Part shown: in pieces, positions 1 to 64,000 of the stretch
How the letters are laid out: each line of letters opens with the position of its first letter
Numbering within the stretch: the first letter of the stretch is position 1
NCBI RefSeq assembly: GCF_017349315.1
Contig: NZ_JAFMPP010000003.1
Location: 1-64,000 of the forward strand
Source: Jiella flava
GTDB taxonomy: Bacteria > Pseudomonadota > Alphaproteobacteria > Rhizobiales > Rhizobiaceae
DNA: 64,000 bases
Direction of reading: 5' to 3'
Program-made: the position numbers and the translations under genes
The notes under the pieces: model-generated
Told to the model about the DNA's origin: nothing
Database searches by the model: none
What the model saw: only the letters and a program-made list of their open reading frames with translations

Positions 1-72
1 GAAAGTTCATGCCCGCCTGGGCCAACCGCTTTGCGCACCATCATTGCGGTGTTGCACCACCCCAATGACACT

Positions 73-108
73 TGAGGCCGGAGCATCTTAACCGATGCTC
101 CGGCCTCA
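73..108. other. Perfect 15-bp inverted repeat (hairpin)
   Basis: Arms 73-87 and 94-108 are exact reverse complements (TGAGGCCGGAGCATC) around a 6-base loop. No T-run follows on either strand, so it is a hairpin of terminator strength without the classical tail. It may end transcription of a gene lying left of the window or of the PRC-barrel gene. A weaker GCCCGCC/GGCGGGC pair lies at 120-144. I see no coding region in 1-320. Confidence 0.5.
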
Positions 109-278
109 CAATGTATAAGGCCCGCCAGGAGAGCTGCGGCGGGCGAAGTTTGACAGAGAGGCTGAAAGTCTGTGCCGCCGAACCTGCGGGCGCGAGGTCT
201 TGAAAGTGCCGCCCCGGAGGGTCTTGGTGACGCAGGTGATGGGGAGCGGTGACGCAGCTTCCCCAAACCCTGCCGCGC

Positions 279-298
279 GGGCGGCGGGCGCGCCGCCC
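279..298 (-). terminator. Possible terminator of the PRC-barrel gene
   Basis: GGGCGGC (279-285) and GCCGCCC (292-298) form a 7-bp GC stem with a 6-base loop, 22 bases beyond the stop codon at 321. There is no U-tract on the minus strand, so the call rests on position and stem strength only. Confidence 0.25.
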
Positions 299-320
299 TA
301 AGGGCGACGCGCGGTGACAG

Positions 321-1229
321 TTAGTTCGACGAGCCCGAGGCGCCGCCGTCTGCCGGGGCGGGGGCTGCGGCGCCGCCGGTCGCCGGGGTGGAGGCGCTAC
401 CTGCAGCCGGCGCCGTCGACGCATCGCTGGAGCTGCTCTTCTCCTCCTTCGGCTTATTGTAAGCTGGAGCATTCTCGAGCTGGTCGCGCGAGACGTTGAG
501 GACGATGCGGTCCGGCAGATTATCCTCGCCGACCACCGGCTTTTGCGGCTCGGCGCTGGCTGCCGGTGTCGCCGTGCCTCCGCCAGCCGCGCCACCCGCT
601 GCCATGCCGGTGCCGCCTGCCGATCCTGTGGCCATACCGGCGTCGCCTGTCGTGGTCGAGGCGGTCGTTTCAGCCGCCGCTTCCTTCTCGCTCTTCAGGC
701 CCTCGGTCTTGCCCGGGCCGAATTCGAGCGCCGTCATCGAAACCGCGACGTCTTTTTCGCCGATCCCGAGGAAGCCGCCGACGCCGACGAGAACCGCCAT
801 CACCTTGCCGTCCTTGGACACGAGCACGTCGGTGATCTCGCCGATGCTGTCGCCCTTCGGATCATAAACGTCCTTGCCTTCCAAGTCCGTCGCCCGCCAG
901 GCACCGCTCGGCGGCACGGTGACGAAGGGCCCCGACGATGCGGCTTCGGCACCGGCGGCGGTTGTCGCCTGATCGCTCGGGGTCGACGACGCGCTGCCGG
1001 AACTCATGTCACTGGTGCCATCGGACGCCGGCTTTGCCGGTGCCGCATCCGACGACTGGCCGGAGCTGTTCGACATCGCGTCGCCGCTGCTCGATCCGGC
1101 CGTTGTGGAATCGCTGGCGGCCGGCGGCGTGGTGCTGCCGGCGTCGGGGGTCTTGGTCGCGTCCTGCGCAAAAGCGCTGAGCGGCAGGGCGACGCTGGCG
1201 AAAAGGGCGATGATTGCTGACTTACGCAT
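321..1229 (-). CDS. Secreted PRC-barrel domain protein
   Basis: 302 residues from the ATG at 1229, which has GGGAG just upstream. A signal peptide opens the protein (MRKSAIIALFASVALPLSAFAQ). About 100 residues of Ala/Ser/Thr/Pro-rich low complexity follow, then a PRC-barrel-like core (about residues 110-180) with the phrases WRATDLEGKDVYDPKGDSIG and ITDVLVSKDGKVMAVLVGVG. The tail is again Gly/Ala/Ser-rich. Proteins of this shape are common in Hyphomicrobiales as exported proteins of unknown role, often in stress regulons. A longer reading to 1292 exists, but its extra residues precede the signal peptide and are unlikely. A GGAAC lies upstream on the minus strand, but I could not match the -10 element expected for an EcfG promoter. 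Function unknown. Confidence 0.8.
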   Translation of the reverse strand: MRKSAIIALFASVALPLSAFAQDATKTPDAGSTTPPAASDSTTAGSSSGDAMSNSSGQSSDAAPAKPASDGTSDMSSGSASSTPSDQATTAAGAEAASSGPFVTVPPSGAWRATDLEGKDVYDPKGDSIGEITDVLVSKDGKVMAVLVGVGGFLGIGEKDVAVSMTALEFGPGKTEGLKSEKEAAAETTASTTTGDAGMATGSAGGTGMAAGGAAGGGTATPAASAEPQKPVVGEDNLPDRIVLNVSRDQLENAPAYNKPKEEKSSSSDASTAPAAGSASTPATGGAAAPAPADGGASGSSN

Positions 1230-1590
1230 GGTACAGTCTCCCGATTGGAATTCGACAGACAGAATTGTTGAGTGGAGATGACGTTCCTTCACGGATTGTG
1301 ATTTTTCTTTTCAAGACTGACGATCGGCGCATCAGTAACGATCGATCACAATGGTGACCGGTCGCATTCGCAAGCGCGAAAAATGTTTCAAATCACTGGG
1401 AATTTTGCTTCCGCGATGCAGCACCTGAAGGTGATTTCGATCGCATTTTCACGGCGCGTCCAAATTTTTCAAAAGTGAAGTCGGGGCTAAACAATCGGGC
1501 GAAAGCCGGCAAAGCAATGGCGACAGCACCGCCGTCGATAAAATCCGACAGCGGCATATCCCCCGAACATATGTTTCGGCGCTCGCATGC
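1230..1590. other. Intergenic region between PRC-barrel gene and cfa
   Basis: About 360 bases without a credible gene. The part near 1230-1330 is AT-richer and must hold the promoter of the PRC-barrel gene. The part near 1500-1590 is the 3' flank of cfa. No repeat-family copy and no strong terminator was seen. Confidence 0.5.
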
Positions 1591-2862
1591 TCAGCGGTAG
1601 AGGTCCCGCCGCGTTGGCGGCAACCCGCTCGGGCCCTTGGAGCGCTTCGAGGCGAGCGTCTGGTAGATCAACAGGCCGCCGCGTTCGAAGCCGAGGGAGA
1701 CGCCGGCGAGATAGAGCAGCCACAGCCGCGCCCGCTCTTCGCCGGCGATCGCCGCCGCCTCGTCCATGCGTGACAAAAGCCGATCATGCCAGAGCCGGCA
1801 GGTGCGGGCGTAATGCTCACGCCAGTTCTCGACGTCATGGACCTCGAAGCGGTGCTTTTCCAGAAACTGCGCCGAATGGCCGATATGGTCGAGTTCGGCG
1901 CCGGGAAAGATGTAGCGGATGATCGCCGCATATTCCTTGGTGCCCTTGCGAAATTTCGCGTCGGTCTCTTTGCCCGGCCGGGTGATCGCGTGGTGCAGAT
2001 AAAGCCCGTTCGGCTTGAGCAGCTTGCGCACGGCTTTGAAATAGGCGTCGTGCTTGTCCCAGCCGACATGTTCGAACATGCCGATCGAGGCCACCTTGTC
2101 GAACTGGCCGGTCAGCGCTTCGAAGGGTTTGAGTTCGACGGTGATCCGATCGCTGAGACCCTGTTCGGCGATCCGCTGCGTGGCGAGATCGAACTGCGCC
2201 TGGCTCAGCGTCACGCCGTGGCCGGTAACGCCGTAATGTTTTGCGGCGTGGATCAACAATGCGCCCCAGCCGCAGCCGATATCGAGAAACCGCTCGCCGG
2301 ATTTCAGCCGCAGCTTGCGGCAGATCATCTCCAGCTTGTCGGTCTGGGCCTTGTCGATATCGTTGTGCCAGCCGTCGAAATAGCCGCAGGAATAGACCAT
2401 GCCGGCATCGAGAAAGAGCCGGTAGAAGTCGTTGGAAACGTCGTAGTGGAACTGGATTGCCGCCTGCGACGAGCCGCTCGCGGTGGCATCGTTGCCCAAG
2501 GTCGGGCCGCTGGCCTTGGCTTTGCGCGACAGGCTGTAAAGGGCAGGCAGGGCGCTTGCCACCTTCAGCTTGTTGACCTTCGCCAGCGCCGTCTTGCTGC
2601 GGATCTCGGAGCGTGCGGCGGCCAGATCGAAGATCGTGCCATGCTCGACGTCGATTGCCTTGGTCATCCACAGCCCGACGGCGATGGCGATGTTCGGCTT
2701 GACCACCAGCCGGGCGATGGCGGCCGGATCGTTGAGGGCGAGCACCGGCCCGTCGGTCGGGCCCAGCCATTCGCCATTCCACAGCCGCACCGAAATGCGC
2801 GGCTCGAAAGCGGCGACGACCTGCCGAATGAGATCGGCCAGCTTGTCTTCCGCACCTGCCAT
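1591..2862 (-). CDS. cfa: Cyclopropane-fatty-acyl-phospholipid synthase
   Basis: 423 residues from the ATG at 2862 (MAGAEDKLADLI), with GGAG about 8 bases upstream. The enzyme moves a methylene group from S-adenosylmethionine to cis double bonds of membrane phospholipid acyl chains. The SAM-binding motif FLDIGCGWGALLIHAA lies near residue 195. The family phrases FDKVASIGMFEHVG and NGLYLHHAI, and the C-terminal LARTCRLWHDRL-like region, follow in the usual order, and the length is normal. An in-frame ATG at 2916 would add 18 residues, but those codons read through palindromic repeat copy A, so I prefer the inner start. Confidence 0.93.
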   Translation of the reverse strand: MAGAEDKLADLIRQVVAAFEPRISVRLWNGEWLGPTDGPVLALNDPAAIARLVVKPNIAIAVGLWMTKAIDVEHGTIFDLAAARSEIRSKTALAKVNKLKVASALPALYSLSRKAKASGPTLGNDATASGSSQAAIQFHYDVSNDFYRLFLDAGMVYSCGYFDGWHNDIDKAQTDKLEMICRKLRLKSGERFLDIGCGWGALLIHAAKHYGVTGHGVTLSQAQFDLATQRIAEQGLSDRITVELKPFEALTGQFDKVASIGMFEHVGWDKHDAYFKAVRKLLKPNGLYLHHAITRPGKETDAKFRKGTKEYAAIIRYIFPGAELDHIGHSAQFLEKHRFEVHDVENWREHYARTCRLWHDRLLSRMDEAAAIAGEERARLWLLYLAGVSLGFERGGLLIYQTLASKRSKGPSGLPPTRRDLYR

Positions 2863-2880
2863 TCGTCTGCTCCGATTGAC

Positions 2881-2983
2881 TGCATCGGCCTGACAATCGG
2901 AATCGATTTTCGGCACAGCGCGATGCTTCGATTCAAGGGGTCAGAGCGTCGGTTCTGCGGCCGATCGGACGCAGGGCGCTCTA
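2881..2983 (+). repeat. Two-module palindromic repeat, copy A
   Basis: Module 1 (2881-2933) has outer arms GCATCG/CGATGC around an inner AATCGGAATCGATT palindrome. Module 2 (2943-2983) has outer arms AGAGCG/CGCTCT and an inner CTGCGGCC/GGACGCAG stem. It lies between the divergent cfa and carboxymuconolactone-decarboxylase-like genes, 19 bases from the cfa start codon. Confidence 0.8.
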
Positions 2984-3217
2984 ACGTGAAACGCCATTGG
3001 GTTGCGCGGGGCTTATCCTGCCCGCGTGCACGGCGCAACTGACCGCGGCGTGGCGCGGTGAAGGATCGCGGTCGCCGCTGCGGTTCGATGAAATTTCGGC
3101 AAGCTGCGTCTTCGGCGAAACGATGACGGGGTGTTTTGCATTGCAACAACGACGCGCCCTTGCGGAGCTGCGCCGCGCGCCGATGCGCGCTTCCTGATGA
3201 CCCGAGAGGATCCCCCA

Positions 3218-3787
3218 ATGCGTCTTCCCTTGATCGAACCGGCCCATCTCAGCGACGAGCAAAAGCCGCTCTATGACGATATGAAGGCCGGCATTTCCAG
3301 CAATTTCAACGCGTTCGAAGCGGTGCGCGAGGATGGTGCGCTGATGGGCCCGTGGAATCCCTGGCTGCACGAGCCGAAGATCGGCGGCGCCATCTGGGAG
3401 CTGACCAAGGCGATGTCGCTGGCGGCGACGCTGCCCGACAATGCCCGCCAGATCGCCATTCTGGTCACCGGCGCGCATTTCAACGCGGCCTATGAGATCT
3501 ACGCCCATGTGGCGGTGGCCGAGAAGGAAGGGATGACCGACGAGCGGCTCTCCACGCTCGTCGCCGGCGTCAAGCCGACCGGCCTGAAGGGTGAGGAAGA
3601 GGTCGCTTACGACGTGACCTTTGCGCTGCTCAATGGCGGTGGGGTGTTGCCGCGCCCGACCTATGAGATGGCGGTCAAGACCTTCGGCCAGCACGGCGCC
3701 AACGAGCTGATCTATCTCGTTGGTCTCTACTGTCTGGTATCGGTGACGCTGAACGGCTTCAACGTCCCGGTGCCGGAGAAGGAATAA
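3218..3787 (+). CDS. Carboxymuconolactone decarboxylase-like (AhpD-fold) protein
   Basis: 189 residues from the ATG at 3218 (MRLPLIEPAHL), preceded by GAGAGGA. The body matches the carboxymuconolactone decarboxylase/AhpD-like superfamily: helical, with DNARQIAILVTGAHFNAAYE in the core and a conserved EIYAHVAVAEKEGM stretch. The CxxC pair of peroxidase-type AhpD proteins is absent, so a thiol-peroxidase role is unlikely. Many such proteins are stand-alone enzymes of unknown substrate. An upstream in-frame start at 3131 would add 29 residues with no family resemblance and no ribosome site. Confidence 0.75.
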   Translation: MRLPLIEPAHLSDEQKPLYDDMKAGISSNFNAFEAVREDGALMGPWNPWLHEPKIGGAIWELTKAMSLAATLPDNARQIAILVTGAHFNAAYEIYAHVAVAEKEGMTDERLSTLVAGVKPTGLKGEEEVAYDVTFALLNGGGVLPRPTYEMAVKTFGQHGANELIYLVGLYCLVSVTLNGFNVPVPEKE

Positions 3788-3864
3788 GCCGGCTAATTTT
3801 AATGTCCCGGGCCGGGCCGGGTCCGGCAGATCATGCGGCGGGCGCGGTGCTTACGGATCGCAAA

Positions 3865-3893
3865 GCCGGCGCGTCAGGACATCACGCGCCGGC
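3865..3893. terminator. Bidirectional hairpin between convergent genes
   Basis: A perfect 10-bp stem (GCCGGCGCGT at 3865-3874, ACGCGCCGGC at 3884-3893) with a 9-base loop. It sits between the stop codons of two convergent genes (3787 and 3924), the usual place for a shared terminator. There is no clear T-run. Confidence 0.55.
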
Positions 3894-3923
3894 CTCTGCG
3901 TGTCGTTTGAAGCCGCCCGTCGC

Positions 3924-4874
3924 TCAGAGCAGGCCGGCTTCCTTGTAGTAGCGCTCGGCCCCCGGATGCAGCGGCACCGGCAGGTTCTTGGCAGCCGTCT
4001 TCGGGTCGATGCCCTTGGCGGCATTGTGGGCGGCGACGAGCTCCGGCAGATGCTCGAACAGCTGCTTGGTCATCTGATAGGCGAGTTCGTCGTCGACATC
4101 GGCCGAGGTGACGAGAATGTTGGTGATCGCCAGCGTCGGCACCGCCTTGTCCTGGCCGTCATAGGTGCCGGCCGGGATCTCCGCGGCCCGGAAGGGCGCG
4201 CCGAGCTTTTCGGCGATCGACGCAGGCACGGCGACGACATTGATCGGGATCGAGGCGGCGAGGTCGCGGATCGAGGCGACGCCGAGGCCGGCCGATTGCA
4301 GCGTGGCATCGAGCTGGCGGTTCTTGATCAATTCGACCGATTCGGCGAAGGGCAGATATTCGGTCTTGCCGAGATCGTCATAGCTCATGCCGTCGGCCTT
4401 GAAGATCGCCCGGGCGTTCAGCTCGGTGCCCGAGGCCGGCGCCCCGACCGACAGCGCCTTGCCTTTCAGCCCGGCAAGATCGGTGATGCCGGATGCCTTC
4501 GAGGCGACGATCTGAACATAGTTCGGATAGATCGCGGCGATCGCCCGCAGCTTGTCCATCTTCTGCGGAAAGCCCGCTTCGGCATCACCCTCGGCCGCCG
4601 CCTTGACGGAGTCGCCGAGCGCGAAGCCGATTTCGCCCCGCCCTTGCGAGATGAGTTTGATGTTCTCGACCGAGGCCTTGGTCGATTGGACCTGCGTTTT
4701 CACATTCGGGATGTTGTCGCTGTAGATCTTGGCGAGCGCAACGCCGAGCGGATAATAGACGCCGGACGTGCCGCCGGTCAGGACGTTGATGAACTGCTGG
4801 GCCAAGGCGCCCGAGGGGGCGAAGGCGAAGCCGGCTATGACGGCCGACGCCGTAAGGCGCGCAAAATGTTTCAT
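3924..4874 (-). CDS. TAXI-family TRAP transporter solute receptor (orphan)
   Basis: 316 residues from the ATG at 4874 (MKHFARL), with GGGAGG upstream. A signal peptide (about residues 1-25, ending ALAQQ) is followed by INVLTGGTSGVYYPLG, the hallmark of TAXI solute receptors. Later phrases include GRGEIGFALGDSV, LKGKALSVGAPASGTELNA and the C-terminal LPVPLHPGAERYYKEAGLL. The protein should bind a carboxylate in the periplasm and deliver it to a fused 4TM-12TM TRAP permease. No TAXI permease gene lies within the window, so the partner must be elsewhere or the receptor may serve in sensing. An upstream start at 4937 lacks a signal peptide at its N-terminus. Confidence 0.88.
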   Translation of the reverse strand: MKHFARLTASAVIAGFAFAPSGALAQQFINVLTGGTSGVYYPLGVALAKIYSDNIPNVKTQVQSTKASVENIKLISQGRGEIGFALGDSVKAAAEGDAEAGFPQKMDKLRAIAAIYPNYVQIVASKASGITDLAGLKGKALSVGAPASGTELNARAIFKADGMSYDDLGKTEYLPFAESVELIKNRQLDATLQSAGLGVASIRDLAASIPINVVAVPASIAEKLGAPFRAAEIPAGTYDGQDKAVPTLAITNILVTSADVDDELAYQMTKQLFEHLPELVAAHNAAKGIDPKTAAKNLPVPLHPGAERYYKEAGLL

Positions 4875-5021
4875 ATTTTTCCTCCCGATTTGGACCAGAC
4901 CGGTCCGCCAGGCCAAATATTCACAAGCCACCTTCAAAGCTCAAGCCTGCCGCGATTGAACCTTCGTTGGACGCGCTAAATCTTCGGTGTCCTTCCATTT
5001 GCGTTCGAGCACGGTTCCGGC

Positions 5022-5459
5022 ATGCTGAAAGAATTTCGCGAATTCGCCCTCAAGGGCAACATGGTCGATCTCGCCATCGGTATCATCATCGGCGCGGCCT
5101 TTTCCGGCCTCGTCAACTCGATCGTCACCGATCTCTTCATGCCATTGGTCGGGGTGATCACCGGCGGCGTCGACTTCACCAACAAATTCGTGCCGCTGGC
5201 CAAGACGATCACCGCGACCAGCCTGGACGAAGCCCGCAAGCAGGGGCCGGTCTTCGCCTATGGCCGCTTCATCACCCTGACGATCAATTTTGTCATCGTC
5301 GCCTTTATCCTGTTTCTCATCGTCAAGCTGATGAATCGTCTGAAGCGCAAGGAGGAGGAAAAGCCGGCGCCGGTCGCCGATGTGCCGCGCGAGGAAAAGC
5401 TGTTGGAGGAGATCCGCGATATCCTCGCCGCGCGATCGGGCGTCGAAAAGCAGGTCTGA
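5022..5459 (+). CDS. mscL: Large-conductance mechanosensitive channel MscL
   Basis: 145 residues, normal length. The N-terminal [20 protein letters not shown] helix and first membrane segment ([20 protein letters not shown]) are diagnostic. A periplasmic loop follows, then TM2 ([20 protein letters not shown]) and a charged cytoplasmic helix (LKRKEEEKP). It forms the homopentameric emergency valve that opens under osmotic down-shock. It is monocistronic, divergent from the TAXI receptor gene, with about 150 bases between them for both promoters. Confidence 0.96.
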
Positions 5460-5642
5460 GAGCGTCTCGCGGCTCGGGCGAAGAGGCGAAAGCGGCCGCG
5501 ATTGGACGCGATACTGAGCGATTGACCAGCCGGCGAAAATGCCGTGTGATGCAGCGCAAGATCTGCCGGCCCGGCGCCCGGTTTGTCTGGGACCGGCCGG
5601 CTGCCGCGCATCGGCGTCACCCCGCAACCGGAATGCTCGACC

Positions 5643-7010
5643 ATGTCGCAGGAAACTCTCAAGGCGCTTCTCGCAGAGGCTTCGCCCGCCCGGTCGGGCG
5701 ACTTTCTGGCCGGGGTCGCGGCCGAAAACCAGGAGGCCCGTGTCAAGGCCCAGCGCATCCTCGCCGACACGTCGCTCGCCGACATCCTCAACACCCCGCT
5801 GATCGACCCGGCAGAGGACGATGTCTCGGCGTTGATCGAGGCGCAGCATGATGCCGAGGCGTTTCGGCCGATCGCCGGCTTTTCGGTCGGGGATCTGCGC
5901 GACTTTCTGCTCTCCGACCAGGCGACCAGTGAGGCGATCGCGGCGCTGAAATGGGCGCTGACGCCGGAAATGGTGGCAGCCGTCTCAAAAATCTGCCGCA
6001 ATCAGGATCTGATCGCGATTGCCCGGAAACGGCCGGTCGTCACACAATTCCGCACCACCGTCGGCGAGCCGGGCCGGCTGTCGGTGCGCATTCAGCCCAA
6101 CCATCCGACCGATGATGCCAAGGGCGTTGCCGCCTCGATTCTCGACGGTCTCGCCTTTGGCTGCGGCGACGCCGTGATCGGCATCAATCCGGCGACCGAC
6201 AGCCCGTCGGCGATGCGCCGGCTGCTCGACCTGATCGAGGAGCTGCGGCTGCGGCTGGATTGCCCGGTGCAGTCCTGCGTGCTCGCCCATGTGACGACGG
6301 CGATCGATTGCATGGCGCGGGGCGCGCCGGTGGATCTCGTCTTCCAGTCGATCGCGGGCTCGGAAAAGGCCAACGCCTCCTTCGGCATCAATCTTTCCAT
6401 GCTGAAGGAAGCCCATGACGCCGCCCAGGCGATGCAGCGCGGCACCGTCGGCCAGAACGTCATGTATTTCGAGACGGGGCAGGGGGCGGCGCTCTCGGCC
6501 AACGCCCATTTCGGCATCGATCAGCAGACCATGGAAGCGCGGGCCTATGCCGTGGCGCGCGCATTCGATCCGCTGCTCGTTAATACCGTCGTCGGCTTCA
6601 TCGGCCCGGAATATCTCTATGACGGCAAGGAGATCACCCGCGCCGGGCTGGAGGATCATTTCTGCGGCAAGCTGCTCGGGGTGCCGATGGGCGTCGACGT
6701 CTGCTACACCAACCATGCCGAGGCCGATCAGGACGACATGGACAACCTCTTGACGCTGCTCGCTGTTGCCGGCGTCAATTTCGTCATGGGCGTGCCGGGC
6801 TCCGACGATGTCATGCTGAACTATCAGTCCACCTCCTATCACGATGCCGCCTATGTGCGCCGGGCGCTCGGGCTGAAGCCGGCGCCGGAATTCGAAGCCT
6901 GGGCGAAGGATGTCGGAGTGTTCGACGAGGCCGGCTTTCTGTTGCCCGAGACAGACGGCGGCGACCGCGGGCTGATCGCTCGCTCCAAACTGCTCGAGGC
7001 AGCTGAGTAA
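5643..7010 (+). CDS. eutB: Ethanolamine ammonia-lyase large subunit
   Basis: 455 residues from the ATG at 5643 (MSQETLKALL). EutB is the catalytic, adenosylcobalamin-dependent subunit that splits ethanolamine into acetaldehyde and ammonia. Family phrases include FRTTVGEPGRLSVRIQPNHP, AVIGINPATDSPSAMRRLLD, and MYFETGQGAALSANAHFGID in the substrate region. The length is standard. The stop codon overlaps the eutC start (TAATG), indicating translational coupling. No microcompartment shell, reactivase (eutA) or aldehyde dehydrogenase gene is next to it, so this is a shell-free ethanolamine locus. No cobalamin riboswitch was recognised in the 180 bases upstream. Confidence 0.96.
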   Translation: MSQETLKALLAEASPARSGDFLAGVAAENQEARVKAQRILADTSLADILNTPLIDPAEDDVSALIEAQHDAEAFRPIAGFSVGDLRDFLLSDQATSEAIAALKWALTPEMVAAVSKICRNQDLIAIARKRPVVTQFRTTVGEPGRLSVRIQPNHPTDDAKGVAASILDGLAFGCGDAVIGINPATDSPSAMRRLLDLIEELRLRLDCPVQSCVLAHVTTAIDCMARGAPVDLVFQSIAGSEKANASFGINLSMLKEAHDAAQAMQRGTVGQNVMYFETGQGAALSANAHFGIDQQTMEARAYAVARAFDPLLVNTVVGFIGPEYLYDGKEITRAGLEDHFCGKLLGVPMGVDVCYTNHAEADQDDMDNLLTLLAVAGVNFVMGVPGSDDVMLNYQSTSYHDAAYVRRALGLKPAPEFEAWAKDVGVFDEAGFLLPETDGGDRGLIARSKLLEAAE

Positions 7011-7816
7011 TGAGCGATAAGATCGAGATTGCCGGGCCCGACGATCAGCATCCGCTGAGCCGCTTGCGCGCCTTTACCGAGGCGCGGATCGGGCTTGGTC
7101 GGCACGGGGCGGGGCTGCCGACCCGCGCCCATCTCGATTTCGCCGAAGCCCATGCCCGGGCGCGCGATGCCGTGCATTCCGACTTTCAGGCCGAGGCGAT
7201 CGCCGCCACGCTCGAATCCGCAGGATTTACGGCGATCGGCGCGGCGAGCGAGGCGGGCGATCGAGCGACTTATCTTCGGCGTCCCGATCTCGGCCGGCGC
7301 TTGTCGCAGCGCTCGGTGGCCGATCTTGCCAGCCGCGCCGAAATGCCGTTTGATCTCGTCGTCGTCGTCGCCGATGGCCTCTCGGCGACGGCCGTGAACG
7401 CCCATGGCGCTGCCGTTGCCATGGGCGTTCTTAACGCTGTTCCGAAGAGCTGGCGGGTGGCGCCGGTGGTGGTTGCGCGCGGCGCCCGGGTGGCGCTGTC
7501 GGATCCGATTGGCGCGGCGCTGCGGGCGAAGATCGCCTTGATGCTGATCGGCGAGCGCCCGGGGCTATCTGCCGCCAACAGCCTCGGCGCCTATCTTACC
7601 TTCGCCCCGAAGCCGGGCCGCTCCGACGCTGACCGCAACTGCGTCTCCAACATTCGGCCGGGGGGATTGCGCCCCGAGATCGCTGGCGACAAGCTCGCCG
7701 GCCTCATCATCCGCGCTGCCGAGCTTGGCCTGTCCGGAACCAAGCTCAAGGACGACGCCGATGACCGGCTCGGCGTTGAAACACCCGCCGCCGCGATCGG
7801 GCCAGCGGCGGACTGA
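7010..7816 (+). CDS. eutC: Ethanolamine ammonia-lyase small subunit
   Basis: 268 residues, ATG overlapping the last base of eutB. EutC helps bind the cobalamin cofactor and completes the heterododecamer with EutB. Recognisable stretches are LPTRAHLDFAEAHARARDAV, PDLGRRLSQRSVADL, VVVVADGLSATAVNAHG, and near the end YLTFAPKPGRSDADRNCVSN with the GLRPEIAGDKLAGLI region. It is complete with normal length, unlike the permease gene downstream. Confidence 0.95.
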   Translation: MSDKIEIAGPDDQHPLSRLRAFTEARIGLGRHGAGLPTRAHLDFAEAHARARDAVHSDFQAEAIAATLESAGFTAIGAASEAGDRATYLRRPDLGRRLSQRSVADLASRAEMPFDLVVVVADGLSATAVNAHGAAVAMGVLNAVPKSWRVAPVVVARGARVALSDPIGAALRAKIALMLIGERPGLSAANSLGAYLTFAPKPGRSDADRNCVSNIRPGGLRPEIAGDKLAGLIIRAAELGLSGTKLKDDADDRLGVETPAAAIGPAAD

Positions 7817-7982
7817 CCCTGCCGCGCAAGGCCGACCGCAGCCCTTGGAATTGCGTCGGGAAGGCCGGCCTCGGCTCACGAGAAACGTCCCGGAATCCGC
7901 CGGAGTGCGGGTGGCGCTCAGCCGTCGCGCCGGCGCCGGCCGTGAGATATAATCTGACGCTATTATTATTTGTTTGTATGAT

Positions 7983-8011
7983 TTGACAGCACTTGCGTTT
8001 GGTGCCTCTAT
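7983..8011 (+). promoter_or_regulatory. Candidate sigma-70 promoter of the permease gene
   Basis: A consensus -35 hexamer TTGACA (7983-7988) and a weak -10 CTCTAT (8006-8011) stand 17 bases apart in the AT-rich stretch between eutC and the permease gene. This suggests the permease is transcribed separately from eutBC. Confidence 0.4.
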
Positions 8012-8055
8012 CTTGCGCAGCAGAGGGAGCTTCGTTTCCAAAGAAGGGGCACAGC

Positions 8056-9576
8056 ATGGCAGCGGACAAGAAGGGCATCGCCTACGTCACGGCCGAGGCC
8101 GGCTATTTCGAAAAGCGGGTGTTGAAGAAATACGCAGGGGTGTGGTCGCTCTGGGCGCTTGGCGTCGGCGCGGTCATTTCGGGCCAGTATTCCGGCTGGA
8201 ATCTTGGCCTTCTCTCCGGCGGCTGGGGCGGTATGCTGATCGCCACCATCATCATCGCCATCATGTATCTTGGCCTGACCTTCTCGATCGCCGAGATGTC
8301 GCCCGCCCTGCCGCATACCGGCGCGGCCTATTCCTTCGCCCGCACCACCATGGGCCAATGGGGCGGCTTCGTCACCGGCCTGTTCGAAAATGTCGAATAT
8401 GTGCTGACGCCGGCCGTCGTGGTGTTCTTCATCGGCTCCTATCTCACCGGCATCTTCGGCACGCCGACGGAGTTCCAGCCGGTCTGGTGGATCCTCGGCT
8501 ACGTCGTCTTTGTCGGGCTGAACATCGTCGGGGTCGAGATGTCCTTTAAAGTCACGGTTATCGTGACGCTGCTGGCGCTGGCGGTCCTTGTCGTTTTCTT
8601 CGTCTCCGCCCTGCCGCATTTCGACTTCGCGCGCTGGGCGCTGAATATCGGGCCGGGGGGCGCGCTGCTAAAGGACGGCAACGGCCCGTTCCTGCCGATG
8701 GGGATCGCCGGGGCCCTGGCCGCGATGCCCTTTGCGGTCTGGTCGTTCCTGGCGATCGAGCAATTGCCGCTCGCCGCCGAGGAATCGGCCGATCCGCAGC
8801 GCGACATGCCGAAGGGCATCATTCTCGGCATGCTGACGCTGATCCTCACCGCCTTTCTGATCCTCTTCCTCAATCCGGCACTGCCGGGGGTGGGCTCCTA
8901 TGCGCTGGGTTCCTCGGGCGAACCGCTGCTCGACGGCTTTCGCGCGATCTACGGTTCGGGGCTCGCCAAGGTGCTGGCCTTCGTGGCGATCATCGGCCTC
9001 GTCGCCTCCTTCCACACCATCATCTTCGCCCAGGGGCGGCAGATCTACTCGCTGTCGCGGGCGGGCTATTTTCCCCCCTTCCTTTAGGTCACCCATGACG
9101 CGCGCAAGACGCCGCATGTGGCGATGATCGCCGGCGCCTTGGTCGGGCTGGCGATCATGCTGGCGCTGTTCTTCGGTCTCGGCGCGGACGCCGGCGAGGC
9201 GGTGATTGGTGGCACGCTGCTCAACATGGCGGTGTTCGGGGCGATGTGCAGCTATATCGCCCAGGCGATCTCCTTCATTCTCCTGCGTCGGAACCACGCC
9301 GAGATCGCACGGCCCTATCGCTCGCCCTTCGGCATTCCCGGCGCGGTCGCGACGATTGTCATCGCTCTCGTCACCCTCAGCTTCCAGTTCTCCGATCCGA
9401 CATATCGGTTGGGCGTGCTTGGCGTTGCCATCTGGTTCGCCATCGGCCTCGTCTATTTCGCTTTCGTCGGTCGCCACCGGCTGATTCTCTCGCCGGAGGA
9501 GGAGTTCGCGATCGAGCATGCCAGCCGCAGCGAAGCGGCCGCCGCCGGCATGCAGGATCCGGCCGGCGCCCACTGA
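8056..9576 (+). pseudogene. eat: Ethanolamine permease (APC superfamily), interrupted by an in-frame TAG
   Basis: The reading frame opens at ATG 8056 (MAADKKGIAYVTAEAGYFEK, after GAAGGGG) and runs as a typical amino-acid/ethanolamine permease: YAGVWSLWALGVGAVISGQY, AYSFARTTMGQWGGF, WSFLAIEQLPLAAEES, HTIIFAQGRQIYSLSRAGYF. Codon 344 (9085-9087) is TAG, inside the phrase PPFL*VTHDARKTPHVA. The same frame then continues without interruption to 9576 with the last membrane segments. A single change from TCG (Ser) would explain it. Read as intact, the product is 506 residues; as written, 343 residues that lack the final helices. The eutBC genes next to it are undamaged. The stop is either a true recent nonsense mutation or a base-calling error. 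Confidence 0.88.
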
Positions 9577-9623
9577 GGACTGGTGCCGGCGTATCAGGCT
9601 GACATCGAAGCTATGGGGCCTCC

Positions 9624-9651
9624 GCCGCGTGTCGGGTTCGACACGCGGCGT
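9624..9651 (+). terminator. Hairpin terminator after the permease gene
   Basis: A perfect 12-bp stem CGCCGCGTGTCG (9624-9635) / CGACACGCGGCG (9640-9651) with a GGTT loop, 48 bases past the permease stop codon. It is a strong stem, but only TCTGT follows instead of a T-run. Confidence 0.55.
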
Positions 9652-9714
9652 CTGTCGTAATGGCGCCCGGGTTCGCGGCGAAGTCGGCGCGACCGAAGCC
9701 GGTTGGATCGAATG

Positions 9715-9771
9715 CTTTGAATCCCGAAATCTTGCGTCGCCGAAAGTCGATGCAGCAGTCGGGCCGGTGCT
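9715..9771 (-). repeat. Decayed module 1 of the palindromic repeat, copy J
   Basis: Read on the plus strand, CTTTGAATC, CTTGC, GCCGA, TCGAT and TCGGGCC appear in the order and spacing of reverse-oriented copies C and I, with many substitutions. Module 2 is not recognisable. The remaining gene-free DNA (9652-10066) upstream of terC shows no gene. Confidence 0.5.
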
Positions 9772-10066
9772 TGGCGGTCGCATTCGAACAATGCCGCTGA
9801 CCGGCCGACACTGCGGCAACGCGTCTCAAAAAACTCCCCGGCTAGAGTTTGCAGTCGCCACCCGACACCACATCTATGGGCCAACGCCGGCGCCGGCCCG
9901 AAAAGCGGCACCGGCGTCGTCACATCGGTGTCGATCGCATGCCATGGTTCGTGCGATCCGCCATCGGGACGCTGACGAGCAGACGGATCGGCGAGGCGAA
10001 ATCCTCAGCCCTGACCGACGCTTGGCGAACCGGCATCGGGCCGGTCGCGCCCATGGGAGTTGACTG

Positions 10067-11101
10067 TTGGAAGATCTGTTCACGAGCGCGTCGGGTGACG
10101 ACACCATTCCAGCCGTCATCTGGCTCGCGACGATCGCCGGCTTTGCCGGGCTGTTCATCTTCGACTTCGTCACCCATGTGCGCAAGGCGCATGAGCCGAG
10201 CTTCAGGGAAGCGGCGTTCTGGTCGATTTTCTATATCGTCCTGGCTTGCCTGTTTGGCGGCGGTGTCTTTTGGTTCTGGGACCACGTCCACGGCATCGAG
10301 TTCTTTGCCGGCTTCATCACCGAAAAGAGTCTGTCGGTCGACAATCTTTTCGTCTTTGTGATCATCATGAAGTCGTTTCAGGTGCCGCGCGAGGATCAGC
10401 AGAAGGCGCTTTTGATCGGCATCGTGCTGGCGCTGATCATGCGCGGCATCTTCATCGCCATCGGCGCCGCGGCGATCGAGCGCTTTGCCTGGGTATTCTA
10501 TATTTTCGGTCTGTTCCTTTTGTGGACGGCTTGGAAACTCGCGGTCGAAAGCCTCTCGGGCCACAAGCAGACCGACGGTGAATACGAGCCCAACGTCTTC
10601 GTCAAATGGTTCCAGACCCATCTGCCGGTAACCTCGGAGTTCGAAGGCAATGCCTTGACGGTGAAGCGTGACGGCAAGCGATTCTACACCCCGATGGTGA
10701 TCGTCATCATCGCGCTCGGCATGACCGACATCCTGTTTGCGCTGGATTCAATCCCGGCGATCTACGGGCTGACGGATGCGCCCTACATCGTCTTCACCGC
10801 CAATGCCTTTGCGCTGCTCGGCCTGTTGCAGCTCTATTTCCTGCTCGGTGGGCTGCTTGACCGGCTGGTCTATCTCGGCTTCGGCCTCGCGCTCGTCCTT
10901 GGCTTCATCGGCGTCAAGCTGATCTTCCACGCTCTCGAGGAAAACTCGCTGCCCTTTATCAATGGCGGTCAGCCGATCGAGAGCATGCCGCATATTTCGA
11001 CGCCGCTCTCCTTGGGGGTGATCATCGGGATCTTGGTGATCACCACGATTGCCAGCCTGTTGAAGAGCCGGTCGATGGGATCGTCGTCCGGTGATCATTG
11101 A
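10067..11101 (+). CDS. TerC family integral membrane protein
   Basis: 344 residues from a TTG at 10067, with GGGAG 7 bases upstream. TerC-family proteins are multi-helix membrane proteins named from tellurite resistance; several act in manganese export or metalation of exported proteins. The family signature is clear: GFITEKSLSVDNLFVFVIIM and GMTDILFALDSIPAIYG carry the acidic membrane residues. About eight membrane segments are visible, including FIFDFVTHV, IEFFAGFI and LYFLLGGLLDRLVYLGFGLA. It lies 75 bases upstream of atpI in the same direction. I looked for a yybP-ykoY manganese riboswitch upstream and did not recognise one. Confidence 0.9.
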   Translation: MEDLFTSASGDDTIPAVIWLATIAGFAGLFIFDFVTHVRKAHEPSFREAAFWSIFYIVLACLFGGGVFWFWDHVHGIEFFAGFITEKSLSVDNLFVFVIIMKSFQVPREDQQKALLIGIVLALIMRGIFIAIGAAAIERFAWVFYIFGLFLLWTAWKLAVESLSGHKQTDGEYEPNVFVKWFQTHLPVTSEFEGNALTVKRDGKRFYTPMVIVIIALGMTDILFALDSIPAIYGLTDAPYIVFTANAFALLGLLQLYFLLGGLLDRLVYLGFGLALVLGFIGVKLIFHALEENSLPFINGGQPIESMPHISTPLSLGVIIGILVITTIASLLKSRSMGSSSGDH

Positions 11102-11176
11102 CGCCAGCTTGCGTCGGGCCTTGCGGGCTGCCACAGGTGGGCGCGAACGGGGCGAGATGAACCATCGAGCCAGGGA

Positions 11177-11593
11177 GTGGCGGGCGTGGCAGCGAAGGAC
11201 GAGGACGTGGACGCGGTGGGCGAAACGCCGGTCGGCGGCTCCGGCGCAAATGACGCGGCGGCCTGGGACGTTCGCCGCGACCAGCTGTCGCGCAAGCTCG
11301 CGGAACATCGCACCCGGCTCGATATCGAGGCGCGGGCCAGCCGCAAGGCGGGGAGCTCGCAGGGAATCGCCGAGGGGCTGAAGCTTGCCAGCGAATTTGC
11401 CGCAGGGATCATCGTCGGCGCGGCGATCGGCTATTTCATCGACCGCGCCGCCGGCACCACGCCTTTCGGTCTGATCTTTTTCCTGATGATCGGCTTCGCC
11501 GCCGGGGTGCGCAACATTCTGCGGGCGGTGTCGCCTGAAACCAAGCCGGTCGCCAAGCCGCCTCAGATCGGGCCGAATGACGGCAAAAGGTGA
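11177..11593 (+). CDS. atpI: ATP synthase protein I (F0 assembly factor)
   Basis: 138 residues from a GTG at 11177. The N-terminal half is hydrophilic (LSRKLAEHRTRLD). The C-terminal half has the AtpI pattern of two membrane helices, LASEFAAGIIVGAAIGYFID and FGLIFFLMIGFAAGVRNILR. AtpI assists c-ring assembly and is the usual first gene of the F0 operon in alphaproteobacteria. A second GTG four codons in is an alternative start. Confidence 0.9.
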   Translation: MAGVAAKDEDVDAVGETPVGGSGANDAAAWDVRRDQLSRKLAEHRTRLDIEARASRKAGSSQGIAEGLKLASEFAAGIIVGAAIGYFIDRAAGTTPFGLIFFLMIGFAAGVRNILRAVSPETKPVAKPPQIGPNDGKR

Positions 11594-11711
11594 CGGCAAT
11601 GGCCGCATGTGGTGTCAAACTCATGGAAGGGGTGTTGCTTCGCGCCTTCGGGAACGCTATGGGCAATCCGTCTCTTCTTGGGCGCAGTAATTCGACGAAG
11701 GACCAGGCCGT

Positions 11712-12470
11712 TTGGCATACGACCCGATAGATCCGATCCATCAGTTCCAGATCTTCCGTATTGTTCCGATCAAGATCGGAAGCTGGGATTTTTCCTTTAC
11801 GAACTCCGCCCTGTTCATGGTGCTGACCGTCGCGGTCACGGCCGGTTTTCTTTATTATACGACCCGTGGGCGGGGTCTCGTTCCGTCACGTGGGCAATCG
11901 ATCACCGAGCTCAGCTACGAGTTCACCGCCAACATGCTGCGTGACGCGGCCGGCACGGCGGGCATGAAGTTTTTCCCCTTCGTGTTCTCGATCTTCATGT
12001 TTGTTCTGGTGGCGAATCTGTTCGGCATGATGCCGTATTTCTTCACCGTGACCAGCCATCTGATCGTCACCTTCGCCCTGGCGATGCTGGTGATCAGCGT
12101 GGTCGTCGTCTACGGTCTGATGAAGCACGGGCTGCATTTCTTCCACCTCTTCGTGCCGCCCGGCGTCCCGGCGGCGCTGTTGCCGCTCGTCGTTTTGATC
12201 GAGGTGGTGTCGTTTCTGTCGCGCCCGGTTTCGCTGTCGGTTCGTCTGTTCGCCAACATGCTCGCCGGCCACATCACGCTGAAAGTCTTCGCAGGCTTTA
12301 TCGTCTCCTTGAGCGCACTCGGCACGCTCGGTATTCTCGGCTCGATCCTGCCGCTCGCCATGGTGGTGGCGCTGACGGCTCTGGAGTTCCTGGTCGCCGC
12401 TCTGCAGGCCTATGTGTTCGCGGTGCTGACCTGCATGTATCTCAACGACGCCATTCATCCGGGTCACTGA
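11712..12470 (+). CDS. atpB: ATP synthase F0 subunit a
   Basis: 252 residues from a TTG at 11712 ([14 protein letters not shown]), with GAAGGA upstream. Subunit a forms the proton half-channels next to the c-ring. The essential arginine helix is present as [20 protein letters not shown], and the final helix [20 protein letters not shown] is typical. It is the second gene of the F0 operon, 118 bases after atpI. Confidence 0.96.
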
Positions 12471-12563
12471 TCCCGTTCGGGAACAGTTTGCTCAGATCCA
12501 CCTCCGCATGGCGCTTTGCGCCTTTCAACCGCCGCTATCAGACACATTCAAAGGAGTTTCGAC

Positions 12564-12791
12564 ATGGAAGCGGATGCAGCTAAGTTCATCGGTGCCGGTA
12601 TCGCCTGCCTTGGTATGGGCGGCGCCGGAATCGGCCTCGGCACGATTTTTGGTCAGTACCTGGCGGGCGCTCTGCGCAACCCGTCGGCCGCCGATGGCCA
12701 GTTCGGCCGCCTGATCTTCGGCTTCGCAGTGACGGAAGCGCTCGGCATCTTCTCGCTGCTGATCGCCCTCCTGCTGCTCTTCGCCGTCTAA
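12564..12791 (+). CDS. atpE: ATP synthase F0 subunit c
   Basis: 75 residues, with AAGGAG upstream of the ATG at 12564. Two hydrophobic helices form a hairpin around the polar loop RNPSA. The proton-carrying carboxylate is Glu58 in the phrase [10 protein letters not shown]. The glycine-rich first helix ([14 protein letters not shown]) packs the c-ring. Longer readings upstream are not supported by the family. Confidence 0.97.
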
Positions 12792-12866
12792 GCGAAGACA
12801 TTTTCGCCTTAACCGTTGCGACCGGCGGCCGACCAGCCGCCGGTCATTCTTGCCGGAGACACCGCG

Positions 12867-13472
12867 ATGTTCGTCACGCAAGCCTTCGCCCAGGACGGTG
12901 AAGCGACGGGTTCCGCCCAGACCACCGCTCCAGGTGTGCCGGGCGCTGTTCATCAGGGCACTGTTGCCCATACGGAACACAAGGAGGGGTTTCCCCCCTT
13001 CAATCCCGAATATTTTCCGTCGCAGATCCTGTGGCTGGCGATCACCTTCGGCGTCTTCTACTGGCTTTTGAAAAACGTCATCATGCCGCGCATCGGCGGC
13101 ATTTTGGAGAATCGGCGTGATCGCATCGCGCTCGATCTCGAGGCGGCTGAGCGGATGCGCTCCGACGCCGACGAGGCCGAGGCGGCCTATGAACAGGAGC
13201 TGGCCGAGGCTCGCAACCGCGCCCATTCGATCGCCCATGAGGCGAAGGAATCGGCCCGCAGCGATGCCGAGAAGGAGCGCAAGCGTCTCGACGGCGAGCT
13301 CGACAAGAAGCTCGAAGAGGCCCAAGCCCGCATCGCCGGGGTGAAGGGTTCGGCTCTCGCCGAGGTCGATCAGATCGCCCGCGACGTGACCGACACGATC
13401 CTGCGCGAAGTCGCGAGCATCGAGGCGAGCCAGGATGAGATCGCCAATGCCGTCGCTCAGGCCGGCCGCTAA
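12867..13472 (+). CDS. ATP synthase F0 subunit b' (second b-type subunit)
   Basis: 201 residues from the ATG at 12867 (MFVTQAFAQDGE). After a polar N-terminus, one membrane helix follows (PSQILWLAITFGVFYWLLKN), then a long charged helical stalk (residues about 75-200) rich in Glu, Ala and Arg. The presence of both b' and b, as here, is the arrangement of photosynthetic bacteria and most alphaproteobacteria, where the two form a heterodimeric peripheral stalk. An in-frame start at 12816 is possible but has no ribosome site. Confidence 0.93.
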   Translation: MFVTQAFAQDGEATGSAQTTAPGVPGAVHQGTVAHTEHKEGFPPFNPEYFPSQILWLAITFGVFYWLLKNVIMPRIGGILENRRDRIALDLEAAERMRSDADEAEAAYEQELAEARNRAHSIAHEAKESARSDAEKERKRLDGELDKKLEEAQARIAGVKGSALAEVDQIARDVTDTILREVASIEASQDEIANAVAQAGR

Positions 13473-13484
13473 GGGAGACCGATC

Positions 13485-13967
13485 ATGATGACGAATTCAT
13501 TCTGGGCATTTGTCGGCCTCGTCATTTTCTTCGCCATCGTCTTCTATATCAAGGCGCCGTCGAAGGTCGGCAAGAACCTTGATGAGCGCGCCGCTCGGAT
13601 CCGCAAGGAGATCGAGGAGGCTCGCGAGCTGAAGGAAGAGGCCAAGCAGCAGCTGGCCGAATATCAGCGGCGTCGCCGCGAGGCCGAGCAGGAGGCGAAG
13701 GACATCGTCGCGGCGGCCAAGCGCGAGGCCGAGGCGATGCTGAAGGACGCCCGCCGGCGCAACGAGGAATATGTCGAGCGCCGCACCGCCATGGCCGAGG
13801 CGAAGATCGCCCAGGCCGAGAGCGACGCGATCGCCGAGGTTCGTGCTTCAGCGGTGAACATCGCCGTCGAGGCGTCGGCGAAGATCATCGCCGATCGCAA
13901 TTCCGGCGGCTCCAGCGGCTCGTTCATCGACCAGTCGATCAAGGAAGTGCAAAAGCGCCTCAACTGA
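13485..13967 (+). CDS. atpF: ATP synthase F0 subunit b
   Basis: 160 residues, 12 bases after b'. It has an N-terminal membrane anchor (FWAFVGLVIFFAIVFYI) and then a long coiled-coil stalk (KEEAKQQLAEYQRRRREAEQ). It pairs with b' and joins F0 to the delta subunit of F1. It is the last gene of the operon; the F1 genes (atpHAGDC) are not next to it, as is normal in Hyphomicrobiales. Confidence 0.95.
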   Translation: MMTNSFWAFVGLVIFFAIVFYIKAPSKVGKNLDERAARIRKEIEEARELKEEAKQQLAEYQRRRREAEQEAKDIVAAAKREAEAMLKDARRRNEEYVERRTAMAEAKIAQAESDAIAEVRASAVNIAVEASAKIIADRNSGGSSGSFIDQSIKEVQKRLN

Positions 13968-13996
13968 TCGGCCCGAGCGCCAGATCGCCGTTCAGA

Positions 13997-14024
13997 AAGC
14001 CGGGCCTCAGGGTCCGGCTTTTTT
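13997..14024 (+). terminator. Rho-independent terminator of the F0 ATP synthase operon
   Basis: Stem AAGCCGGGCC (13997-14006) / GGTCCGGCTT (14011-14020), ten pairs with one G-T wobble, and a TCAG tetraloop. It runs directly into a T-tract (14019-14024), 30 bases after the atpF stop. This is the clearest intrinsic terminator in the window. Confidence 0.88.
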
Positions 14025-14105
14025 CGTTTGGCGGGGAATGCGGGGATATCGGCGACGGGCGGTTTTGCCGTCGTCCGCGTCCCCTTGGCGTTCTGACGCC
14101 CTAGA

Positions 14106-15156
14106 TGTGGGATTTCGATAGGTTGTCCATTCGGGCCTGACCGAAGAGATTGGAGTTACGACGCTTCAACCGCTTTCGGAGGCAGGCCCGAATGAACATC
14201 CACAAGAATGCCCGCTTGACGCCACATGGTCGAGAGCGACTGGTGAGGGCGATGAAGGGCGGGCAAACGCCGCAGGCCGCGGCCCGTGACGCAGGCGTTT
14301 GCCCGCGCACGGCGCGCAAATGGTGGAGTCGTTATCAGGCCGAGGGCATTGCGGGCCTTCAGGACCGATCATCGCGACCGAGGCGGCTGCGCAAGCCGAC
14401 GCCTGACGCGGTGAAGGCCGAGTTCGTCGGCCTGCGTCGGCAGCGATTGACAGGAAAGCATGTGGCCCGTCTCACCGGGGTCTCGCGTTCGACGGTCAGC
14501 CGTCTTCTTCGCGGCGAGAAGCTTTCGCGCGCCAGGGATCTCGAACCGAAGGAGCGGACGCGGCGTTACGAGCACCGGCGCCCCGGCGACATGATCCATC
14601 TCGACATCAAGAAACTTGGCCGCTTCGAGCGTCCCGGTCATCGAGTGACAAGGGGATCGCACGGGCCAGTCCTCACCGCGCAGCCACGGCAAATCCGGCT
14701 ATGGCTGGGAGACTGTCCATGTCGCGATCGACGATCACTCCCGGCTCTCTTTCACCGAGATCCATCCCGACGAAAAAGCCGTCAGTGCCGTCGCCCATCT
14801 GAAGGCCGCCATCATCTGGTACAAAAGCCTTGGCGTGAAAATCCGCCGGGTCATGACCGACAACGGCGCCTGCTATAAATCCAAGGCCTTGCGAAAGACC
14901 TGTCGCGACCTCGGCCTCAAACACGTCAGGACCAAGCCCGACACGCCGAAAACCAACGGCAAGGCCGAGCGCTTCATCCAGGCTGCCTTGCGCGAATGGG
15001 CCTATGGAAATTCCTACCAAACATCGCAAGAGCGAGCCAACGCACTGCCGTTCTGGAACCACCTCTACAACTGGCACCGTCCTCACGGCGGCATCAACGA
15101 TCAAACCCCAATCTCCCGATTAGGCTTCAATCGCGACAACCTGTTGCGACACCACA
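14106..15156 (+). mobile_element. IS481-family insertion sequence (1051 bp)
   Basis: The ends are imperfect inverted repeats. Both begin TGTGG read inwards and share CAGGTTGTC- or TAGGTTGTC-type sequence about 17 bases in. Length and internal transposase match IS481. The flanks are CCTAGA on the left and TCTAAC on the right; IS481 is known to target NCTAGN, so the CTA core fits although the two flanks are not an exact duplication. The right end abuts palindromic repeat copy I exactly where the spacer between modules 1 and 2 would be. Confidence 0.85.
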
Positions 15157-15161
15157 TCTAA
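14192..15161 (+). pseudogene. IS481-type DDE transposase, frameshifted
   Basis: The first frame starts at ATG 14192 (MNIHKNARLTPHGRERLV) and carries two helix-turn-helix segments (about residues 20-65 and 75-115) and the start of the catalytic core (DMIHLDIKKLGRF). Near 14650 the phrase GHRVT is followed by one extra A in GACAAGGGG. Removing that A gives V-T-G-D-R-T-G-Q-S-S-P-R and restores the frame into YGWETVHVAIDDHSRL, then VMTDNGACYKSKAL and NGKAERFIQ, which complete the DDE core. The stop codon (15159-15161) lies just outside the element. The transposase is inactive unless the extra base is a sequencing error. Confidence 0.85.
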
Positions 15162-15222
15162 CTCTTTGAATCGACGCATCTTGCTTTGCCGAGAATCGAT
15201 CCCGCTTGTCGGGCCGATGCTG
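15157..15222 (-). repeat. Module 1 of the palindromic repeat, copy I, cut by the IS
   Basis: Read on the plus strand, TCTAACTCTTTGAATCGACG is the reversed spacer of intact copies (compare copy G), followed by CATCTTGCTTTGCCGAGAATCGAT and ending GGGCCGATGC. Module 2 should lie to the left, but the IS right end is there instead. The DNA left of the IS (14070-14105) has GCGTCC, GGCG and GACGCCCTA in a partly matching order, which may be a worn remainder of module 2. Confidence 0.65.
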
Positions 15223-15295
15223 GAGCATGATCGATATTTTGCGCCGGGGCAAAAATCCCCGGAGCTCCTATTCTCAGGGATCTGAAATCGTGCTC
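15223..15295. repeat. RIME-like palindromic element
   Basis: Outer arms GAGCATGAT (15223-15231) and ATCGTGCTC (15287-15295) pair with one mismatch. Inside is a 6-bp CCGGGG/CCCCGG stem around CAAAAAT. It follows repeat copy I directly. Similar GAGCATGAT-bordered palindromes are widespread between genes in Hyphomicrobiales. Confidence 0.55.
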
Positions 15296-15297
15296 TT

Positions 15298-15327
15298 TTG
15301 CCCGCCCGATCATCGTCAGGCGGGCAA
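15298..15327. other. Hairpin downstream of the TonB receptor gene
   Basis: TTGCCCGCC (15298-15306) and GGCGGGCAA (15319-15327) pair perfectly. A second stem TGGACGGAC/GTCCGTCCA lies at 15427-15455, closer to the receptor stop codon at 15501. Either may end the receptor transcript; neither has a T-run. The rest of 15328-15500 shows nothing coding. Confidence 0.4.
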
Positions 15328-15500
15328 GACACCTCGTTGCAGGACTAGGAGACGCCCCTCACATGGGCCCCGTCACATGGGCCAACGAGCGGCGGAGAAT
15401 TGAGGTGGCCTTCGCCGCAAATGGGGTGGACGGACCGCATTCGTCAGTCCGTCCAAGGCCCGGCCCCGCATGGCGACCCGCGTCGCTCGCTCGATACTTC

Positions 15501-17648
15501 TCAGTATTTCACCCTTAGGGTCAAAGCGGCACTGAAGGGCTCACCGACGGCGACACCGAAGGGGGAGTTGCCCATCGAGGAGGGGTAATAGGTCTTGTTG
15601 AAGAGGTTGTTCAGGTTGAGATTGATCTCGATCGGATGTTTGCGTTCGATGGTGTAGCTGGCGAAGAGATCGACCACGCCATAGGCCGGCAGATCGAAGC
15701 TGTTGGCGGCATCGCCGGGACGCTTGCCAACGGCCCGAACGCCGCCGCCGAAGCGGAGCCTTCCGGTATTATCGAACACCTGGCCATAGTCGTAGGCAAG
15801 CCGCAGCGCAGCCGTGTTGCGTGCGACATTGGCGAGGCCATTGCCGGCATAGGTCGCGTCATCGACCACGACCGCATCGGTAAAGCCGTAGCTCGCCACC
15901 ATCTGCAAATTGTCGGTGAGCTGTCCGGCGATGTCGAGTTCGACGCCTTTCGAGCGGACCCGTCCGGCTGTCCGGTAGATCGTATCGCCGTTTGCCGTCG
16001 TCTCGGCATAGGCGACGTTCTGCTTTTCGGAGTAGTAAAGGGCAAGATTGCCGCTCAGCCCGTCGGTGATATCGACCTTCGAGCCGACCTCGTAGGAAAC
16101 GCCTTGCTCCGGATCGAGGCTGCCATAGGGCCGATTGATCGAGACGTTCGGCCGGAAGGTCTTCGCGACATTGGTATAGAGCGACATGTCGGGCCGGAAC
16201 TGCCAGACGAGCCCGGCATTCGGGACGAAGGCGTAGCCGGCCGTGTCGGTGTTGACCGTGTCGCCGCTTCCGGCCTTGATGCCATAATGTTCGAGCCGGA
16301 CGCCGCCGACCGCCGTCAGCTGGTCGGTGAGATGGACACGATCCTGTCCATAGAGCGAGGTGGTGAGCAGGTGCTCATATTCCTCGACCGCACCCGATGC
16401 ATTATAGGTGCAGGGCGAAATCGTCCCGTATTCCGGATCGTAGACGTCCAGTCGCGCGCCCTTGTTGCAACGCTGCAGCGCAGAACGCGAGATATCCTTG
16501 TCGCGCAGGGCGGAGCCGAAAAGGAATTCGTTTTTCAAACCGAAGAGATCTTCGCTTCCGGTCAGGTCTGCGCGGACGGCGTGTTCCTTGGTGTCGTCGT
16601 AACCGCGCACATCCGAACTGCGGTTCAGCATGCCTGTCTTCGCGTTATAAGACACCGGGCGGGTTTGATTGGCCTCGAAGGAATTCCTGCTGAAGCCGTA
16701 ATTCAGTGAGAATTTCCAGTCGCCGCCAAGTTGCCGTGTCAGCGACGTCTTGAAGAGGTCCGAGTCCCCGTCGATCTTCGACCATTTTTCGTCCAACCGC
16801 TCACGTGGGCTGATGTCGAGCATCCTGCCATTCGCGGCATCGTAGACCGTTCCCCGGTCATAGGGACTGACGTAATTCTGGTGGGTGTAAGAGACGAGCA
16901 ACTGCGTGCCGTCGTTTTCCCATTTGAACGACGGTGCGATCAGCCAATTCTTGTTGGTTCCGAAATTGCGCCAATAGTCGCCGTCTTCGCCCTCGGTGAT
17001 CAAGCGATAGGAAAAACCGGTATTGGTGACCGGCCCGGTGATGTCGACGCCAGCCTTGCTGGAATAGCGCCCTGCGCCATAAGCGGAAAAGGTCGACCAG
17101 GCCTCGGCGGAGAATGTGTCTTGCGGCTTTTTGGTCACGACATTGATCATTCCGCCGGGATCGAGAATGCCGTAGAGCGTGGAAGCAGGGCCCTTGAGAA
17201 CGTCGACATAGTCGGTCGTCGCATTGAAGCTGTGCGGCAGGACCGTATTCAATCCATCGGTCAGGATTGAATCGTCGCTACTTTCACCGAAACCTCGACG
17301 GATGACGGCATCATAGACGCCCCCGATCGTGTTCGCCTGGGTGACACCACTGACAGTCGACAGCACGTCGTCGAGATTTTTTGCCGCCTTGTCCTTAATG
17401 GCCTGCGCCGTCACCGTCGTGACGGCCTGGGGGATTTGCAGCACCGGCGTCTCAGTCCGGGTTGCCGTTGAACTGCGCGATGCCTTGTAAGATCGGCTGT
17501 TCGTCGTCCCCTTTTTGCTCTGCAGGACGACCTCTTTCAGCTTGATGACAGTTGTGTTGTCGGCGATGGCTGGATCGACGAACGCAAGAATGCAAGCGCT
17601 GAGGGCGAGACTGCTGCACAGGATCGAGATGGGGCTGCGGGGTTTCAT
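15501..17648 (-). CDS. TonB-dependent siderophore receptor
   Basis: 715 residues from the ATG at 17648 (MKPRSPISILCSS). A signal peptide of about 33 residues ends DPAIADN. The TonB-box region (VIKLKEVVLQ) follows, then a plug domain (about 55-190: VLQIPQAVTTVTAQAIKDKA, VLKGPASTLYGILDPGGMIN). The 22-strand barrel ends in the aromatic-terminated LTLRVKY. The plug is of the ferrichrome/catecholate (FhuA-FpvA) type. It imports a ferric siderophore across the outer membrane using TonB energy. It is divergent from the ABC importer at 18.1-22.0 kb, which is the natural inner-membrane partner. An alternative GTG start at 17660 adds four residues. The substrate cannot be told from sequence; no siderophore synthesis gene is in the window. 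Confidence 0.93.
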   Translation of the reverse strand: MKPRSPISILCSSLALSACILAFVDPAIADNTTVIKLKEVVLQSKKGTTNSRSYKASRSSTATRTETPVLQIPQAVTTVTAQAIKDKAAKNLDDVLSTVSGVTQANTIGGVYDAVIRRGFGESSDDSILTDGLNTVLPHSFNATTDYVDVLKGPASTLYGILDPGGMINVVTKKPQDTFSAEAWSTFSAYGAGRYSSKAGVDITGPVTNTGFSYRLITEGEDGDYWRNFGTNKNWLIAPSFKWENDGTQLLVSYTHQNYVSPYDRGTVYDAANGRMLDISPRERLDEKWSKIDGDSDLFKTSLTRQLGGDWKFSLNYGFSRNSFEANQTRPVSYNAKTGMLNRSSDVRGYDDTKEHAVRADLTGSEDLFGLKNEFLFGSALRDKDISRSALQRCNKGARLDVYDPEYGTISPCTYNASGAVEEYEHLLTTSLYGQDRVHLTDQLTAVGGVRLEHYGIKAGSGDTVNTDTAGYAFVPNAGLVWQFRPDMSLYTNVAKTFRPNVSINRPYGSLDPEQGVSYEVGSKVDITDGLSGNLALYYSEKQNVAYAETTANGDTIYRTAGRVRSKGVELDIAGQLTDNLQMVASYGFTDAVVVDDATYAGNGLANVARNTAALRLAYDYGQVFDNTGRLRFGGGVRAVGKRPGDAANSFDLPAYGVVDLFASYTIERKHPIEINLNLNNLFNKTYYPSSMGNSPFGVAVGEPFSAALTLRVKY

Positions 17649-17706
17649 GGACGTGGTCACTTCGAACGGTATCGGGAGGATTCGCGGTCGGTCTCGAATA
17701 GTGGAC

Positions 17707-17718
17707 TGTAGTAGTCAA
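17707..17718 (-). promoter_or_regulatory. Shared motif TTGACTACTACA upstream of the receptor gene
   Basis: On the minus strand the 12 bases TTGACTACTACA, preceded by AAAAC, lie 59 bases upstream of the receptor start. The identical 12-mer, preceded by AAAAT, occurs on the plus strand at 17984-17995 upstream of the divergent importer. It could be an operator or a shared promoter element for iron control. Fixed -35/-10 spacing could not be shown. Confidence 0.5.
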
Positions 17719-17983
17719 GTTTTTGCCGCGAAATCGACACCGTGACCGGACCCTTGCCCATCCCCTTGCAGTCGACGCGGCGCGCATGCCGCCAGCCGAC
17801 GGGGAGGCGGATACCGCCGATCCGGGCAGAAGTTTCTATTCGCAAGTCCAGCGATTTAGAGGGATTGGTCCGGTCAATCCGGCGTGTTGGTGAACCCGCA
17901 TGGGTGCGAAGCTGGGGTGTGTCGTCCAAGCACTAGGATCGGCGTAATCTTGCGACACGCTGGAAAAAAATGTAGCGCAAAAT

Positions 17984-17995
17984 TTGACTACTACA
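17984..17995 (+). promoter_or_regulatory. Shared motif TTGACTACTACA upstream of the importer operon
   Basis: Second copy of the motif, oriented towards the ABC importer. TGTAG at 17971-17975 makes an inverted pair with its CTACA end. TATATT follows at 18003-18008. Its distance to the ATPase start is lengthened by repeat copy B, which lies between. Confidence 0.5.
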
Positions 17996-18056
17996 TTCAG
18001 CTTATATTTCGATCCCTGTTAAGGCGAAATGAGAAATCCATGGAAATTGCGGCTCC

Positions 18057-18158
18057 AGCATCGGCTCGAAAATCGAAATCGATTTTCGGCAAGCACGATG
18101 CGTAGAATCAACACCATAGAGCGTCCATTCTGCGTCCTTCCAGACGCACGGCGCGCTC
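18057..18158 (+). repeat. Two-module palindromic repeat, copy B
   Basis: Module 1 carries CGAAAATCG/CGATTTTCG with outer GCATCG/CGATGC. Module 2 has an inner TGCGTC/GACGCA stem. It lies between the shared motif and the ATPase start codon, so it will be transcribed as part of the 5' leader if the promoter is at the motif. Confidence 0.85.
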
Positions 18159-18163
18159 AAGAG

Positions 18164-18970
18164 GTGCTGGCCTCAAAGCTTTCAGCGACTCGTCTTGCCG
18201 CCGGCTTTGGCCGGCGCATCGTCATTCGCGACGTCGATCTCGCAATCGAACCGGGATGCCTCACGGTCCTTTTGGGGCCGAACGGATCGGGAAAATCGAC
18301 CCTTCTCTCGACGCTCGCCCGCCTGCTGCCACCACGCCAGGGCAGCGTCCTGCTCGATGGAGCGGACATCAGCCGCCGCCCGACGCTCGAGGTCGCACGC
18401 AAACTCGGCCTGTTACCGCAACAGCCTCCGGTCCCGGAGGGTCTGACGGTTGCCGAGCTGGTCGGCAGAGGGCGTTTTCCGCATCAAGGCTTCTTGCGTC
18501 ACTGGAGCCGCCGCGATGAAGCCGCGGTCGACGAGGCCATGGCCCTGACCGGTATTTCACACCTTGCCACAACCGACGTCGAAGCCTTGTCAGGCGGCCA
18601 GCGTCAGCGTGTGTGGATATCGATGGTCCTGGCGCAGAAGACGCCGCTGCTTCTGCTCGACGAACCGACGACGTTTCTCGACATCGCCAATCAGGTCGCG
18701 ATCCTGACTTTGCTGCGCCGGCTGGTCCGGCACCATGGCCGCACGATCGTCTGCGTGCTGCATGATCTCAACATGGCGCTGCAATATGCCGATCGGTTCG
18801 TCTTTGTGAAAGACGGCGTCATCAAACACACGGTTGCCGATCCCAAGCAATGTACCGGTGCGATCATCGAGGAGGTCTTCGACACCTCGGCCATCATGGT
18901 TCCCCACCCGCAAACGGGTTTGCCGGTCTTCCTGCCTCGCTATCCGGATGCTCAGGGAGCCCCGGCTTGA
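18164..18970 (+). CDS. Iron-siderophore ABC transporter ATP-binding protein (FecE/FhuC type)
   Basis: 268 residues from a GTG at 18164 (VLASKLSATRLAAGFGRR). Walker A is GPNGSGKST (residues 38-46), the signature is LSGGQRQR, and Walker B is LLLLDEPTTFLD with the iron-family FLD ending; the H-loop is VLHDLN. An in-frame ATG at 18098 would extend the protein by 22 residues, all encoded by repeat copy B and unlike the family, so I place the start after the repeat. It energises the two permeases that follow; the stop codon overlaps the next start. Confidence 0.88.
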   Translation: MLASKLSATRLAAGFGRRIVIRDVDLAIEPGCLTVLLGPNGSGKSTLLSTLARLLPPRQGSVLLDGADISRRPTLEVARKLGLLPQQPPVPEGLTVAELVGRGRFPHQGFLRHWSRRDEAAVDEAMALTGISHLATTDVEALSGGQRQRVWISMVLAQKTPLLLLDEPTTFLDIANQVAILTLLRRLVRHHGRTIVCVLHDLNMALQYADRFVFVKDGVIKHTVADPKQCTGAIIEEVFDTSAIMVPHPQTGLPVFLPRYPDAQGAPA

Positions 18971-19980
18971 CACCCGTGCAGGGCGCGGGTGGCGGGGCCC
19001 ATAAGGCGTCCTTGACGCTGGCGCTCGGTTTCGTGGCGGTCCTTTTCGGACTGCATGTCCTGCAAGGTCCTCGCAACGTGCCGCTCGAAACCTTTCCGGC
19101 GCTGCTGTTTGACCGCTCGCCGGCGAGTTTCGATCAATTCGTGATCCTCCATCTGCGTCTTCCGCGCATCCTCGCCGTGGTGATGGCAGGCGCCTGCCTG
19201 GGGGCTGCCGGGTTCCTTCTGCAAACGGCCATGCGCAACCGTCTCGGTGAGCCGCACATCCTGGGCCTGAATGCCGGCGCTAGCCTTGCGGTCGTCGTCC
19301 TCACGGCCTTCCCGCTGATTCCGTTGCCGGTGGCGGCAAAACCCTTCGCCGCAAGCCTGGGGGCGTTTCTTCTGTTCGGGGCGGTGCTGGCACTTTCGGC
19401 AGGCGGGCGAGACCGCTTCAGTCCCGTGCGTGTGATCTTCTTCGGTATCGCGCTTTCGGCCATGGCCAATGCACTCGTCTCGGCGATTTTGATCCTCGAC
19501 GAGGACACGCTCGAACAGCTGCGCTTCTGGCTGCTCGGCGACAGCGCGGGTGTGCAGATGTCCGCCATTGCCGCCGCCGCTCCGACGGTCGTGATCGGGC
19601 TGGTCGGCGCGGCATTGGTGATGCCGCGTCTTGCCGCGTTGAGCCTCGGCGATAATCTGGCCCGCGGCCTGGGGGCGTCCGTCAAGCGCACGCGCCTGAT
19701 CGCCTTGCTGATGGCAGCCCTCCTATCCGGGTCGGCGGTGTCTTTGATCGGACCGATCGGCTTTGTCGGTCTTGTCGCCCCGGCACTGTGGCCAAGGCTG
19801 CACAACAAGCCCTCGGTCGCCGCCTTGCTCCTCGTCACCCTCAGCGGCGCGGGCCTTCTGCTGGCGGCCGATAGTCTTGCCGCCGGCATTCTGGCACCTC
19901 GAGAATTGCCCACCGGCGCCCTGACCGGTCTGGTCGGGGCACCGGTTTTCATCTGGCTCGTCCTCAGGACCTTGCGATGA
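18967..19980 (+). CDS. Iron-siderophore ABC transporter permease (FecCD family), first
   Basis: About 337 residues if the TTG at 18967 is used (TTGA overlaps the ATPase stop); a GTG at 18976 is the alternative. It is a typical FecCD permease: LRLPRILAVVMAGACLGAAG, the HILGLNAGASLAVV loop, and the coupling region SVKRTRLIALLMAALLSGSA with GPIGFVGLVAP. About ten membrane segments. Unusually, the canonical P-H after VAP is ALWPRL here instead of PHIAR. It ends in an ATGA overlap with the second permease. Confidence 0.88.
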   Translation: MTPVQGAGGGAHKASLTLALGFVAVLFGLHVLQGPRNVPLETFPALLFDRSPASFDQFVILHLRLPRILAVVMAGACLGAAGFLLQTAMRNRLGEPHILGLNAGASLAVVVLTAFPLIPLPVAAKPFAASLGAFLLFGAVLALSAGGRDRFSPVRVIFFGIALSAMANALVSAILILDEDTLEQLRFWLLGDSAGVQMSAIAAAAPTVVIGLVGAALVMPRLAALSLGDNLARGLGASVKRTRLIALLMAALLSGSAVSLIGPIGFVGLVAPALWPRLHNKPSVAALLLVTLSGAGLLLAADSLAAGILAPRELPTGALTGLVGAPVFIWLVLRTLR

Positions 19981-21023
19981 GCGCCGGCATGCTCGTTTTT
20001 CGTCTCGGCGATCTGTCTGTCCGCATGCGATGGAAAGCCTTGCTCGCCAATACCGGTCTGGCCGCTTTGCTGCTCGTGCTGGCCGGCTGGGCGCTGACGG
20101 TTGGCAGCCGCGCGATCGACGTCCAAAGCGTCGTGCGCTGGATGGTCTTTCATGATCTCGGGGCGACGGATGCGCTGATACTCGGAGACTTCAGGGCGCC
20201 GCGGATCTGTCTGGCGATGCTGGCCGGCGCGATGCTCGCGCTCGCCGGTGCGGTGACCCAGTATCAGACACGGAACGGCCTTGCCGATCCGAGTCTCCTC
20301 GGGGTGCGCGAGGGGGCGAGCCTGTTCATTGTTGCGCTCCTCCTCGTCTCACCGGCGATGCCGCTGGCATTGCGCCCAGTCGTCGGCCTTGCGGGCGGCC
20401 TTGCGGCTGGCCTCGCGGTCGCGCTGGTTTCACGGGGGGCATCTCCGCTGAAATTCGTGATGACCGGATTCGGCATTTCATGGTGCCTCTCATCCATGCT
20501 TGTCATCCTCCTTGCCTCAGCCGACCTCACGAGCCTGCAATCGGCCTTGCTTTGGCTGGCGGGCAGCCTTCAAGCCGCCGATTGGCAGAGCGTTCGCATC
20601 GCCGCTGTGATCCTGGTTTTCGCCGGATCGGTGATCTTCTGGCTCGCGCGTCACACCGAACTCGACGACATGGGCGAGGCGGTCGCCACGGTCCTCGGCA
20701 CGGCGCGATCTGGCCCTCGCCGATCCACGCTGATGTGTGCGGTGCTGCTGGTCGCGGGATCGGTCTCGGTGGTCGGGGGGCTCGGCTTCGTCGGATTGAT
20801 TGCGCCTCATATCGCCCGTTTTCTCCCCCGTCAGAGCCTTCGCGGCCAGCTCGTCGCGAGCATGATGATCGGCGCGCTGCTGGTTCTTGCCGCCGATACT
20901 CTGGGCCGCACGATATTCGCACCGGTGACCTTGCCGGCGGGCATTTCCCTTGCCGCCATCGGGGCCCCGCTGCTCGTCCTGTTGCTATGGCTGCGGCGGG
21001 ATCGGACCGAGGACTTGCGATGA
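19977..21023 (+). CDS. Iron-siderophore ABC transporter permease (FecCD family), second
   Basis: 348 residues, ATG overlapping the previous stop. Family features are FRAPRICLAMLAGAMLALAG, NGLADPSLLGVREGASLFI, and GGLGFVGLIAPHIARFL with the classical PHIAR. It forms a heterodimer with the first permease. Its stop overlaps the start of the binding protein gene (ATGA), so ATPase, two permeases and binding protein are one translationally coupled operon. Confidence 0.9.
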   Translation: MSAGMLVFRLGDLSVRMRWKALLANTGLAALLLVLAGWALTVGSRAIDVQSVVRWMVFHDLGATDALILGDFRAPRICLAMLAGAMLALAGAVTQYQTRNGLADPSLLGVREGASLFIVALLLVSPAMPLALRPVVGLAGGLAAGLAVALVSRGASPLKFVMTGFGISWCLSSMLVILLASADLTSLQSALLWLAGSLQAADWQSVRIAAVILVFAGSVIFWLARHTELDDMGEAVATVLGTARSGPRRSTLMCAVLLVAGSVSVVGGLGFVGLIAPHIARFLPRQSLRGQLVASMMIGALLVLAADTLGRTIFAPVTLPAGISLAAIGAPLLVLLLWLRRDRTEDLR

Positions 21024-21991
21024 GAGCGATTGTACTGGGCCTTTTCCTCAGCCTCGCCGGGATTGGCGCCGCACGGGCTGAGCCCATCGTCATTCACGAC
21101 GACAGCGGCCACGACGTCACCCTCGCCAGTCCGCCCCAGCGGATCGCGTCCCTCTATGATGTGGATGTCACCATTCCGCTGATCGAGCTCGGTGTCATGC
21201 CGATTGCAAGTCACGGCCGGCTGGACCGTCACGGCAACCCCTATATGCGATCCTCGGCGCTTCTGACGGGCGTCGATTTCGACAATAGCGACATCGCCTT
21301 CATCGGTGCCACGGACATCGATCTGGAAGCGTTGGCGGCCCTCAAGCCGGACCTCATTATCACGGCACTCTCGCGCCCGACACCGATCGAGCAGCTGCGA
21401 AAGATCGCTCCGACCATCGTGATCAATGCCGATCTCGGGGCGCCTCACATCTATCGGCTGCTCGCGGCCGCAACCGGTCGGGAACAACAACTGAAGCGCC
21501 TCGAACGCCGCTATGGCGAGCAGATCGCACTCCTCAAGACGCAGCTGCACCCGCAAGATTACTCGGTCTCCGTGTTCCAGCCGCTGCGGGGCAAGCTCGA
21601 CGTCTACCACAGCTATCGCGCGATCGGGCAGGTCCTCAGGGACGCCGGTTTCCGCTTCCCCAAACTGATCGATTCTGTGCCGGAAGGGCAAAGCCGCGTC
21701 GTCAGCGCCGAATATCTGCCCGATCTCGATGCGGACGTCATCTTCGATCCTTATCGAGCCGACCGGCCGGGGGGAGCCAAGGCGGAGATCAGGGCCATGG
21801 AAAAGATGGTGCCGGGCTTTTGCCGATTTCTCTCGGCCTGTCGCGCCGGACACTACCTCCTCATTCCGCGCGACGAGGCGATCTCAAACTCCTATGCGGC
21901 GCTGTTCGACATGGTCACGACAATCCGGACGGCCTTCGAGCGCCCTGCGTCCGATCGGACGCAGAACAAACGCTCAAACTCTTTGAATTGA
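21020..21991 (+). CDS. Iron-siderophore ABC transporter periplasmic binding protein
   Basis: 323 residues from the ATG at 21020. It has a cleavable signal peptide (IVLGLFLSLAGIGAARAEP) without a lipobox cysteine. The two-lobed FhuD/FepB-type body shows IVIHDDSGHDVTLASPPQRI, DLEALAALKPDLIITALSRP and LRKIAPTIVINADLG. The last 17 or so codons (from about 21938) and the stop codon are read out of palindromic repeat copy C, giving the unusual tail PASDRTQNKRSNSLN. The ancestral stop was probably lost or overwritten when the repeat arrived. Confidence 0.88.
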   Translation: MRAIVLGLFLSLAGIGAARAEPIVIHDDSGHDVTLASPPQRIASLYDVDVTIPLIELGVMPIASHGRLDRHGNPYMRSSALLTGVDFDNSDIAFIGATDIDLEALAALKPDLIITALSRPTPIEQLRKIAPTIVINADLGAPHIYRLLAAATGREQQLKRLERRYGEQIALLKTQLHPQDYSVSVFQPLRGKLDVYHSYRAIGQVLRDAGFRFPKLIDSVPEGQSRVVSAEYLPDLDADVIFDPYRADRPGGAKAEIRAMEKMVPGFCRFLSACRAGHYLLIPRDEAISNSYAALFDMVTTIRTAFERPASDRTQNKRSNSLN

Positions 21992-22038
21992 CGCATCGTG
22001 CTTTGCCGAAAATCGATTCCGATTTTCGAGCCAATACT
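21938..22038 (-). repeat. Two-module palindromic repeat, copy C
   Basis: Reverse orientation: module 2 comes first (GAGCGCCCTGCGTCC, GGACGCAG, GCTC), then the spacer AACTCTTTGAATTGACG, then module 1 (CGATTCCGATTTTCGAG). It overlaps the 3' end of the binding protein gene by 54 bases and provides its stop codon. Confidence 0.85.
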
Positions 22039-22128
22039 GTAGGGCGGCGGCCGAGTGCAAAACAGCCTGCTTATGGCGGTGCAACGACCGGCCTTTCGCG
22101 GCGCGGCGCATTCTTCACGGAAAGATCA

Positions 22129-23013
22129 ATGTCCGGCATCAACCATTCGCCGCGAATCAAGGACCGCTTTGCCGAACAGCTGGCTAAGCGCCGTGATCGC
22201 CTATCGCCAAGCCTTCTGAGGGTTGCCGAATTCATCGACGCGCATCGCCACCGCGTGCTGGGCCTTTCCGCGCTCGAAATCGGCTTTGAGGCGGGTGCTT
22301 CCGATGCCACGGTCATTCGTGCGATCCAATCGCTCGGCTTCAGCGGGCTGCGGGAACTCAAGGATGTGCTGGAAGCCTGGCTCGGCGAGACGGACAGTCC
22401 GATCGAGAAGATGGCCGCCACGTTGCGGGACGTGGACGGGCAGGTGGATCAAGCGATCGACTTCGTGCTGCAAAGCAATTGCCGGACGATTGAAGCGTTG
22501 GCATCGGAAGACAATCGCAAGGCGATTGCCGGCATGGCGAGACGTCTCGTCGAGGCGCAGGAAATTTGCTTCTGCGGGATTGGCGCCTCGGGTCTGATCG
22601 CGGACTACGCTGCCCGGCTCTTCTCCCGATCCGGATTGCGGAGCTACGCGTTGAACGCCACGGGAATCGCGCTGGCCGAACAGCTCATGGCCATGCGCGA
22701 GGGGCAGCTGTTGATCATGCTGCTGCACGGGCGCGCGCATCGGGAAGCCATGGCCGCGATCGCGGAAGCCGAGCGGCTTAACATTCCGATCGTCATGTTT
22801 CTCGGCAAGCAGGGTTCACCCCTGCGCGATCACGCGAAAGAGGCGGTGATCCTTCCCCGCGCCAAGTCGGAACGCATCGCGCTGCACGCGCCATCGCTGA
22901 TCGCCGTCGAACTGCTGCACATCGCCTATTCGGCCATGCGGCCGGATGAGACGCTGCGCTCGCTCGATCGCCTGATCGAGCTGCGAGGGATGATCCGGCC
23001 GACCTCGAAATGA
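22129..23013 (+). CDS. RpiR/MurR family transcriptional regulator
   Basis: 294 residues from the ATG at 22129 (MSGINHSPRIKDRFAEQ). The N-terminal helix-turn-helix of the RpiR type (about residues 25-80: LSALEIGFEAGASDATVIRA) is followed by a SIS sugar-phosphate-binding domain (about 125-260: EICFCGIGASGLIADYAARL, MREGQLLIMLLHGRAHREAM). RpiR proteins usually sense a phosphosugar or related metabolite. Here it stands between the iron operon and the acyl-CoA operon, in the same direction as both. Its target is not evident. The long in-frame extension to 21820 comes from the preceding gene and the repeat and is rejected. Confidence 0.88.
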   Translation: MSGINHSPRIKDRFAEQLAKRRDRLSPSLLRVAEFIDAHRHRVLGLSALEIGFEAGASDATVIRAIQSLGFSGLRELKDVLEAWLGETDSPIEKMAATLRDVDGQVDQAIDFVLQSNCRTIEALASEDNRKAIAGMARRLVEAQEICFCGIGASGLIADYAARLFSRSGLRSYALNATGIALAEQLMAMREGQLLIMLLHGRAHREAMAAIAEAERLNIPIVMFLGKQGSPLRDHAKEAVILPRAKSERIALHAPSLIAVELLHIAYSAMRPDETLRSLDRLIELRGMIRPTSK

Positions 23014-23209
23014 GACGCGCGAGCGGCGGCGTGTCGATCCAGGTCGGCGCGGGAATTTTCCGCCGTGAATGGCCTGTCCGCGATATCAGCACCACCTCAG
23101 CACCTTTCATATCGATGTCTGCGGCATTCCCGTCGGCGGTTCTTTCGCGCTGCAAAAAGCGATTGACTCAAAAATGAAAATGAAATCACATTCAGGAAAC
23201 GAGGTGACG

Positions 23210-23881
23210 ATGACATCGACCGCGACAGCTGAAATGAACGTTGAAACGCCGCGTTTGCGGTTTGCAGATTTCGTCGTTGATGAAGCTGCAAGCGGACGCA
23301 AGCGCGAGCGGACGGAGGCGGCGATCGTCGCGGCGGTCTGTCAAATTCTCGATCACACGCCGTTATCCGGTTTGACGATCGCCGAAATCTGCAGTGTGGC
23401 GGGCGTCGCCAACGGCACGTTCTACCTTTATTTCACCGACCGCAGCGACCTGATCGGCCGGGCGCTTCTTCGCTTTGTCGATTTTGTCCAAAACACCATG
23501 CGCCTGGCGGGCCGGGCGGCGGGTGGCGATCGGATATGGAATGCCACGGCGACCTATTACGACCTCGTCGCCGCGAATCCCGGCCTCATGCGAGGTCTGA
23601 TGAATCATTCCGACGACCTGCCCGAGGCGACCCAGGCGTTTCAAAAGCTCAACCATGAATGGATCACCGCCGTGGTGGCGTCTTTGCGCCGCCGCCCGGC
23701 CATGGCGGCGCTCCCCTCCGACGAGCTGTTCCGCCGCGCCTATGCGCTCGGCGGCATGATCGACCAGTATCTTTCAGCGCTCCTTTTGAATCGGGATCCC
23801 GATCTGCAACGGCTCTCGGGCGATCGCGACACGACCGTCAATACGCTCGTCGCGCTTTGGAAAAAGGGACTGCTGGCATGA
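23210..23881 (+). CDS. TetR family transcriptional regulator
   Basis: 223 residues from the ATG at 23210, with GAGG 6 bases upstream. The N-terminal DNA-binding domain (about residues 25-75) has LTIAEICSVAGVANGTFYLY, the classic TetR recognition helix. The ligand domain follows (DRIWNATATYYDLVAANPGL). Its stop codon overlaps the start of the acyl-CoA ligase gene (ATGA), so it is the first gene of the large catabolic operon and probably its ligand-controlled repressor, the ligand being a CoA ester or the imported acid. Confidence 0.88.
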   Translation: MTSTATAEMNVETPRLRFADFVVDEAASGRKRERTEAAIVAAVCQILDHTPLSGLTIAEICSVAGVANGTFYLYFTDRSDLIGRALLRFVDFVQNTMRLAGRAAGGDRIWNATATYYDLVAANPGLMRGLMNHSDDLPEATQAFQKLNHEWITAVVASLRRRPAMAALPSDELFRRAYALGGMIDQYLSALLLNRDPDLQRLSGDRDTTVNTLVALWKKGLLA

Positions 23882-25182
23882 CGCTCACGATGGGCAGCGA
23901 GTTCTTTCCGCCATCAAAAATCCTGCCGCTCCAGCAGCGCGCCTGGGCGAAGCAGCGTGTTCACGTCCAGCAAAATTCCGCGTTCTATCGCCAGCTTTGG
24001 GGAGACACGCCGCCGCCGGAAGACCTCCGCGATCTGGCCTCGCTTCCCCTCTCCGACAAGTCCGGTCTGCGTCAGTCGCAGGCCCAATATCCGCCTTTCG
24101 GCAACTATCTGGCAACGCCGCGCTCCCAGGTCGTGCGACTCCACCGCACCTCGGGGACGACCGGACAGGCCATGAACCTCGCGCTTTCGGCCCGTGATTG
24201 CATGGTGACGGAGGCCGTTGGCGGCAGAAGTCAGAGCGCTGCCGGACTGACGCCGGACCACACCGTCGTTCACTGCCTCAATTATCAGATGTGGATGGGA
24301 GGGCTGACGGACCACATGACGCTGGAGCAGACCGGGGCCCTTGTGGTGCCGTTCGGCGTCGGGGGGACGGAACTGCTCATCCGAACCATCATGGAGGTGG
24401 GGATCGACGCGATCTCCTGCACGCCGTCCTATCCGGCGGTTCTGGAGCGGGTGCTGGAGGAAAAATTTCCGGGCGTTGCACCCCGAGATCTCGGCCTGAA
24501 GCTTGGATTGTTCGGTGGCGAGCCGGGGCTCGACGATCCGGCGCTGCGCAACCGGCTGCGCGAGACCTGGGGCATGGAAGCCCGGAACGCGAATTATGGC
24601 GTTTCCGACGTGCTCTCCAATTTCGCTGCCCAGTGCGACGATGATACCCGGCTGCATTACCTGGCGAGCGACGTGCTTTATCCGGAACTCATCGATCCGG
24701 ATTCGACTGCCGCCGTTCCGCTTGCGGCCAGTCAGCGCGGCGAACTGGTGCTCACGCATCTCGATCGCGAGTGCCAGCCGCTCGTTCGTTTCCGCACCGG
24801 CGACATTATCGAGATCGACGAAACCGAGCCCTGCCGCTGTGGCCGGCATGGCTTCCGCTTCCGGGTGGTCGGGCGCAGCGACGACATGATCGTCGTGCGC
24901 GGGCTCAACATGTTCCCCACCATGGTGGCTGCCGTTCTGGCTGCCAATCCCGCGCTTTCGGGCGACTATCGGATCTATCTCGATAATCCGCCCCCTTATG
25001 ACGTCTTGCCGCTGACCTGCGAAGCGGCCCGTGGACAGACGCTCGACGACGGCCTCGCCAGACGTGTCGAAGCCGATCTGAAGAAGAACCTGGGTGCGAC
25101 CGCGCGTGTCATCTTGGTGGCTCACGGCACATTCCCTGTCACCGAAGGCAAGACCAAACGCGTCGTCAAGAGATATTCATGA
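23878..25182 (+). CDS. Phenylacetate-CoA ligase-like AMP-forming ligase
   Basis: 434 residues, ATG overlapping the tetR stop. It is the PaaK branch of adenylate-forming ligases: HRTSGTTGQAMNLALS (phosphate-binding loop), AISCTPSYPAVLERVLEEKF, GLFGGEPGLDDPALRNRLRE, RFRTGDIIEIDE with a CRCGRHG metal-type loop, and C-terminal GRSDDMIVVRGLNMFP. It should activate a carboxylic acid to its CoA thioester with ATP. No other paa gene is near. Its place before an importer and a carboxylation branch suggests it activates the acid brought in by that importer; the acid is not known. Confidence 0.88.
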   Translation: MTLTMGSEFFPPSKILPLQQRAWAKQRVHVQQNSAFYRQLWGDTPPPEDLRDLASLPLSDKSGLRQSQAQYPPFGNYLATPRSQVVRLHRTSGTTGQAMNLALSARDCMVTEAVGGRSQSAAGLTPDHTVVHCLNYQMWMGGLTDHMTLEQTGALVVPFGVGGTELLIRTIMEVGIDAISCTPSYPAVLERVLEEKFPGVAPRDLGLKLGLFGGEPGLDDPALRNRLRETWGMEARNANYGVSDVLSNFAAQCDDDTRLHYLASDVLYPELIDPDSTAAVPLAASQRGELVLTHLDRECQPLVRFRTGDIIEIDETEPCRCGRHGFRFRVVGRSDDMIVVRGLNMFPTMVAAVLAANPALSGDYRIYLDNPPPYDVLPLTCEAARGQTLDDGLARRVEADLKKNLGATARVILVAHGTFPVTEGKTKRVVKRYS

Positions 25183-25943
25183 CATCCTTTACCTATGCTG
25201 CGATCTTAAGTACACTCGATGCCAACGGCGTGCGCACCATCGCCCTCAATCGCCCCGGCAGCCTCAATGCCATGAATCGGACGCTGATCGACGATGTCGC
25301 GCGGGCATTCGACGATGCCAACGGCTGTCCCGAGACCAAGATCATCGTCTTCACCGGCGAAGGCCGGGCCTTCTGCGCCGGCGACGACCGGCGTGAGCAT
25401 GTTCATCCGGAAACCGAGGCGCAAGCGCGCGACCTCGTCGAAGCCATTCAGGCCGCCACCCGTGCCATCACTTTCGGCGCCAAGCCGGTCGTCGGCGCGA
25501 TCAACGGCTGGGCCGTCGGCGGGGGTTTCGAATGGGCGATCAATTGCGATTTCTCGATCTGGGGCGAAAGCGCGCGCGCGTTCTTCCCGGAGATGAGCCT
25601 CGGCATCTTCGTCACCGGCGCGGTCACGTCGCTTCTGCCGGCGCTGGTCGGTCTCCAGAAAGCCCGCGAAATGCTCTATTTCGGTGAGCGATATTCGGCT
25701 CAAGCGCTTCTCGAGATGGGCCTTGCATGGCGCGTCGTGCCGGATGCCGAATTGCGCGACACGGCGCTGGAGGTCGCGGGCCGACTGGCCGCGTTGCCGC
25801 AGGATGCCATCCGCCGGATGAAACGCGCGCTCAACGCGTCCGCCGTCTGCGATATCGAACGGGCTTTACGAGAAGAAACCGACGCCACGATCGCCGGCTT
25901 TCTCGACCCCGAGACGTCGCGACGAATCCTGGCATTCCAATAG
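25179..25943 (+). CDS. Enoyl-CoA hydratase/isomerase family protein
   Basis: 254 residues, ATGA overlap with the ligase gene. Crotonase fold: ALNRPGSLNAMNRTLIDDVA, GEGRAFCAGDDRRE (oxyanion hole 1) and VGAINGWAVGGGFEWAINCD (oxyanion hole 2). The residue position that carries the second catalytic glutamate has PEMSLGIF. The exact reaction (hydratase, isomerase or thioesterase) is not predictable. It probably acts on the CoA ester made by the ligase before the carboxylation steps further down the operon. Confidence 0.85.
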   Translation: MTSFTYAAILSTLDANGVRTIALNRPGSLNAMNRTLIDDVARAFDDANGCPETKIIVFTGEGRAFCAGDDRREHVHPETEAQARDLVEAIQAATRAITFGAKPVVGAINGWAVGGGFEWAINCDFSIWGESARAFFPEMSLGIFVTGAVTSLLPALVGLQKAREMLYFGERYSAQALLEMGLAWRVVPDAELRDTALEVAGRLAALPQDAIRRMKRALNASAVCDIERALREETDATIAGFLDPETSRRILAFQ

Positions 25944-26030
25944 TTTGAGGATCCCTGTCGCCGGGAACGGGGATCTGAGCATGCGCAGACTTTTTGTGGA
26001 CCGGCACACGAAGAGAGCAAGGGGAACAGG

Positions 26031-27233
26031 ATGAGACATCGCTTGAGCAAACTCGCCGCCATTGCGCTTGCAACCAGCACAATGGTCGCCGTCGGAGCGG
26101 CGCATGCCGAAGACATCAAACTGGGCATTCTTTTCGGCTTTACCGGACCACTTGAGTCGATCACGCCACCGATGGCGCGGTCGGCGGAGATGGCGATCAA
26201 AGAAGTGAGCGATTCCGGCGCTCTTCTCGACGGCTCGACCGTGACGCCGGTGCGGGCCGATTCCACCTGCGGTGACGCGGCGGCGGCAACCGCCGCCGCG
26301 CAGCGCCTTGTCACGGCTGATCATGTCAACGCCATTATCGGTGCCGATTGCTCGGGCGCGTCTGCCGCCGTCCTGCAGGCCGTGGCCCGTCCCAACGGGA
26401 TCGTGATGGTCTCCCCTTCCGCCACCTCGCCGGCCCTATCGACCGCTCCGGACGATGGCCTGTTCTTCCGCACCGCACCGTCCGATGCTCGCCAGGGCGT
26501 CGTCATGGCTGACGTCTTGATGAAAGCGGGCTTGAAGAGCGTCGCGGTGTCCTATTCCAACAGCGACTACGGCAAGGGTTTGGATGAGGCCTTCGAACCC
26601 GCATTCAAAGCCGCCGGTGGGACAATCACGATTTCCGCGCCGCACGAAGACGGCAAGGCGGACTATTCCGCCGATGTCGGCGCGCTGGCTTCGGCCGGGG
26701 GCGACGCGCTTGTGGTGATTGGCTATGTCGACCAGGGCGGCAAAGGCATCATCCAGGCGGCCACCGATTCCGGCGCCTTTTCCAAATTCATTCTATCCGA
26801 TGGCATGTATGGCAACAGCCTGATCAAGGCGATCGGTGCCCCGCTCGAAGGGAGTATCGGCATTATCCCGGGCGCCGAAGGCGAGGGGCACACCAAGTTC
26901 CTGACAATGGCGAAGGCAGCCGGTGTCGACGGCACCAGCTCCTATACCGGCGAATCCTACGATGCAGCCGCGCTGATCATGCTGGCGATGGAGGCTGCGA
27001 AATCCTCCAAATCGGCAGACTTCAAGGGCAAGATTATGCAAGTCGCAAACGGGCCGGGTGAAAAGATCCTGCCGGGCGAACTTGCCAAGGGCTTGAAGCT
27101 TTTGTCCGAGGGCAAGCCGATCGACTACGAGGGTGCGACAGCGGTGAAGCTGATCGGACCGGGCGAGGCATCGGGATCTTATCGCATCTACACTATCAAA
27201 GGTGGCACGCAGGTCACCGATTACTACGAATAA
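26031..27233 (+). CDS. Branched-chain amino acid-type ABC transporter substrate-binding protein
   Basis: 400 residues with a signal peptide ending VGAAHAED. It has the Leu/Ile/Val-binding fold (periplasmic binding protein type 1): LGILFGFTGPLESITPPMAR, SAEMAIKEVSDSG, ADHVNAIIGADCSGASAAVL, and YSNSDYGKGLDEAFEPAFKA in lobe 2. Homologues bind amino acids but also aromatic and aliphatic acids and urea. The neighbours suggest an organic acid. It is the first of five consecutive importer genes. Confidence 0.9.
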   Translation: MRHRLSKLAAIALATSTMVAVGAAHAEDIKLGILFGFTGPLESITPPMARSAEMAIKEVSDSGALLDGSTVTPVRADSTCGDAAAATAAAQRLVTADHVNAIIGADCSGASAAVLQAVARPNGIVMVSPSATSPALSTAPDDGLFFRTAPSDARQGVVMADVLMKAGLKSVAVSYSNSDYGKGLDEAFEPAFKAAGGTITISAPHEDGKADYSADVGALASAGGDALVVIGYVDQGGKGIIQAATDSGAFSKFILSDGMYGNSLIKAIGAPLEGSIGIIPGAEGEGHTKFLTMAKAAGVDGTSSYTGESYDAAALIMLAMEAAKSSKSADFKGKIMQVANGPGEKILPGELAKGLKLLSEGKPIDYEGATAVKLIGPGEASGSYRIYTIKGGTQVTDYYE

Positions 27234-27257
27234 GACCCTTTGCCATCCCGCCGATGA

Positions 27258-27296
27258 AGCGCAGCGGCCCAGATCGCTCTGGGCCGCGAAAGCGCT
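27258..27296 (+). other. Intercistronic hairpin between binding protein and ATPase genes
   Basis: A perfect 10-bp stem GCGGCCCAGA (27264-27273) / TCTGGGCCGC (27278-27287) with a TCGC loop, extended by outer arms AGCGC/GCGCT. It begins 24 bases after the binding protein stop. Such hairpins can protect the upstream message and lower read-through, giving more binding protein than membrane complex. Confidence 0.6.
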
Positions 27297-27344
27297 CTGT
27301 TGCGGATCGATCGCGGCGCCCGCTGCGAAGAAGGATCATTGTTG

Positions 27345-28127
27345 ATGATAGTGGTCGAGGACATCCGCAAGCATTTCGGCGCGTTCCATGCCGTTGACGG
27401 TGCATCGTTTAAGATTGCCACGGGATCGATCACCGGATTGATCGGCCCGAACGGTGCTGGAAAGACGACACTGTTCAATGTCGTCGCCGGGCATCTCAAA
27501 CCCACCTCGGGGCGGGTCATCATGGATGGCGAGGACATCACCGGCCTCAGCCCGCACGAGCTCTTCCACAAAGGGCTCTTGAGAACATTTCAACTGGCGC
27601 ATGAATTCGGATCGATGTCCGTGCGCGAAAACCTGATGATGGTCCCGTCCGGCCAGATCGGTGAAAGTCTTTGGAGCACCTGGACACGCCGCCGCGAGAT
27701 CGCCGCCAATGAACACGCGCTCGCGGAGAAGGCGGACAAGGTTCTCGATTTTCTGACGATTTCTCATCTCGCGCAAGAAAAGGCGTCCGATATTTCAGGC
27801 GGCCAAAAGAAGCTTTTGGAACTCGGCCGCACCATGATGGTCGACGCGAAGGTCGTCTTTCTGGACGAGGTTGGCGCGGGCGTGAACCGAACGCTGCTCA
27901 ACACGATCGGCGATGCGATCGTCCGCCTCAACAAGACCCGCGGCTATACGTTCTGCGTCATCGAACACGACATGGATTTCATCGCCCGCCTTTGCGATCC
28001 TGTCATTGTCATGGCTGAGGGCAAAGTCCTCGCACAGGGCCCTGCGGACCACATCATGGACAATGAGGCGGTGATCGAAGCCTATCTCGGGACGGGGCTG
28101 AAGAATGCGAAAGGGGCACGGCAATGA
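27345..28127 (+). CDS. ABC transporter ATP-binding protein, LivG type
   Basis: 260 residues from the ATG at 27345, with GAAGAAGGA upstream; an adjacent TTG at 27342 would add one residue. Walker A is GPNGAGKTTL, the signature is ISGGQKKLLELGRTMM, Walker B is VVFLDEVGAGVN, and the switch histidine is in VIEHDMDF. The C-terminal extension (LAQGPADHIMDNEAVIEAYL) is characteristic of LivG. The Walker B/D-loop reads EVGAGVN where EPxAGLN is usual, so proline is replaced. Confidence 0.9.
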   Translation: MIVVEDIRKHFGAFHAVDGASFKIATGSITGLIGPNGAGKTTLFNVVAGHLKPTSGRVIMDGEDITGLSPHELFHKGLLRTFQLAHEFGSMSVRENLMMVPSGQIGESLWSTWTRRREIAANEHALAEKADKVLDFLTISHLAQEKASDISGGQKKLLELGRTMMVDAKVVFLDEVGAGVNRTLLNTIGDAIVRLNKTRGYTFCVIEHDMDFIARLCDPVIVMAEGKVLAQGPADHIMDNEAVIEAYLGTGLKNAKGARQ

Positions 28128-28179
28128 CGCAAGACGATCTTGACGGCGGGCCCGACACCTTGGGGACGCGAGCAGCCTA

Positions 28180-28890
28180 ATGACGGCACCGCTTCTCGTC
28201 GGCGACCAGATGACCGGTGGCTACGGTCACACCACGATCCTGAACGGCTGTTCGATTGCGCTTGCCCAAGGCGAGATCGCCGTCATCGTCGGGCCGAACG
28301 GTGCCGGAAAATCGACGGCGATGAAAGCGCTGTTCGGTATGCTGACATTGCGCTCTGGCTCGGTGCATTTTGAAGGCGAGGATATCACCTCGCTCTCGCC
28401 GGAGGAGCGGGTGTCCTGCGGCATGGCCTTCGTTCCCCAGACCCAGAACATCTTCACCACAATGTCGGTCGAAGAAAATCTCGAGATGGGCGCTTACCGC
28501 CGGCGCGAGGGCCTTGGTGAGACGATGAGCCAGATCTTTTCGCTGTTTCCTGTCCTGAAAGAAAAGCGCAGTCAGAAGGCGGGCGAGCTTTCGGGGGGAC
28601 AACGGCAACAGGTGGCCGTCGGCCGGGCCCTGATGACGCGGCCGAAACTGCTGATGCTCGATGAGCCGACCGCCGGCGTTTCGCCGATCGTCATGGACGA
28701 ATTGTTCGACAGAATCATCGAGGTCGCGCGCAGCGGAATTTCGATTTTGATGGTCGAACAGAATGCGCGCCAGGCGCTGATGATCGCCGATAAGGCCTAT
28801 GTCCTGGTCCAGGGCGCCAATCGTTATACCGACACCGGCCAGGCGCTGCTCGCCGATCCGGAGGTTCGAAAAACGTTCCTCGGAGGCTAG
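28180..28890 (+). CDS. ABC transporter ATP-binding protein, LivF type
   Basis: 236 residues. Walker A is GPNGAGKSTAMKALFG, the Q-loop region is MAFVPQTQNIFTTMSVEENL, the signature is LSGGQRQQVAVGRALM, Walker B is LLMLDEPTAGVSP, and the H-loop position reads VEQNARQ as is normal for LivF. It forms the ATPase heterodimer with the LivG-type subunit. Confidence 0.92.
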   Translation: MTAPLLVGDQMTGGYGHTTILNGCSIALAQGEIAVIVGPNGAGKSTAMKALFGMLTLRSGSVHFEGEDITSLSPEERVSCGMAFVPQTQNIFTTMSVEENLEMGAYRRREGLGETMSQIFSLFPVLKEKRSQKAGELSGGQRQQVAVGRALMTRPKLLMLDEPTAGVSPIVMDELFDRIIEVARSGISILMVEQNARQALMIADKAYVLVQGANRYTDTGQALLADPEVRKTFLGG

Positions 28891-28893
28891 GGC

Positions 28894-29904
28894 ATGGAGA
28901 TTTTGAATGCGGCCGTTGCTCTGTTGAATTACGTGATCATTCCCGCGACCTCCTATGCGGCGCAACTGTCGCTCGGCGCGCTCGGCGTGACACTCGTCTA
29001 CGGCATTTTACGGTTTTCCAACTTCGCGCATGGCGACACGATGGCGTTCGGGACAGCGATCACCATCCTGTTCACATGGCTGCTGCAGTCGTTCGGAATG
29101 ACCGCCGGACCTTTGCCGACGGCACTGATCGCGCTTCCCATCGGCATTGCCGCGACATCGGCATTGCTCCTGCTGACGGATCGCGCGGTTTACCGGTTTC
29201 ACCGCAAGACGAAAGCACCACCGGTGCGATTGGTCATCGTCTCGATGGGGGTCATGTTCGTTATGAACGGACTGACCCGGTTCATCATTGGCGTGAAGGA
29301 GCGCAATTTCGCCGACGGCGATCGATTCATCATCAACGCGGCGCAATTCCGCCATTTGACCGGGCTCCACGAGGGTCTGGCCATCCGCAGCACAACGGCC
29401 ATCACCGTCGTCGTCGCCATCGTCGTCGTCGGACTGCTCTTTTGGTTTCTCAACAACACCTGGACGGGAAAAGCCATGCGGGCGTTTTCCGACAATGAGG
29501 ACCTGTCGCTGCTGTCAGGCGTCAATCCCGAATATGTGGTGAAGGTGACATGGCTGATCGTCGCTGCGCTCGCCACCATTGCCGGCGTGCTCTACGGCTT
29601 GGACAAGGCGTTCAAGCCCTTCACATATTTTCAGATGTTGCTGCCGATTTTCGCAGCCTCCGTGGTGGGTGGACTGGGCAATCCGCTGGGCGCGATCGGC
29701 GGCGGGATCGTCATCGCCTTTTCCGAAGTTTCGCTGACCTATGCTTGGCGGAAAGTCTTCAGCTACCTGTTGCCGGAGCAATTCCTGCCACACGGCATCG
29801 CCCAGCTCGTGTCGATCGACTATAAATACGCGATTTCCTTCATCATTCTCGTTGTGGTCTTGCTGTTCAAGCCGACCGGGCTGTTTAGCGGGAGATCATT
29901 GTGA
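28894..29904 (+). CDS. ABC transporter permease, LivH type
   Basis: 336 residues, 3 bases after the LivF gene. Hydrophobic throughout, with LGALGVTLVYGILRFSNFAH near the N-terminus (family hallmark), MGVMFVMNGLTRFIIGVKER, the coupling segment AMRAFSDNEDLSLLSGVNPE and the final LIVGGLGNPLG-like motif (VVGGLGNPLGAIGGG). Its stop overlaps the GTG start of the LivM gene. Confidence 0.92.
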   Translation: MEILNAAVALLNYVIIPATSYAAQLSLGALGVTLVYGILRFSNFAHGDTMAFGTAITILFTWLLQSFGMTAGPLPTALIALPIGIAATSALLLLTDRAVYRFHRKTKAPPVRLVIVSMGVMFVMNGLTRFIIGVKERNFADGDRFIINAAQFRHLTGLHEGLAIRSTTAITVVVAIVVVGLLFWFLNNTWTGKAMRAFSDNEDLSLLSGVNPEYVVKVTWLIVAALATIAGVLYGLDKAFKPFTYFQMLLPIFAASVVGGLGNPLGAIGGGIVIAFSEVSLTYAWRKVFSYLLPEQFLPHGIAQLVSIDYKYAISFIILVVVLLFKPTGLFSGRSL

Positions 29905-31217
29905 CCCGGCTCAATCGACCACTTATCTATTTTGCCGTCATTGGGCTCCTCTATCTGTCCATCGGCATCTTACAGAGCTGGATGCTCGCGCTGACAGTGC
30001 TCAACGATGCGCTTATCGCCGCGGTCATGGCGCTGGGCGTCAATATGATGTGGGGTTACGCGGGCCTGTTCAACATCGGGATATCGGGCTTCTTTGCGCT
30101 TGGCGGTCTCGCCGTCGTTCTCGTGTCGAATTCGGCGAACCTTGAAGCCTGGAATGCCGGCACGCCTCGCATTTTATTGTCGTTGTTGTGCGGCGGCGCA
30201 TTCGTTTTCGGCGGCGTCGCCGCATATCGCAAACTGCCGTCGGCCTGGTTGCGGGTCGTCGTGATCCTTCTCTTGACGGGTCTCGGGTGGGCGACCTTCG
30301 AATATGTCTACACCCCGGCCGTGGAGGCCGTGGAGGCCGTCAATCCGGCCTCCGCCGGCAATATCGGCGGCATGGGGCTGCCGGTTCCGCTCGCATGGTT
30401 CGTCGGCGCGGGCTTTGCCGCGTTTGCGGCATGGGTGGTCGCGAAGATCGCGCTGGGGCTGCGCTCGGACTATCTGGCGATCGCCACATTGGGGATCGGT
30501 CAGATCATCATCAGCGTGATGAAAAACGAGATCTGGCTCGATCGTGGTGTCAAGGATGTCTACGACCTTCACCGCTGGCCGGTCCCCAAGGAAGTCAATT
30601 TGCAAAATGCGGATTGGTTCATCGCAGCTGCCCATAGCATGGGGATCGACGTTCGAACCGCGTCGGCTCTGTTCGTTGGCATTTGCTTCGCGCTGATTTC
30701 AGCGACCGTCCTGGTCTTCTTGCTCACCCTTGCGGAAACGTCGCTGAATTCGCCATGGGGCCGCATGATGCGCGCTATTCGCGACAACGAAGTCGCCGCC
30801 GAAGCGATGGGCAAGGATGTCAAGAAGCGTCATTTACAGATCTTCGTCCTCGGCTCTGCCGTCGTCGGCATCGGGGGCGCCCTTTATGCCGTGTTCCACG
30901 GGATCTTTTCGCCGCACAGCTATGACGACCCGCTGCGCTACACGTTTTTGATTTGGGCGATGGTGATCCTCGGCGGTTCAGGCAACAATTTTGGCTCGAC
31001 CCTCGGCGCGCTGGTGGTGATGCTGATCTGGATCCAGGCCGAAAGCCTTGGGCCCGCGTTGATGCATCTGATCACGGCCCATCTTTCCGACGGGCCGCTC
31101 AAGTCGCAGTTGATCAATTCCGCCGTGCAGATCCGCCTTCCGCTCGTCGGTATTGTCTTGATCGCGGTTCTAAGGTTCAGCCCGCGCGGTCTCCTTCCCG
31201 AACGCAGCCGAAATTAA
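29901..31217 (+). CDS. ABC transporter permease, LivM type
   Basis: 438 residues from the GTG at 29901 (GTGA overlap). LivM features are GVNMMWGYAGLFNIGISGFF, LRSDYLAIATLGIGQIIISV, the coupling helix MMRAIRDNEVAAEAMGKDVK and GGSGNNFGSTLGALVVML. It is longer than most LivM proteins because of an additional hydrophobic N-terminal half and an insertion around residues 85-150 (YRKLPSAWLRVVVILLLTGL). It pairs with the LivH-type permease. Confidence 0.9.
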   Translation: MTRLNRPLIYFAVIGLLYLSIGILQSWMLALTVLNDALIAAVMALGVNMMWGYAGLFNIGISGFFALGGLAVVLVSNSANLEAWNAGTPRILLSLLCGGAFVFGGVAAYRKLPSAWLRVVVILLLTGLGWATFEYVYTPAVEAVEAVNPASAGNIGGMGLPVPLAWFVGAGFAAFAAWVVAKIALGLRSDYLAIATLGIGQIIISVMKNEIWLDRGVKDVYDLHRWPVPKEVNLQNADWFIAAAHSMGIDVRTASALFVGICFALISATVLVFLLTLAETSLNSPWGRMMRAIRDNEVAAEAMGKDVKKRHLQIFVLGSAVVGIGGALYAVFHGIFSPHSYDDPLRYTFLIWAMVILGGSGNNFGSTLGALVVMLIWIQAESLGPALMHLITAHLSDGPLKSQLINSAVQIRLPLVGIVLIAVLRFSPRGLLPERSRN

Positions 31218-31256
31218 GGGCCACATTCAAGAACAAACGAGGGGAAGGAAAAACCA

Positions 31257-32864
31257 TTGCAGATCCTGGAAACGAAGATCAATGCGCGCTCCACGGAGTT
31301 TCAGGCGAATGCCGCAACGATGACGGCACTCGTTAGCGAGTTGCATGACAAGGCGGCCACGGTGATTGTCGGCGGCAATGAGACCTCCCGTGCCCGCCAC
31401 ACCGCACGCGGCAAACTCCTGCCACGCGACCGGATCGACCATCTGTTGGATCCCGGCTCGCCTTTTCTGGAGATCGGGCAGCTGGCAGCCAACGGCATGT
31501 ATGGCGGTGAAGCCCCCTGCGCCGGTGTCATTGCCGGCATCGGCTGTGTCGAAGGCCGCAAATGCGTCGTGGTCGCCAATGACGCGACGGTGAAGGGCGG
31601 CACCTACTATCCGATGACCGTGAAAAAGCACCTCCGCGCCCAGGAGATCGCCGAGCAGAACTATCTTCCCTGCATCTATCTGGTCGATTCCGGTGGCGGT
31701 TACCTGCCGCGTCAGGACGAGGTGTTCCCGGATCGCGATCATTTCGGGCGAATCTTTTACAATCAGGCCAAGATGTCGGCGAAGGGCATTCCGCAGATTG
31801 CCGTCGTCATGGGCTCATGCACCGCGGGCGGAGCTTACGTTCCGGCGATGAGCGACGAAACGATCATCGTCAGAAACCAGGGGACGATTTTCCTCGGAGG
31901 TCCGCCTTTGGTGAAGGCAGCGACGGGGGAAGTCGTGAGCGCCGAAGATCTCGGCGGCGGCGATGTTCATACACGGCTGTCCGGCGTTGCCGATCACCTG
32001 GCGGAGAACGACGAGCACGCCTTGGTTCTGACCCGGCGCATCGTGGCAAGTTTCCGACCACCGGCAAGCGGCGCCGAAGTGGCAATCTCCGTCGATGAAC
32101 CGCTCTATCCCACCGAAGATATCTACGGCGTGATTCCCGCCGAGACGCGCAAACCTTACGATGTCCGCGAAATCATTGCGCGCCTTGTCGACGGCTCGCG
32201 GTTCGACGAATTCAAGGCGCGTTATGGAACGACGCTGGTGACCGGGTTCGCGACGCTGTTTGGCAACCGGGTCGGCATCGTCGCCAATAACGGCATCCTG
32301 TTCGGCGAGTCGGCACAAAAGGGCGCGCATTTTATCGAACTGTGCGCCCAGCGGGAGATCCCGCTGATTTTCCTGCAGAACATCACCGGCTTCATGGTCG
32401 GTCGCCAGTATGAAAACGATGGGATCGCCAAGCATGGCGCGAAGATGGTGACCGCGGTCGCGACCGCGGCCGTGCCGAAGCTGACCATGGTGATCGGCGG
32501 CAGTTTCGGTGCGGGCAATTACGGCATGTGCGGTCGCGCCTACAGTCCCCGCTTCATGTGGATGTGGCCCAATGCCCGTATCAGCGTGATGGGCGGCGAG
32601 CAGGCAGCTTCGGTCCTGGCGCAGGTCCGGCGGGATAAGATTGAAGCCGAAGGCGGTGATTGGTCCGCCGAGGACGAAGAGTCGTTCAAGGCGCCGATCC
32701 GCGCTCAATACGAAGAACAGGGAAGCCCCTACTACGCCACCGCGCGTCTGTGGGACGACGGCGTGATCGACCCGGCGCAAAGCCGGCGGGTGCTCGGTCT
32801 GTCGCTCGCCGCCGCGCTCAACGCCCCGATCGAGCCGACCCGGTTCGGTCTTTTCCGGATGTGA
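31257..32864 (+). CDS. Acyl-CoA carboxylase carboxyltransferase (beta) subunit, methylcrotonyl-CoA carboxylase type
   Basis: 535 residues from a TTG at 31257, with GGGGAAGGAA upstream. Carboxyltransferase N and C domains are clear: [40 protein letters not shown] (typical of 3-methylcrotonyl-CoA carboxylase), [40 protein letters not shown] and [13 protein letters not shown]. It transfers carboxyl from biotin to the gamma carbon of a 3-methyl-2-enoyl-CoA. The order beta-hydratase-alpha-lyase equals liuBCDE. Geranoyl-CoA carboxylase is the close alternative; sequence by eye cannot exclude it. Confidence 0.88.
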
Positions 32865-32872
32865 GGTGTTCC

Positions 32873-33682
32873 ATGACCTCGTCGTCTATCGTTCTTGACC
32901 AAAAGCAGGCGGTGGCCTGGATCTGGATGAACCGGCCAGATCTGCACAACGCCTTCGACGAGACGCTGATTCGGGAACTGACCGAGGCGATCATCGCGCT
33001 CGAAACCGATCATACCGTCCGGGTCATCGTGCTTGCCGGCCATGGCAAGAGCTTTTCCGCCGGTGCCGACCTCAACTGGATGAAGCGGCAAGGGGCATCG
33101 TCCCAAGAGCAAAACATCGCCGATGCAAAGCATTTGGCGCGATTGTTTGCGGTGTTGTCGGATTGCACTAAGCCGACCGTAGCCCGGGTGCAGGGCGCGG
33201 CCATGGGCGGGGGAATGGGCCTGGCCGCGGCCTGCGACATTTGCCTGGCCTCGGATCGGGCGTTTTTTGCCACCTCCGAAGTTCGCCTCGGTCTCATCCC
33301 CAGTGTCATCGGCCCCTATGTCATCCGGGCGATCGGAGCACGGCAGGCTTTTCGCTACTTTCAGACGGGTGAACGCATACCGGCGAAGATTGCCCGCGAC
33401 ATCGGCCTCGTTCACGAGGTGGTGGAGGATGACGGATTGGACACGGCCGTTGCGGCGATAACGGATGCGCTGTTGAGCGGTGGCCCGCAGGCGCAAGCCG
33501 CGGCGAAGGCGCTGATCAGAGACGTCGAAAATCGTTCGCTGACGCCGCAACTGCATGACGACTGCGCCGTCCGGATCGCCGAATTGCGCGCCTCGCCCGA
33601 GGCGCGGGAGGGTTTGACGGCCTTTCTGGAGAAGCGGCGACCAGTCTGGATGGAAAGTACCTCATGTTCACCAAGCTCTTAA
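32873..33682 (+). CDS. Enoyl-CoA hydratase family, probable methylglutaconyl-CoA hydratase
   Basis: 269 residues from the ATG at 32873, 8 bases after the beta subunit. Crotonase fold: VLAGHGKSFSAGADLNWMKR is a strong signature of the LiuC/AtuE group, and VARVQGAAMGGGMGLAAACD and TSEVRLGLIPSVIGPYVI follow. By position it hydrates the 3-methylglutaconyl-CoA (or homologue) formed by the carboxylase. It overlaps the alpha subunit gene by 19 bases. Confidence 0.87.
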   Translation: MTSSSIVLDQKQAVAWIWMNRPDLHNAFDETLIRELTEAIIALETDHTVRVIVLAGHGKSFSAGADLNWMKRQGASSQEQNIADAKHLARLFAVLSDCTKPTVARVQGAAMGGGMGLAAACDICLASDRAFFATSEVRLGLIPSVIGPYVIRAIGARQAFRYFQTGERIPAKIARDIGLVHEVVEDDGLDTAVAAITDALLSGGPQAQAAAKALIRDVENRSLTPQLHDDCAVRIAELRASPEAREGLTAFLEKRRPVWMESTSCSPSS

Positions 33683-35643
33683 TCGCAAATCGCGGCGAAA
33701 TCGCTTGCCGCATCATCAAGACCACCCGGCGCATGGGCATGACGACCGTCGCGGTTTACTCGGAAGCCGATCGGAATGCCCGGCATGTGCGTCTGGCCGA
33801 TGAAGGGGTGTTCATCGGTTCGTCGCCCGCTCGGGACTCCTATCTGGATATCGCGAAGGTCATTGCCGCGGCGGTTCAGTCGGGAGCTGCGGCGGTCCAT
33901 CCTGGATATGGATTTCTCTCCGAAAACGAGGATTTTGCCACCGCATGCGCTGAGGCTGGTTTGATCTTTGTCGGCCCTCCGCCCTCGGCCATTCGCGCCA
34001 TGGGGTCGAAATCGGCCGCCAAGGCTCTGATGGACAAAGCCGGCGTGCCGCTGACCCCGGGTTATCACGGCGATGAGCAGGATCCGGCATTTCTGGCGAC
34101 TGAGGCCGATCGGATCGGCTATCCGGTCCTGATCAAGGCGAGCGCCGGCGGCGGCGGCAAAGGCATGCGCCGGGTCGATCGGCCGGACGATTTCCGCGAC
34201 GCGCTCGACAGTTGCAAACGCGAGGCGGTCAACGCCTTCGGCAGTGACCACGTCCTGATCGAAAAATATGTCCTTCGGCCCAGACATATCGAAATTCAGG
34301 TCTTTGCCGACACGCTCGGCAATTGCGTTCATCTGTTCGAGCGGGATTGCTCGGTCCAGCGCCGCCACCAGAAGGTGCTGGAGGAGGCGCCGGCGCCGCA
34401 TATGACGCCCGAGCGCCGCGCGGCCATGGGCAAGGCCGCCGTCGAGGCGGCGCGTGCCGTCGGCTATGTCGGTGCTGGAACGGTCGAATTCATCGTCGAC
34501 AGCTCCGGCGCGTTCTACTTCATGGAAATGAATACCCGTCTGCAGGTCGAACATCCGGTGACCGAAATGATTACCGGCGTCGATCTGGTGGAGTGGCAGC
34601 TGCATGTCGCCGCAGGCAAATCTCTGCCCCTCACCCAGGAGCAGCTGACGATCAGCGGCCACGCCATCGAAGCCCGCATTTATGCCGAAGATCCGGACAG
34701 TGGTTTCCTGCCCGCGACCGGCAGGCTCGTGCATCTCGCACCACCCCCCGAAACGGCCCATCTGCGTGTCGATACCGGCGTCGAGCAGGGCGATGACATC
34801 ACCCCATTTTACGACCCGATGATCGCCAAGCTGATCGTGCATGGCGACAGCCGGGAGCAGGCCCTGGCCCGGATGAAAGCGGCTCTTTTCCAGTTCCGCA
34901 TTGTCGGGCTTCGCAATAACGTGCCGTTTCTGGCGCGGCTTGTTCAGTGTGCGTCCTTCGCCGCGGCAGACCTCGATACGGGCCTGATCGAGCGGGAAAA
35001 TGCCGCCTTGTTTCCGCCGGCGAGCGAGACGGTGCCGGACGAGCCCTTCGCTTTGGCGGCCCTTGCCGAACTTCTCGACAGCCGCTCTTTCGAACACCGA
35101 GCGGATCCTTGGATGCGGTCCGACGGCTGGCGCATGAACGCCGCCAGCCGTCGACAATTCCGCCTGACGTCGGCCGCGACGGAGCGAGCTGTTGAGGCCC
35201 GGCCGGCTGCGGATGGCTGGACGCTGACGATTGACGGTCGACGGATCGACGCGCGCGGGCAAATGGGCCGCGACGCAAATCTGCGCGCCGAACTCGATGG
35301 CCGCTCGCTCAAAGCCGTGATCGTTGCCGACGGGGCGACCCGGCATGTCTTTTTCGACGGCACCGCCTATGCCGTCACCCATGTCGCAAGCCATCGGCCG
35401 GCGGCCGGAGAGGATGCCGCTCACGGGCAATTGCGCGCGCCGATGCCGGGCCAGATCGTTGCGCATCTCGTCGCCACCGATACGCTTGTCGAGAAGGGGA
35501 CCAAGCTCCTGGTCATGGAGGCGATGAAAATGGAACACACGCTCGAAGCGCCGGCGCGAGGGCGTGTCAGGGCGTTTCTGTGCGACGCTGGCGAACAGGT
35601 CGCCAGCGGCCTGGAACTGATCCAGTTCGAGCCCGAGCAATGA
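33664..35643 (+). CDS. Acyl-CoA carboxylase biotin-carboxylase/biotin-carrier (alpha) subunit
   Basis: 659 residues. Biotin carboxylase domain 1-450 (LLIANRGEIACRIIKTTRRM, KASAGGGGKGMRRV, HIEIQVFADTLGNCVHLFER, MNTRLQVEHPVTEMITGVDL). A linker with the BT domain follows (about 450-580), then a C-terminal biotinyl domain with the EAMKMEH motif, where Lys622 is biotinylated. This is the architecture and length of 3-methylcrotonyl-CoA carboxylase alpha (LiuD) and of geranoyl-CoA carboxylase alpha. It pairs with the beta subunit two genes upstream. Its stop overlaps the lyase start (ATGA). Confidence 0.92.
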   Translation: MFTKLLIANRGEIACRIIKTTRRMGMTTVAVYSEADRNARHVRLADEGVFIGSSPARDSYLDIAKVIAAAVQSGAAAVHPGYGFLSENEDFATACAEAGLIFVGPPPSAIRAMGSKSAAKALMDKAGVPLTPGYHGDEQDPAFLATEADRIGYPVLIKASAGGGGKGMRRVDRPDDFRDALDSCKREAVNAFGSDHVLIEKYVLRPRHIEIQVFADTLGNCVHLFERDCSVQRRHQKVLEEAPAPHMTPERRAAMGKAAVEAARAVGYVGAGTVEFIVDSSGAFYFMEMNTRLQVEHPVTEMITGVDLVEWQLHVAAGKSLPLTQEQLTISGHAIEARIYAEDPDSGFLPATGRLVHLAPPPETAHLRVDTGVEQGDDITPFYDPMIAKLIVHGDSREQALARMKAALFQFRIVGLRNNVPFLARLVQCASFAAADLDTGLIERENAALFPPASETVPDEPFALAALAELLDSRSFEHRADPWMRSDGWRMNAASRRQFRLTSAATERAVEARPAADGWTLTIDGRRIDARGQMGRDANLRAELDGRSLKAVIVADGATRHVFFDGTAYAVTHVASHRPAAGEDAAHGQLRAPMPGQIVAHLVATDTLVEKGTKLLVMEAMKMEHTLEAPARGRVRAFLCDAGEQVASGLELIQFEPEQ

Positions 35644-36542
35644 TACCATCCGTCCGCATCGTCGAGGTCGGTCCGCGAGACGGGCTGCAAAATGAACCGC
35701 AGATCGTCGCCACGGATGTCAAACGGGCGTTGATCCACCGTCTCGCCGGCGCCGGATTGAAACACATCGAGGCGACGGCGTTCGTTTCCCCGAAATGGGT
35801 GCCGCAGATGGCCGATCACGCCGCGCTGATGGCCATGATCGGCGACATTGACGGCGTGAATTTCCCGGTTCTCGTCCCCAATTTCAAAGGCTTCGAGGCG
35901 GCGATGGCCAGCGGAGCGAGGGAGGTCGCCGTCTTCGCGTCGGCTTCCGAAGGATTTTCGCAGAAGAACATCAACTGCTCGATCGCCGAGTCCATCGATC
36001 GCTTCGTCCCGATCTTCGAGGCCGCCCGCGCGCAAAATGTCCGCGTCAGAGGCTATGTCTCATGCGTCGTCGCATGCCCCTATGACGGCGCGATCGCACC
36101 GGCAAAAGTTGCTGACGTCGCCGGTCTTTTGTTCGATGCCGGGTGCTATGAAATTTCGCTCGGCGACACGATCGGCGTCGGAACGCCCGCCTCGGTGCGG
36201 CGCATGCTCGAAGCGGTTGCGGGCCGGGTGCCCGTGGAACGGCTGGCCGGACACTATCACGACACCTACGGCATGGGCGTCGCCAATGCATTCGCGTCAT
36301 GGGAGTTTGGCTTAACCGCTTTCGACAGCTCCGTCGCGGGCCTTGGCGGCTGCCCCTATGCCGAGGGCGCAAGCGGCAATGTCGCCACCGAAGATCTTGT
36401 CTATCTCTTCGAGGGGCTCGGCGTTGAAACCGGTATCGATCTTCCCCGCCTCGTCGACTGCGCGCACTGGTTCAGTGCAAAGCTCGGACGCGGTCCCCAT
36501 TCGCGTGTCGCAAAAGCGCTGCTCGCCCGGACGAAACCATGA
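35640..36542 (+). CDS. Hydroxymethylglutaryl-CoA lyase family protein
   Basis: 300 residues from the ATG at 35640. TIM-barrel lyase with the HMGL signature: VEVGPRDGLQNEPQ (metal and substrate), EATAFVSPKWVPQMAD, GYVSCVVACPYDGAI, SLGDTIGVGTPASV, LAGHYHDTYGMGVAN (metal histidines) and GLGGCPYAEGASGNVATEDL (catalytic cysteine loop). It cleaves a 3-hydroxy-3-methylglutaryl-CoA to acetoacetate and acetyl-CoA and so finishes the pathway of this operon. Confidence 0.92.
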   Translation: MIPSVRIVEVGPRDGLQNEPQIVATDVKRALIHRLAGAGLKHIEATAFVSPKWVPQMADHAALMAMIGDIDGVNFPVLVPNFKGFEAAMASGAREVAVFASASEGFSQKNINCSIAESIDRFVPIFEAARAQNVRVRGYVSCVVACPYDGAIAPAKVADVAGLLFDAGCYEISLGDTIGVGTPASVRRMLEAVAGRVPVERLAGHYHDTYGMGVANAFASWEFGLTAFDSSVAGLGGCPYAEGASGNVATEDLVYLFEGLGVETGIDLPRLVDCAHWFSAKLGRGPHSRVAKALLARTKP

Positions 36543-37222
36543 TGATCACGCTTTACCATTGCGTCAGTGCCCGCTCCTTCCGCGTCTTGTGGGCACTGGA
36601 GGAGCTGGAACGGCCGTATGAGCTGGTCATGCTGCCGTTTCCGCCGCGCGTGTGTCAGCGTTCGTTTCTTGAGATCAATCCGCTCGGAACAATTCCCTTC
36701 ATGATCGACGGCGACGTGCGGATGAGCGAATCCGCCGCGATCTGTCAGTATCTGGCGGCAATGTCGGCGCCGACGCTTTTGCAAGTCGGGACGCACGAGG
36801 GGGATTTCGGCACTTTTCTCAATTTCCTGCATTTCGGCGAGTCGACGCTCACCGTTCCGCAAACGCTTATTCTGCGATACGGGCGGTTTGAGCCCGAAGA
36901 GCGCAGGCTTCCCGGCGTCGTCGACGATTATACGAAATGGTTCCTCGCTCGGTTGCGAGCGATCGGTCCCAGGCTGTCCGAGACCCCTTATCTGGCAGCC
37001 GGCCGCTTTACGATCGCGGACATTTCTGTTGGCTACGCATTGATGCTGGCCGACATTATCGGGCTCTCCGAGCATTTCGAACCGGGCGTTCGTGACTATT
37101 GGGAGCGTCTGGAGGGTCGCGAGGCCTTTCAGCGGGCGCGCCGCGCCGAGAATGCCGCCGCGATGGCGCAAGAGGTGTCAAATATTCCGGCGCCTCTGAC
37201 GAATGCGACCGCCCGGATCTAG
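36539..37222 (+). CDS. Glutathione S-transferase family protein
   Basis: 227 residues, ATG overlapping the lyase stop; a second ATG follows at once. An N-terminal thioredoxin-fold domain (MITLYHCVSARSFRVLWALE, with INPLGTIPFMIDGDVRMSES binding glutathione) precedes a helical C-terminal domain (YLAAGRFTIADISVGYALML). It is the last gene of the operon. A glutathione transferase is not part of leucine or terpene catabolism as known, so it hints at an electrophilic or isomerisable intermediate, or at detoxification of the substrate. Confidence 0.88.
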   Translation: MMITLYHCVSARSFRVLWALEELERPYELVMLPFPPRVCQRSFLEINPLGTIPFMIDGDVRMSESAAICQYLAAMSAPTLLQVGTHEGDFGTFLNFLHFGESTLTVPQTLILRYGRFEPEERRLPGVVDDYTKWFLARLRAIGPRLSETPYLAAGRFTIADISVGYALMLADIIGLSEHFEPGVRDYWERLEGREAFQRARRAENAAAMAQEVSNIPAPLTNATARI

Positions 37223-37327
37223 CGGCAACAGGTGACGGGCCTGGAAAAGGACCATCGCACGCGTCGAAGGGCCGCAGATCGCGCCCCTTTCGGAGCAGGG
37301 TGAAATTTCGCTCAACTGTCCTTCGAC

Positions 37328-37392
37328 AGCACGATGCGTCAATTCAGAGAGTGAGAGCGTCCTGTCTGCGTCCGACCGGACGCAGGGCGCTC
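37328..37392 (+). repeat. Palindromic repeat, copy D (module 1 truncated)
   Basis: AGCACGATGCG, the end of module 1, is followed by the spacer and a full module 2 (GAGCG, CTGCGTCC/GGACGCAG, CGCTC). The left half of module 1 is missing or unrecognisable. The other gene-free DNA in 37223-37546 shows nothing coding. Confidence 0.75.
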
Positions 37393-37546
37393 AAAATGGC
37401 GATGCTTCCTCTGCTGTCATGCGATGCCAAGGGCTGGACTTGCCTCAAGAATGGGGTGGCCGAGGTCAGCGAGATTGAGGGAGTCCATGGTGAGACGTTC
37501 GCTCGTTGGCGGCAAATCCGCCAGTTCCGTCCCGCGCGGTTAGGGG

Positions 37547-39082
37547 ATGGCAGGCCTGCGCTTCGTGCTCGGCGATCAGCTCAGCCGAACGATATCCTCG
37601 CTTGATGATTTGGCGGCGGGCGATGTCGTCTTGATGTGCGAGGTGGCGGACGAGACCCGCTATGTGCGGCACCACAAGCGCAAGATCGCCTTTCTCTTCG
37701 CCGCCATGCGCCATTTCGCCGAAGAGCTCGCCGATCGCGGAATCACGGTCGACTACGTCCGGCTCGACGACGAGGCGAATACCGGCTCGTTTTCAGGCGA
37801 GCTGAAGCGCGCCATCGAGCGGCACGGGCCGGAGATCGTGATCGTGACCGAGCCCGGCGAATGGCGGGTGCGGCAGATGATGGAGGATTGGCGCGAGGAG
37901 CTCGAGGTGCCGGTCGAGATCCGCCCCGATCACCGGTTTCTCTGCAGCCACAAGCGCTTCCAGGATTGGGCCGAGGGGCTGAAAGCGCTGCGGATGGAGT
38001 CGTTTTACCGCGAGATGCGCAAGGAGACCGGCTATCTGATGGAGGGCGACGAGCCGGCCGAGGGGCAGTGGAACTTCGACCACTCCAATCGCGAGCCGTT
38101 GAAGAAGACGGTGACGGCGCCGAAGCGCCCGACTTATGCCGTCGATGACACCACCGAGGCGGTGCTCGATCTTGTCGCCGGCCGGTTCGGCAACCATTTC
38201 GGCAGCCTCGACGATTTCGACTATCCGGTCTCGCGGCGCCAGGCGCTGCATTACTTGAACTGGTTCATCGACACGGCGCTGCCCGACTTCGGCACCTTTC
38301 AGGACGCCATGCGCGCGGGCGCGCCGCTGCTTTTCCACTCGCATCTCTCGGCGCTGATCAATTGCGGGCTGATCGATCCGCGCGAGGCGTGCGACCGCGC
38401 GGCGGCGGCCTATCGTGATGGCAAGGCGCCGATCAACGCGGTCGAGGGGTTCATCCGCCAGATCATCGGTTGGCGCGAATTCATCCGTGGCATCTACTGG
38501 CGCGAGATGCCGGACTATGAGCGCTCCAACACGCTTCTCGCTCGGCGCAAGCTGCCGGATTTCTTCTGGACCGGCGAAACCGACCTCAACTGCCTGCGTC
38601 AATGCTTTGCCGAGGTTCGGGCCAGCGCCTACAACCACCATATCCAGCGGCTGATGGTGATCGGCAATTTCTGCCTTCTCTGCGGTTTCGACCCGCGCGA
38701 GGTGCAGGCGTGGTATCTGATCGTCTATCACGACGCCTATGAGTGGGTGGAAATGCCGAATGTCGTCGGCATGATCCTCTACGCCGACGGCGGGCTGTTC
38801 GCCTCAAAACCCTATGCGGCGTCGGCCAACTATATCGACAAGATGTCCGACTATTGCGGAACCTGCCGTTATTCGCCGTCGGTAAAGACCGGCGAAGGCG
38901 CCTGCCCGTTCAATCTGCTTTATTGGGATTTCATCGCCCGCCACACCGAGCGGTTGAAGGGCAATCCGCGGATGAACCGCACCTATGCGACGCTGGACCG
39001 GATGGATGCGGAGAAGGTGAGGACGATCCGCGCCGAAGCCCAGAGCTTTTTGGACGGGCTTGAGGCCTCCGGCGACTATTGA
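37547..39082 (+). CDS. FeS-BCP photolyase/cryptochrome ((6-4)-photolyase type)
   Basis: 511 residues. It belongs to the iron-sulfur bacterial cryptochrome/photolyase group. The N-terminal lumazine-type antenna domain (LRFVLGDQLSRTISSLDDL) is followed by the FAD-binding helical domain (about 220-500: GFIRQIIGWREFIRGIYW, NHHIQRLMVIGNFCLLCG, VYHDAYEWVEMPNVVGM). Cys349, Cys437, Cys440 and Cys453 match the four cluster ligands known from Agrobacterium PhrB (350, 438, 441, 454). Members repair (6-4) UV photoproducts. AGGGG directly abuts the ATG at 37547, so the start might be a few codons later. A second, class I photolyase gene lies at 50.2 kb. Confidence 0.92.
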   Translation: MAGLRFVLGDQLSRTISSLDDLAAGDVVLMCEVADETRYVRHHKRKIAFLFAAMRHFAEELADRGITVDYVRLDDEANTGSFSGELKRAIERHGPEIVIVTEPGEWRVRQMMEDWREELEVPVEIRPDHRFLCSHKRFQDWAEGLKALRMESFYREMRKETGYLMEGDEPAEGQWNFDHSNREPLKKTVTAPKRPTYAVDDTTEAVLDLVAGRFGNHFGSLDDFDYPVSRRQALHYLNWFIDTALPDFGTFQDAMRAGAPLLFHSHLSALINCGLIDPREACDRAAAAYRDGKAPINAVEGFIRQIIGWREFIRGIYWREMPDYERSNTLLARRKLPDFFWTGETDLNCLRQCFAEVRASAYNHHIQRLMVIGNFCLLCGFDPREVQAWYLIVYHDAYEWVEMPNVVGMILYADGGLFASKPYAASANYIDKMSDYCGTCRYSPSVKTGEGACPFNLLYWDFIARHTERLKGNPRMNRTYATLDRMDAEKVRTIRAEAQSFLDGLEASGDY

Positions 39083-39366
39083 GTCCAAGGCGCGCGGCGC
39101 CAAAGCTGGCGTCAGCCTTGCGGCGTGTCGCGGCCCACCGGCTCACCGGCGCTTACCGGCCGGCTGGCGCCTGCACCAGCGGCGGGGGTGGAGGTGCGAG
39201 GGTCGAACTGGTCTGTTTGTCGCGGGCAGGGTTAAGATTGCGTTAACCAAGGCGGCGCAGCATGGATCCTGTCGGGCGGTGCCGCACCGTTGTGAGGGGG
39301 CACCGTCGACGACGGGGCGATCCGGATCGACCTGACGCGATCCGGTCCACACCTGGAGGTGAGCCG

Positions 39367-39648
39367 ATGACCACGGGAACAGTCGACACGTCGTTTCGCC
39401 GCATGATCGAGGGCTACAGCCTGACCTCGGCCGAAGTTCTCTATCGAATGCCGGATCATCCGTCCCTGTTGCAGACCTTCCTCTGGCAGTTTGAGGATAT
39501 CGCGCCGGACTATCCGCGGCTGAAGCGTTTTCTCGACCATTGGGAGCGGGAGATCGAGGCGGTCATCCACTCGGTCCGCGTGATGCACAAAGGCCTGATC
39601 GCGCCGCAGGAGGTTCGCCTGGTCAAGGACGGCGGCGTCCTGCATTGA
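39367..39648 (+). CDS. Usg family protein
   Basis: 93 residues from the ATG at 39367, with GGAGGTGAG 5 bases upstream. The conserved core MIEGYSLTSAEVLYRMPDHP followed by SLLQTFLWQFEDIAPDYPRL identifies the Usg family, small alphaproteobacterial proteins first noted near tryptophan genes. HSVRVMHKGLIAPQEVRLV closes the domain. Function is unknown. Here it has no trp genes next to it. The longer reading from 39262 lacks family support. Confidence 0.88.
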   Translation: MTTGTVDTSFRRMIEGYSLTSAEVLYRMPDHPSLLQTFLWQFEDIAPDYPRLKRFLDHWEREIEAVIHSVRVMHKGLIAPQEVRLVKDGGVLH

Positions 39649-40166
39649 GGCCAAGACGGCCGATTTGCAACGGGATGCATCGCGTTCGTGTCGAGCCGGT
39701 GTAAGCCCGGACGATCAGCACGGCCCGAAAGCGCTTATCCCGCGACGCCATTCGCGCTGTCGGGCGACGATCCCGGGCATCGGCGATGTCACCGGCGATA
39801 CACGTCGGTCCGCGCGGATGGGTAGCATCGCACCCGCCGCGGCCGCGGCGCGGACGGGTCGGATCCAGCGGCACTCACAAAATCCTTTTCAACGCAGGCA
39901 TTCGCGCCTTTTCGACCGGCGACCGCGCGTTTTGGCACGGCGGTTGCCAAGCTGTTGCTGTCGCGACGGCGGGAGGCGCTGCGGCGTTACGCGGACCGGT
40001 TCATGCCACTTGGCATCCAACCGGCCGGCGGCGGGCGTCGGCGGACCATCCCGCATCAAAGGCCGGTCGTCAGCCCGCCGCCGCGTCGCGGGCCGCTCGT
40101 CCAGCGGCACCGCTCGACGAAGAAGTCTTAACGGGCCGGCGCGGCCCGCCGCGGAGGAAAACTGCC
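39649..40166. other. Gene-free region upstream of the TRAP operon
   Basis: About 520 GC-rich bases with no ORF that looks like a protein, no copy of the palindromic repeat and no tRNA-like fold that I could recognise. It should hold the promoter of the dctP-type gene. Confidence 0.5.
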
Positions 40167-41180
40167 ATGAAGACGCTGCTGCTCGGGACCGTCTCGCTGC
40201 TCGCATTCGCACTCACAACGACATTCGCCAAGGCCGATCCGAAGGGCTGCGACGACGGCGAAATCGTCATCAAGTTCAGCCATGTGGTCGCTGCGACCGG
40301 CCACCCGAAGGGCGACGCCGCGACACTGCTCGCCAAGCGCGTCAATGAGGAGATGGACGGCAAGGCCTGCATGCAGGTGTTTCCGAACTCGACCCTCTTC
40401 GACGACGACAAGGTGATGGAGGCCCTGCTGCTCGGCGACGTCCAGCTCGCCGCGCCGTCGCTGTCGAAATTCGAGGCCTATACGCTGAAATACCGCCTGT
40501 TCGATCTGCCCTTCCTGTTCGAGAGCCTCGACGCGGTGTCGCGTTTCACCCGGTCCGACGAGGGCAAGGGGCTTTTGAAGGTGATGGAAGGTGTCGGCTA
40601 CACCGGCCTTGGCTATTGGTCGTCGGGTCTGAAGCAGTTTTCGGCGAACAAGCCGCTTCTCCTGCCCGCCGACGCCAAGGGGCTGAAATTCCGCATCCAG
40701 ACCTCCGACGTCGCCGAGGCGATGATCGAGGCGATGGGTGGGTCGGCCCAGAAGCTCGCCTTCAAGGAGGTCTATGGCGCGCTGCAGACCGGCGTCGTCG
40801 ACGGCCAGGAGAACACCTGGTCGAACATCTATACGCAGAAGTTCTTCGAGGTACAGGACGGCGTCACGGAGACCAACCATCAGCTTCTCGCCTATCTGCT
40901 CGTCACCTCCACCGACTGGCTGAACGGCCTCGATCCTGAAGTCCGCGACCAGTTTCTGAAGATCGCCGACGAGGTGACCCAGGAAGCCAACGCCCGGGTG
41001 GCCGAGGTCGAGCAGAAGAATCGCCAGAACATCATCGATGCCGGCGGCAAGGTGCGCGAGCTGACCCCCGAGCAGCGTGAGAAGTGGGTCGAGACGATGA
41101 AGCCGGTCTGGGATCAGTTCAAGGGCGATATCGGCCAGGATCTGATCGACGCGGCGGTGGCCTCCAACAAGGCGAACTGA
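40167..41180 (+). CDS. TRAP transporter solute-binding protein, DctP family
   Basis: 337 residues from the ATG at 40167, with GGAGGAAA upstream. A signal peptide (about residues 1-24, TTTFAKADP) is followed by VIKFSHVVAATGHPKGDAAT, typical of DctP receptors for C4-dicarboxylates and sugar acids. MQVFPNSTLFDDDKVMEALL, LKFRIQTSDVAEAMIEAMGG (the arginine that anchors the carboxylate) and DGQENTWSNIYTQKF follow. The substrate is an organic acid that cannot be fixed by eye. Confidence 0.93.
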   Translation: MKTLLLGTVSLLAFALTTTFAKADPKGCDDGEIVIKFSHVVAATGHPKGDAATLLAKRVNEEMDGKACMQVFPNSTLFDDDKVMEALLLGDVQLAAPSLSKFEAYTLKYRLFDLPFLFESLDAVSRFTRSDEGKGLLKVMEGVGYTGLGYWSSGLKQFSANKPLLLPADAKGLKFRIQTSDVAEAMIEAMGGSAQKLAFKEVYGALQTGVVDGQENTWSNIYTQKFFEVQDGVTETNHQLLAYLLVTSTDWLNGLDPEVRDQFLKIADEVTQEANARVAEVEQKNRQNIIDAGGKVRELTPEQREKWVETMKPVWDQFKGDIGQDLIDAAVASNKAN

Positions 41181-41190
41181 CTGGCCGCTT

Positions 41191-41218
41191 CGGGGCGGCA
41201 AGCGTCATCGCCGCCCCG
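41191..41218 (+). other. Intercistronic hairpin after dctP
   Basis: CGGGGCGGC (41191-41199) and GCCGCCCCG (41210-41218) make a perfect 9-bp stem 11 bases past the dctP stop. It is followed at once by repeat copy E. Together they form a strong structured barrier between receptor and permease genes. Confidence 0.6.
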
Positions 41219-41226
41219 CAAACCTT

Positions 41227-41328
41227 GAGAGCGTCGTGCGTCCGACAAGCGCACACAGGACGCTCTCACTCATGGAAGCGACGCATCGGGCTTTGCCGGA
41301 CATCGATTCCGATGTTCGGGCCGATGCG
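41227..41328 (-). repeat. Two-module palindromic repeat, copy E
   Basis: Reverse orientation. Module 2 has outer arms GAGAGCGTC/GACGCTCTC and inner GTGCG/CGCAC, which differs from the common CTGCG/CGCAG by paired changes. Module 1 has ACATCG/CGATGT where most copies have AAATCG/CGATTT, again a paired change. It lies between dctP and dctQ inside the operon. Confidence 0.88.
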
Positions 41329-41387
41329 TCAACCGGCACGCCCTTTGGGCCGCGCCGGCATGCCGTTTTCCCCGTCCATGCCCGGTG

Positions 41388-42116
41388 ATGCCGTCGCTTG
41401 ATCGGACGGCCCGCGCCCCTCTGGAGATTTCGACCGTGCTCAGTCTCTGGCCGTATTTCGCGATCCTCGGCCTGATCGTGCTGCTCTTTCTCGTCGAGCG
41501 CCGCTTTCCGGACGCGGTCACCCGCATGGAAGAGAATATTCTGGCGCTTCTCCTCGCGGTGATCACGCTGGTCTCGTTCGTTCAGGTGATCGCCCGCTAC
41601 GGCTTCAACACCGGCTGGGGCGGGGCGCTGGAATTCAATCGCATCCTGTTTGCCTGGATGATCCTGTTCGGCATGAGCTACGGCTTGAAGACCGGCCTGC
41701 ATCTGGGCGTCGACGCGGCGATCCGCACCTTTCCCCGGCCATTGTTCAAGGCGTCGGCGATCTTCGGCGCCGTCGCGACGCTGCTTTACGCGGCAATTCT
41801 CCTCTCTTCCGACTGGCTGCAGATCTTCGGCGCCCACACCTCCGGCGGCGCGGTGTTCTATTGGGAGCGTTTCTTCAAGGTCGGGATCGGGCTCGACGAT
41901 CTGCGCTATCCGGTCTGGGTGCAGGAGGTCTTCGGCGTGCAGGAGCGGGTGCAGCGCTGGATCGCCTATCTGATGCTGCCGCTTGGTCTCGCGCTTCTCG
42001 GCTTTCGTGCCATCCAGGCGATGATCGAGATCGCGCTGGACAGACGCGAGGTGGTGATCGCCGGCCATGAGGCGGAGGACCTTGTTGCCGAGAACAAAGA
42101 CGTTCTGAAGGACTGA
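41388..42116 (+). CDS. TRAP transporter small permease, DctQ family
   Basis: 242 residues from the ATG at 41388 (a GTG at 41385 adds one). Four membrane segments are visible: FAILGLIVLLFLVERRF, ILALLLAVITLVSFVQVIAR, LFAWMILFGMSYGLKTGLHL and YLMLPLGLALLGFRAIQ. The family phrase RYGFNTGWGGALEFNRILFA is present. It is longer than the usual 160-200 residues because of the loop DWLQIFGAHTSGGAVFYWER and an extra N-terminal segment. Confidence 0.9.
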   Translation: MPSLDRTARAPLEISTVLSLWPYFAILGLIVLLFLVERRFPDAVTRMEENILALLLAVITLVSFVQVIARYGFNTGWGGALEFNRILFAWMILFGMSYGLKTGLHLGVDAAIRTFPRPLFKASAIFGAVATLLYAAILLSSDWLQIFGAHTSGGAVFYWERFFKVGIGLDDLRYPVWVQEVFGVQERVQRWIAYLMLPLGLALLGFRAIQAMIEIALDRREVVIAGHEAEDLVAENKDVLKD

Positions 42117-42123
42117 GCCGACC

Positions 42124-43749
42124 ATGGAAGCCCTCGTTCTCCTTCTCCTGGTCCTCGGCCTTTTGTTCCTCGGCGTGCCGGTGGCGATCTCGCTCGGCCT
42201 GTCGGCGGTGATCATGATCGCCTTCTTCTCGACCGACTCGATGTCGTCGGTGGCGATCCAGCTGTTCACCGCGGCGCAGAACTACACGCTGCTCGCCATT
42301 CCCTTCTTCGTGCTCGCCTCGGCCTTCATGTCGACCGGGGGTGTCGCCAAGCGGCTGATCGATTTCGCCATTGCCACCGTCGGGCATTTTCGCGGCGGTC
42401 TCGCCATGGCCTCGGTGCTCGCCTGCATGCTGTTCGCGGCGCTGTCGGGTTCCTCGCCGGCCACCGTCGTCGCCATCGGCACCATCGCCATCGCCGGCAT
42501 GCAGCGGGTCGGCTATTCCAAGGAGTTTTCCGCCGGTATCATCGCCAATGCCGGCACGCTCGGCATCCTGATCCCGCCCTCGATCGTCATGGTCGTCTAT
42601 TCGGCGGCGACCAACGTCTCGGTCGGGCGCATGTTCCTTGCCGGGGTCATTCCCGGTCTCGTCGCCGGGCTGATGCTGATGGCAGCGATCTATCTGGTCG
42701 CACGCTACAAGAACCTGCCGTCGGAGGACTGGCGCGGCGTCGTGCATCTCCTGCGCCACGGCAAGACGGCGAGCTTCGGCCTGTTCCTCATCGTCATCAT
42801 TCTCGGCGGCATCTATGGCGGCGTCTTCACCCCGACCGAAGCGGCGGCCGTGGCGGCGGTCTACGCCTTTCTCGTCGCGGTCTTCGTCTATCGCGACATG
42901 GGGCCGCTGAAGGGGCGGCCGTGGGTCGCCGAGACCGACAGCAGCCGGGCACGCATTGGTTTCAACGCCGTCGCCTACGGCATCTCCTTCTTCATCGTCG
43001 CTTTGATCCTGGTCTATTTCCTGACTGCGGGACCGGGCGGCGGCTCCAGCCTCTCGGTTGGTGAGCGCAGCGTTTTGTGCGGCGTTCCGGCATTGTTCGT
43101 CGCGATCGCCTATGGGCTGTGGCGCGGCGAGGGCGGCGTTGCAGCCCTGCCGGCGACTTTCATCGCTGGTCTGCCGATCTTTGCCCGCAATTTCGCCCTG
43201 ATCCTGCGTGCCTTCCTGCCCGCCTGTTTCCACGGCGAGACCCGCAAGGTGATGGTCGATGCGGCGAAGACGACGGTGATGCTGATGTTCATCATCGTCA
43301 ACGCGCTCTTGTTCGCCCATGTGCTCACGTCGGAGCGCATTCCCGACGCGATCACCGCCTTGATGCTCGACTACGGCTTCAACTGGTTCACCTTCCTGAT
43401 TGCCGTCAACGTGCTGCTATTGATCGGCGGTCAGTTCATGGAGCCGTCCGGCTTGTTGCTGATCGTCGCACCGGTGGTCTTTCCGATCGCGATGAAACTC
43501 GGCGTTGACCCGGTGCATCTCGGCATCGTCATGGTCGTCAATATGGAGATCGGCATGATCACCCCGCCGATCGGCCTCAACCTCTTCGTCACCTCCGGCA
43601 TCACCGGCATGAGCTTGGTCAAGGTGGTGAAGGCGGCGATGCCCTTCGTCGGCGTGTTGTTTCTGTTCCTGATCCTCGTCACCTACGTTCCCTGGCTCTC
43701 GACCGTGCTGCCCTACAGCCTGATGGGGCCGGAGACGGTGATGCGCTGA
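42124..43749 (+). CDS. TRAP transporter large permease, DctM family, with an internal insertion
   Basis: 541 residues. DctM features are LGVPVAISLGLSAVIMIAFF, LAIPFFVLASAFMSTGGVAK, ALSGSSPATVVAIGTIAI, and the C-terminal MEIGMITPPIGLNLFVTSGI. The family norm is about 425-440 residues. The excess is an insertion at roughly residues 258-370, with at least two extra hydrophobic segments (AYGISFFIVALILVYFLTAG and VLCGVPALFVAIAYGLW). It lies between the EAAAVAAVYAFLVAVFVYRD helix and VDAAKTTVMLMFIIVNALLF. Confidence 0.9.
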   Translation: MEALVLLLLVLGLLFLGVPVAISLGLSAVIMIAFFSTDSMSSVAIQLFTAAQNYTLLAIPFFVLASAFMSTGGVAKRLIDFAIATVGHFRGGLAMASVLACMLFAALSGSSPATVVAIGTIAIAGMQRVGYSKEFSAGIIANAGTLGILIPPSIVMVVYSAATNVSVGRMFLAGVIPGLVAGLMLMAAIYLVARYKNLPSEDWRGVVHLLRHGKTASFGLFLIVIILGGIYGGVFTPTEAAAVAAVYAFLVAVFVYRDMGPLKGRPWVAETDSSRARIGFNAVAYGISFFIVALILVYFLTAGPGGGSSLSVGERSVLCGVPALFVAIAYGLWRGEGGVAALPATFIAGLPIFARNFALILRAFLPACFHGETRKVMVDAAKTTVMLMFIIVNALLFAHVLTSERIPDAITALMLDYGFNWFTFLIAVNVLLLIGGQFMEPSGLLLIVAPVVFPIAMKLGVDPVHLGIVMVVNMEIGMITPPIGLNLFVTSGITGMSLVKVVKAAMPFVGVLFLFLILVTYVPWLSTVLPYSLMGPETVMR

Positions 43750-43851
43750 GGGCTGGCACTCGGGTGCGACGGTGGTGGCATCGAGGTGCCGGCGTGGGTC
43801 GGCGCCCGCGGGTGATGGCGGGGTCCGTCGAACCGCAGCCGTCGGGAGGCA

Positions 43852-43957
43852 CTAGAGCGGAATGCGATAAACTGGAATCGCCATTCCGCTCTAAGCCATT
43901 GTTTTGCCGCATGATGTGACCCGAAAAGTCATGCAACTTTTCGGCACCATGCTCTAG
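43852..43957 (-). repeat. RIME-like two-module palindromic element
   Basis: Module AGAGCGGAAT (43854-43863) / ATTCCGCTCT (43883-43892) is a perfect 10-bp stem. The second module has CCGAAAAGT (43921-43929) / ACTTTTCGG (43936-43944) with outer GCATG/CATGC. The element starts CTAGAGC and ends GCTCTAG. In reverse it has the same architecture as the main repeat family, with different inner stems. It contains the stop codon of the GGDEF/EAL gene that ends at 43954. Confidence 0.75.
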
Positions 43958-46323
43958 GCGCAAGCGATGGACAAGGTGCCGGTGCCGGCAAGGCGGCACT
44001 CGAGGTCGTCAAGGGGGATGGGCGGGCTGAAATAATAACCTTGGACGAGGGTGATGCCCGTCGCGGCGATCGCTTCGATCTGCGCCGTGTCTTCCAGTCC
44101 CTCGGCGACGACGGCAAAACCGATGCGCTCGGCCAGGAGCTGGACCATCTCGACGACGGAGCGCGAGGCCGCGTTGCTGCCGACGACACTGGCGAAGGTC
44201 CGATCGATCTTCACCTTGTCGAAGGCGTAGGTCGCCAGATAGCCGATCGAGGAATAGCCGGTGCCGAAGTCGTCGAGAGCGAAGCAGACGCCGAGACCGC
44301 GCAGCTCGGTCATCGTCTCAAGGGTCTGCTCGGGATCCTCGACGAGAACCGATTCGGTCAGCTCCAGTTCGAGCCGCGAGGCAGCAAGCTGCTCGGCCGC
44401 GATGATCTCGCGGATGGTGGCGACCAGGCGCTCGGGCTGCTGAAACTGTTTGGGCGAGACATTGACCGAGATGGCGATGCCGTCAGGCAGCCGTGCATGG
44501 TCTTGTGCCGCCCGCCGCAGCACCCATTCGCCGAGGTCGCAGATCAGATCGCTGCGCTCGGCGATCGGGATGAACTCGTTGGGCGAGATGCGTCCCTTGG
44601 TCGGATGGTTCCAGCGCAACAGCGCTTCCACCGCTGTCACCCGGCCGTCGCGAATATCGACGATCGGCTGGTAGTTCAGCTCGAAGGCGCCGTTCGCCAG
44701 CCCGTCGCGCATGTCGCGTTCGAGTTCGGTGCGACGGCGGAAGGTCGCGGCCATGTCCGGTGAGAAGACCCGCGCCCGGCCCTTGCCGGTGGATTTCGAT
44801 TCGTACAGCGCCAGATCGGCGGCGGTCATCAGATTGCTGCCGTCCGGTCCGTGCTCGGGACCGACAGCGACGCCCACGCTGGCTGAGACGGAGAATTTGC
44901 GGGCGCCGACAATGATCGGCGCGTCCAGGGATTTGAGCACCTGATGGGCCACCGTCATCGCGAGTTCGACGTCGGTCGACGGCATGATGGCGATAAACTC
45001 ATCGCCCCCGAAGCGCGCCAGAAAGTCGGTGATGCGCACGCTCTCCTGGATGCGGTCGGCGATCGCGACCAAGACCTTGTCGCCGATGCCATGGCCGAGC
45101 GAGTCGTTGATCGTTTTGAAGTCGTCGAGATCGATATAGAGGATCGCAACCGAGTGGATGCCGTGTTTCAGCACCGGGCCAATCGAGGCCAGCATCCGGT
45201 CGAGTTCGTGCCGATTGGCCAATCCGGTGAGCGGATCGGTGCGGGCCATAGTCTCGATCTTCTGCTGGATCTGCTTGCGTTCGGTGATGTCCTCGCTGAG
45301 AATCAGGATCCCGCCATTGGCCGTCGGCTCGACATGCAGGAGCAAGGTGCGGTTGGCCGGGGTCGCTATTTCGCGGACGACGGCCCGCTGATCCTTGAGC
45401 ATGCGGGCGACATCCTGACGGATCAGCGTCGCGTCGCCGTGGGAGAGGCTGCGGATTTTGACAGCGGCATCCAGCATGCCGTCGAGGGTCGTGGCGGCCG
45501 GATCGTTCCAGACGCCGTAGAGTTCGCCATGGCGCTCGTTTTGCAATTCCCGGGTCAAGGTCTCGTCGAAGGTCACGAGACCATGGGTCATCGAGCGCAA
45601 CGCCAGATGGGCCTGCTCGGCATGCTTGCGCGAGGAGGCTTCGTTTTCCTGGGCTTCTGCGGTCGCATCGGCAAGCGCGCTGAGATTGCGATGCAGCGAC
45701 AAGACGATCACGACATTGGTCAGCATGTAGAGGACGATGAACAGCGAAATAAAGCTGTAGAACTCTTGTTGCGACTGCTCCAGCGCCATCATCAGCGGCA
45801 CGCACAGGCACAGCACCTGAACGATGACGTATTTGGGCCGCCCGGCATTGCGCGCGACATAGCCGGACGCGAAGGCGACGGCCGCGATCACATTGAGGAT
45901 CTGGACGGCGGCGCTCTGGGTTCCGGCAATCGCGTGATAGCAGGAAGCGCCCTGTAGCCCCGCAAACAGCGTCGCGCCGATCTGAAACTCGATGTCCCAG
46001 CGGCGCAGGGCTTGGCGGTTCTCGTTGCCATGCTCGGCCAGACGATAGCGCACGAGCGTCGCCATCCGGCCGAGCAGCACGACGATGGTCAGGCAGGAGA
46101 GGGTGTAGAAAGCATGATCGCCGGTCCATTGCCAGGACATCAGCATCACCAGGACGCCGACGAGATTGGACAAGATCAGGGAGGAGGGCGAAGAAAACAG
46201 CGAGCCGACGAGGATGCTTTCGTGCTGCGTTGTCGCATGTGCGCCGTTTCGCCGGCGCAACCGCCGCAATTGCAGGGCTCTTTCTCCATTCGCTGGAAAG
46301 CGACTATCGACCGAAATGGACAC
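43954..46323 (-). CDS. Membrane GGDEF/EAL cyclic-di-GMP protein, both motifs intact
   Basis: 789 residues from a GTG at 46323. The N-terminal membrane part has about six helices (residues 40-225, for example LILSNLVGVLVMLMSWQW and FISLFIVLYMLTNVVIVLSL). A PAS-like region (about 245-365) ends LILSEDITERKQIQQKIE. GGDEF is at 439-443 with the inhibitory site RITD five residues before it. EAL starts at Glu566, with the later active-site phrases ELTESVL, LDDFGTGYSS, KIDRTF and AEGLED all present. It can in principle both make and degrade cyclic di-GMP. It lies downstream of, and on the same strand as, the RpfF-like gene. Its last codons and stop lie in the RIME-like element. Confidence 0.92.
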   Translation of the reverse strand: MSISVDSRFPANGERALQLRRLRRRNGAHATTQHESILVGSLFSSPSSLILSNLVGVLVMLMSWQWTGDHAFYTLSCLTIVVLLGRMATLVRYRLAEHGNENRQALRRWDIEFQIGATLFAGLQGASCYHAIAGTQSAAVQILNVIAAVAFASGYVARNAGRPKYVIVQVLCLCVPLMMALEQSQQEFYSFISLFIVLYMLTNVVIVLSLHRNLSALADATAEAQENEASSRKHAEQAHLALRSMTHGLVTFDETLTRELQNERHGELYGVWNDPAATTLDGMLDAAVKIRSLSHGDATLIRQDVARMLKDQRAVVREIATPANRTLLLHVEPTANGGILILSEDITERKQIQQKIETMARTDPLTGLANRHELDRMLASIGPVLKHGIHSVAILYIDLDDFKTINDSLGHGIGDKVLVAIADRIQESVRITDFLARFGGDEFIAIMPSTDVELAMTVAHQVLKSLDAPIIVGARKFSVSASVGVAVGPEHGPDGSNLMTAADLALYESKSTGKGRARVFSPDMAATFRRRTELERDMRDGLANGAFELNYQPIVDIRDGRVTAVEALLRWNHPTKGRISPNEFIPIAERSDLICDLGEWVLRRAAQDHARLPDGIAISVNVSPKQFQQPERLVATIREIIAAEQLAASRLELELTESVLVEDPEQTLETMTELRGLGVCFALDDFGTGYSSIGYLATYAFDKVKIDRTFASVVGSNAASRSVVEMVQLLAERIGFAVVAEGLEDTAQIEAIAATGITLVQGYYFSPPIPLDDLECRLAGTGTLSIACA

Positions 46324-46767
46324 GGGTCATCCGCTACATTGTGAGCCTCTTTGGCGTCACCATGAGCGCAAACTCTTAACGCTTACCTGATCATCGGTGG
46401 ATATTGCCAAAAAACTTATGCATGTCTGCACGAAAATTAAAATTTCTCATCGAAATATGATAAAGACCACTGAATCGGCCAGCCCAATAGCTGCGGCTAA
46501 ATGCCGCATAAATCCGGTCCGCGTGGATTGGCGGTGGTCGGCGGGCAAAATCAGCACCTTCACGTTTGCCGCAAGACTTTTGCGTTTTCGTCGGAGTAAA
46601 GCCGGCTGATCAGGTCGGCCGGGACAACCGTCGCGAGCGATGTTTCACAGAGCCAGGCATTGTTCGGCAACCGGGGGCGCGTCCCGACGGACGCGGCCGG
46701 CTACAGGCCCATTCCCGCTGAATTGGGGCCCGATTTTGCGTCAAAAATTGCGTCCAAACGAAAGCTG
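46324..46767. other. AT-rich region between the GGDEF/EAL gene and the RpfF-like gene
   Basis: About 440 bases. The part 46370-46480 is distinctly AT-rich (AAAAAACTTATGC, AAATTAAAATTTC) and should hold the promoter of the GGDEF/EAL gene on the minus strand. No credible small gene was found. Confidence 0.5.
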
Positions 46768-46769
46768 AG

Positions 46770-46804
46770 AGCGTGATCTCGATTTGATCTTACGCAGACA
46801 CGCT
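46770..46804. repeat. Short palindrome flush with the RpfF-like stop codon
   Basis: AGCGTG (46770-46775) and CACGCT (46799-46804) pair around a 23-base interior with GATCTCGATTTGATC. It touches the TAA stop of the RpfF-like gene (46805-46807). It resembles the AGAGCG...CGCTCT module of the repeat family and may serve as terminator. Confidence 0.45.
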
Positions 46805-47722
46805 TTACCGGGCGTTTCGGCCCAGCAACCGGTCCTGCGCTTGGACGATGCGCCTCAGCTTGCTGCGCTCAGCCTCGCTCAGCCCCATCATGTGGTCGAC
46901 CCAGGCCGCCCCGGCCTCGGCGAGTTCGCGCGACAAATCCGGCCCCATTCGGTTAAACGCCGCCGCAATGGCGATCCGGGCGCGCCGACTGGACGCGGTC
47001 TTGTCGCAGAATTCGCGGATCCACTTGGCGCTGCCGCCATCGGTCACGAGGGCGTCGACGGCGCCTTTGTCATAGAATTCGGTGGCGTTGAAGGTCTTGC
47101 CGGAAATCAGAATGCGCTCCGCTTCGATCGGGCCGATCCGCCGGGTAAGAATCGGAGCGGCGGCGATCGGGAAGTGATTGTGGTTGACCTCCGGATAGCA
47201 GAACGTCGCCGACTGCTCGGCCACCATCACATGACAGGCGCGGGCGGGATCGATGCCGCCGCCGAGGGCGCGAGCATGCACGGCCGAGACCGTTGTGACG
47301 AGGCCGTTGAGGCCCGTGGCGTTGCCTTCGATCACCGCGCAGGCGGTCTCGGCATAGCGCTGCAGGCCGTCGCGGTCGTTGCGGGCGAGACAATCAAGAT
47401 AGAAATCGAGGTCGCCGCCGAGCGAGAAGGCCGGGCCCGAGCTGCGATAGGCCAGCACCGACACCGGCATGGCCGCTTCGGTCTCGGCCATCCGGCGCAA
47501 AGCACGTTGGACGCGCAGGACGCTGTCGACGAGAGCCAAGGTGAAGACCGGCTTCGGCTCCGGCCGCATGACGATCCACAACAGGCCGATCTGCGCTTCG
47601 AACAGCAGCTGGATCTGCGGCAAAGGGCCGGTCAGATCGAGGATGCGGTCGACAAACGCGCCGGCGTCCGGGACGGTCGCAGGCTGGGCTGCGACGGCAT
47701 TGGCGATCTGGACCTTGGACAT
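46805..47722 (-). CDS. RpfF-like crotonase (putative diffusible signal factor synthase)
   Basis: 305 residues from the ATG at 47722, with GTGGAG 9 bases upstream; a TTG at 47740 is less likely. It has the crotonase fold with features I associate with the DSF synthase RpfF: AFSLGGDLDFY (98-108, first oxyanion loop), ARALGGGIDPARACHVMVAE (150-169, second oxyanion loop), YPEVNHNHFP (176-185) and a long C-terminal helix with AWVDHMMGLSEAERSKLRRI then VQAQDRLL (273-300). In Xanthomonas RpfF two glutamates (141, 161) are catalytic. The second is kept (Glu178); the first appears as Asp158. It would make a 2-unsaturated fatty acid signal from acyl-ACP. It lies between two cyclic-di-GMP genes on the same strand. 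Ordinary enoyl-CoA hydratase is the alternative. Confidence 0.72.
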   Translation of the reverse strand: MSKVQIANAVAAQPATVPDAGAFVDRILDLTGPLPQIQLLFEAQIGLLWIVMRPEPKPVFTLALVDSVLRVQRALRRMAETEAAMPVSVLAYRSSGPAFSLGGDLDFYLDCLARNDRDGLQRYAETACAVIEGNATGLNGLVTTVSAVHARALGGGIDPARACHVMVAEQSATFCYPEVNHNHFPIAAAPILTRRIGPIEAERILISGKTFNATEFYDKGAVDALVTDGGSAKWIREFCDKTASSRRARIAIAAAFNRMGPDLSRELAEAGAAWVDHMMGLSEAERSKLRRIVQAQDRLLGRNAR

Positions 47723-47818
47723 AAAACGATCTCCACTCAACCGATGCTTAAAACTTAACCGGGCAACCAGATTCTGTAAATTTGGTTTCTAATAGAAGGT
47801 TAATATTACAAATTTTGG

Positions 47819-47831
47819 TAACGAATCGTTA
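47819..47831. promoter_or_regulatory. 13-base palindrome upstream of the RpfF-like gene
   Basis: TAACGA-A-TCGTTA is a perfect inverted repeat with one central base, in the AT-rich 254-base gap between the upstream phosphodiesterase gene and the RpfF-like start. A size and position fit for a dimeric regulator site. No regulator is assigned. Confidence 0.35.
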
Positions 47832-47976
47832 ACGACGTTTCTTTCCCGGTAAATGACGGAAACAGCGTGACAACGCTTGGCAAACGGCCGCCGCGTCAAC
47901 AAGGCTTCAAAGCGGTGACGGACCGTGCATGGTGTGAAAGCGCGATGCGTCCAAAAATGGCCGGAAGGCTTTGTGG

Positions 47977-49971
47977 TCAGGCGATCCGGCGCTCGGAACT
48001 GCCGATCTCGAGCGGGTCGCCGAATCGATCGGTCCCGCGGTGGCCGACCAGGAAATGCTCGGTTGTTTCGGATGCCGGGCGCGGTTTGCCGAAGAAATAG
48101 CCTTGCAGCTGATCACAGCCGAGGGAGGCCAGAAAGGTCGCCTGTTCTTCGGTCTCGACGCCCTCGGTCGTCACCTTCATCTTCATCTGATGGGCGAGGG
48201 TGATGATCGTCGCGACGATTTCTTTGACGTTCCGTTCACCGTTGTCCAGGGCGCGCATGAAGGATTGGTCGATCTTCAGCTTGTCGAACGGAAAACGCCA
48301 GAGATAGCCGAGGGAGGAATAGCCGGTGCCGAAATCGTCCATGTCGATGGAGATGCCGAGTTGCTTGAGGGTCGTCAGCTGATCGAGGATCATTTCGGAC
48401 CGTTCGAGCAGCAGCGATTCCACCACCTCGACCTCCAGCCGGTCGCCCGAGAGCCCGGCCGTCTTCAACGCATTGACAATGATTTCCACAAGGTCGCCAT
48501 CCTCGAATTGGACGGCACTGAGATTAACGGACACGAAGAGCGGCTCCGGCCATTCGGCAACTTGCCGGGTCGCCTCGCGAATCACCCAGCTGCCGATCGC
48601 CTTGATGTAGCCACGCGCCTCGGCGATCGGGATGAATTCGGTCGGGGAGATCAGATTGCCGGCCTCGTCTCGGAGCCGAATCAGGGCTTCAAAGCCGACC
48701 AGCGTGCCGTCGCGCCCCTTGACCAGCGGCTGGTAGAACAGTTCGAAGCCGTCGGCGTCCATCGCATGTTTGATGCGCGCCTCGATTTCGCGGCGGCGAT
48801 GCATCGCCTCGTCCATTTCCGCTTTGAAAAAGACGAGATCCTTGGCGCTGTCACCCTTGTGGTGAAAGTGGGCGATCTCGGCGTGCTTGACGAGTTCGGA
48901 ATGGCTGCGCCCATGGTGGGGCGCAATGGCGCAGCCGATCGAAATCTTGGGCGTCACGATCTGGCCGTCGATCTCGATCGCTTCAGAGACGGCCTCGTGC
49001 ATCGCGCGGGCAAGCGTGACGACCTCGCGGCGATCCTTGATCCGGCGCCGAATGATCGCAAAATCGTCGGGCCCGATACGGGCCGCGAGGTCGTCCGCTG
49101 CAAGACCGGCCGACAGTCGGCGCGCCACGATGCGCAGAACCTCGTCGCCGCGCGATTGGCCATAATGGTCATTGATCTCGGAAATATCGTCGAGATCGAC
49201 ATAAAGATAGGCGATTTCTTCCCGTGTCGCGCGGATCTTGAACAACAGCTGATCGCACAATTCCTGCATTCGGCGCCGATTGAGCAGGTGAGTCAGGTTG
49301 TCGTGGTCGGCGAGAAACTGGATTCGTGCGTCCGCCTCGTCGATCTTTCGCCGCCGCCGCTGATAGAGCATGAAGGGGACACAGGTGGCCACGATGACGA
49401 TGAGGATGATCAGCGCGTAAGTGCGGGCCAAAGTTTTCTCATAGTGATCGCGTTCCGCGATCATGTCGGAGACGATCGACAAATAGCCGATCGCCTTGCC
49501 GTTCCGGATCAGCGGCATGATTACCGATGGATTGGTCGCGCCGTCGTCATGGACGACCTGCCAGAAACCGGTCTTGGCGATGATGGAGGGCGAGAGCTTG
49601 TCGCCGGTGCTGACGCCCCCGGACTTGTCTCTCAGCAACCAGCCGTACCGCTCCGACTTGGACCGAAAGACCTCTTTGCCGTGCCGGTCAAAGATCGTGT
49701 AGCTGTCGATATTGGCGAGATCGGCGACTTTGCGGATGATGTCTTCGGAGCCGGGATTGCGGGCAATGCCGGTCAAGAATGCGTCGGCATAGCCTTCCGG
49801 GCCCAACAAGAGATTGGCGAAGTTCTGGCCGCGATTGTACATTTCCGATTTGACAAGCTTGCCGACGGCATTGTTTCCGACCGCGAAAATCGCCGCTGCC
49901 ACGAAGACGATGACCGCCATCGAGCCGAAGAAACTCTGCCAGTAATGTCGGTTGGCCAAAATTGCCGTCAT
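47977..49971 (-). CDS. Membrane EAL phosphodiesterase with degenerate GGDEF domain
   Basis: 664 residues from the ATG at 49971. Membrane helix 1 (FFGSMAVIVFVAAAIFAVGN), a periplasmic sensor region of about 150 residues (DIIRKVADLANIDSYTIFDR, then GKAIGYLSIVSD) and membrane helix 2 (YALIILIVIVATCVPFMLY). The GGDEF domain has GPDDF at 300-304, so the cyclase is probably inactive. The EAL domain (EAL at 428-430; VVESLLLE, MDDFGTGYSS, KIDQSF, TEGVETEEQ, LQGYFFGKP) keeps the expected catalytic phrases. It should degrade cyclic di-GMP in response to a periplasmic cue and is first in the row of three same-strand genes. Confidence 0.92.
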   Translation of the reverse strand: MTAILANRHYWQSFFGSMAVIVFVAAAIFAVGNNAVGKLVKSEMYNRGQNFANLLLGPEGYADAFLTGIARNPGSEDIIRKVADLANIDSYTIFDRHGKEVFRSKSERYGWLLRDKSGGVSTGDKLSPSIIAKTGFWQVVHDDGATNPSVIMPLIRNGKAIGYLSIVSDMIAERDHYEKTLARTYALIILIVIVATCVPFMLYQRRRRKIDEADARIQFLADHDNLTHLLNRRRMQELCDQLLFKIRATREEIAYLYVDLDDISEINDHYGQSRGDEVLRIVARRLSAGLAADDLAARIGPDDFAIIRRRIKDRREVVTLARAMHEAVSEAIEIDGQIVTPKISIGCAIAPHHGRSHSELVKHAEIAHFHHKGDSAKDLVFFKAEMDEAMHRRREIEARIKHAMDADGFELFYQPLVKGRDGTLVGFEALIRLRDEAGNLISPTEFIPIAEARGYIKAIGSWVIREATRQVAEWPEPLFVSVNLSAVQFEDGDLVEIIVNALKTAGLSGDRLEVEVVESLLLERSEMILDQLTTLKQLGISIDMDDFGTGYSSLGYLWRFPFDKLKIDQSFMRALDNGERNVKEIVATIITLAHQMKMKVTTEGVETEEQATFLASLGCDQLQGYFFGKPRPASETTEHFLVGHRGTDRFGDPLEIGSSERRIA

Positions 49972-50246
49972 GAATCCAAAAGCTCGCTTTCAACATTCAT
50001 GATGCCGGCAAGTGGTAAATTTTCTTCGATGAAAAATGGCGGGTCATGAAGATCACGCCGACAATCGAATTGGCCGCGACCGAATAATCTCGAAAGATAC
50101 ATTCGAATGAAGTCGGGAGGGCGGCGGCTGTTAGATTCACATTGCGAATTGCAGTTAAGACGCAGCATGTCCGCGGCCATGCGATCTCACGATCGAAAGC
50201 CTTGGCGGCGGCGCTTTGCGTCGCGGCGGTTTGACCGCACGCGCTT

Positions 50247-51704
50247 TCAGCCTTTGATCGCCTCATAGGCCGCAAGAGCACGGCTGCGGGCGTCGCCATG
50301 ATCGACGATCGGCTTGGGATAATCTTCGCCGAGGGCGATCCCGGCCTGTTTCAGCACGGTCTCACCGGCTTCCCATGGAGCATGGATCGCCGTGTTCGGA
50401 AGGGTTTCCAGTTCCGGGACGAATTGACGGATATAGCGGCCGTCCGGATCGAACCGCTCGCTCTGGGTGATCGGGTTGAAAATCCGGAAGAATGGCTGGG
50501 CGTCGGCGCCCGATCCGCCGATCCACTGCCACTGGGCGGTGTTGGAGGCGATGTCGCCGTCGACCAGCGTATCCCAGAACCAGGCCTCGCCCCGGCGCCA
50601 GTCGATCAACAGATCCTTGGTCAGAAAGGAGCCGACGATCATCCGCACCCGGTTGTGCATCCAGCCGGTCTGCCAGAGCTGGCGCATGCCGGCATCGACG
50701 ATCGGATAACCGGTCATCCCCTTTTGCCAAGCCTTCAGATCCTTCGGCGACTGTTTCCAGGAAAAGCCGTCGAAACGGTCGTTGAAGTTGTCCGAGCCGA
50801 GCGCGCCGAAATGATAGAGCAGGTGATAGTTGAAGTCGCGCCAGACGAGTTCCTGCTTGTACGTCCTGATCGCCTCGTCGGGAATGGTCTTACGGCGGCC
50901 GGCATAGGTGCTGGCGGTGTGATAGGCCCGATAGGGCGAGATCTCGCCCCATCTGAGATAAGGCGACAGACGCGACGTATCGTCGGCAAACGGACGCTCG
51001 CGGCCGTTGTGATAGTCCTCGAGCAGCGCATCGCAAAAGTGCGATAGCCGCTCCTGCGCAGCCTTTTCACCGGGGGTCCAGAATTTCGCAATGCCGCCGG
51101 ACCAGTCCGGCTTGGTCGGCAGAAGATCCCAATCGTCGAGCGTGTCGGAGGCCGGGAAGGTGCCCGGCTGCGAAAAGCCGGTCGGCGGATCGATCGGATC
51201 GCGGGGCTCAGTTTGTGAGACCTTTTTCCAGAACGGAGTGTAGACTTTATAGTAGCCACCCGACTGGGTCGTCACGGATTCCGGCTCATGCAGGATGTTG
51301 GCGGTGAAGCTTTCGACCGCCACGTCGGCACGAAGGGCCTTTTCGATAGCGTTATCGATCTTGCGGGCGCTCTCCTCGTAGCGGCGATTGACGAACAGTG
51401 CCGTCGCTCCGACCGCCTCGATCACGTCGAGGACATGGTCCTTGGCTTTGCCTCGGCGCAGTGTCAGCTGCGTCCCCTTGCCGCGCAGCGAGCGGGCGAA
51501 GTGTTCGAGCGAATGGTGGAGCCACCATTTGTGCGCAGCGCCCAGCGCCCGCAGGCCTTGCGACTCCTCATCCAGAATATAGAGGGGAACGACAGGACGA
51601 CCGGTCTCGGCGGCATGGGCGAGTGCGGGATTGTCGTCGAGCCGGAGATCGTCGCGCAGCCACACCACGATCGGCCCATCCGTTTTTCGCTCGCTCTTTG
51701 CCAT
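50247..51704 (-). CDS. phrB: Deoxyribodipyrimidine photolyase, class I
   Basis: 485 residues. The N-terminal antenna domain begins IVVWLRDDLRLDDNPALAHA. The FAD-binding domain shows LSPYLRWGEISPYRAYHTAS, TYKQELVWRDFNYHLLYHFG, GYPIVDAGMRQLWQTGWMHN and DGDIASNTAQWQWIGGSGAD, all classical for CPD photolyases. It repairs cyclobutane pyrimidine dimers with blue light. The gene is divergent from the glyoxalase-fold dioxygenase gene. Confidence 0.96.
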   Translation of the reverse strand: MAKSERKTDGPIVVWLRDDLRLDDNPALAHAAETGRPVVPLYILDEESQGLRALGAAHKWWLHHSLEHFARSLRGKGTQLTLRRGKAKDHVLDVIEAVGATALFVNRRYEESARKIDNAIEKALRADVAVESFTANILHEPESVTTQSGGYYKVYTPFWKKVSQTEPRDPIDPPTGFSQPGTFPASDTLDDWDLLPTKPDWSGGIAKFWTPGEKAAQERLSHFCDALLEDYHNGRERPFADDTSRLSPYLRWGEISPYRAYHTASTYAGRRKTIPDEAIRTYKQELVWRDFNYHLLYHFGALGSDNFNDRFDGFSWKQSPKDLKAWQKGMTGYPIVDAGMRQLWQTGWMHNRVRMIVGSFLTKDLLIDWRRGEAWFWDTLVDGDIASNTAQWQWIGGSGADAQPFFRIFNPITQSERFDPDGRYIRQFVPELETLPNTAIHAPWEAGETVLKQAGIALGEDYPKPIVDHGDARSRALAAYEAIKG

Positions 51705-51813
51705 GCCATCCCTGTTCGCTGAGGATCCGTCCCTGGCTCAGTATAACGGTGCCTCGCGGCGATGGGTTGCGGCCCTATGGCGGGGAAGGCCGGATGGTTG
51801 GTTTTGTCTGTAA

Positions 51814-51856
51814 GACGAATTGATAACGGCTGTTCAAAAAATGAAGACAATTCGTC
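51814..51856. promoter_or_regulatory. Inverted repeat upstream of the dioxygenase/hydrolase pair
   Basis: GACGAATTG (51814-51822) and CAATTCGTC (51848-51856) are exact 9-base inverted arms 25 bases apart, 72 bases before the dioxygenase start and between two divergent genes. This may be an operator for a quinone- or redox-responsive regulator; no regulator gene is adjacent. Confidence 0.4.
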
Positions 51857-51927
51857 ACGAATCGGCCTCTCACGGATTGCGTCTGCAATCGCTAATTTCG
51901 CCGGCGACACGAGACACGGAGCAAACC

Positions 51928-52875
51928 ATGGCGCTGTCCCTTTCCGGCATCCACCATCTGACCGCGATCACTGCCGATGCCCCCGGCAATCTCGATTTCT
52001 ATACGAGCGTGCTCGGTCTGCGGCTGGTCAAGAAGACCGTCAATCAGGATGACACCTCGGCCTATCATCTGTTCTATGCCGACGGGCTTGCCTCGCCCGG
52101 CACCGACATCACCTTTTTCGACTGGCCGACGCCGCGCGAGCGCCGGGGCACCCATGCGATCGCCCGCACCGGCCTCAGGGTCTTCGGGCGCGCGAGCCTT
52201 GATTACTGGGCGGCGCGGCTGACGAAGCACGCGGTTGCACAGGGTGAGATCCGGGAACTCGATGGGCGGATGGTGCTCGACTTCGAGGATCCGGAAGGCC
52301 AGCGACTGCGGCTGGTCGATGATGGCGGCGCCGGCGCGGCCCATCCTTGGGATGCGAGCCCCGTTCCGGCCGAACACCAGATCCGCGGCCTCGGCCCGAT
52401 CGTGTTGTCGGTGCCGGAGCTGGAGCGGACCGAAACGGTGCTGACTCAACTGATGAACATGCGCAAGCTGCGCCGCTACGAAGAGGCCGGCGCGAGCGTG
52501 CATGTCTTCGAAATGGGCGCTGGCGGCCCGGCGGCCGAACTGCATGTCGCCGTCGAGCCGCATCTGGCGCGGGCCGGGCAGGGCGCAGGCGGCGTCCATC
52601 ACGTCGCCTTTCGCACCGACGATACGGCCAGCTTGACCGAATGGGCCAAGCGGGTGCGCGACTATCGGGTGCCGTCGAGCGGCGAGGTCGAGCGCTATTA
52701 TTTCCGCTCGCTCTATTTCCGTGAGCCGAACGGGATTTTGTTCGAGATCGCCACGGACGGTCCGGGCTTTGCCGTCGACGAGCCGCTGGAGAGCCTCGGC
52801 GAGACGCTCGCTCTGCCGCCCTTTTTGGAGCCGAAGCGGGCGTCGATCGAGGCGAACCTCAAGCCGCTCGATTAA
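51928..52875 (+). CDS. Glyoxalase-fold ring-cleaving dioxygenase, MhqO type
   Basis: 315 residues from the ATG at 51928. Two VOC modules: residues 1-150 ([39 protein letters not shown]) and 155-315 ([50 protein letters not shown]). The metal ligands of the family are visible as His10 of GIHHLT, the His of VHHVAF and the Glu of LFEIA. Relatives act on hydroquinones. The gene is followed 27 bases later by a hydrolase of the MhqD type, the same pairing as in Bacillus quinone-resistance operons. Confidence 0.9.
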
Positions 52876-52902
52876 CCTTGTCGAAAACATAGGAGCCGGA
52901 TC

Positions 52903-53553
52903 ATGGCTGCGATCGATCGCAACGGGCCGCTGGCGGCGAGCGGCCTTCTCACCGCCGGGTGTGATCCCAAGGACGCGCGCCTGGCGCTCGTCCTCATGCA
53001 TGGGCGGGGCGCCTCGGCCGCCGACATCATCGGTCTCGTCGCGGCTCTCGGCCTGCCCGATCTTTTCGCCGTCGCGCCCGACGCGCCGGGCGGGGCGTGG
53101 TATCCGGCGCCGTTCATGCAGCCGCTTGCCAACAACGAGCCGTATCTGACGAATGCGCTGGCGCGGATCACCGCGATTTTCGAGGGGCTCGACGCCATCG
53201 GCTTTGGGCCCGAGAGACGGGTGCTGGGGGGCTTTTCCCAAGGCGCCTGCCTGTCGCTCGAATACTGCGCCCGCAATCCCGGCGGCATTGCCGGCGTTCT
53301 CGGCTTTTCCGGCGGGCTGATCGGGCCGGATGCAACCGGGCGGTCGGAGGTGGCGAGTCTTGCGGGCACCACGGTGTTCATGGGCTGCAGCCGGTCCGAT
53401 CCGTTCATCCCCGCGGCGCGGGTGATGGAAACCGAGCGGCATCTTCGGGCGCGGGGCGCAAGTGTCGAGACTGTGCTTTATCCGGAGCCTGGCCACGGCA
53501 TCAATGCGGACGAGATCGCCCGTGCCAAGCGGCTCCTGCAATCGATCGGCTAA
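52903..53553 (+). CDS. Alpha/beta hydrolase, phospholipase/carboxylesterase family (MhqD-like)
   Basis: 216 residues from the ATG at 52903, with AGGAG upstream. ALVLMHGRGASAADI is the oxyanion strand, the nucleophile elbow is GGFSQGACLSLEYC, and the charged partners are Asp in CSRSDPFIP and His in PEPGHGINADE. Partner of the preceding dioxygenase; the pair probably detoxifies quinone-like electrophiles. The TAA stop abuts repeat copy F with no gap. Confidence 0.9.
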   Translation: MAAIDRNGPLAASGLLTAGCDPKDARLALVLMHGRGASAADIIGLVAALGLPDLFAVAPDAPGGAWYPAPFMQPLANNEPYLTNALARITAIFEGLDAIGFGPERRVLGGFSQGACLSLEYCARNPGGIAGVLGFSGGLIGPDATGRSEVASLAGTTVFMGCSRSDPFIPAARVMETERHLRARGASVETVLYPEPGHGINADEIARAKRLLQSIG

Positions 53554-53655
53554 AGCATCGGCCCGAACATCGGAGTCGATTTTCGGCAAAGCACGATGCG
53601 GAGAATCAATCAGAGTGCGCGTCCTATGTACATCCGACCGGACGCACGCCGCGCC
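53554..53655 (+). repeat. Two-module palindromic repeat, copy F
   Basis: Starts at the base after the hydrolase stop codon. Module 1 is AAGCATCGGCCCGAACATCGG then GTCGATTTTCGGC and CGATGC. In module 2 the outer arms are changed to GCGCG/CGCGC as a pair. By position it can act as the 3' end of the hydrolase transcript. Confidence 0.85.
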
Positions 53656-53838
53656 GCCATGCTCGCCGAACTTGCCGTCGCAATTTGAAAATCTGCGTAT
53701 TCGCAGTTTCTGAGAGGGCATTTTTCAGGCTGCGGAAAATTGGCTGCCGGCGACAAAAATCGCAACCTTTCCCGCCCAGCGTCTGGGGTTGCGGCGGTGT
53801 CCTGACCCGGCGGAACTGGTTTGCGTGCCGGCAAACTT

Positions 53839-53860
53839 ATTGTATACGTCGTGGCATAAT
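53839..53860 (+). promoter_or_regulatory. Candidate GntR operator overlapping the sugar-acid operon promoter
   Basis: ATTGTATACG contains the 6-base palindrome GTATAC (53842-53847), the core of many FadR/FCD-type GntR operators. CATAAT (53855-53860) just downstream is a good -10 hexamer; no good -35 was found. The site lies 57-78 bases before the dehydratase start. The likely ligand-binding repressor is the FCD-type GntR gene at 58.8 kb. Confidence 0.35.
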
Positions 53861-53916
53861 AAAACTCATGCGTCCGCCCGGTTGGCAAGCAACGGGCGGC
53901 CGAGCCGGGAGCTGCC

Positions 53917-55737
53917 ATGACCGATCGTTCGTCTCCAAAGATTCCGCTGCGATCGCGCGCGTGGTTCGATAACCCTTCCAATCCCGATATGACGGCGCTT
54001 TATCTGGAGCGCTACCTCAATTTCGGCCTCAGCCAGGATGAATTGCAATCCGGCAAACCGATCATCGGCATCGCCCAGACCGGCTCCGATCTCTCCCCTT
54101 GCAACCGCCATCATCTCGAGCTTGCCAAACGGGTGCGCGAAGGCATTCGCGAGGCCGGCGGCATTGCCATTGAATTCCCCGTTCATCCGATTCAGGAAAC
54201 CGGCAAGCGGCCGACCGCCTCGCTCGACCGCAATCTCGCCTATCTCGGCCTGGTCGAGCTGCTTTACGGCTATCCGCTCGACGGCGTGGTGCTGACGATC
54301 GGCTGCGACAAGACCACCCCGGCCTGCCTGATGGCCGCGGCGACGGTGAACATTCCGGCGATCGCGCTGTCGGTCGGGCCGATGCTGAACGGCTGGTTCC
54401 GCGGCGAGCGCACCGGCTCCGGCACGATCGTCTGGAAGGCCCGCGAAATGATGGCCGCCGGCGAGATCGATTATCCGGGCTTCGTCAAGCTGGTCGCCTC
54501 CTCGGCGCCCTCCACCGGCTATTGCAACACCATGGGCACGGCGACGACGATGAATTCGCTCGCCGAGGCCCTCGGAATGCAACTTCCCGGTTCGGCGGCG
54601 ATCCCGGCGCCCTATCGGGACCGCCTGGAGATCTCCTATCTGACCGGCAAGCGCATCGTCGACATGGTGCATGAGGATCTCAAACCCTCCGACATTCTCA
54701 CCCGTGAGGCCTTCATCAACGCGATCCGCGTCAATTCGGCGATCGGCGGCTCGACCAACGCGCCCATCCACTTGAACGCGCTCGCCCGCCATGTCGGCGT
54801 CGAACTGTCGATCGACGACTGGCAGACCTATGGCGAGGAGGTGCCGCTGCTGGTCAATCTGCAGCCCGCCGGCGAATATCTCGGCGAGGACTATTATCAC
54901 GCGGGCGGCGTGCCGGCGGTGGTCGGGCAGCTGATCGAGGAGGGGCTGATCTTCGAGGACGCGCTTACCGTCAACGGCAAGACCCTCGGCGAGAACTGCA
55001 AGGGCGCGGTGATCGAGGACGAGAAGGTCATCCGGCCGTTCGACAAGCCGCTGAAGCCGCGGGCGGGCTTCCGCGTGTTGAAAGGCAATCTGTTCTCCTC
55101 GGCGATCATGAAGCTCTCGGTCGTCTCGCCGCATTTCCGCAAAACCTATTTGGAAAATCCCGACGATCCGATGGCCTTCGAGGGCACGGCAATCGTCTTC
55201 GACGGCCCGGAAGACTATCATCACCGGATCGACGATCCGGCGCTCGCCATCGACGAGAACGCGATCCTGTTCATGCGCGGTGCCGGCCCGATCGGCTATC
55301 CGGGTGGCGCCGAGGTCGTGAACATGCGCGCGCCCGACTACCTCATCAAGCGCGGCATCACCGAGCTGCCCTGTATCGGCGACGGGCGTCAGTCCGGCAC
55401 TTCCGGTTCGCCGTCGATCCTCAATGCGTCGCCCGAGGCGGCGGCGGGCGGGGGTCTGGCGCTGTTGCAGACCGGCGATCGGGTTCGAATCGATCTTGGC
55501 AAGGGCACCGCCGACATTCTGATCCCGGATGCCGAGCTGACGGAGCGCGCGAATGCCTTGGAGGCTTCCGGCGGCTATGCGTTCCCGGCCCATCAGACGC
55601 CTTGGCAGGAGATCCAGCGCGGCATCGTCTCGCAGTTCGAGACCGGCATGGTGCTGCAGCCGGCGCTTTCCTATCAGCGGCTCGCCCAGGGCGGCGCCAG
55701 CGGCGAGATGCCGAAGGTGCCGCGCGACAACCATTGA
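53917..55737 (+). CDS. IlvD/Edd-family sugar-acid dehydratase
   Basis: 606 residues. Fe-S ligands Cys62 (PCNRHH), Cys130 ([10 protein letters not shown]) and Cys203 ([11 protein letters not shown]) are present, as are [20 protein letters not shown] and the C-terminal [20 protein letters not shown]. The group with this spacing includes L-arabinonate, D-xylonate and D-fuconate dehydratases, which form 2-keto-3-deoxy sugar acids. Biosynthetic dihydroxyacid dehydratase is less likely because all neighbours are sugar-acid catabolic. It is the first gene of the cluster. Confidence 0.9.
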
Positions 55738-55797
55738 GACCGGCCGCGCGTCGGCTTCGCGCTCGGCGTGCTCGCGGCGGTTGATCGGCTGCGCTAC

Positions 55798-55900
55798 AGC
55801 ATCGGCCCGACAATCGAAATCGATTTTCGGCAAAGCACGATGCGTAGAATCAAAGAGTTAGAGCGTCCTTTCTGCGTCCGATAGGACGCAGGGCGCTCTA
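55798..55900 (+). repeat. Two-module palindromic repeat, copy G (best copy)
   Basis: The most regular copy. Module 1 has GCATCG, CCGACAATCG, CGATTTTCGG and CGATGC. The spacer is AGAATCAAAGAG. Module 2 is TTAGAGCGTCC, CTGCGTCC, GGACGCAG and GCGCTCTAA. It lies 60 bases past the dehydratase stop, between it and the SDR gene. Confidence 0.9.
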
Positions 55901-56004
55901 AGCCGGGCTCGGGCGTTGGATCGCCGTTTCGGCGTGCTCGTGCTTCGAGCCAAGTGCGACCGGGTACAGGACACCAGTTGCGTGAGAGGGAAGGAATGCC
56001 AGTG

Positions 56005-56757
56005 ATGTCAGGACGTCTTGAGGGCAAGATCGCGGTTTGCACCGCCGCCGGCCAGGGGATCGGGCGGGCCGTCGCCGAAGCCTTTCTCGCCGAGGGCGCG
56101 ACGGTCTATGCGTCGGATCTTGACGCCAAAAAACTCAGCGGCCTCGACAGTCTTGGAACGGCGCATGTCAGCGGCCTCGACGTGACCGACAAGGCGGCGG
56201 TCGCGGCCTATCTCGCCGGTGTCGAAACGCCCGACATCCTCTTCAACTGCGCCGGCTTCGTCCATCACGGCACCGTTCTCGACTGCGACGAGGCGGCTTG
56301 GGACTTCTCCTTCGATCTCAACGTCAAGGCGATGCACCGCATGATCCAGGGGCTGTTGCCGCGCATGCTGGACCATGGCGGCGGCTCGATCATCAACATG
56401 TCCTCGGCGGCTTCCTCGATCAAAGCCGCGCCGAACCGCTATGTCTACATGGCGAGCAAGGCGGCGGTGGTCGGGCTTACCCGCTCGATCGCGGTCGACT
56501 TCGTCGGTCGCGGCATTCGCTGCAACGCCATCTGCCCCGGCACGATCGAGTCGCCGTCCCTCGACGGTCGGATCGCCGAACTCGGCAAGTCGGTCGGCGG
56601 CGCGCAGAAGGCGCGGGCGATGTTCGTCGAGCGCCAGCCGATGGGCCGGATCGGCACGGCGGCGGAAATCGCCCATCTCGCCGTTTATCTCGGCTCCGAC
56701 GAGAGCGCCTATACGACCGGAACGACGCAGCTGATCGACGGGGGCTGGTCGCTCTAA
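56005..56757 (+). CDS. SDR dehydrogenase, probable 2-keto-3-deoxy-sugar-acid dehydrogenase
   Basis: 250 residues from the ATG at 56005 (AAGGA 9 bases upstream; an ATG at 55996 is equally possible). NAD-binding CTAAGQGIGRAVAEAF, NCAGFVHHG, the active site SSAASSIKAAPNRYVYMASK (Ser, Tyr, Lys), and NAICPGTIESPSLDGRI. The CTAAGQGIG form and SIKAAPNR phrase are typical of 2-keto-3-deoxy-L-fuconate dehydrogenase and its human relative DHRS6. With the FAH-family hydrolase in the same cluster this suggests the non-phosphorylated route that ends in pyruvate and lactate or glycolate. Confidence 0.85.
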   Translation: MSGRLEGKIAVCTAAGQGIGRAVAEAFLAEGATVYASDLDAKKLSGLDSLGTAHVSGLDVTDKAAVAAYLAGVETPDILFNCAGFVHHGTVLDCDEAAWDFSFDLNVKAMHRMIQGLLPRMLDHGGGSIINMSSAASSIKAAPNRYVYMASKAAVVGLTRSIAVDFVGRGIRCNAICPGTIESPSLDGRIAELGKSVGGAQKARAMFVERQPMGRIGTAAEIAHLAVYLGSDESAYTTGTTQLIDGGWSL

Positions 56758-56807
56758 GCCGACAGGTGAGGCGGATCGGCGGCGAGGACGATCGAAAGGA
56801 GGAAACG

Positions 56808-57791
56808 ATGCGGATCTTGATACTGGGGGCTGCCGGCATGGTCGGCCGGCGCCTGATCGACCGGCTGCTGGCCGAGAAGACCCTCGCCGGCGAGGCGATC
56901 ATCGCCATCGATGCCTTCGACGTGGTCGCACCGGACCTTGCCGCCTGCGATGGGGTTGCGATCGAGGCCAGCGCCGGCGACATCGCCGACGAAGCGACGG
57001 TCAAGGCGCTGATCGCCAAGCGTCCGGAGATGATCTTCCATCTCGCCGCGATCGTCTCCGGCGAGGCCGAGGCGGATTTTGCGAAGGGTTACCGGATCAA
57101 TCTCGACGGTATGACCCATCTCCTCGAAGCGATCCGCGCGCAAGGCGAGAATTACCGCCCGCGCCTGGTCTTCACCTCCTCGATCGCCGTTTTCGGGTCG
57201 CCCTTCGAAGAGCCGATCGGCGACACCTTCCTCTCGGCGCCGCTGACCAGCTACGGCACCCAGAAGGCGATCTCCGAACTCTTGCTCAACGACTACAGCC
57301 GCAAGGGTTTTATCGACGGCATCGGCGTCCGGCTGCCGACCATCGTCGTGCGCCCCGGCAAGCCAAACAAGGCGGCGTCGGGCTTCTTTTCCGGGATCAT
57401 CCGCGAGCCGCTGGCCGGGCAGGAGGCGATCCTGCCGGTCGCCGACGACGTGCGCCACTGGGTGGCGAGCCCAGCCTCGGCGGTGGAATTCTTGATGCAC
57501 GCGGCGACGATGGACACCGATGTCCTCGGCGCCCGGCGGTGCCTGACCATGCCCGGCCTGTCGGTGACGATCGCCGAGATGATCGAGGCCTTGCGCATGG
57601 TGGCGGGCGACGCGGCGGCGGCGCGGATTCGCCGCGAGCCGGATGCGGTGATCGAGAAGATCGTTGCCGGCTGGCCGCGTAGCTTCGACGCCAGCCGGGC
57701 GGAAAGCGTCGGCTTTGCCGCCGACAAGAGCTTTGCCGATATCATCCGCGCCCACATCGCCCACATCGCCGACGCGGCGAAGCGGGATTAG
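56808..57791 (+). CDS. denD: D-erythronate dehydrogenase
   Basis: 327 residues from the ATG at 56808, with AAAGGAGG upstream. Extended SDR with MRILILGAAGMVGRRLIDRL, FHLAAIVSGEAEADFAKGYR, the YxxxK active site SYGTQKAISELLLNDY, and RPGKPNKAASGFFSGIIREP, all distinctive for DenD. It oxidises D-erythronate to the 2-keto acid. The kinase, aldolase and isomerase (otnK, otnC, otnI) of the tetronate pathway are not in the window. Confidence 0.88.
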   Translation: MRILILGAAGMVGRRLIDRLLAEKTLAGEAIIAIDAFDVVAPDLAACDGVAIEASAGDIADEATVKALIAKRPEMIFHLAAIVSGEAEADFAKGYRINLDGMTHLLEAIRAQGENYRPRLVFTSSIAVFGSPFEEPIGDTFLSAPLTSYGTQKAISELLLNDYSRKGFIDGIGVRLPTIVVRPGKPNKAASGFFSGIIREPLAGQEAILPVADDVRHWVASPASAVEFLMHAATMDTDVLGARRCLTMPGLSVTIAEMIEALRMVAGDAAAARIRREPDAVIEKIVAGWPRSFDASRAESVGFAADKSFADIIRAHIAHIADAAKRD

Positions 57792-57867
57792 GGGCACCGG
57801 CCGGGGTGACATCCTTGTGGTCGAGACGAGGCGGCCCGGCGCACGCAAAGACAGGAAAGGCGAGATC

Positions 57868-58764
57868 ATGACGGATCGTCCCAAGATCGGGTTCATCGGT
57901 GCCGGGCTGATGGGCCATGGCATGGCGAAGAACCTCGTCGAGGCCGGCTACGAGCTGACTGTGCTCGCCCATCGCAACCGCGAGCCGATCGAGGATCTGA
58001 AAAGCCGCGGCGCCCGCGAGGCGGCGGATGCTGCCGCGATCGCCAACGGCGCTGAGGTGGTGTTCCTGTGTCTGCCGGGGAGCCCGCAGGTCGAGGAGAC
58101 GGTCTTCGCCATCCTGGCGGTTGCGGGGCCAGTCACGACCATCATCGACACGTCGACCGCCAATCCGGTCTCCACCCGGGCGCTTGCCGAGCGCTGTGAG
58201 GCGGCCGGCATCACGCTTGTCGACGCGCCGCTGTCGCGCACGCCGAAGGAGGCCTGGGCCGGCAATCTCGACATCATGGTGGGAGCGAGCGAGGCGGTGT
58301 TCGCGCGCGTCAAACCGCTGCTCGATGTGATCGGCGGCAAAGTGGTGCGGGTCGGCGACTGCGGCGCCGGCCATACGATGAAGCTCCTCAACAACTTCAT
58401 TTCGCTCGGCTATGCCGCGCTTTATGCCGAAGCGCTGGCGATCGGTGCCAAGAACGGCATCACGCCCGAGGTCTTCCACAGTGTGATCGGTGGCGGGCGG
58501 ATGGATTGCGGCTTCTACCAGACCTTCATGGACTATGTCGTCGGCGGCAATCCCAACGCCCATCCGTTCGCCCTCGCCAATGCCCATAAGGACATGCGCT
58601 ATCTGGTGTCGCTGGCCAATGAGAGCGGCATTGCGAGCCACGTCTCGTCTGCGGTCAAGAACGGTTTTGCGACCGCCGAGGCGATCGGCAAGGGCAGCGA
58701 CTATCTGCCGACGCTGGCCGACATCGTCGGCGGACTGAACGGGATTTCGGGACAGAAACTGTGA
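57868..58764 (+). CDS. ltnD: NAD-binding beta-hydroxyacid dehydrogenase, L-threonate dehydrogenase-like
   Basis: 298 residues. Rossmann motif IGFIGAGLMGHGMAKNLVEA, FLCLPGSPQVEETVFAILAV, substrate loop DAPLSRTPKEAWAGNLDIMV, catalytic lysine in GAGHTMKLLNNFISLGYAAL. Members of this group include LtnD, 3-hydroxyisobutyrate and tartronate semialdehyde dehydrogenases. Pairing with denD favours L-threonate. The ltnD name is therefore partly contextual. Confidence 0.82.
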   Translation: MTDRPKIGFIGAGLMGHGMAKNLVEAGYELTVLAHRNREPIEDLKSRGAREAADAAAIANGAEVVFLCLPGSPQVEETVFAILAVAGPVTTIIDTSTANPVSTRALAERCEAAGITLVDAPLSRTPKEAWAGNLDIMVGASEAVFARVKPLLDVIGGKVVRVGDCGAGHTMKLLNNFISLGYAALYAEALAIGAKNGITPEVFHSVIGGGRMDCGFYQTFMDYVVGGNPNAHPFALANAHKDMRYLVSLANESGIASHVSSAVKNGFATAEAIGKGSDYLPTLADIVGGLNGISGQKL

Positions 58765-58810
58765 AAGGAGGGACGGCGGCGTCCGCGACGTCGGCCGCCC
58801 GAGCGATGCC

Positions 58811-59620
58811 ATGGTGGAGATGAAGACGACGCGCCCAGACGACGAGAACGAGGCCCTGGCGACTGGTCCCTCAGAGGCTGCGCGCGGGCGAAAAGGCAGA
58901 GGAGCGCTGGCGCCGTCCGGTTCGCGGCCGCGTCCGACCTTGCAGGGCCTCGCCCGGCTGCCGGCCCGCGACCGCGCCTATCACGATCTGAAATTCCGTA
59001 TCCTCGAAGGCCGGCTGCCGCCGGGGACGAAGCTCCTCGAAGCCGAAGTGGCCAATCTCCTCGGTCTGTCGCGCACGCCGGTGCGCGAGGCGCTGATCCG
59101 GTTGGAAGAAGAGGATCTCGTCGAGGTGCGGCCGCGCCACGGCATCACCGTCAAATCCCAGTCCCTCGACGATCTCGCCCAGATCTACGACATCCTCTCG
59201 CCGCTCGAGGTCAAGGCGGCCGCGCTGCTCGCCCGCCGCGGCCTCAAGCCGGATGAGGCGCGGCGGCTGTCGTCGCTGCTTGACCAGATGGAGCGCGAGA
59301 CCGAGCGCGGCGACATCGTCCAATGGTCGCATCTCGACAATCTGTTTCACTCCGATCTCGTCAGCCTGTGCGGAAACGGCCGGCTGCAGGTCGCCCTGCG
59401 CCTGTGCTGGGACCAGCAATATCGGGCCCATATCGCGATCATCAAGCTGAGGCCCCGGCCGACCCAATCGGACCGCGAACATCGGGCGATCTTCGAGGCG
59501 ATTCGTGAGCGCGACGAACGGCTGGCCGCCCATCTGCACGCCCAGCACCGCGAGCGCGCCGATCGCAATGTGCTCGCCATGCTGCGGCGGCAGGCGGCGG
59601 GCTTTGCTCCGTCGCCCTGA
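58811..59620 (+). CDS. GntR family regulator, FCD subgroup (first)
   Basis: 269 residues. After a 45-residue charged N-terminal extension, the winged helix (about 50-115: AYHDLKFRILEGRLPPGTKL, LLGLSRTPVREALIRLEEED) is followed by the helical FCD ligand domain with its metal-binding Asp and His residues (DNLFHSDLVSL, DREHRAIFEAIRERDE). Likely repressor of the surrounding cluster, released by a sugar acid. See the GTATAC site upstream of the dehydratase. Confidence 0.9.
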   Translation: MVEMKTTRPDDENEALATGPSEAARGRKGRGALAPSGSRPRPTLQGLARLPARDRAYHDLKFRILEGRLPPGTKLLEAEVANLLGLSRTPVREALIRLEEEDLVEVRPRHGITVKSQSLDDLAQIYDILSPLEVKAAALLARRGLKPDEARRLSSLLDQMERETERGDIVQWSHLDNLFHSDLVSLCGNGRLQVALRLCWDQQYRAHIAIIKLRPRPTQSDREHRAIFEAIRERDERLAAHLHAQHRERADRNVLAMLRRQAAGFAPSP

Positions 59621-59748
59621 AGTCTCGGCGCGAGGGAGCGTGACGGCTGCGGGATCGCAACGGATAGGTGATTTGCGTCGACGGCGCGGTTCGGCCGGGA
59701 GGGCGTCGGGCGCGCCGGATTTGATGGGCGGCCGGGAGGACAGGGACC

Positions 59749-60492
59749 ATGAACCGGATCGATCTTGAGGGCCGCAGAGCCGTCATCACCGGCGGGGCGC
59801 GGGGCATCGGCTTGGCGACCGCCGCGCGGATGATCGACAGCGGCGCGAGGGTGATCCTGTGGGACGTCGACGGGGCGGCGATCGACGCCGCCGTGGCCAG
59901 CCTTGGCGATCCAGCGAGCGGCACGGTGGTCGATCTTACCGACGAAATTGCCGTCGAGGCCGCGGCGACGGCGGCGCTCGCGGATGGCGCGGTGGACATT
60001 CTCGTCAACAATGCCGGCATTACCGGCGGCAACGGCAAGACCTGGGAGCTCGATCCGGCGATCTGGCGCCGGACCCTCGCGGTCAATCTCGTCGGGCCCT
60101 ATCTGACCGCCCGCGCCCTGGTGCCGGCCATGATCGCCGCCGGCTACGGCCGCATCGTCAATGTCGCCTCGATCGCCGGCAAGGAGGGCAATCCCAACGC
60201 TTCGCATTACTCGGCCTCCAAGGCCGGGCTGATCGGTCTGACCAAATCGCTCGGCAAGGAGCTGGCCGGCGCCGGCGTCCTCGTCAACTGCGTCACGCCC
60301 GCGGCCGCCCGCACGGCAATCTTCGATCAGATGAGCCAGGAACATATCGACTATATGCTGTCGAAGATCCCGATGAATCGATTCGTCGAGCCCGCCGAGA
60401 TCGCCGCGCTGATCGTCTGGCTGTCGTCGCAGGACTGTTCGTTCTCGACCGGTGCGGTCTTTGACATTTCCGGCGCCAGAGCCGTCTACTGA
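59749..60492 (+). CDS. SDR family oxidoreductase (second)
   Basis: 247 residues. NAD-binding ITGGARGIGLATAARMIDSG, NNAGITGGN, active site VASIAGKEGNPNASHYSASK, NCVTPAAARTAIFDQMS. It belongs to the FabG-like classical SDRs seen in sugar and sugar-acid pathways, and could oxidise the sugar or its acid at the head of the route. The substrate is unknown. The start at 59749 follows GGGAGGACAGGG. Confidence 0.86.
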   Translation: MNRIDLEGRRAVITGGARGIGLATAARMIDSGARVILWDVDGAAIDAAVASLGDPASGTVVDLTDEIAVEAAATAALADGAVDILVNNAGITGGNGKTWELDPAIWRRTLAVNLVGPYLTARALVPAMIAAGYGRIVNVASIAGKEGNPNASHYSASKAGLIGLTKSLGKELAGAGVLVNCVTPAAARTAIFDQMSQEHIDYMLSKIPMNRFVEPAEIAALIVWLSSQDCSFSTGAVFDISGARAVY

Positions 60493-60542
60493 CGCGGTCG
60501 CTGGATCCCGTTTCGTCTGCCTGAAAACTTTGAAAGGACACC

Positions 60543-61391
60543 ATGAAACTCGTGCGTTACGGCCCGCTCGGCCAGGAAAAGCCCGGCATGATCGATGCCG
60601 ACGGCAAGATCCGCGATCTCTCCAGCCATGTCTCGGACATTGCCGGCGACGTCCTCTCTCAGAAAGGCCTGCAGGCGCTGAAGGCGATCGACCCGGCCTC
60701 GTTGCCGGTGGTCGACGGCACTCCGCGCTTCGGGGCCTGCGTCGGCGGGGTATCGAAGATCCTCTGCATCGGCCTCAACTATTCCGACCATGCCGCCGAG
60801 ACCGGTGCCGAACCGCCATCGGAGCCGATCATCTTCACCAAGCAGATCAATGCGTTGTGCGGCCCGAATGACGAGGTCGAGCAGCCGCGCGGCTCCGACG
60901 CTCTCGACTGGGAGGTGGAGCTGGCGGTGATCATCGGCTCGCGCGCCAAATATGTCTCGCAGTCGGAGGCGATGGACTATGTCGCCGGTTTTGCGGTGAT
61001 GAACGACATTTCCGAGCGCAGCTTCCAGATCAAGCGTCAGGGCCAGTGGACCAAGGGCAAGAGCCACGACACCTTCGGCCCGCTCGGCCCCTGGCTCGTC
61101 ACCCGCGACGAGGTCTTAGATCCGCACGATCTCGACATGTGGCTCGACGTCAATGGCGAGCGGCGCCAGACCGGCAACACCAACACGCTGATCTTCAATG
61201 TGCCGCATGTCGTGTCCTACGTCTCGCAATTCATGACGCTGATGCCGGGCGATGTCATCACCACCGGCACGCCTCCGGGTGTCGGCATGGGCATGAAGCC
61301 GCCGCAATATCTCAAGCCCGGCGACGTCATGACCCTCGGCATTGCCGGCCTTGGCGCGCAGAAGCAGACGGTCATTCCGGCCCGCGACTGA
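60543..61391 (+). CDS. Fumarylacetoacetate hydrolase-family protein (diketo-acid hydrolase)
   Basis: 282 residues. Catalytic core ILCIGLNYSDHAAETGAEPP, then IIFTKQINALCGPNDEVEQP, metal-binding LDWEVELAVIIGSRAKYVSQ, MNDISERSFQ, KSHDTFGPLGPWLVTRDEV and PGDVITTGTPPGVGMGM. Members with this sequence pattern include 2,4-diketo-3-deoxy-L-fuconate hydrolase. Following the dehydratase and the KDF-dehydrogenase-like SDR, it should cleave a 2,4-diketo sugar acid to pyruvate and a 2-hydroxy acid. Confidence 0.88.
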   Translation: MKLVRYGPLGQEKPGMIDADGKIRDLSSHVSDIAGDVLSQKGLQALKAIDPASLPVVDGTPRFGACVGGVSKILCIGLNYSDHAAETGAEPPSEPIIFTKQINALCGPNDEVEQPRGSDALDWEVELAVIIGSRAKYVSQSEAMDYVAGFAVMNDISERSFQIKRQGQWTKGKSHDTFGPLGPWLVTRDEVLDPHDLDMWLDVNGERRQTGNTNTLIFNVPHVVSYVSQFMTLMPGDVITTGTPPGVGMGMKPPQYLKPGDVMTLGIAGLGAQKQTVIPARD

Positions 61392-61633
61392 CGGTTCGGC
61401 GGTGGGGCGCTTTGCGGGTTTTTTACGCCGGCAAAGCAGCGCCGCCGCTGTGACCCTGCTCGCGATGCTTGCCGGGCGCCTTGCACGGGCGTCCGACAGC
61501 GGGCTGATATGCCGTCGCTTTCCGCGCCCAAACGGGCACGCTGGTCGCAGGCGGAGTATCGCCGCCGGCCCGTGACGCCGCTTGGGCCGATGGCGGCGGC
61601 CTTTTCGAACGCACCATCAGGGACTTCTTTGCC

Positions 61634-62578
61634 ATGACCAAGCCCGATCTTTTGCAAATCTGCCCCTATGCCGATCCGATCGTTCAGGCACTGGAGGACG
61701 ACTTCACCCTGCACCGCTATTTTGCGGCCGAAGACAAGCCGGCGCTGCTTCAACGCTTGGCGCCGACAACTCGGTTCATCGCCACCGACGGCCATCACGG
61801 CGCCTCCAAGGCAATGATCGACGCCCTGCCGAAGCTCGAGCTGATCGCCTCCTTCGGTGTCGGCTACGACGCGGTCGACGTCACGGCGGCGAAGGCGGCC
61901 GGGGTGTCCGTCACCAACACGCCAAACGTCCTGAACAACTGCGTCGCGGAGGTCACCCTCGGCCTGATGCTGGCGCTGTGCCATCAAATCCCGCAGGCCG
62001 ACCGTTATGTGCGCCAGGGGCGCTGGGCGGCGGAGGGGAATTTTCCGCTGACCGATGAGCTGACCGGCCGGCGGGTCGGCATTCTCGGCCTCGGCCGCAT
62101 CGGCAAGGCGATCGCCAAGCTGCTGCAGGCGTTTCAGATGGAGGTGGTCTATCACGGCCGCAACCGGCAGGAGCACCAGCCTTACCCATATTATGCCGAT
62201 CTCGAAGCGATGGCCCGCGACGTGGACTGGTTGATTGTTATCGCTCCCGGTTCGGCTTCGACCAAAGGCATCGTCGGCCGCGCGGTGATGACGGCGCTCG
62301 GACCGGCCGGCAAGCTCGTCAATGTCGCTCGCGGCTCGCTGGTCGACGAGGCGGCGATGATCGCGCTCTTGGAGGCCGGCGAGCTTGGCGGGGCGGCGCT
62401 CGATGTCTTTGCCGAGGAGCCGCAGGTCCCTGAGCGGCTGCGGACGCTCGACAATGTCGTCTTACTGCCTCACCAGGGCTCGGCCTCGCACAAGACGCGG
62501 AGCGCCATGGGCCAGATGGTGGTGCGCAATCTCAAGGCTCAGCTTCGCGGCGAACCGCTGATCAGCCCGGTGGTTTGA
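61634..62578 (+). CDS. D-isomer 2-hydroxyacid dehydrogenase (glyoxylate/hydroxypyruvate reductase type)
   Basis: 314 residues. Substrate domain LELIASFGVGYDAVDVTAAK; NAD site VGILGLGRIGKAIAKLLQAF; catalytic Arg in LVNVARGSLVDEAAMI, Glu in DVFAEEPQVPE, His in LLPHQGSASHKT (where G-S replaces the more common I-G/V-G). It interconverts a 2-keto acid and a D-2-hydroxy acid and could reduce the product of the sugar-acid route. The 240 bases before it (61392-61633) contain a weak hairpin and no gene. Confidence 0.88.
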   Translation: MTKPDLLQICPYADPIVQALEDDFTLHRYFAAEDKPALLQRLAPTTRFIATDGHHGASKAMIDALPKLELIASFGVGYDAVDVTAAKAAGVSVTNTPNVLNNCVAEVTLGLMLALCHQIPQADRYVRQGRWAAEGNFPLTDELTGRRVGILGLGRIGKAIAKLLQAFQMEVVYHGRNRQEHQPYPYYADLEAMARDVDWLIVIAPGSASTKGIVGRAVMTALGPAGKLVNVARGSLVDEAAMIALLEAGELGGAALDVFAEEPQVPERLRTLDNVVLLPHQGSASHKTRSAMGQMVVRNLKAQLRGEPLISPVV

Positions 62579-62696
62579 GCGCTTCGGCCGCTGAAATTGC
62601 CGATTTTACAATTTTTGATCGCATCACCGATAGAATACACGATAATTTATGGTCGCATCTTCGAAAAAACACTTGGATAAATAGTAGAATCATCTC

Positions 62697-63398
62697 ATGT
62701 TCGGCCAAGCGTGGGGCATGGCATGGCGAAGGAGCGCAGTCGGAGTGAGCAAACGGACTCGGGTCGACATGATCCGCGAAGTCCTCGCCGAACGAATCGT
62801 TGAGGGAAAGATGAGGCCGGGCGAGGGCCTCGACGAAGTTGGTCTTGCAGCTGAATTCGGTGTCTCGAGAACCCCCATCCGCGAAGTGTTGCGGCAACTG
62901 GAATCGTTAGGACTGGCCTTTTCGCGACCGCATCGCGGCGCGATCGTCGCTCGTCTGTCGGCCCGGCAGGTCTCTGAGACCTTCACGGTTCTGGCCGAGC
63001 TTGAAGCGGTCTGCGCCAGGCTGTGCGCGCAAAACGAGGGCACGTTCGATGAAGCGGATTTTCGCGCCGCCTCTGAAGCCTGTGCGCAAGCTGCAAAAAG
63101 CGGCCAGATTCTTGTTTATTATAACTGCGATGACCGCTTTCACGGCTTGATCCACAGCGGGGCGGGCAATGGATTTTTGCGCGAAACGGTGATCGGCATC
63201 CGGCGGCGGCTGGTTCCGTTCCGCTATGCGCTGGCGCCGGCCGGTGATCCGTCGCTGATTTTCGAGGACGGTCATCCGCCGATCACCGAGGCGATCTTGC
63301 GCCATGACGGCGAAGCGGCCGCGACCGCGATGCGCGATCACGTTCTGTCCGTGCGCGACGCGGTCCTTGATCGTCAACCGCGCTTTCCGTTCGACTGA
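62697..63398 (+). CDS. GntR family regulator (second)
   Basis: 233 residues from the ATG at 62697; the family-like part starts at the GTG at 62745 (VSKRTRVDMIREVLAERIVE, with GAAGGAG 10 bases upstream), so the true protein may be 217 residues. Winged helix: VGLAAEFGVSRTPIREVLRQ. FCD-type ligand domain with DDRFHGLIHSGAGN and the late histidine of MRDHVLSVRDAV. The AT-rich DNA at 62600-62696 should be its promoter. It probably controls the 2-hydroxyacid dehydrogenase gene or the whole cluster. Confidence 0.86.
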   Translation: MFGQAWGMAWRRSAVGVSKRTRVDMIREVLAERIVEGKMRPGEGLDEVGLAAEFGVSRTPIREVLRQLESLGLAFSRPHRGAIVARLSARQVSETFTVLAELEAVCARLCAQNEGTFDEADFRAASEACAQAAKSGQILVYYNCDDRFHGLIHSGAGNGFLRETVIGIRRRLVPFRYALAPAGDPSLIFEDGHPPITEAILRHDGEAAATAMRDHVLSVRDAVLDRQPRFPFD

Positions 63399-63586
63399 GC
63401 CTGGCAGGGCCTGACCGGCGCACGATCGCCGGCTTGCCATATCGCGCCGGAGGGGCCGGTCCATCGCCATCCCGATCGATGGGCCTCAAGGAAAACCACC
63501 GTGCATTGCAGACATGCGGATTCGATATGCTTTCGCAATTGACAGGACCACATATCTTGTGCGGCTTTGGCGGCATGAACGACGAC

Positions 63587-63689
63587 AGCATCGGCGAGAA
63601 AATCGAAATCGATTTTCGGCAAAGCACGACGCGTCGAATCCATAAGAAAGCGCGTCCTTTGTGTCTCCTACCGGACATACGGCGCGCTA
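63587..63689 (+). repeat. Two-module palindromic repeat, copy H
   Basis: Module 1 has GAAAATCG/CGATTTTC. Module 2 has outer arms AGCGCG/CGCGCT, a paired change from the common AGAGCG/CGCTCT. It ends 2 bases before the GAAGGA ribosome site of the FNR-type gene, so it must lie in its 5' leader or contain its promoter. The remaining DNA 63399-63586 shows no gene. Confidence 0.88.
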
Positions 63690-63704
63690 GGCGAAGGATC
63701 GTGA

Positions 63705-64000
63705 CATGGGCGCGAATCAAGCGGACAAGCGCCTCGACATCCACAATTCCGAGGTGCCGGTCGTCTGCCGGGCCTGCGAAGCCCGTCATCGCGGCATTTG
63801 CGGGGCGCTGACGCCGGAGCAGCTCAGTCATCTCAGCCGCCACACCACCAGGCACCGACTGTCGCGAGACGTCGAGGTCACGGTGGCCGGCGAGGACGTT
63901 CATCACTATTCCAACGTCCTGTCGGGGGTCGTGAAGCTGACCCGGTTGATGGCCGATGGCCGCCAGCAGATCGTCGGCTTGCAATTTGCCCCGGATTTCG
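63705..64000 (+). CDS. FNR-type Crp/Fnr regulator (partial, runs off the window)
   Basis: 98 residues visible from the ATG at 63705 (after GAAGGA). The N-terminal cysteines Cys21, Cys24 and Cys32 have the C-x2-C-x7-C spacing of oxygen-sensing FnrN/FnrL proteins, which hold a [4Fe-4S] cluster together with one further downstream cysteine that is outside the window. The start of the cyclic-nucleotide-fold sensor domain follows (LSGVVKLTRLMADGRQQIVG). It would switch genes for low-oxygen respiration. No FNR box (TTGAT-N4-ATCAA) was seen in its own upstream region. Confidence 0.88.

Follow-up and report, generated by a model that had tools for sequence, protein, structure and literature searches.

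Background

Enzymes of the RpfF family make fatty-acid 'diffusible signals' that bacteria couple to the messenger cyclic di-GMP (c-di-GMP). In the RpfF-RpfR system of Burkholderia and Cronobacter, an RpfF-superfamily crotonase is encoded beside a PAS-GGDEF-EAL protein, a one-protein link from acyl signal to c-di-GMP. RpfR is soluble (PMC4504480), carries an N-terminal FI domain that binds RpfF, and is encoded convergently with rpfF (PMC6361424). In the RpfF-RpfC-RpfG system of xanthomonads the crotonase is instead tied to a membrane receptor and to c-di-GMP turnover, and RpfC-RpfG pairs have already been recorded in alphaproteobacteria from KEGG (PMC8895600). Two conserved Glu are called essential for DSF production, yet in Xylella a catalytically dead RpfF, made in the laboratory by replacing both Glu, still supports signalling (PMC4504480).

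Here we analyse a locus of Jiella flava (RefSeq assembly GCF_017349315.1) within a 64,000-nucleotide stretch of contig NZ_JAFMPP010000003.1, referred to as the window. A sequence-only reading had proposed that an RpfF-like crotonase gene (P0001) lies in a row with two c-di-GMP genes, a sensor EAL phosphodiesterase (P0002) and a GGDEF/EAL protein with a six-helix membrane sensor (P0003). It suggested a design, separate from RpfC/RpfG and RpfR, in which one of the two c-di-GMP proteins reads a fatty-acid signal. We find that the crotonase is an RpfF descendant with a rebuilt active site and that it sits, in dozens of related alphaproteobacteria, beside one particular membrane GGDEF-EAL protein, which points to an unstudied variant of fatty-acid signalling. 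The papers searched (among them PMC6361424, PMC4504480, PMC8895600 and PMC4698668) held no description, and none of the titles and abstract openings surveyed describes an rpfF-like gene beside a membrane GGDEF-EAL protein, although most subscription journals lay outside the survey and the absence is weak evidence. One abstract opening concerns an RpfB homologue in Bradyrhizobium (PMC10226988).

Results

The locus

The sequence-only observation is confirmed: all three open reading frames are intact, on one strand and at the positions given (Table 1), and the likeness to RpfF and the long C-terminal helices hold. Pfam finds ECH_1 (PF00378) in the crotonase, GGDEF and EAL in P0002, and PAS_7, GGDEF and EAL in P0003. 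Two details are added to the earlier description. P0003 has a PAS_7 domain that had not been listed, and the GGDEF domain of P0002 is degenerate (GPDDF) whereas its EAL signature is intact.

Table 1. Features of the Jiella flava locus, in window coordinates
Coordinates	Strand	Feature	Protein length or residues
46805..47722	-	P0001, D-type RpfF-superfamily crotonase	305 aa
47249..47251	-	Codon at the place of the first catalytic Glu of RpfF	D158
47189..47191	-	Codon of the retained second catalytic Glu	E178
47174..47176	-	Codon of H183; the Gly of the PGMG loop is missing just after P185	H183
43954..46323	-	P0003, partner protein: predicted six-helix membrane domain, PAS_7, GGDEF, EAL; GTG start	789 aa
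45610..46218	-	Predicted six-helix membrane domain of P0003	about 36-238
45265..45600	-	PAS_7 domain of P0003	242-353
44020..45243	-	GGDEF and EAL domains of P0003	361-515 and 536-768
47977..49971	-	P0002, EAL phosphodiesterase with degenerate GGDEF; judged not part of the module	664 aa

The crotonase belongs to the RpfF superfamily

P0001 scores 189.6 bits with NF006452, the model of crotonases around RpfF, just above its curated cut-off of 177, and all 68 members of the set labelled A4 match this model at 1e-10. Its best PDB sequence matches are RpfF-family chains (E 1.1e-27 to 1.2e-23). A structure model of P0001 (pLDDT 93.9; C-terminal helices 263-279 and 283-304) was compared with known structures: five RpfF-family entries score Z 33.7-35.1 over 261-271 aligned residues, against 28.8 for the next crotonase. 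A best match to ordinary hydratases and a lack of neighbourhood conservation had been named beforehand as grounds for rejecting the proposal, and neither was found. However, P0001 does not reach the cut-off of the DSF synthase RpfF equivalog (NF053515; 114.4 bits against 550). Two relatives that keep both Glu also fail it, at 215.2 and 210.5 bits, while scoring 375.5 and 382 with NF006452.

The active site is remodelled. The first catalytic Glu, the E of GGGFE in RpfF chains, is replaced by D158, whereas E178 aligns with the PE of RpfF. In an alignment of 120 rows, position 158 is D in 68 of 68 D-type rows and E in 52 of 52 E-type rows, and E178 is kept in all 120. Position 183 is H in 68 of 68 D-type rows and L, M, S or T in the 52 E-type rows, and one Gly is inserted between 185 and 186 in 52 of 52 E-type and 0 of 68 D-type rows. 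Nine of the 68 D-type rows are judged to be second copies of named loci, which leaves 59 distinct loci. The D-type forms a clade with support 100/100, found in Jiella, Aureimonas, Enterovirga, Bosea and other Hyphomicrobiales. Its branch is long (2.75) and one sequence, L130, was flagged as joining it there, so that its place relative to the E-type is unsure. A scan with the patterns PE[PL]KPVFT and LGGDLD[YF]Y favours the D-type, but these patterns contain neither residue 158 nor anything of the neighbour gene. dN/dS is 0.14-0.18 (NG86, own script) in three Jiella pairs, chosen for closeness out of all possible pairs, consistent with purifying selection.

The crotonase is paired with a membrane GGDEF-EAL protein

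In 58 of 58 named D-type loci the crotonase carries D158 and lies beside a same-strand gene of the P0003 family, 323 nt away at most, and the pairing holds in 8 of 8 genus genomes with the crotonase. In the window the gap to P0003 is 482 nt, the longest of the D-type loci, so co-transcription is not certain here. In 12 representative loci out of the 59, covering eight taxon groups, both genes are shared in 28 of 28 pairs of groups while other flanking ORFs are shared in only 5. One relative (genome G007) that lost the crotonase keeps the receptor and a 57-aa remnant of the crotonase in place.

In a sample of 397 genomes of the order, 52 crotonases keep both Glu (E-type). Of these, 15 sit beside the same receptor type (type 1) and 29 beside an RpfC-like kinase plus a GGDEF-EAL protein (type 2). 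E-type crotonases pair with the same receptor type in convergent (7), receptor-first (5) and crotonase-first (2) order. Locus L081 is counted as type 1 by its GGDEF-EAL match although its sensor part lies beyond the contig end, and locus L090 (genome G217), with its crotonase near a contig end and its receptor near the end of another contig, leaves adjacency unknown. Crotonase-linked receptors cluster in the receptor tree (4 changes against 17.1 in shuffles). A receptor domain specific to crotonases is nevertheless ruled out: 117 of the 397 genomes have the membrane domain, and 19 of 19 lower-scoring receptor loci inspected have no crotonase (profile E <= 1e-15) in the 9-12 kb examined, so the domain does not need one.

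The three-gene row is not supported as a unit. P0002 is the next gene in the window (237 nt) and lies within 1.6 kb of the crotonase in 7 of 8 genus genomes with the crotonase, but within the flank examined it occurs in only 6 of 58 named D-type loci, all in the Jiella group. It is on another contig in genome G004 and is present in genome G005, which has neither other gene at the thresholds used. Five relatives have 1.3-1.5 kb between the two genes, and in the one tested this interval holds an SMP-30-like ORF.

Domains of P0003

An AlphaFold2 model of P0003 residues 31-360 (pLDDT 85.1) supports the six-helix membrane part. The helices that could span the membrane are, in model numbering, 16-37, 40-65, 73-104, 108-128 and 133-153, plus the first part of 157-214. 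This domain has one match in its own genome at E <= 0.01. No Pfam membrane family exceeds its cut-off in P0003, and only weak scattered matches appear in 1-3 of 42 family members. PAS_7 scores 36.3 bits (cut-off 27) and is matched at E <= 0.1 in 41 of the 42. No FI domain is detected in P0003. The GGDEF, RxxD and EAL signatures are intact (G439-F443, R430/D433, E566-L568). In 82 receptor rows, 9 of them second copies, the GGDEF-type motif is found in 82, the RxxD spacing in 68, the EAL-type signature in 81 (one doubtful) and DDFG[TA]G in 76.

In a structural comparison with VIA-align the rows are filled mainly by the PAS domain. The membrane domain model aligns with two membrane cyclase structures, 8wcn_B (Z 12.5, 3.3 A, 184 aligned, 8% identity) and 7pd4 (Z 12.4, 3.4 A, 179 aligned, 6% identity), but Z under about 13 can reflect a common arrangement of helical bundles, so homology is not shown. 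RpfR domains are not listed among the rows, which excludes nothing.

Kinases

A profile scan of ORFs between 34 and 60 kb of the window found no RpfC-like kinase. In the own genome ten kinases match a type-2 kinase at 1e-20, eight of them from residue 179 on, that is over the kinase core; the best is a 521-aa kinase with HisKA and HATPase and no receiver or Hpt. 'RpfC-like' is our label, from the domain order and an N-terminal motif, and no NCBIfam kinase model reached its cut-off for the two kinases scanned. Homology of the receptor's membrane domain to the RpfC-like membrane domain of type-2 relatives was rejected (hhalign probability 0.6%, E 0.097), using profiles made from 25 and 30 sequences, with no Xanthomonas RpfC sequence among those tested.

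Discussion

The sequence-only interpretation is thus partly supported. RpfF-superfamily membership, the link to a membrane-embedded GGDEF/EAL protein and the lack of an RpfC-like kinase at the locus, by a profile scan of 34-60 kb of the window, hold. The three-gene unit does not, and the altered active site, which makes 'DSF synthase' doubtful for this protein, was not anticipated.

With moderate confidence, we consider it somewhat more likely than not that P0001 and P0003 form a dedicated two-gene c-di-GMP signalling module. In this view the crotonase is an RpfF descendant whose standard dehydratase/thioesterase site has been changed (Glu to Asp, shortened loop, new conserved Tyr, Arg and His). 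It most likely still binds a fatty-acyl thioester or fatty acid and acts as the acyl-sensing or acyl-processing partner of P0003. P0003 would integrate that input, through contact or through a released lipophilic ligand reaching its six-helix bundle or its PAS domain, and shift between diguanylate cyclase and phosphodiesterase output. The analysis itself establishes the superfamily membership, the conserved pairing, the remodelled site, the purifying selection and the intact GGDEF/EAL signatures. The acyl ligand, the crotonase's chemistry, its physical or ligand-mediated coupling to P0003 and the direction of the c-di-GMP effect are inferred from sequence and predicted structure alone. Conserved proximity can reflect shared regulation rather than contact, and the receptor survives without the crotonase in G007.

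One possible, still tentative form of this module is a pseudo-enzyme that only binds P0003 and an acyl group and works as an allosteric subunit, as RpfF does towards RpfC or the RpfR FI domain. The first catalytic Glu and the loop Gly are lost throughout while the gene remains under purifying selection, and both the Xylella RpfF and the RpfF-binding FI domain are precedents. However D158, E178 and H183 are invariant in the D-type, which looks more like a kept or new active site than a dead one, and P0003 has no detected FI domain. A working DSF-type synthase, in which Asp replaces Glu with retained dehydratase/thioesterase activity, a cis-2 or related fatty acid is released and P0003 is its membrane receptor, is unlikely. 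The fold and the second Glu are kept, P0001 scores just above the NF006452 cut-off, E-type relatives with both Glu sit beside the same receptor type, and six-helix membrane domains of adenylyl cyclases are reported as lipid receptors (PMC11606603, PMC12505454), but the loss of a Glu called essential, the loss of the loop Gly, an NF006452 score well below those of two E-type members and the RpfF equivalog score, although those E-type members fail that cut-off too, argue against it. Other residues may replace the lost loop functionally, so enzymatic activity is not excluded.

An ordinary metabolic crotonase that happens to lie beside c-di-GMP genes is very unlikely. P0001 is a PF00378 member and the window holds two further crotonase-like stretches, but RpfF entries clearly outscore hydratases and the pairing is kept while other flanking genes mostly change. 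Least likely is a three-gene unit with P0002 as receptor or output, given that P0002 is a neighbour of the crotonase only in the Jiella group.

A bolder possibility, which we rate at somewhat less than even, is a third core layout of DSF-family signalling standing beside RpfCG and RpfR. An RpfF descendant with a new, fixed Asp/Glu/His active site, making a different acyl product or none and acting as an acyl-sensing subunit, would work through a six-helix membrane PAS-GGDEF-EAL receptor and would have spread through Hyphomicrobiales as a two-gene module. Such a conserved pair in dozens of species would add a third route from acyl metabolism to c-di-GMP. It also offers natural variants in which RpfF catalysis and RpfF signalling may have come apart, so that what RpfF does beyond making signal can be tested in environmental strains such as Jiella and Bosea.

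Among described systems, the six-helix membrane cyclases (ImcA, adenylyl cyclase 9) align with the membrane domain model of P0003 as given above, without homology being shown. The Xylella RpfF is a precedent for signalling with both Glu replaced, but here the change, at the first Glu, is natural and fixed. The type-2 loci found here share the crotonase superfamily, the order and the second messenger, but combine an E-type crotonase that keeps both catalytic Glu with an RpfC-like kinase and a REC-PAS-GGDEF-EAL protein, a two-component relay instead of a one-protein membrane receptor. The RpfF-RpfC-RpfG system likewise ties an RpfF-superfamily crotonase to a membrane receptor and c-di-GMP turnover, but no RpfC-like kinase is found at this locus in the 34-60 kb of the window scanned. 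The arrangement is like RpfF-RpfR in that the crotonase gene lies beside a PAS-GGDEF-EAL gene, whereas here a predicted six-helix membrane domain precedes PAS_7, the D-type pair is codirectional, and the crotonase lacks the first catalytic Glu.

The crotonase is an RpfF descendant with a changed active site

The three ORFs of the locus are intact and lie on the minus strand at the places given by the sequence-only reading. The crotonase (P0001) carries PF00378, while the EAL protein (P0002) has GGDEF and EAL domains with a degenerate GGDEF motif (GPDDF). The third protein (P0003), hereafter the receptor for its inferred role, has PAS_7, GGDEF and EAL domains with intact GGDEF, RxxD and EAL signatures. 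Its N-terminal part is predicted by structure modeling to form a six-helix membrane bundle running into a long helix and the PAS domain (pLDDT 85.1).

To distinguish an RpfF-type protein from an ordinary hydratase, we compared P0001 with solved structures and curated families. The best solved sequence relatives are RpfF-family chains (7zq7, 6dgn, 5fus and 3m6m, E 1.1e-27 to 1.2e-23), with the next crotonase at 3.1e-12. NCBIfam NF006452, the crotonase family around RpfF, scores 189.6 bits against a cut-off of 177, compared to 375.5 and 382 for two relatives that retain both Glu residues of the active site (E-type). However, the RpfF synthase equivalog NF053515 scores only 114.4 against a cut-off of 550. 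The AlphaFold2 model (pLDDT 93.9) matches five RpfF-family entries at Z 33.7-35.1 (261-271 residues, 1.8-2.5 A) with the next entry at 28.8, and in Foldseek the same five entries fill the first twelve rows. The protein is in the RpfF superfamily. Two more crotonase-like stretches in the window are 23 % and 27 % identical to P0001, respectively (see table).

Aligned to RpfF, the first catalytic Glu (GGGFE) is D158 (GGGID) in P0001, and the second is kept as E178. The assignment of these two Glu as the catalytic pair rests on a review (PMC4504480) together with their positions in RpfF. We aligned 68 rows carrying the Asp (D-type, representing 59 distinct loci) with 52 E-type rows. Position 158 is D in 68 of 68 D-type rows and E in 52 of 52 E-type rows. 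H183 is H in 68 of 68 D-type rows and L, M, S or T in the E-type. Y108, I157 and Y176 are fixed in the D-type and are other residues in the E-type, while R161 is R in 65 of 68 D-type rows against 1 of 52 E-type rows. The Gly between P185 and I186 is absent in 68 of 68 D-type rows and present in 52 of 52 E-type rows. The gene is under purifying selection, with dN/dS of 0.14, 0.18 and 0.15 in three Jiella pairs. This is a fixed remodeling, not decay.

Conserved pairing of crotonase and receptor

Within the genus, 8 of 10 genomes including this one have the crotonase at E <= 1e-15. None of 27 genomes of other genera of the family has it, and of 24 genomes of other families of the order two have distant copies. 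A scan of named genomes with the D-type profile gave 58 loci in the Jiella group, Aureimonas, Enterovirga, Bosea (the largest share), unplaced Hyphomicrobiales, and MAGs labelled Methylobacteriaceae, Methylorubrum, Methylobacterium, Methylovirgula, Methylocystis and Beijerinckiaceae.

In 58 of 58 of these loci the crotonase carries D at position 158 and a receptor with the membrane-domain profile of P0003 lies beside it on the same strand, 323 nt away or less and overlapping in two. The receptor is downstream in 55 and upstream in 3. To assess whether the pairing exceeds general conservation of the neighborhood, 12 representative loci in eight taxon groups were compared (blastp E <= 1e-25, 35 % identity, flanks up to 8 kb in the named loci and somewhat longer in the window). 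Crotonase and receptor are shared in 28 of 28 group pairs, while any other flanking ORF is shared in 5. Next to the receptor in the window, three plus-strand ORFs look like a TRAP transporter (binding protein and two membrane subunits), and two relatives (loci L038 and L039) keep at least two of the three beside it.

The EAL protein behaves differently. P0002 is within the fetched flank in 6 of 58 loci, all in the Jiella group of seven. In the genus it lies within 1.6 kb of the crotonase in 7 of 8 genomes with the crotonase; it is elsewhere in genome G004 and is present in genome G005, which has neither other gene at the thresholds used. In one relative (locus L042) an SMP-30/gluconolactonase-like ORF lies between the EAL gene and the crotonase, and four other relatives have a similar gap of 1.3-1.5 kb, whereas the gap in the window is only 237 nt. 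We take P0002 for a bystander.

One relative, genome G007, keeps the receptor and P0002, but the space between them holds only a 57-aa stretch, 58 % identical to the C-terminal end of the crotonase (E 4e-10). The receptor can thus persist without the crotonase, which counts against strict dependence.

Coordinates of additional features in the window and in related loci
Locus	Coordinates	Strand	Feature
Window	25338-25793		Crotonase-like stretch
Window	32792-33505		Crotonase-like stretch
Window	39786-43749	+	Three ORFs resembling a TRAP transporter
L042	8421-9338		SMP-30/gluconolactonase-like ORF
L046 (genome G007)	7616-7786		C-terminal remnant of the crotonase
L109	11260-13406		GGDEF-EAL gene split into two ORFs

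Two architectures in the wider order

With a profile of ten sequences, 55 of 397 genomes of the order have a crotonase of this superfamily, and the neighborhoods of all 55, the window included, were read. In 18 a receptor of the P0003 type is adjacent, comprising 3 D-type and 15 E-type loci, one of which (L081) is cut by the contig end. In 29 an E-type crotonase lies next to an RpfC-like hybrid kinase with a GGDEF-EAL protein beyond it (L045, L079, L085-L089, L091, L092, L094-L096, L098, L100, L102, L103, L105, L106, L108-L111, L113, L114, L116, L118, L120, L121 and L123; in L109 the GGDEF-EAL protein is broken). In 2 there is a kinase match about 1.9 kb away and no GGDEF-EAL, and in 6 there is neither close by, including L090 which is at a contig end. 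The two kinases tested contain HisKA, HATPase, receiver and Hpt domains (Hpt weak in one), and the two regulators tested contain receiver, PAS, GGDEF and EAL domains. In a sample of 385 genomes of the class, 24 genomes have such a crotonase. Of the 25 loci read with 1.5-kb flanks, 17 show a kinase match beside it, only that of the window shows the membrane receptor, and 7 show neither. Five crotonase matches in the class sample (L245, L249, L250, L259 and L260) were reported by the genome search with one stop codon.

In a tree of 62 rows (the 55 plus 7 genus rows) the D-type is a clade (100/100) made only of receptor-paired loci, and the label membrane receptor against kinase needs two changes. 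The D-type branch is however long, so that its exact place is unsure. In a receptor tree of 56 rows the crotonase-linked receptors need 4 changes against 17.1 in shuffles. The membrane domain of the receptor is a wider family, found in 117 of 397 genomes at 1e-8. The 19 highest-scoring places (186 bits and up, the next being at 157) hold the 17 receptors found adjacent to a crotonase in this sample, plus G007 with its remnant and genome G217, for which adjacency is unknown. As the profile was built from such members, this score gap is partly built in. Nineteen lower-scoring receptor loci inspected have no crotonase nearby. In the genome of the window the domain occurs once at E <= 0.01.

Discussion

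The sequence-only reading, which saw an RpfF-like crotonase gene in a row with two cyclic-di-GMP genes, was correct in its observation. Its interpretation is partly supported: the outcomes named beforehand as refuting it, best matches to ordinary hydratases and lack of a conserved neighborhood, were not found, but the unit is two genes rather than three, and the crotonase should not be asserted to be a DSF synthase.

Our analysis establishes the superfamily of the crotonase, its pairing with the receptor, the remodeled site, the selection acting on the gene and the intact signatures of P0003. That the crotonase handles an acyl thioester or fatty acid and sets the output of P0003 is an inference. 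We place the pair within DSF-family/c-di-GMP signaling as a variant in which an RpfF descendant with a changed active site is paired with a membrane GGDEF-EAL protein. Literature searches found no description of it, which is weak evidence because coverage of subscription journals was limited.

Six-helix membrane domains of adenylyl cyclases are reported as lipid receptors (PMC11606603, PMC12505454, PMC4821796). The membrane model of P0003 aligns with ImcA and adenylyl cyclase 9 at Z about 12.5, which is within what unrelated bundles can give, and the membrane domain has no profile similarity to the RpfC-like one. In the kinase-type loci of the order, a GGDEF-EAL protein (REC-PAS-GGDEF-EAL in the two tested) stands where RpfG, a receiver plus HD-GYP protein (PMC4698668), stands in Xanthomonas. 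Precedents for the inferred mechanism come from two systems: the PAS domain of RpfR binds BDSF while its FI domain binds and restrains RpfF (PMC6361424), and RpfF without its two Glu still supports signaling in Xylella (PMC4504480).
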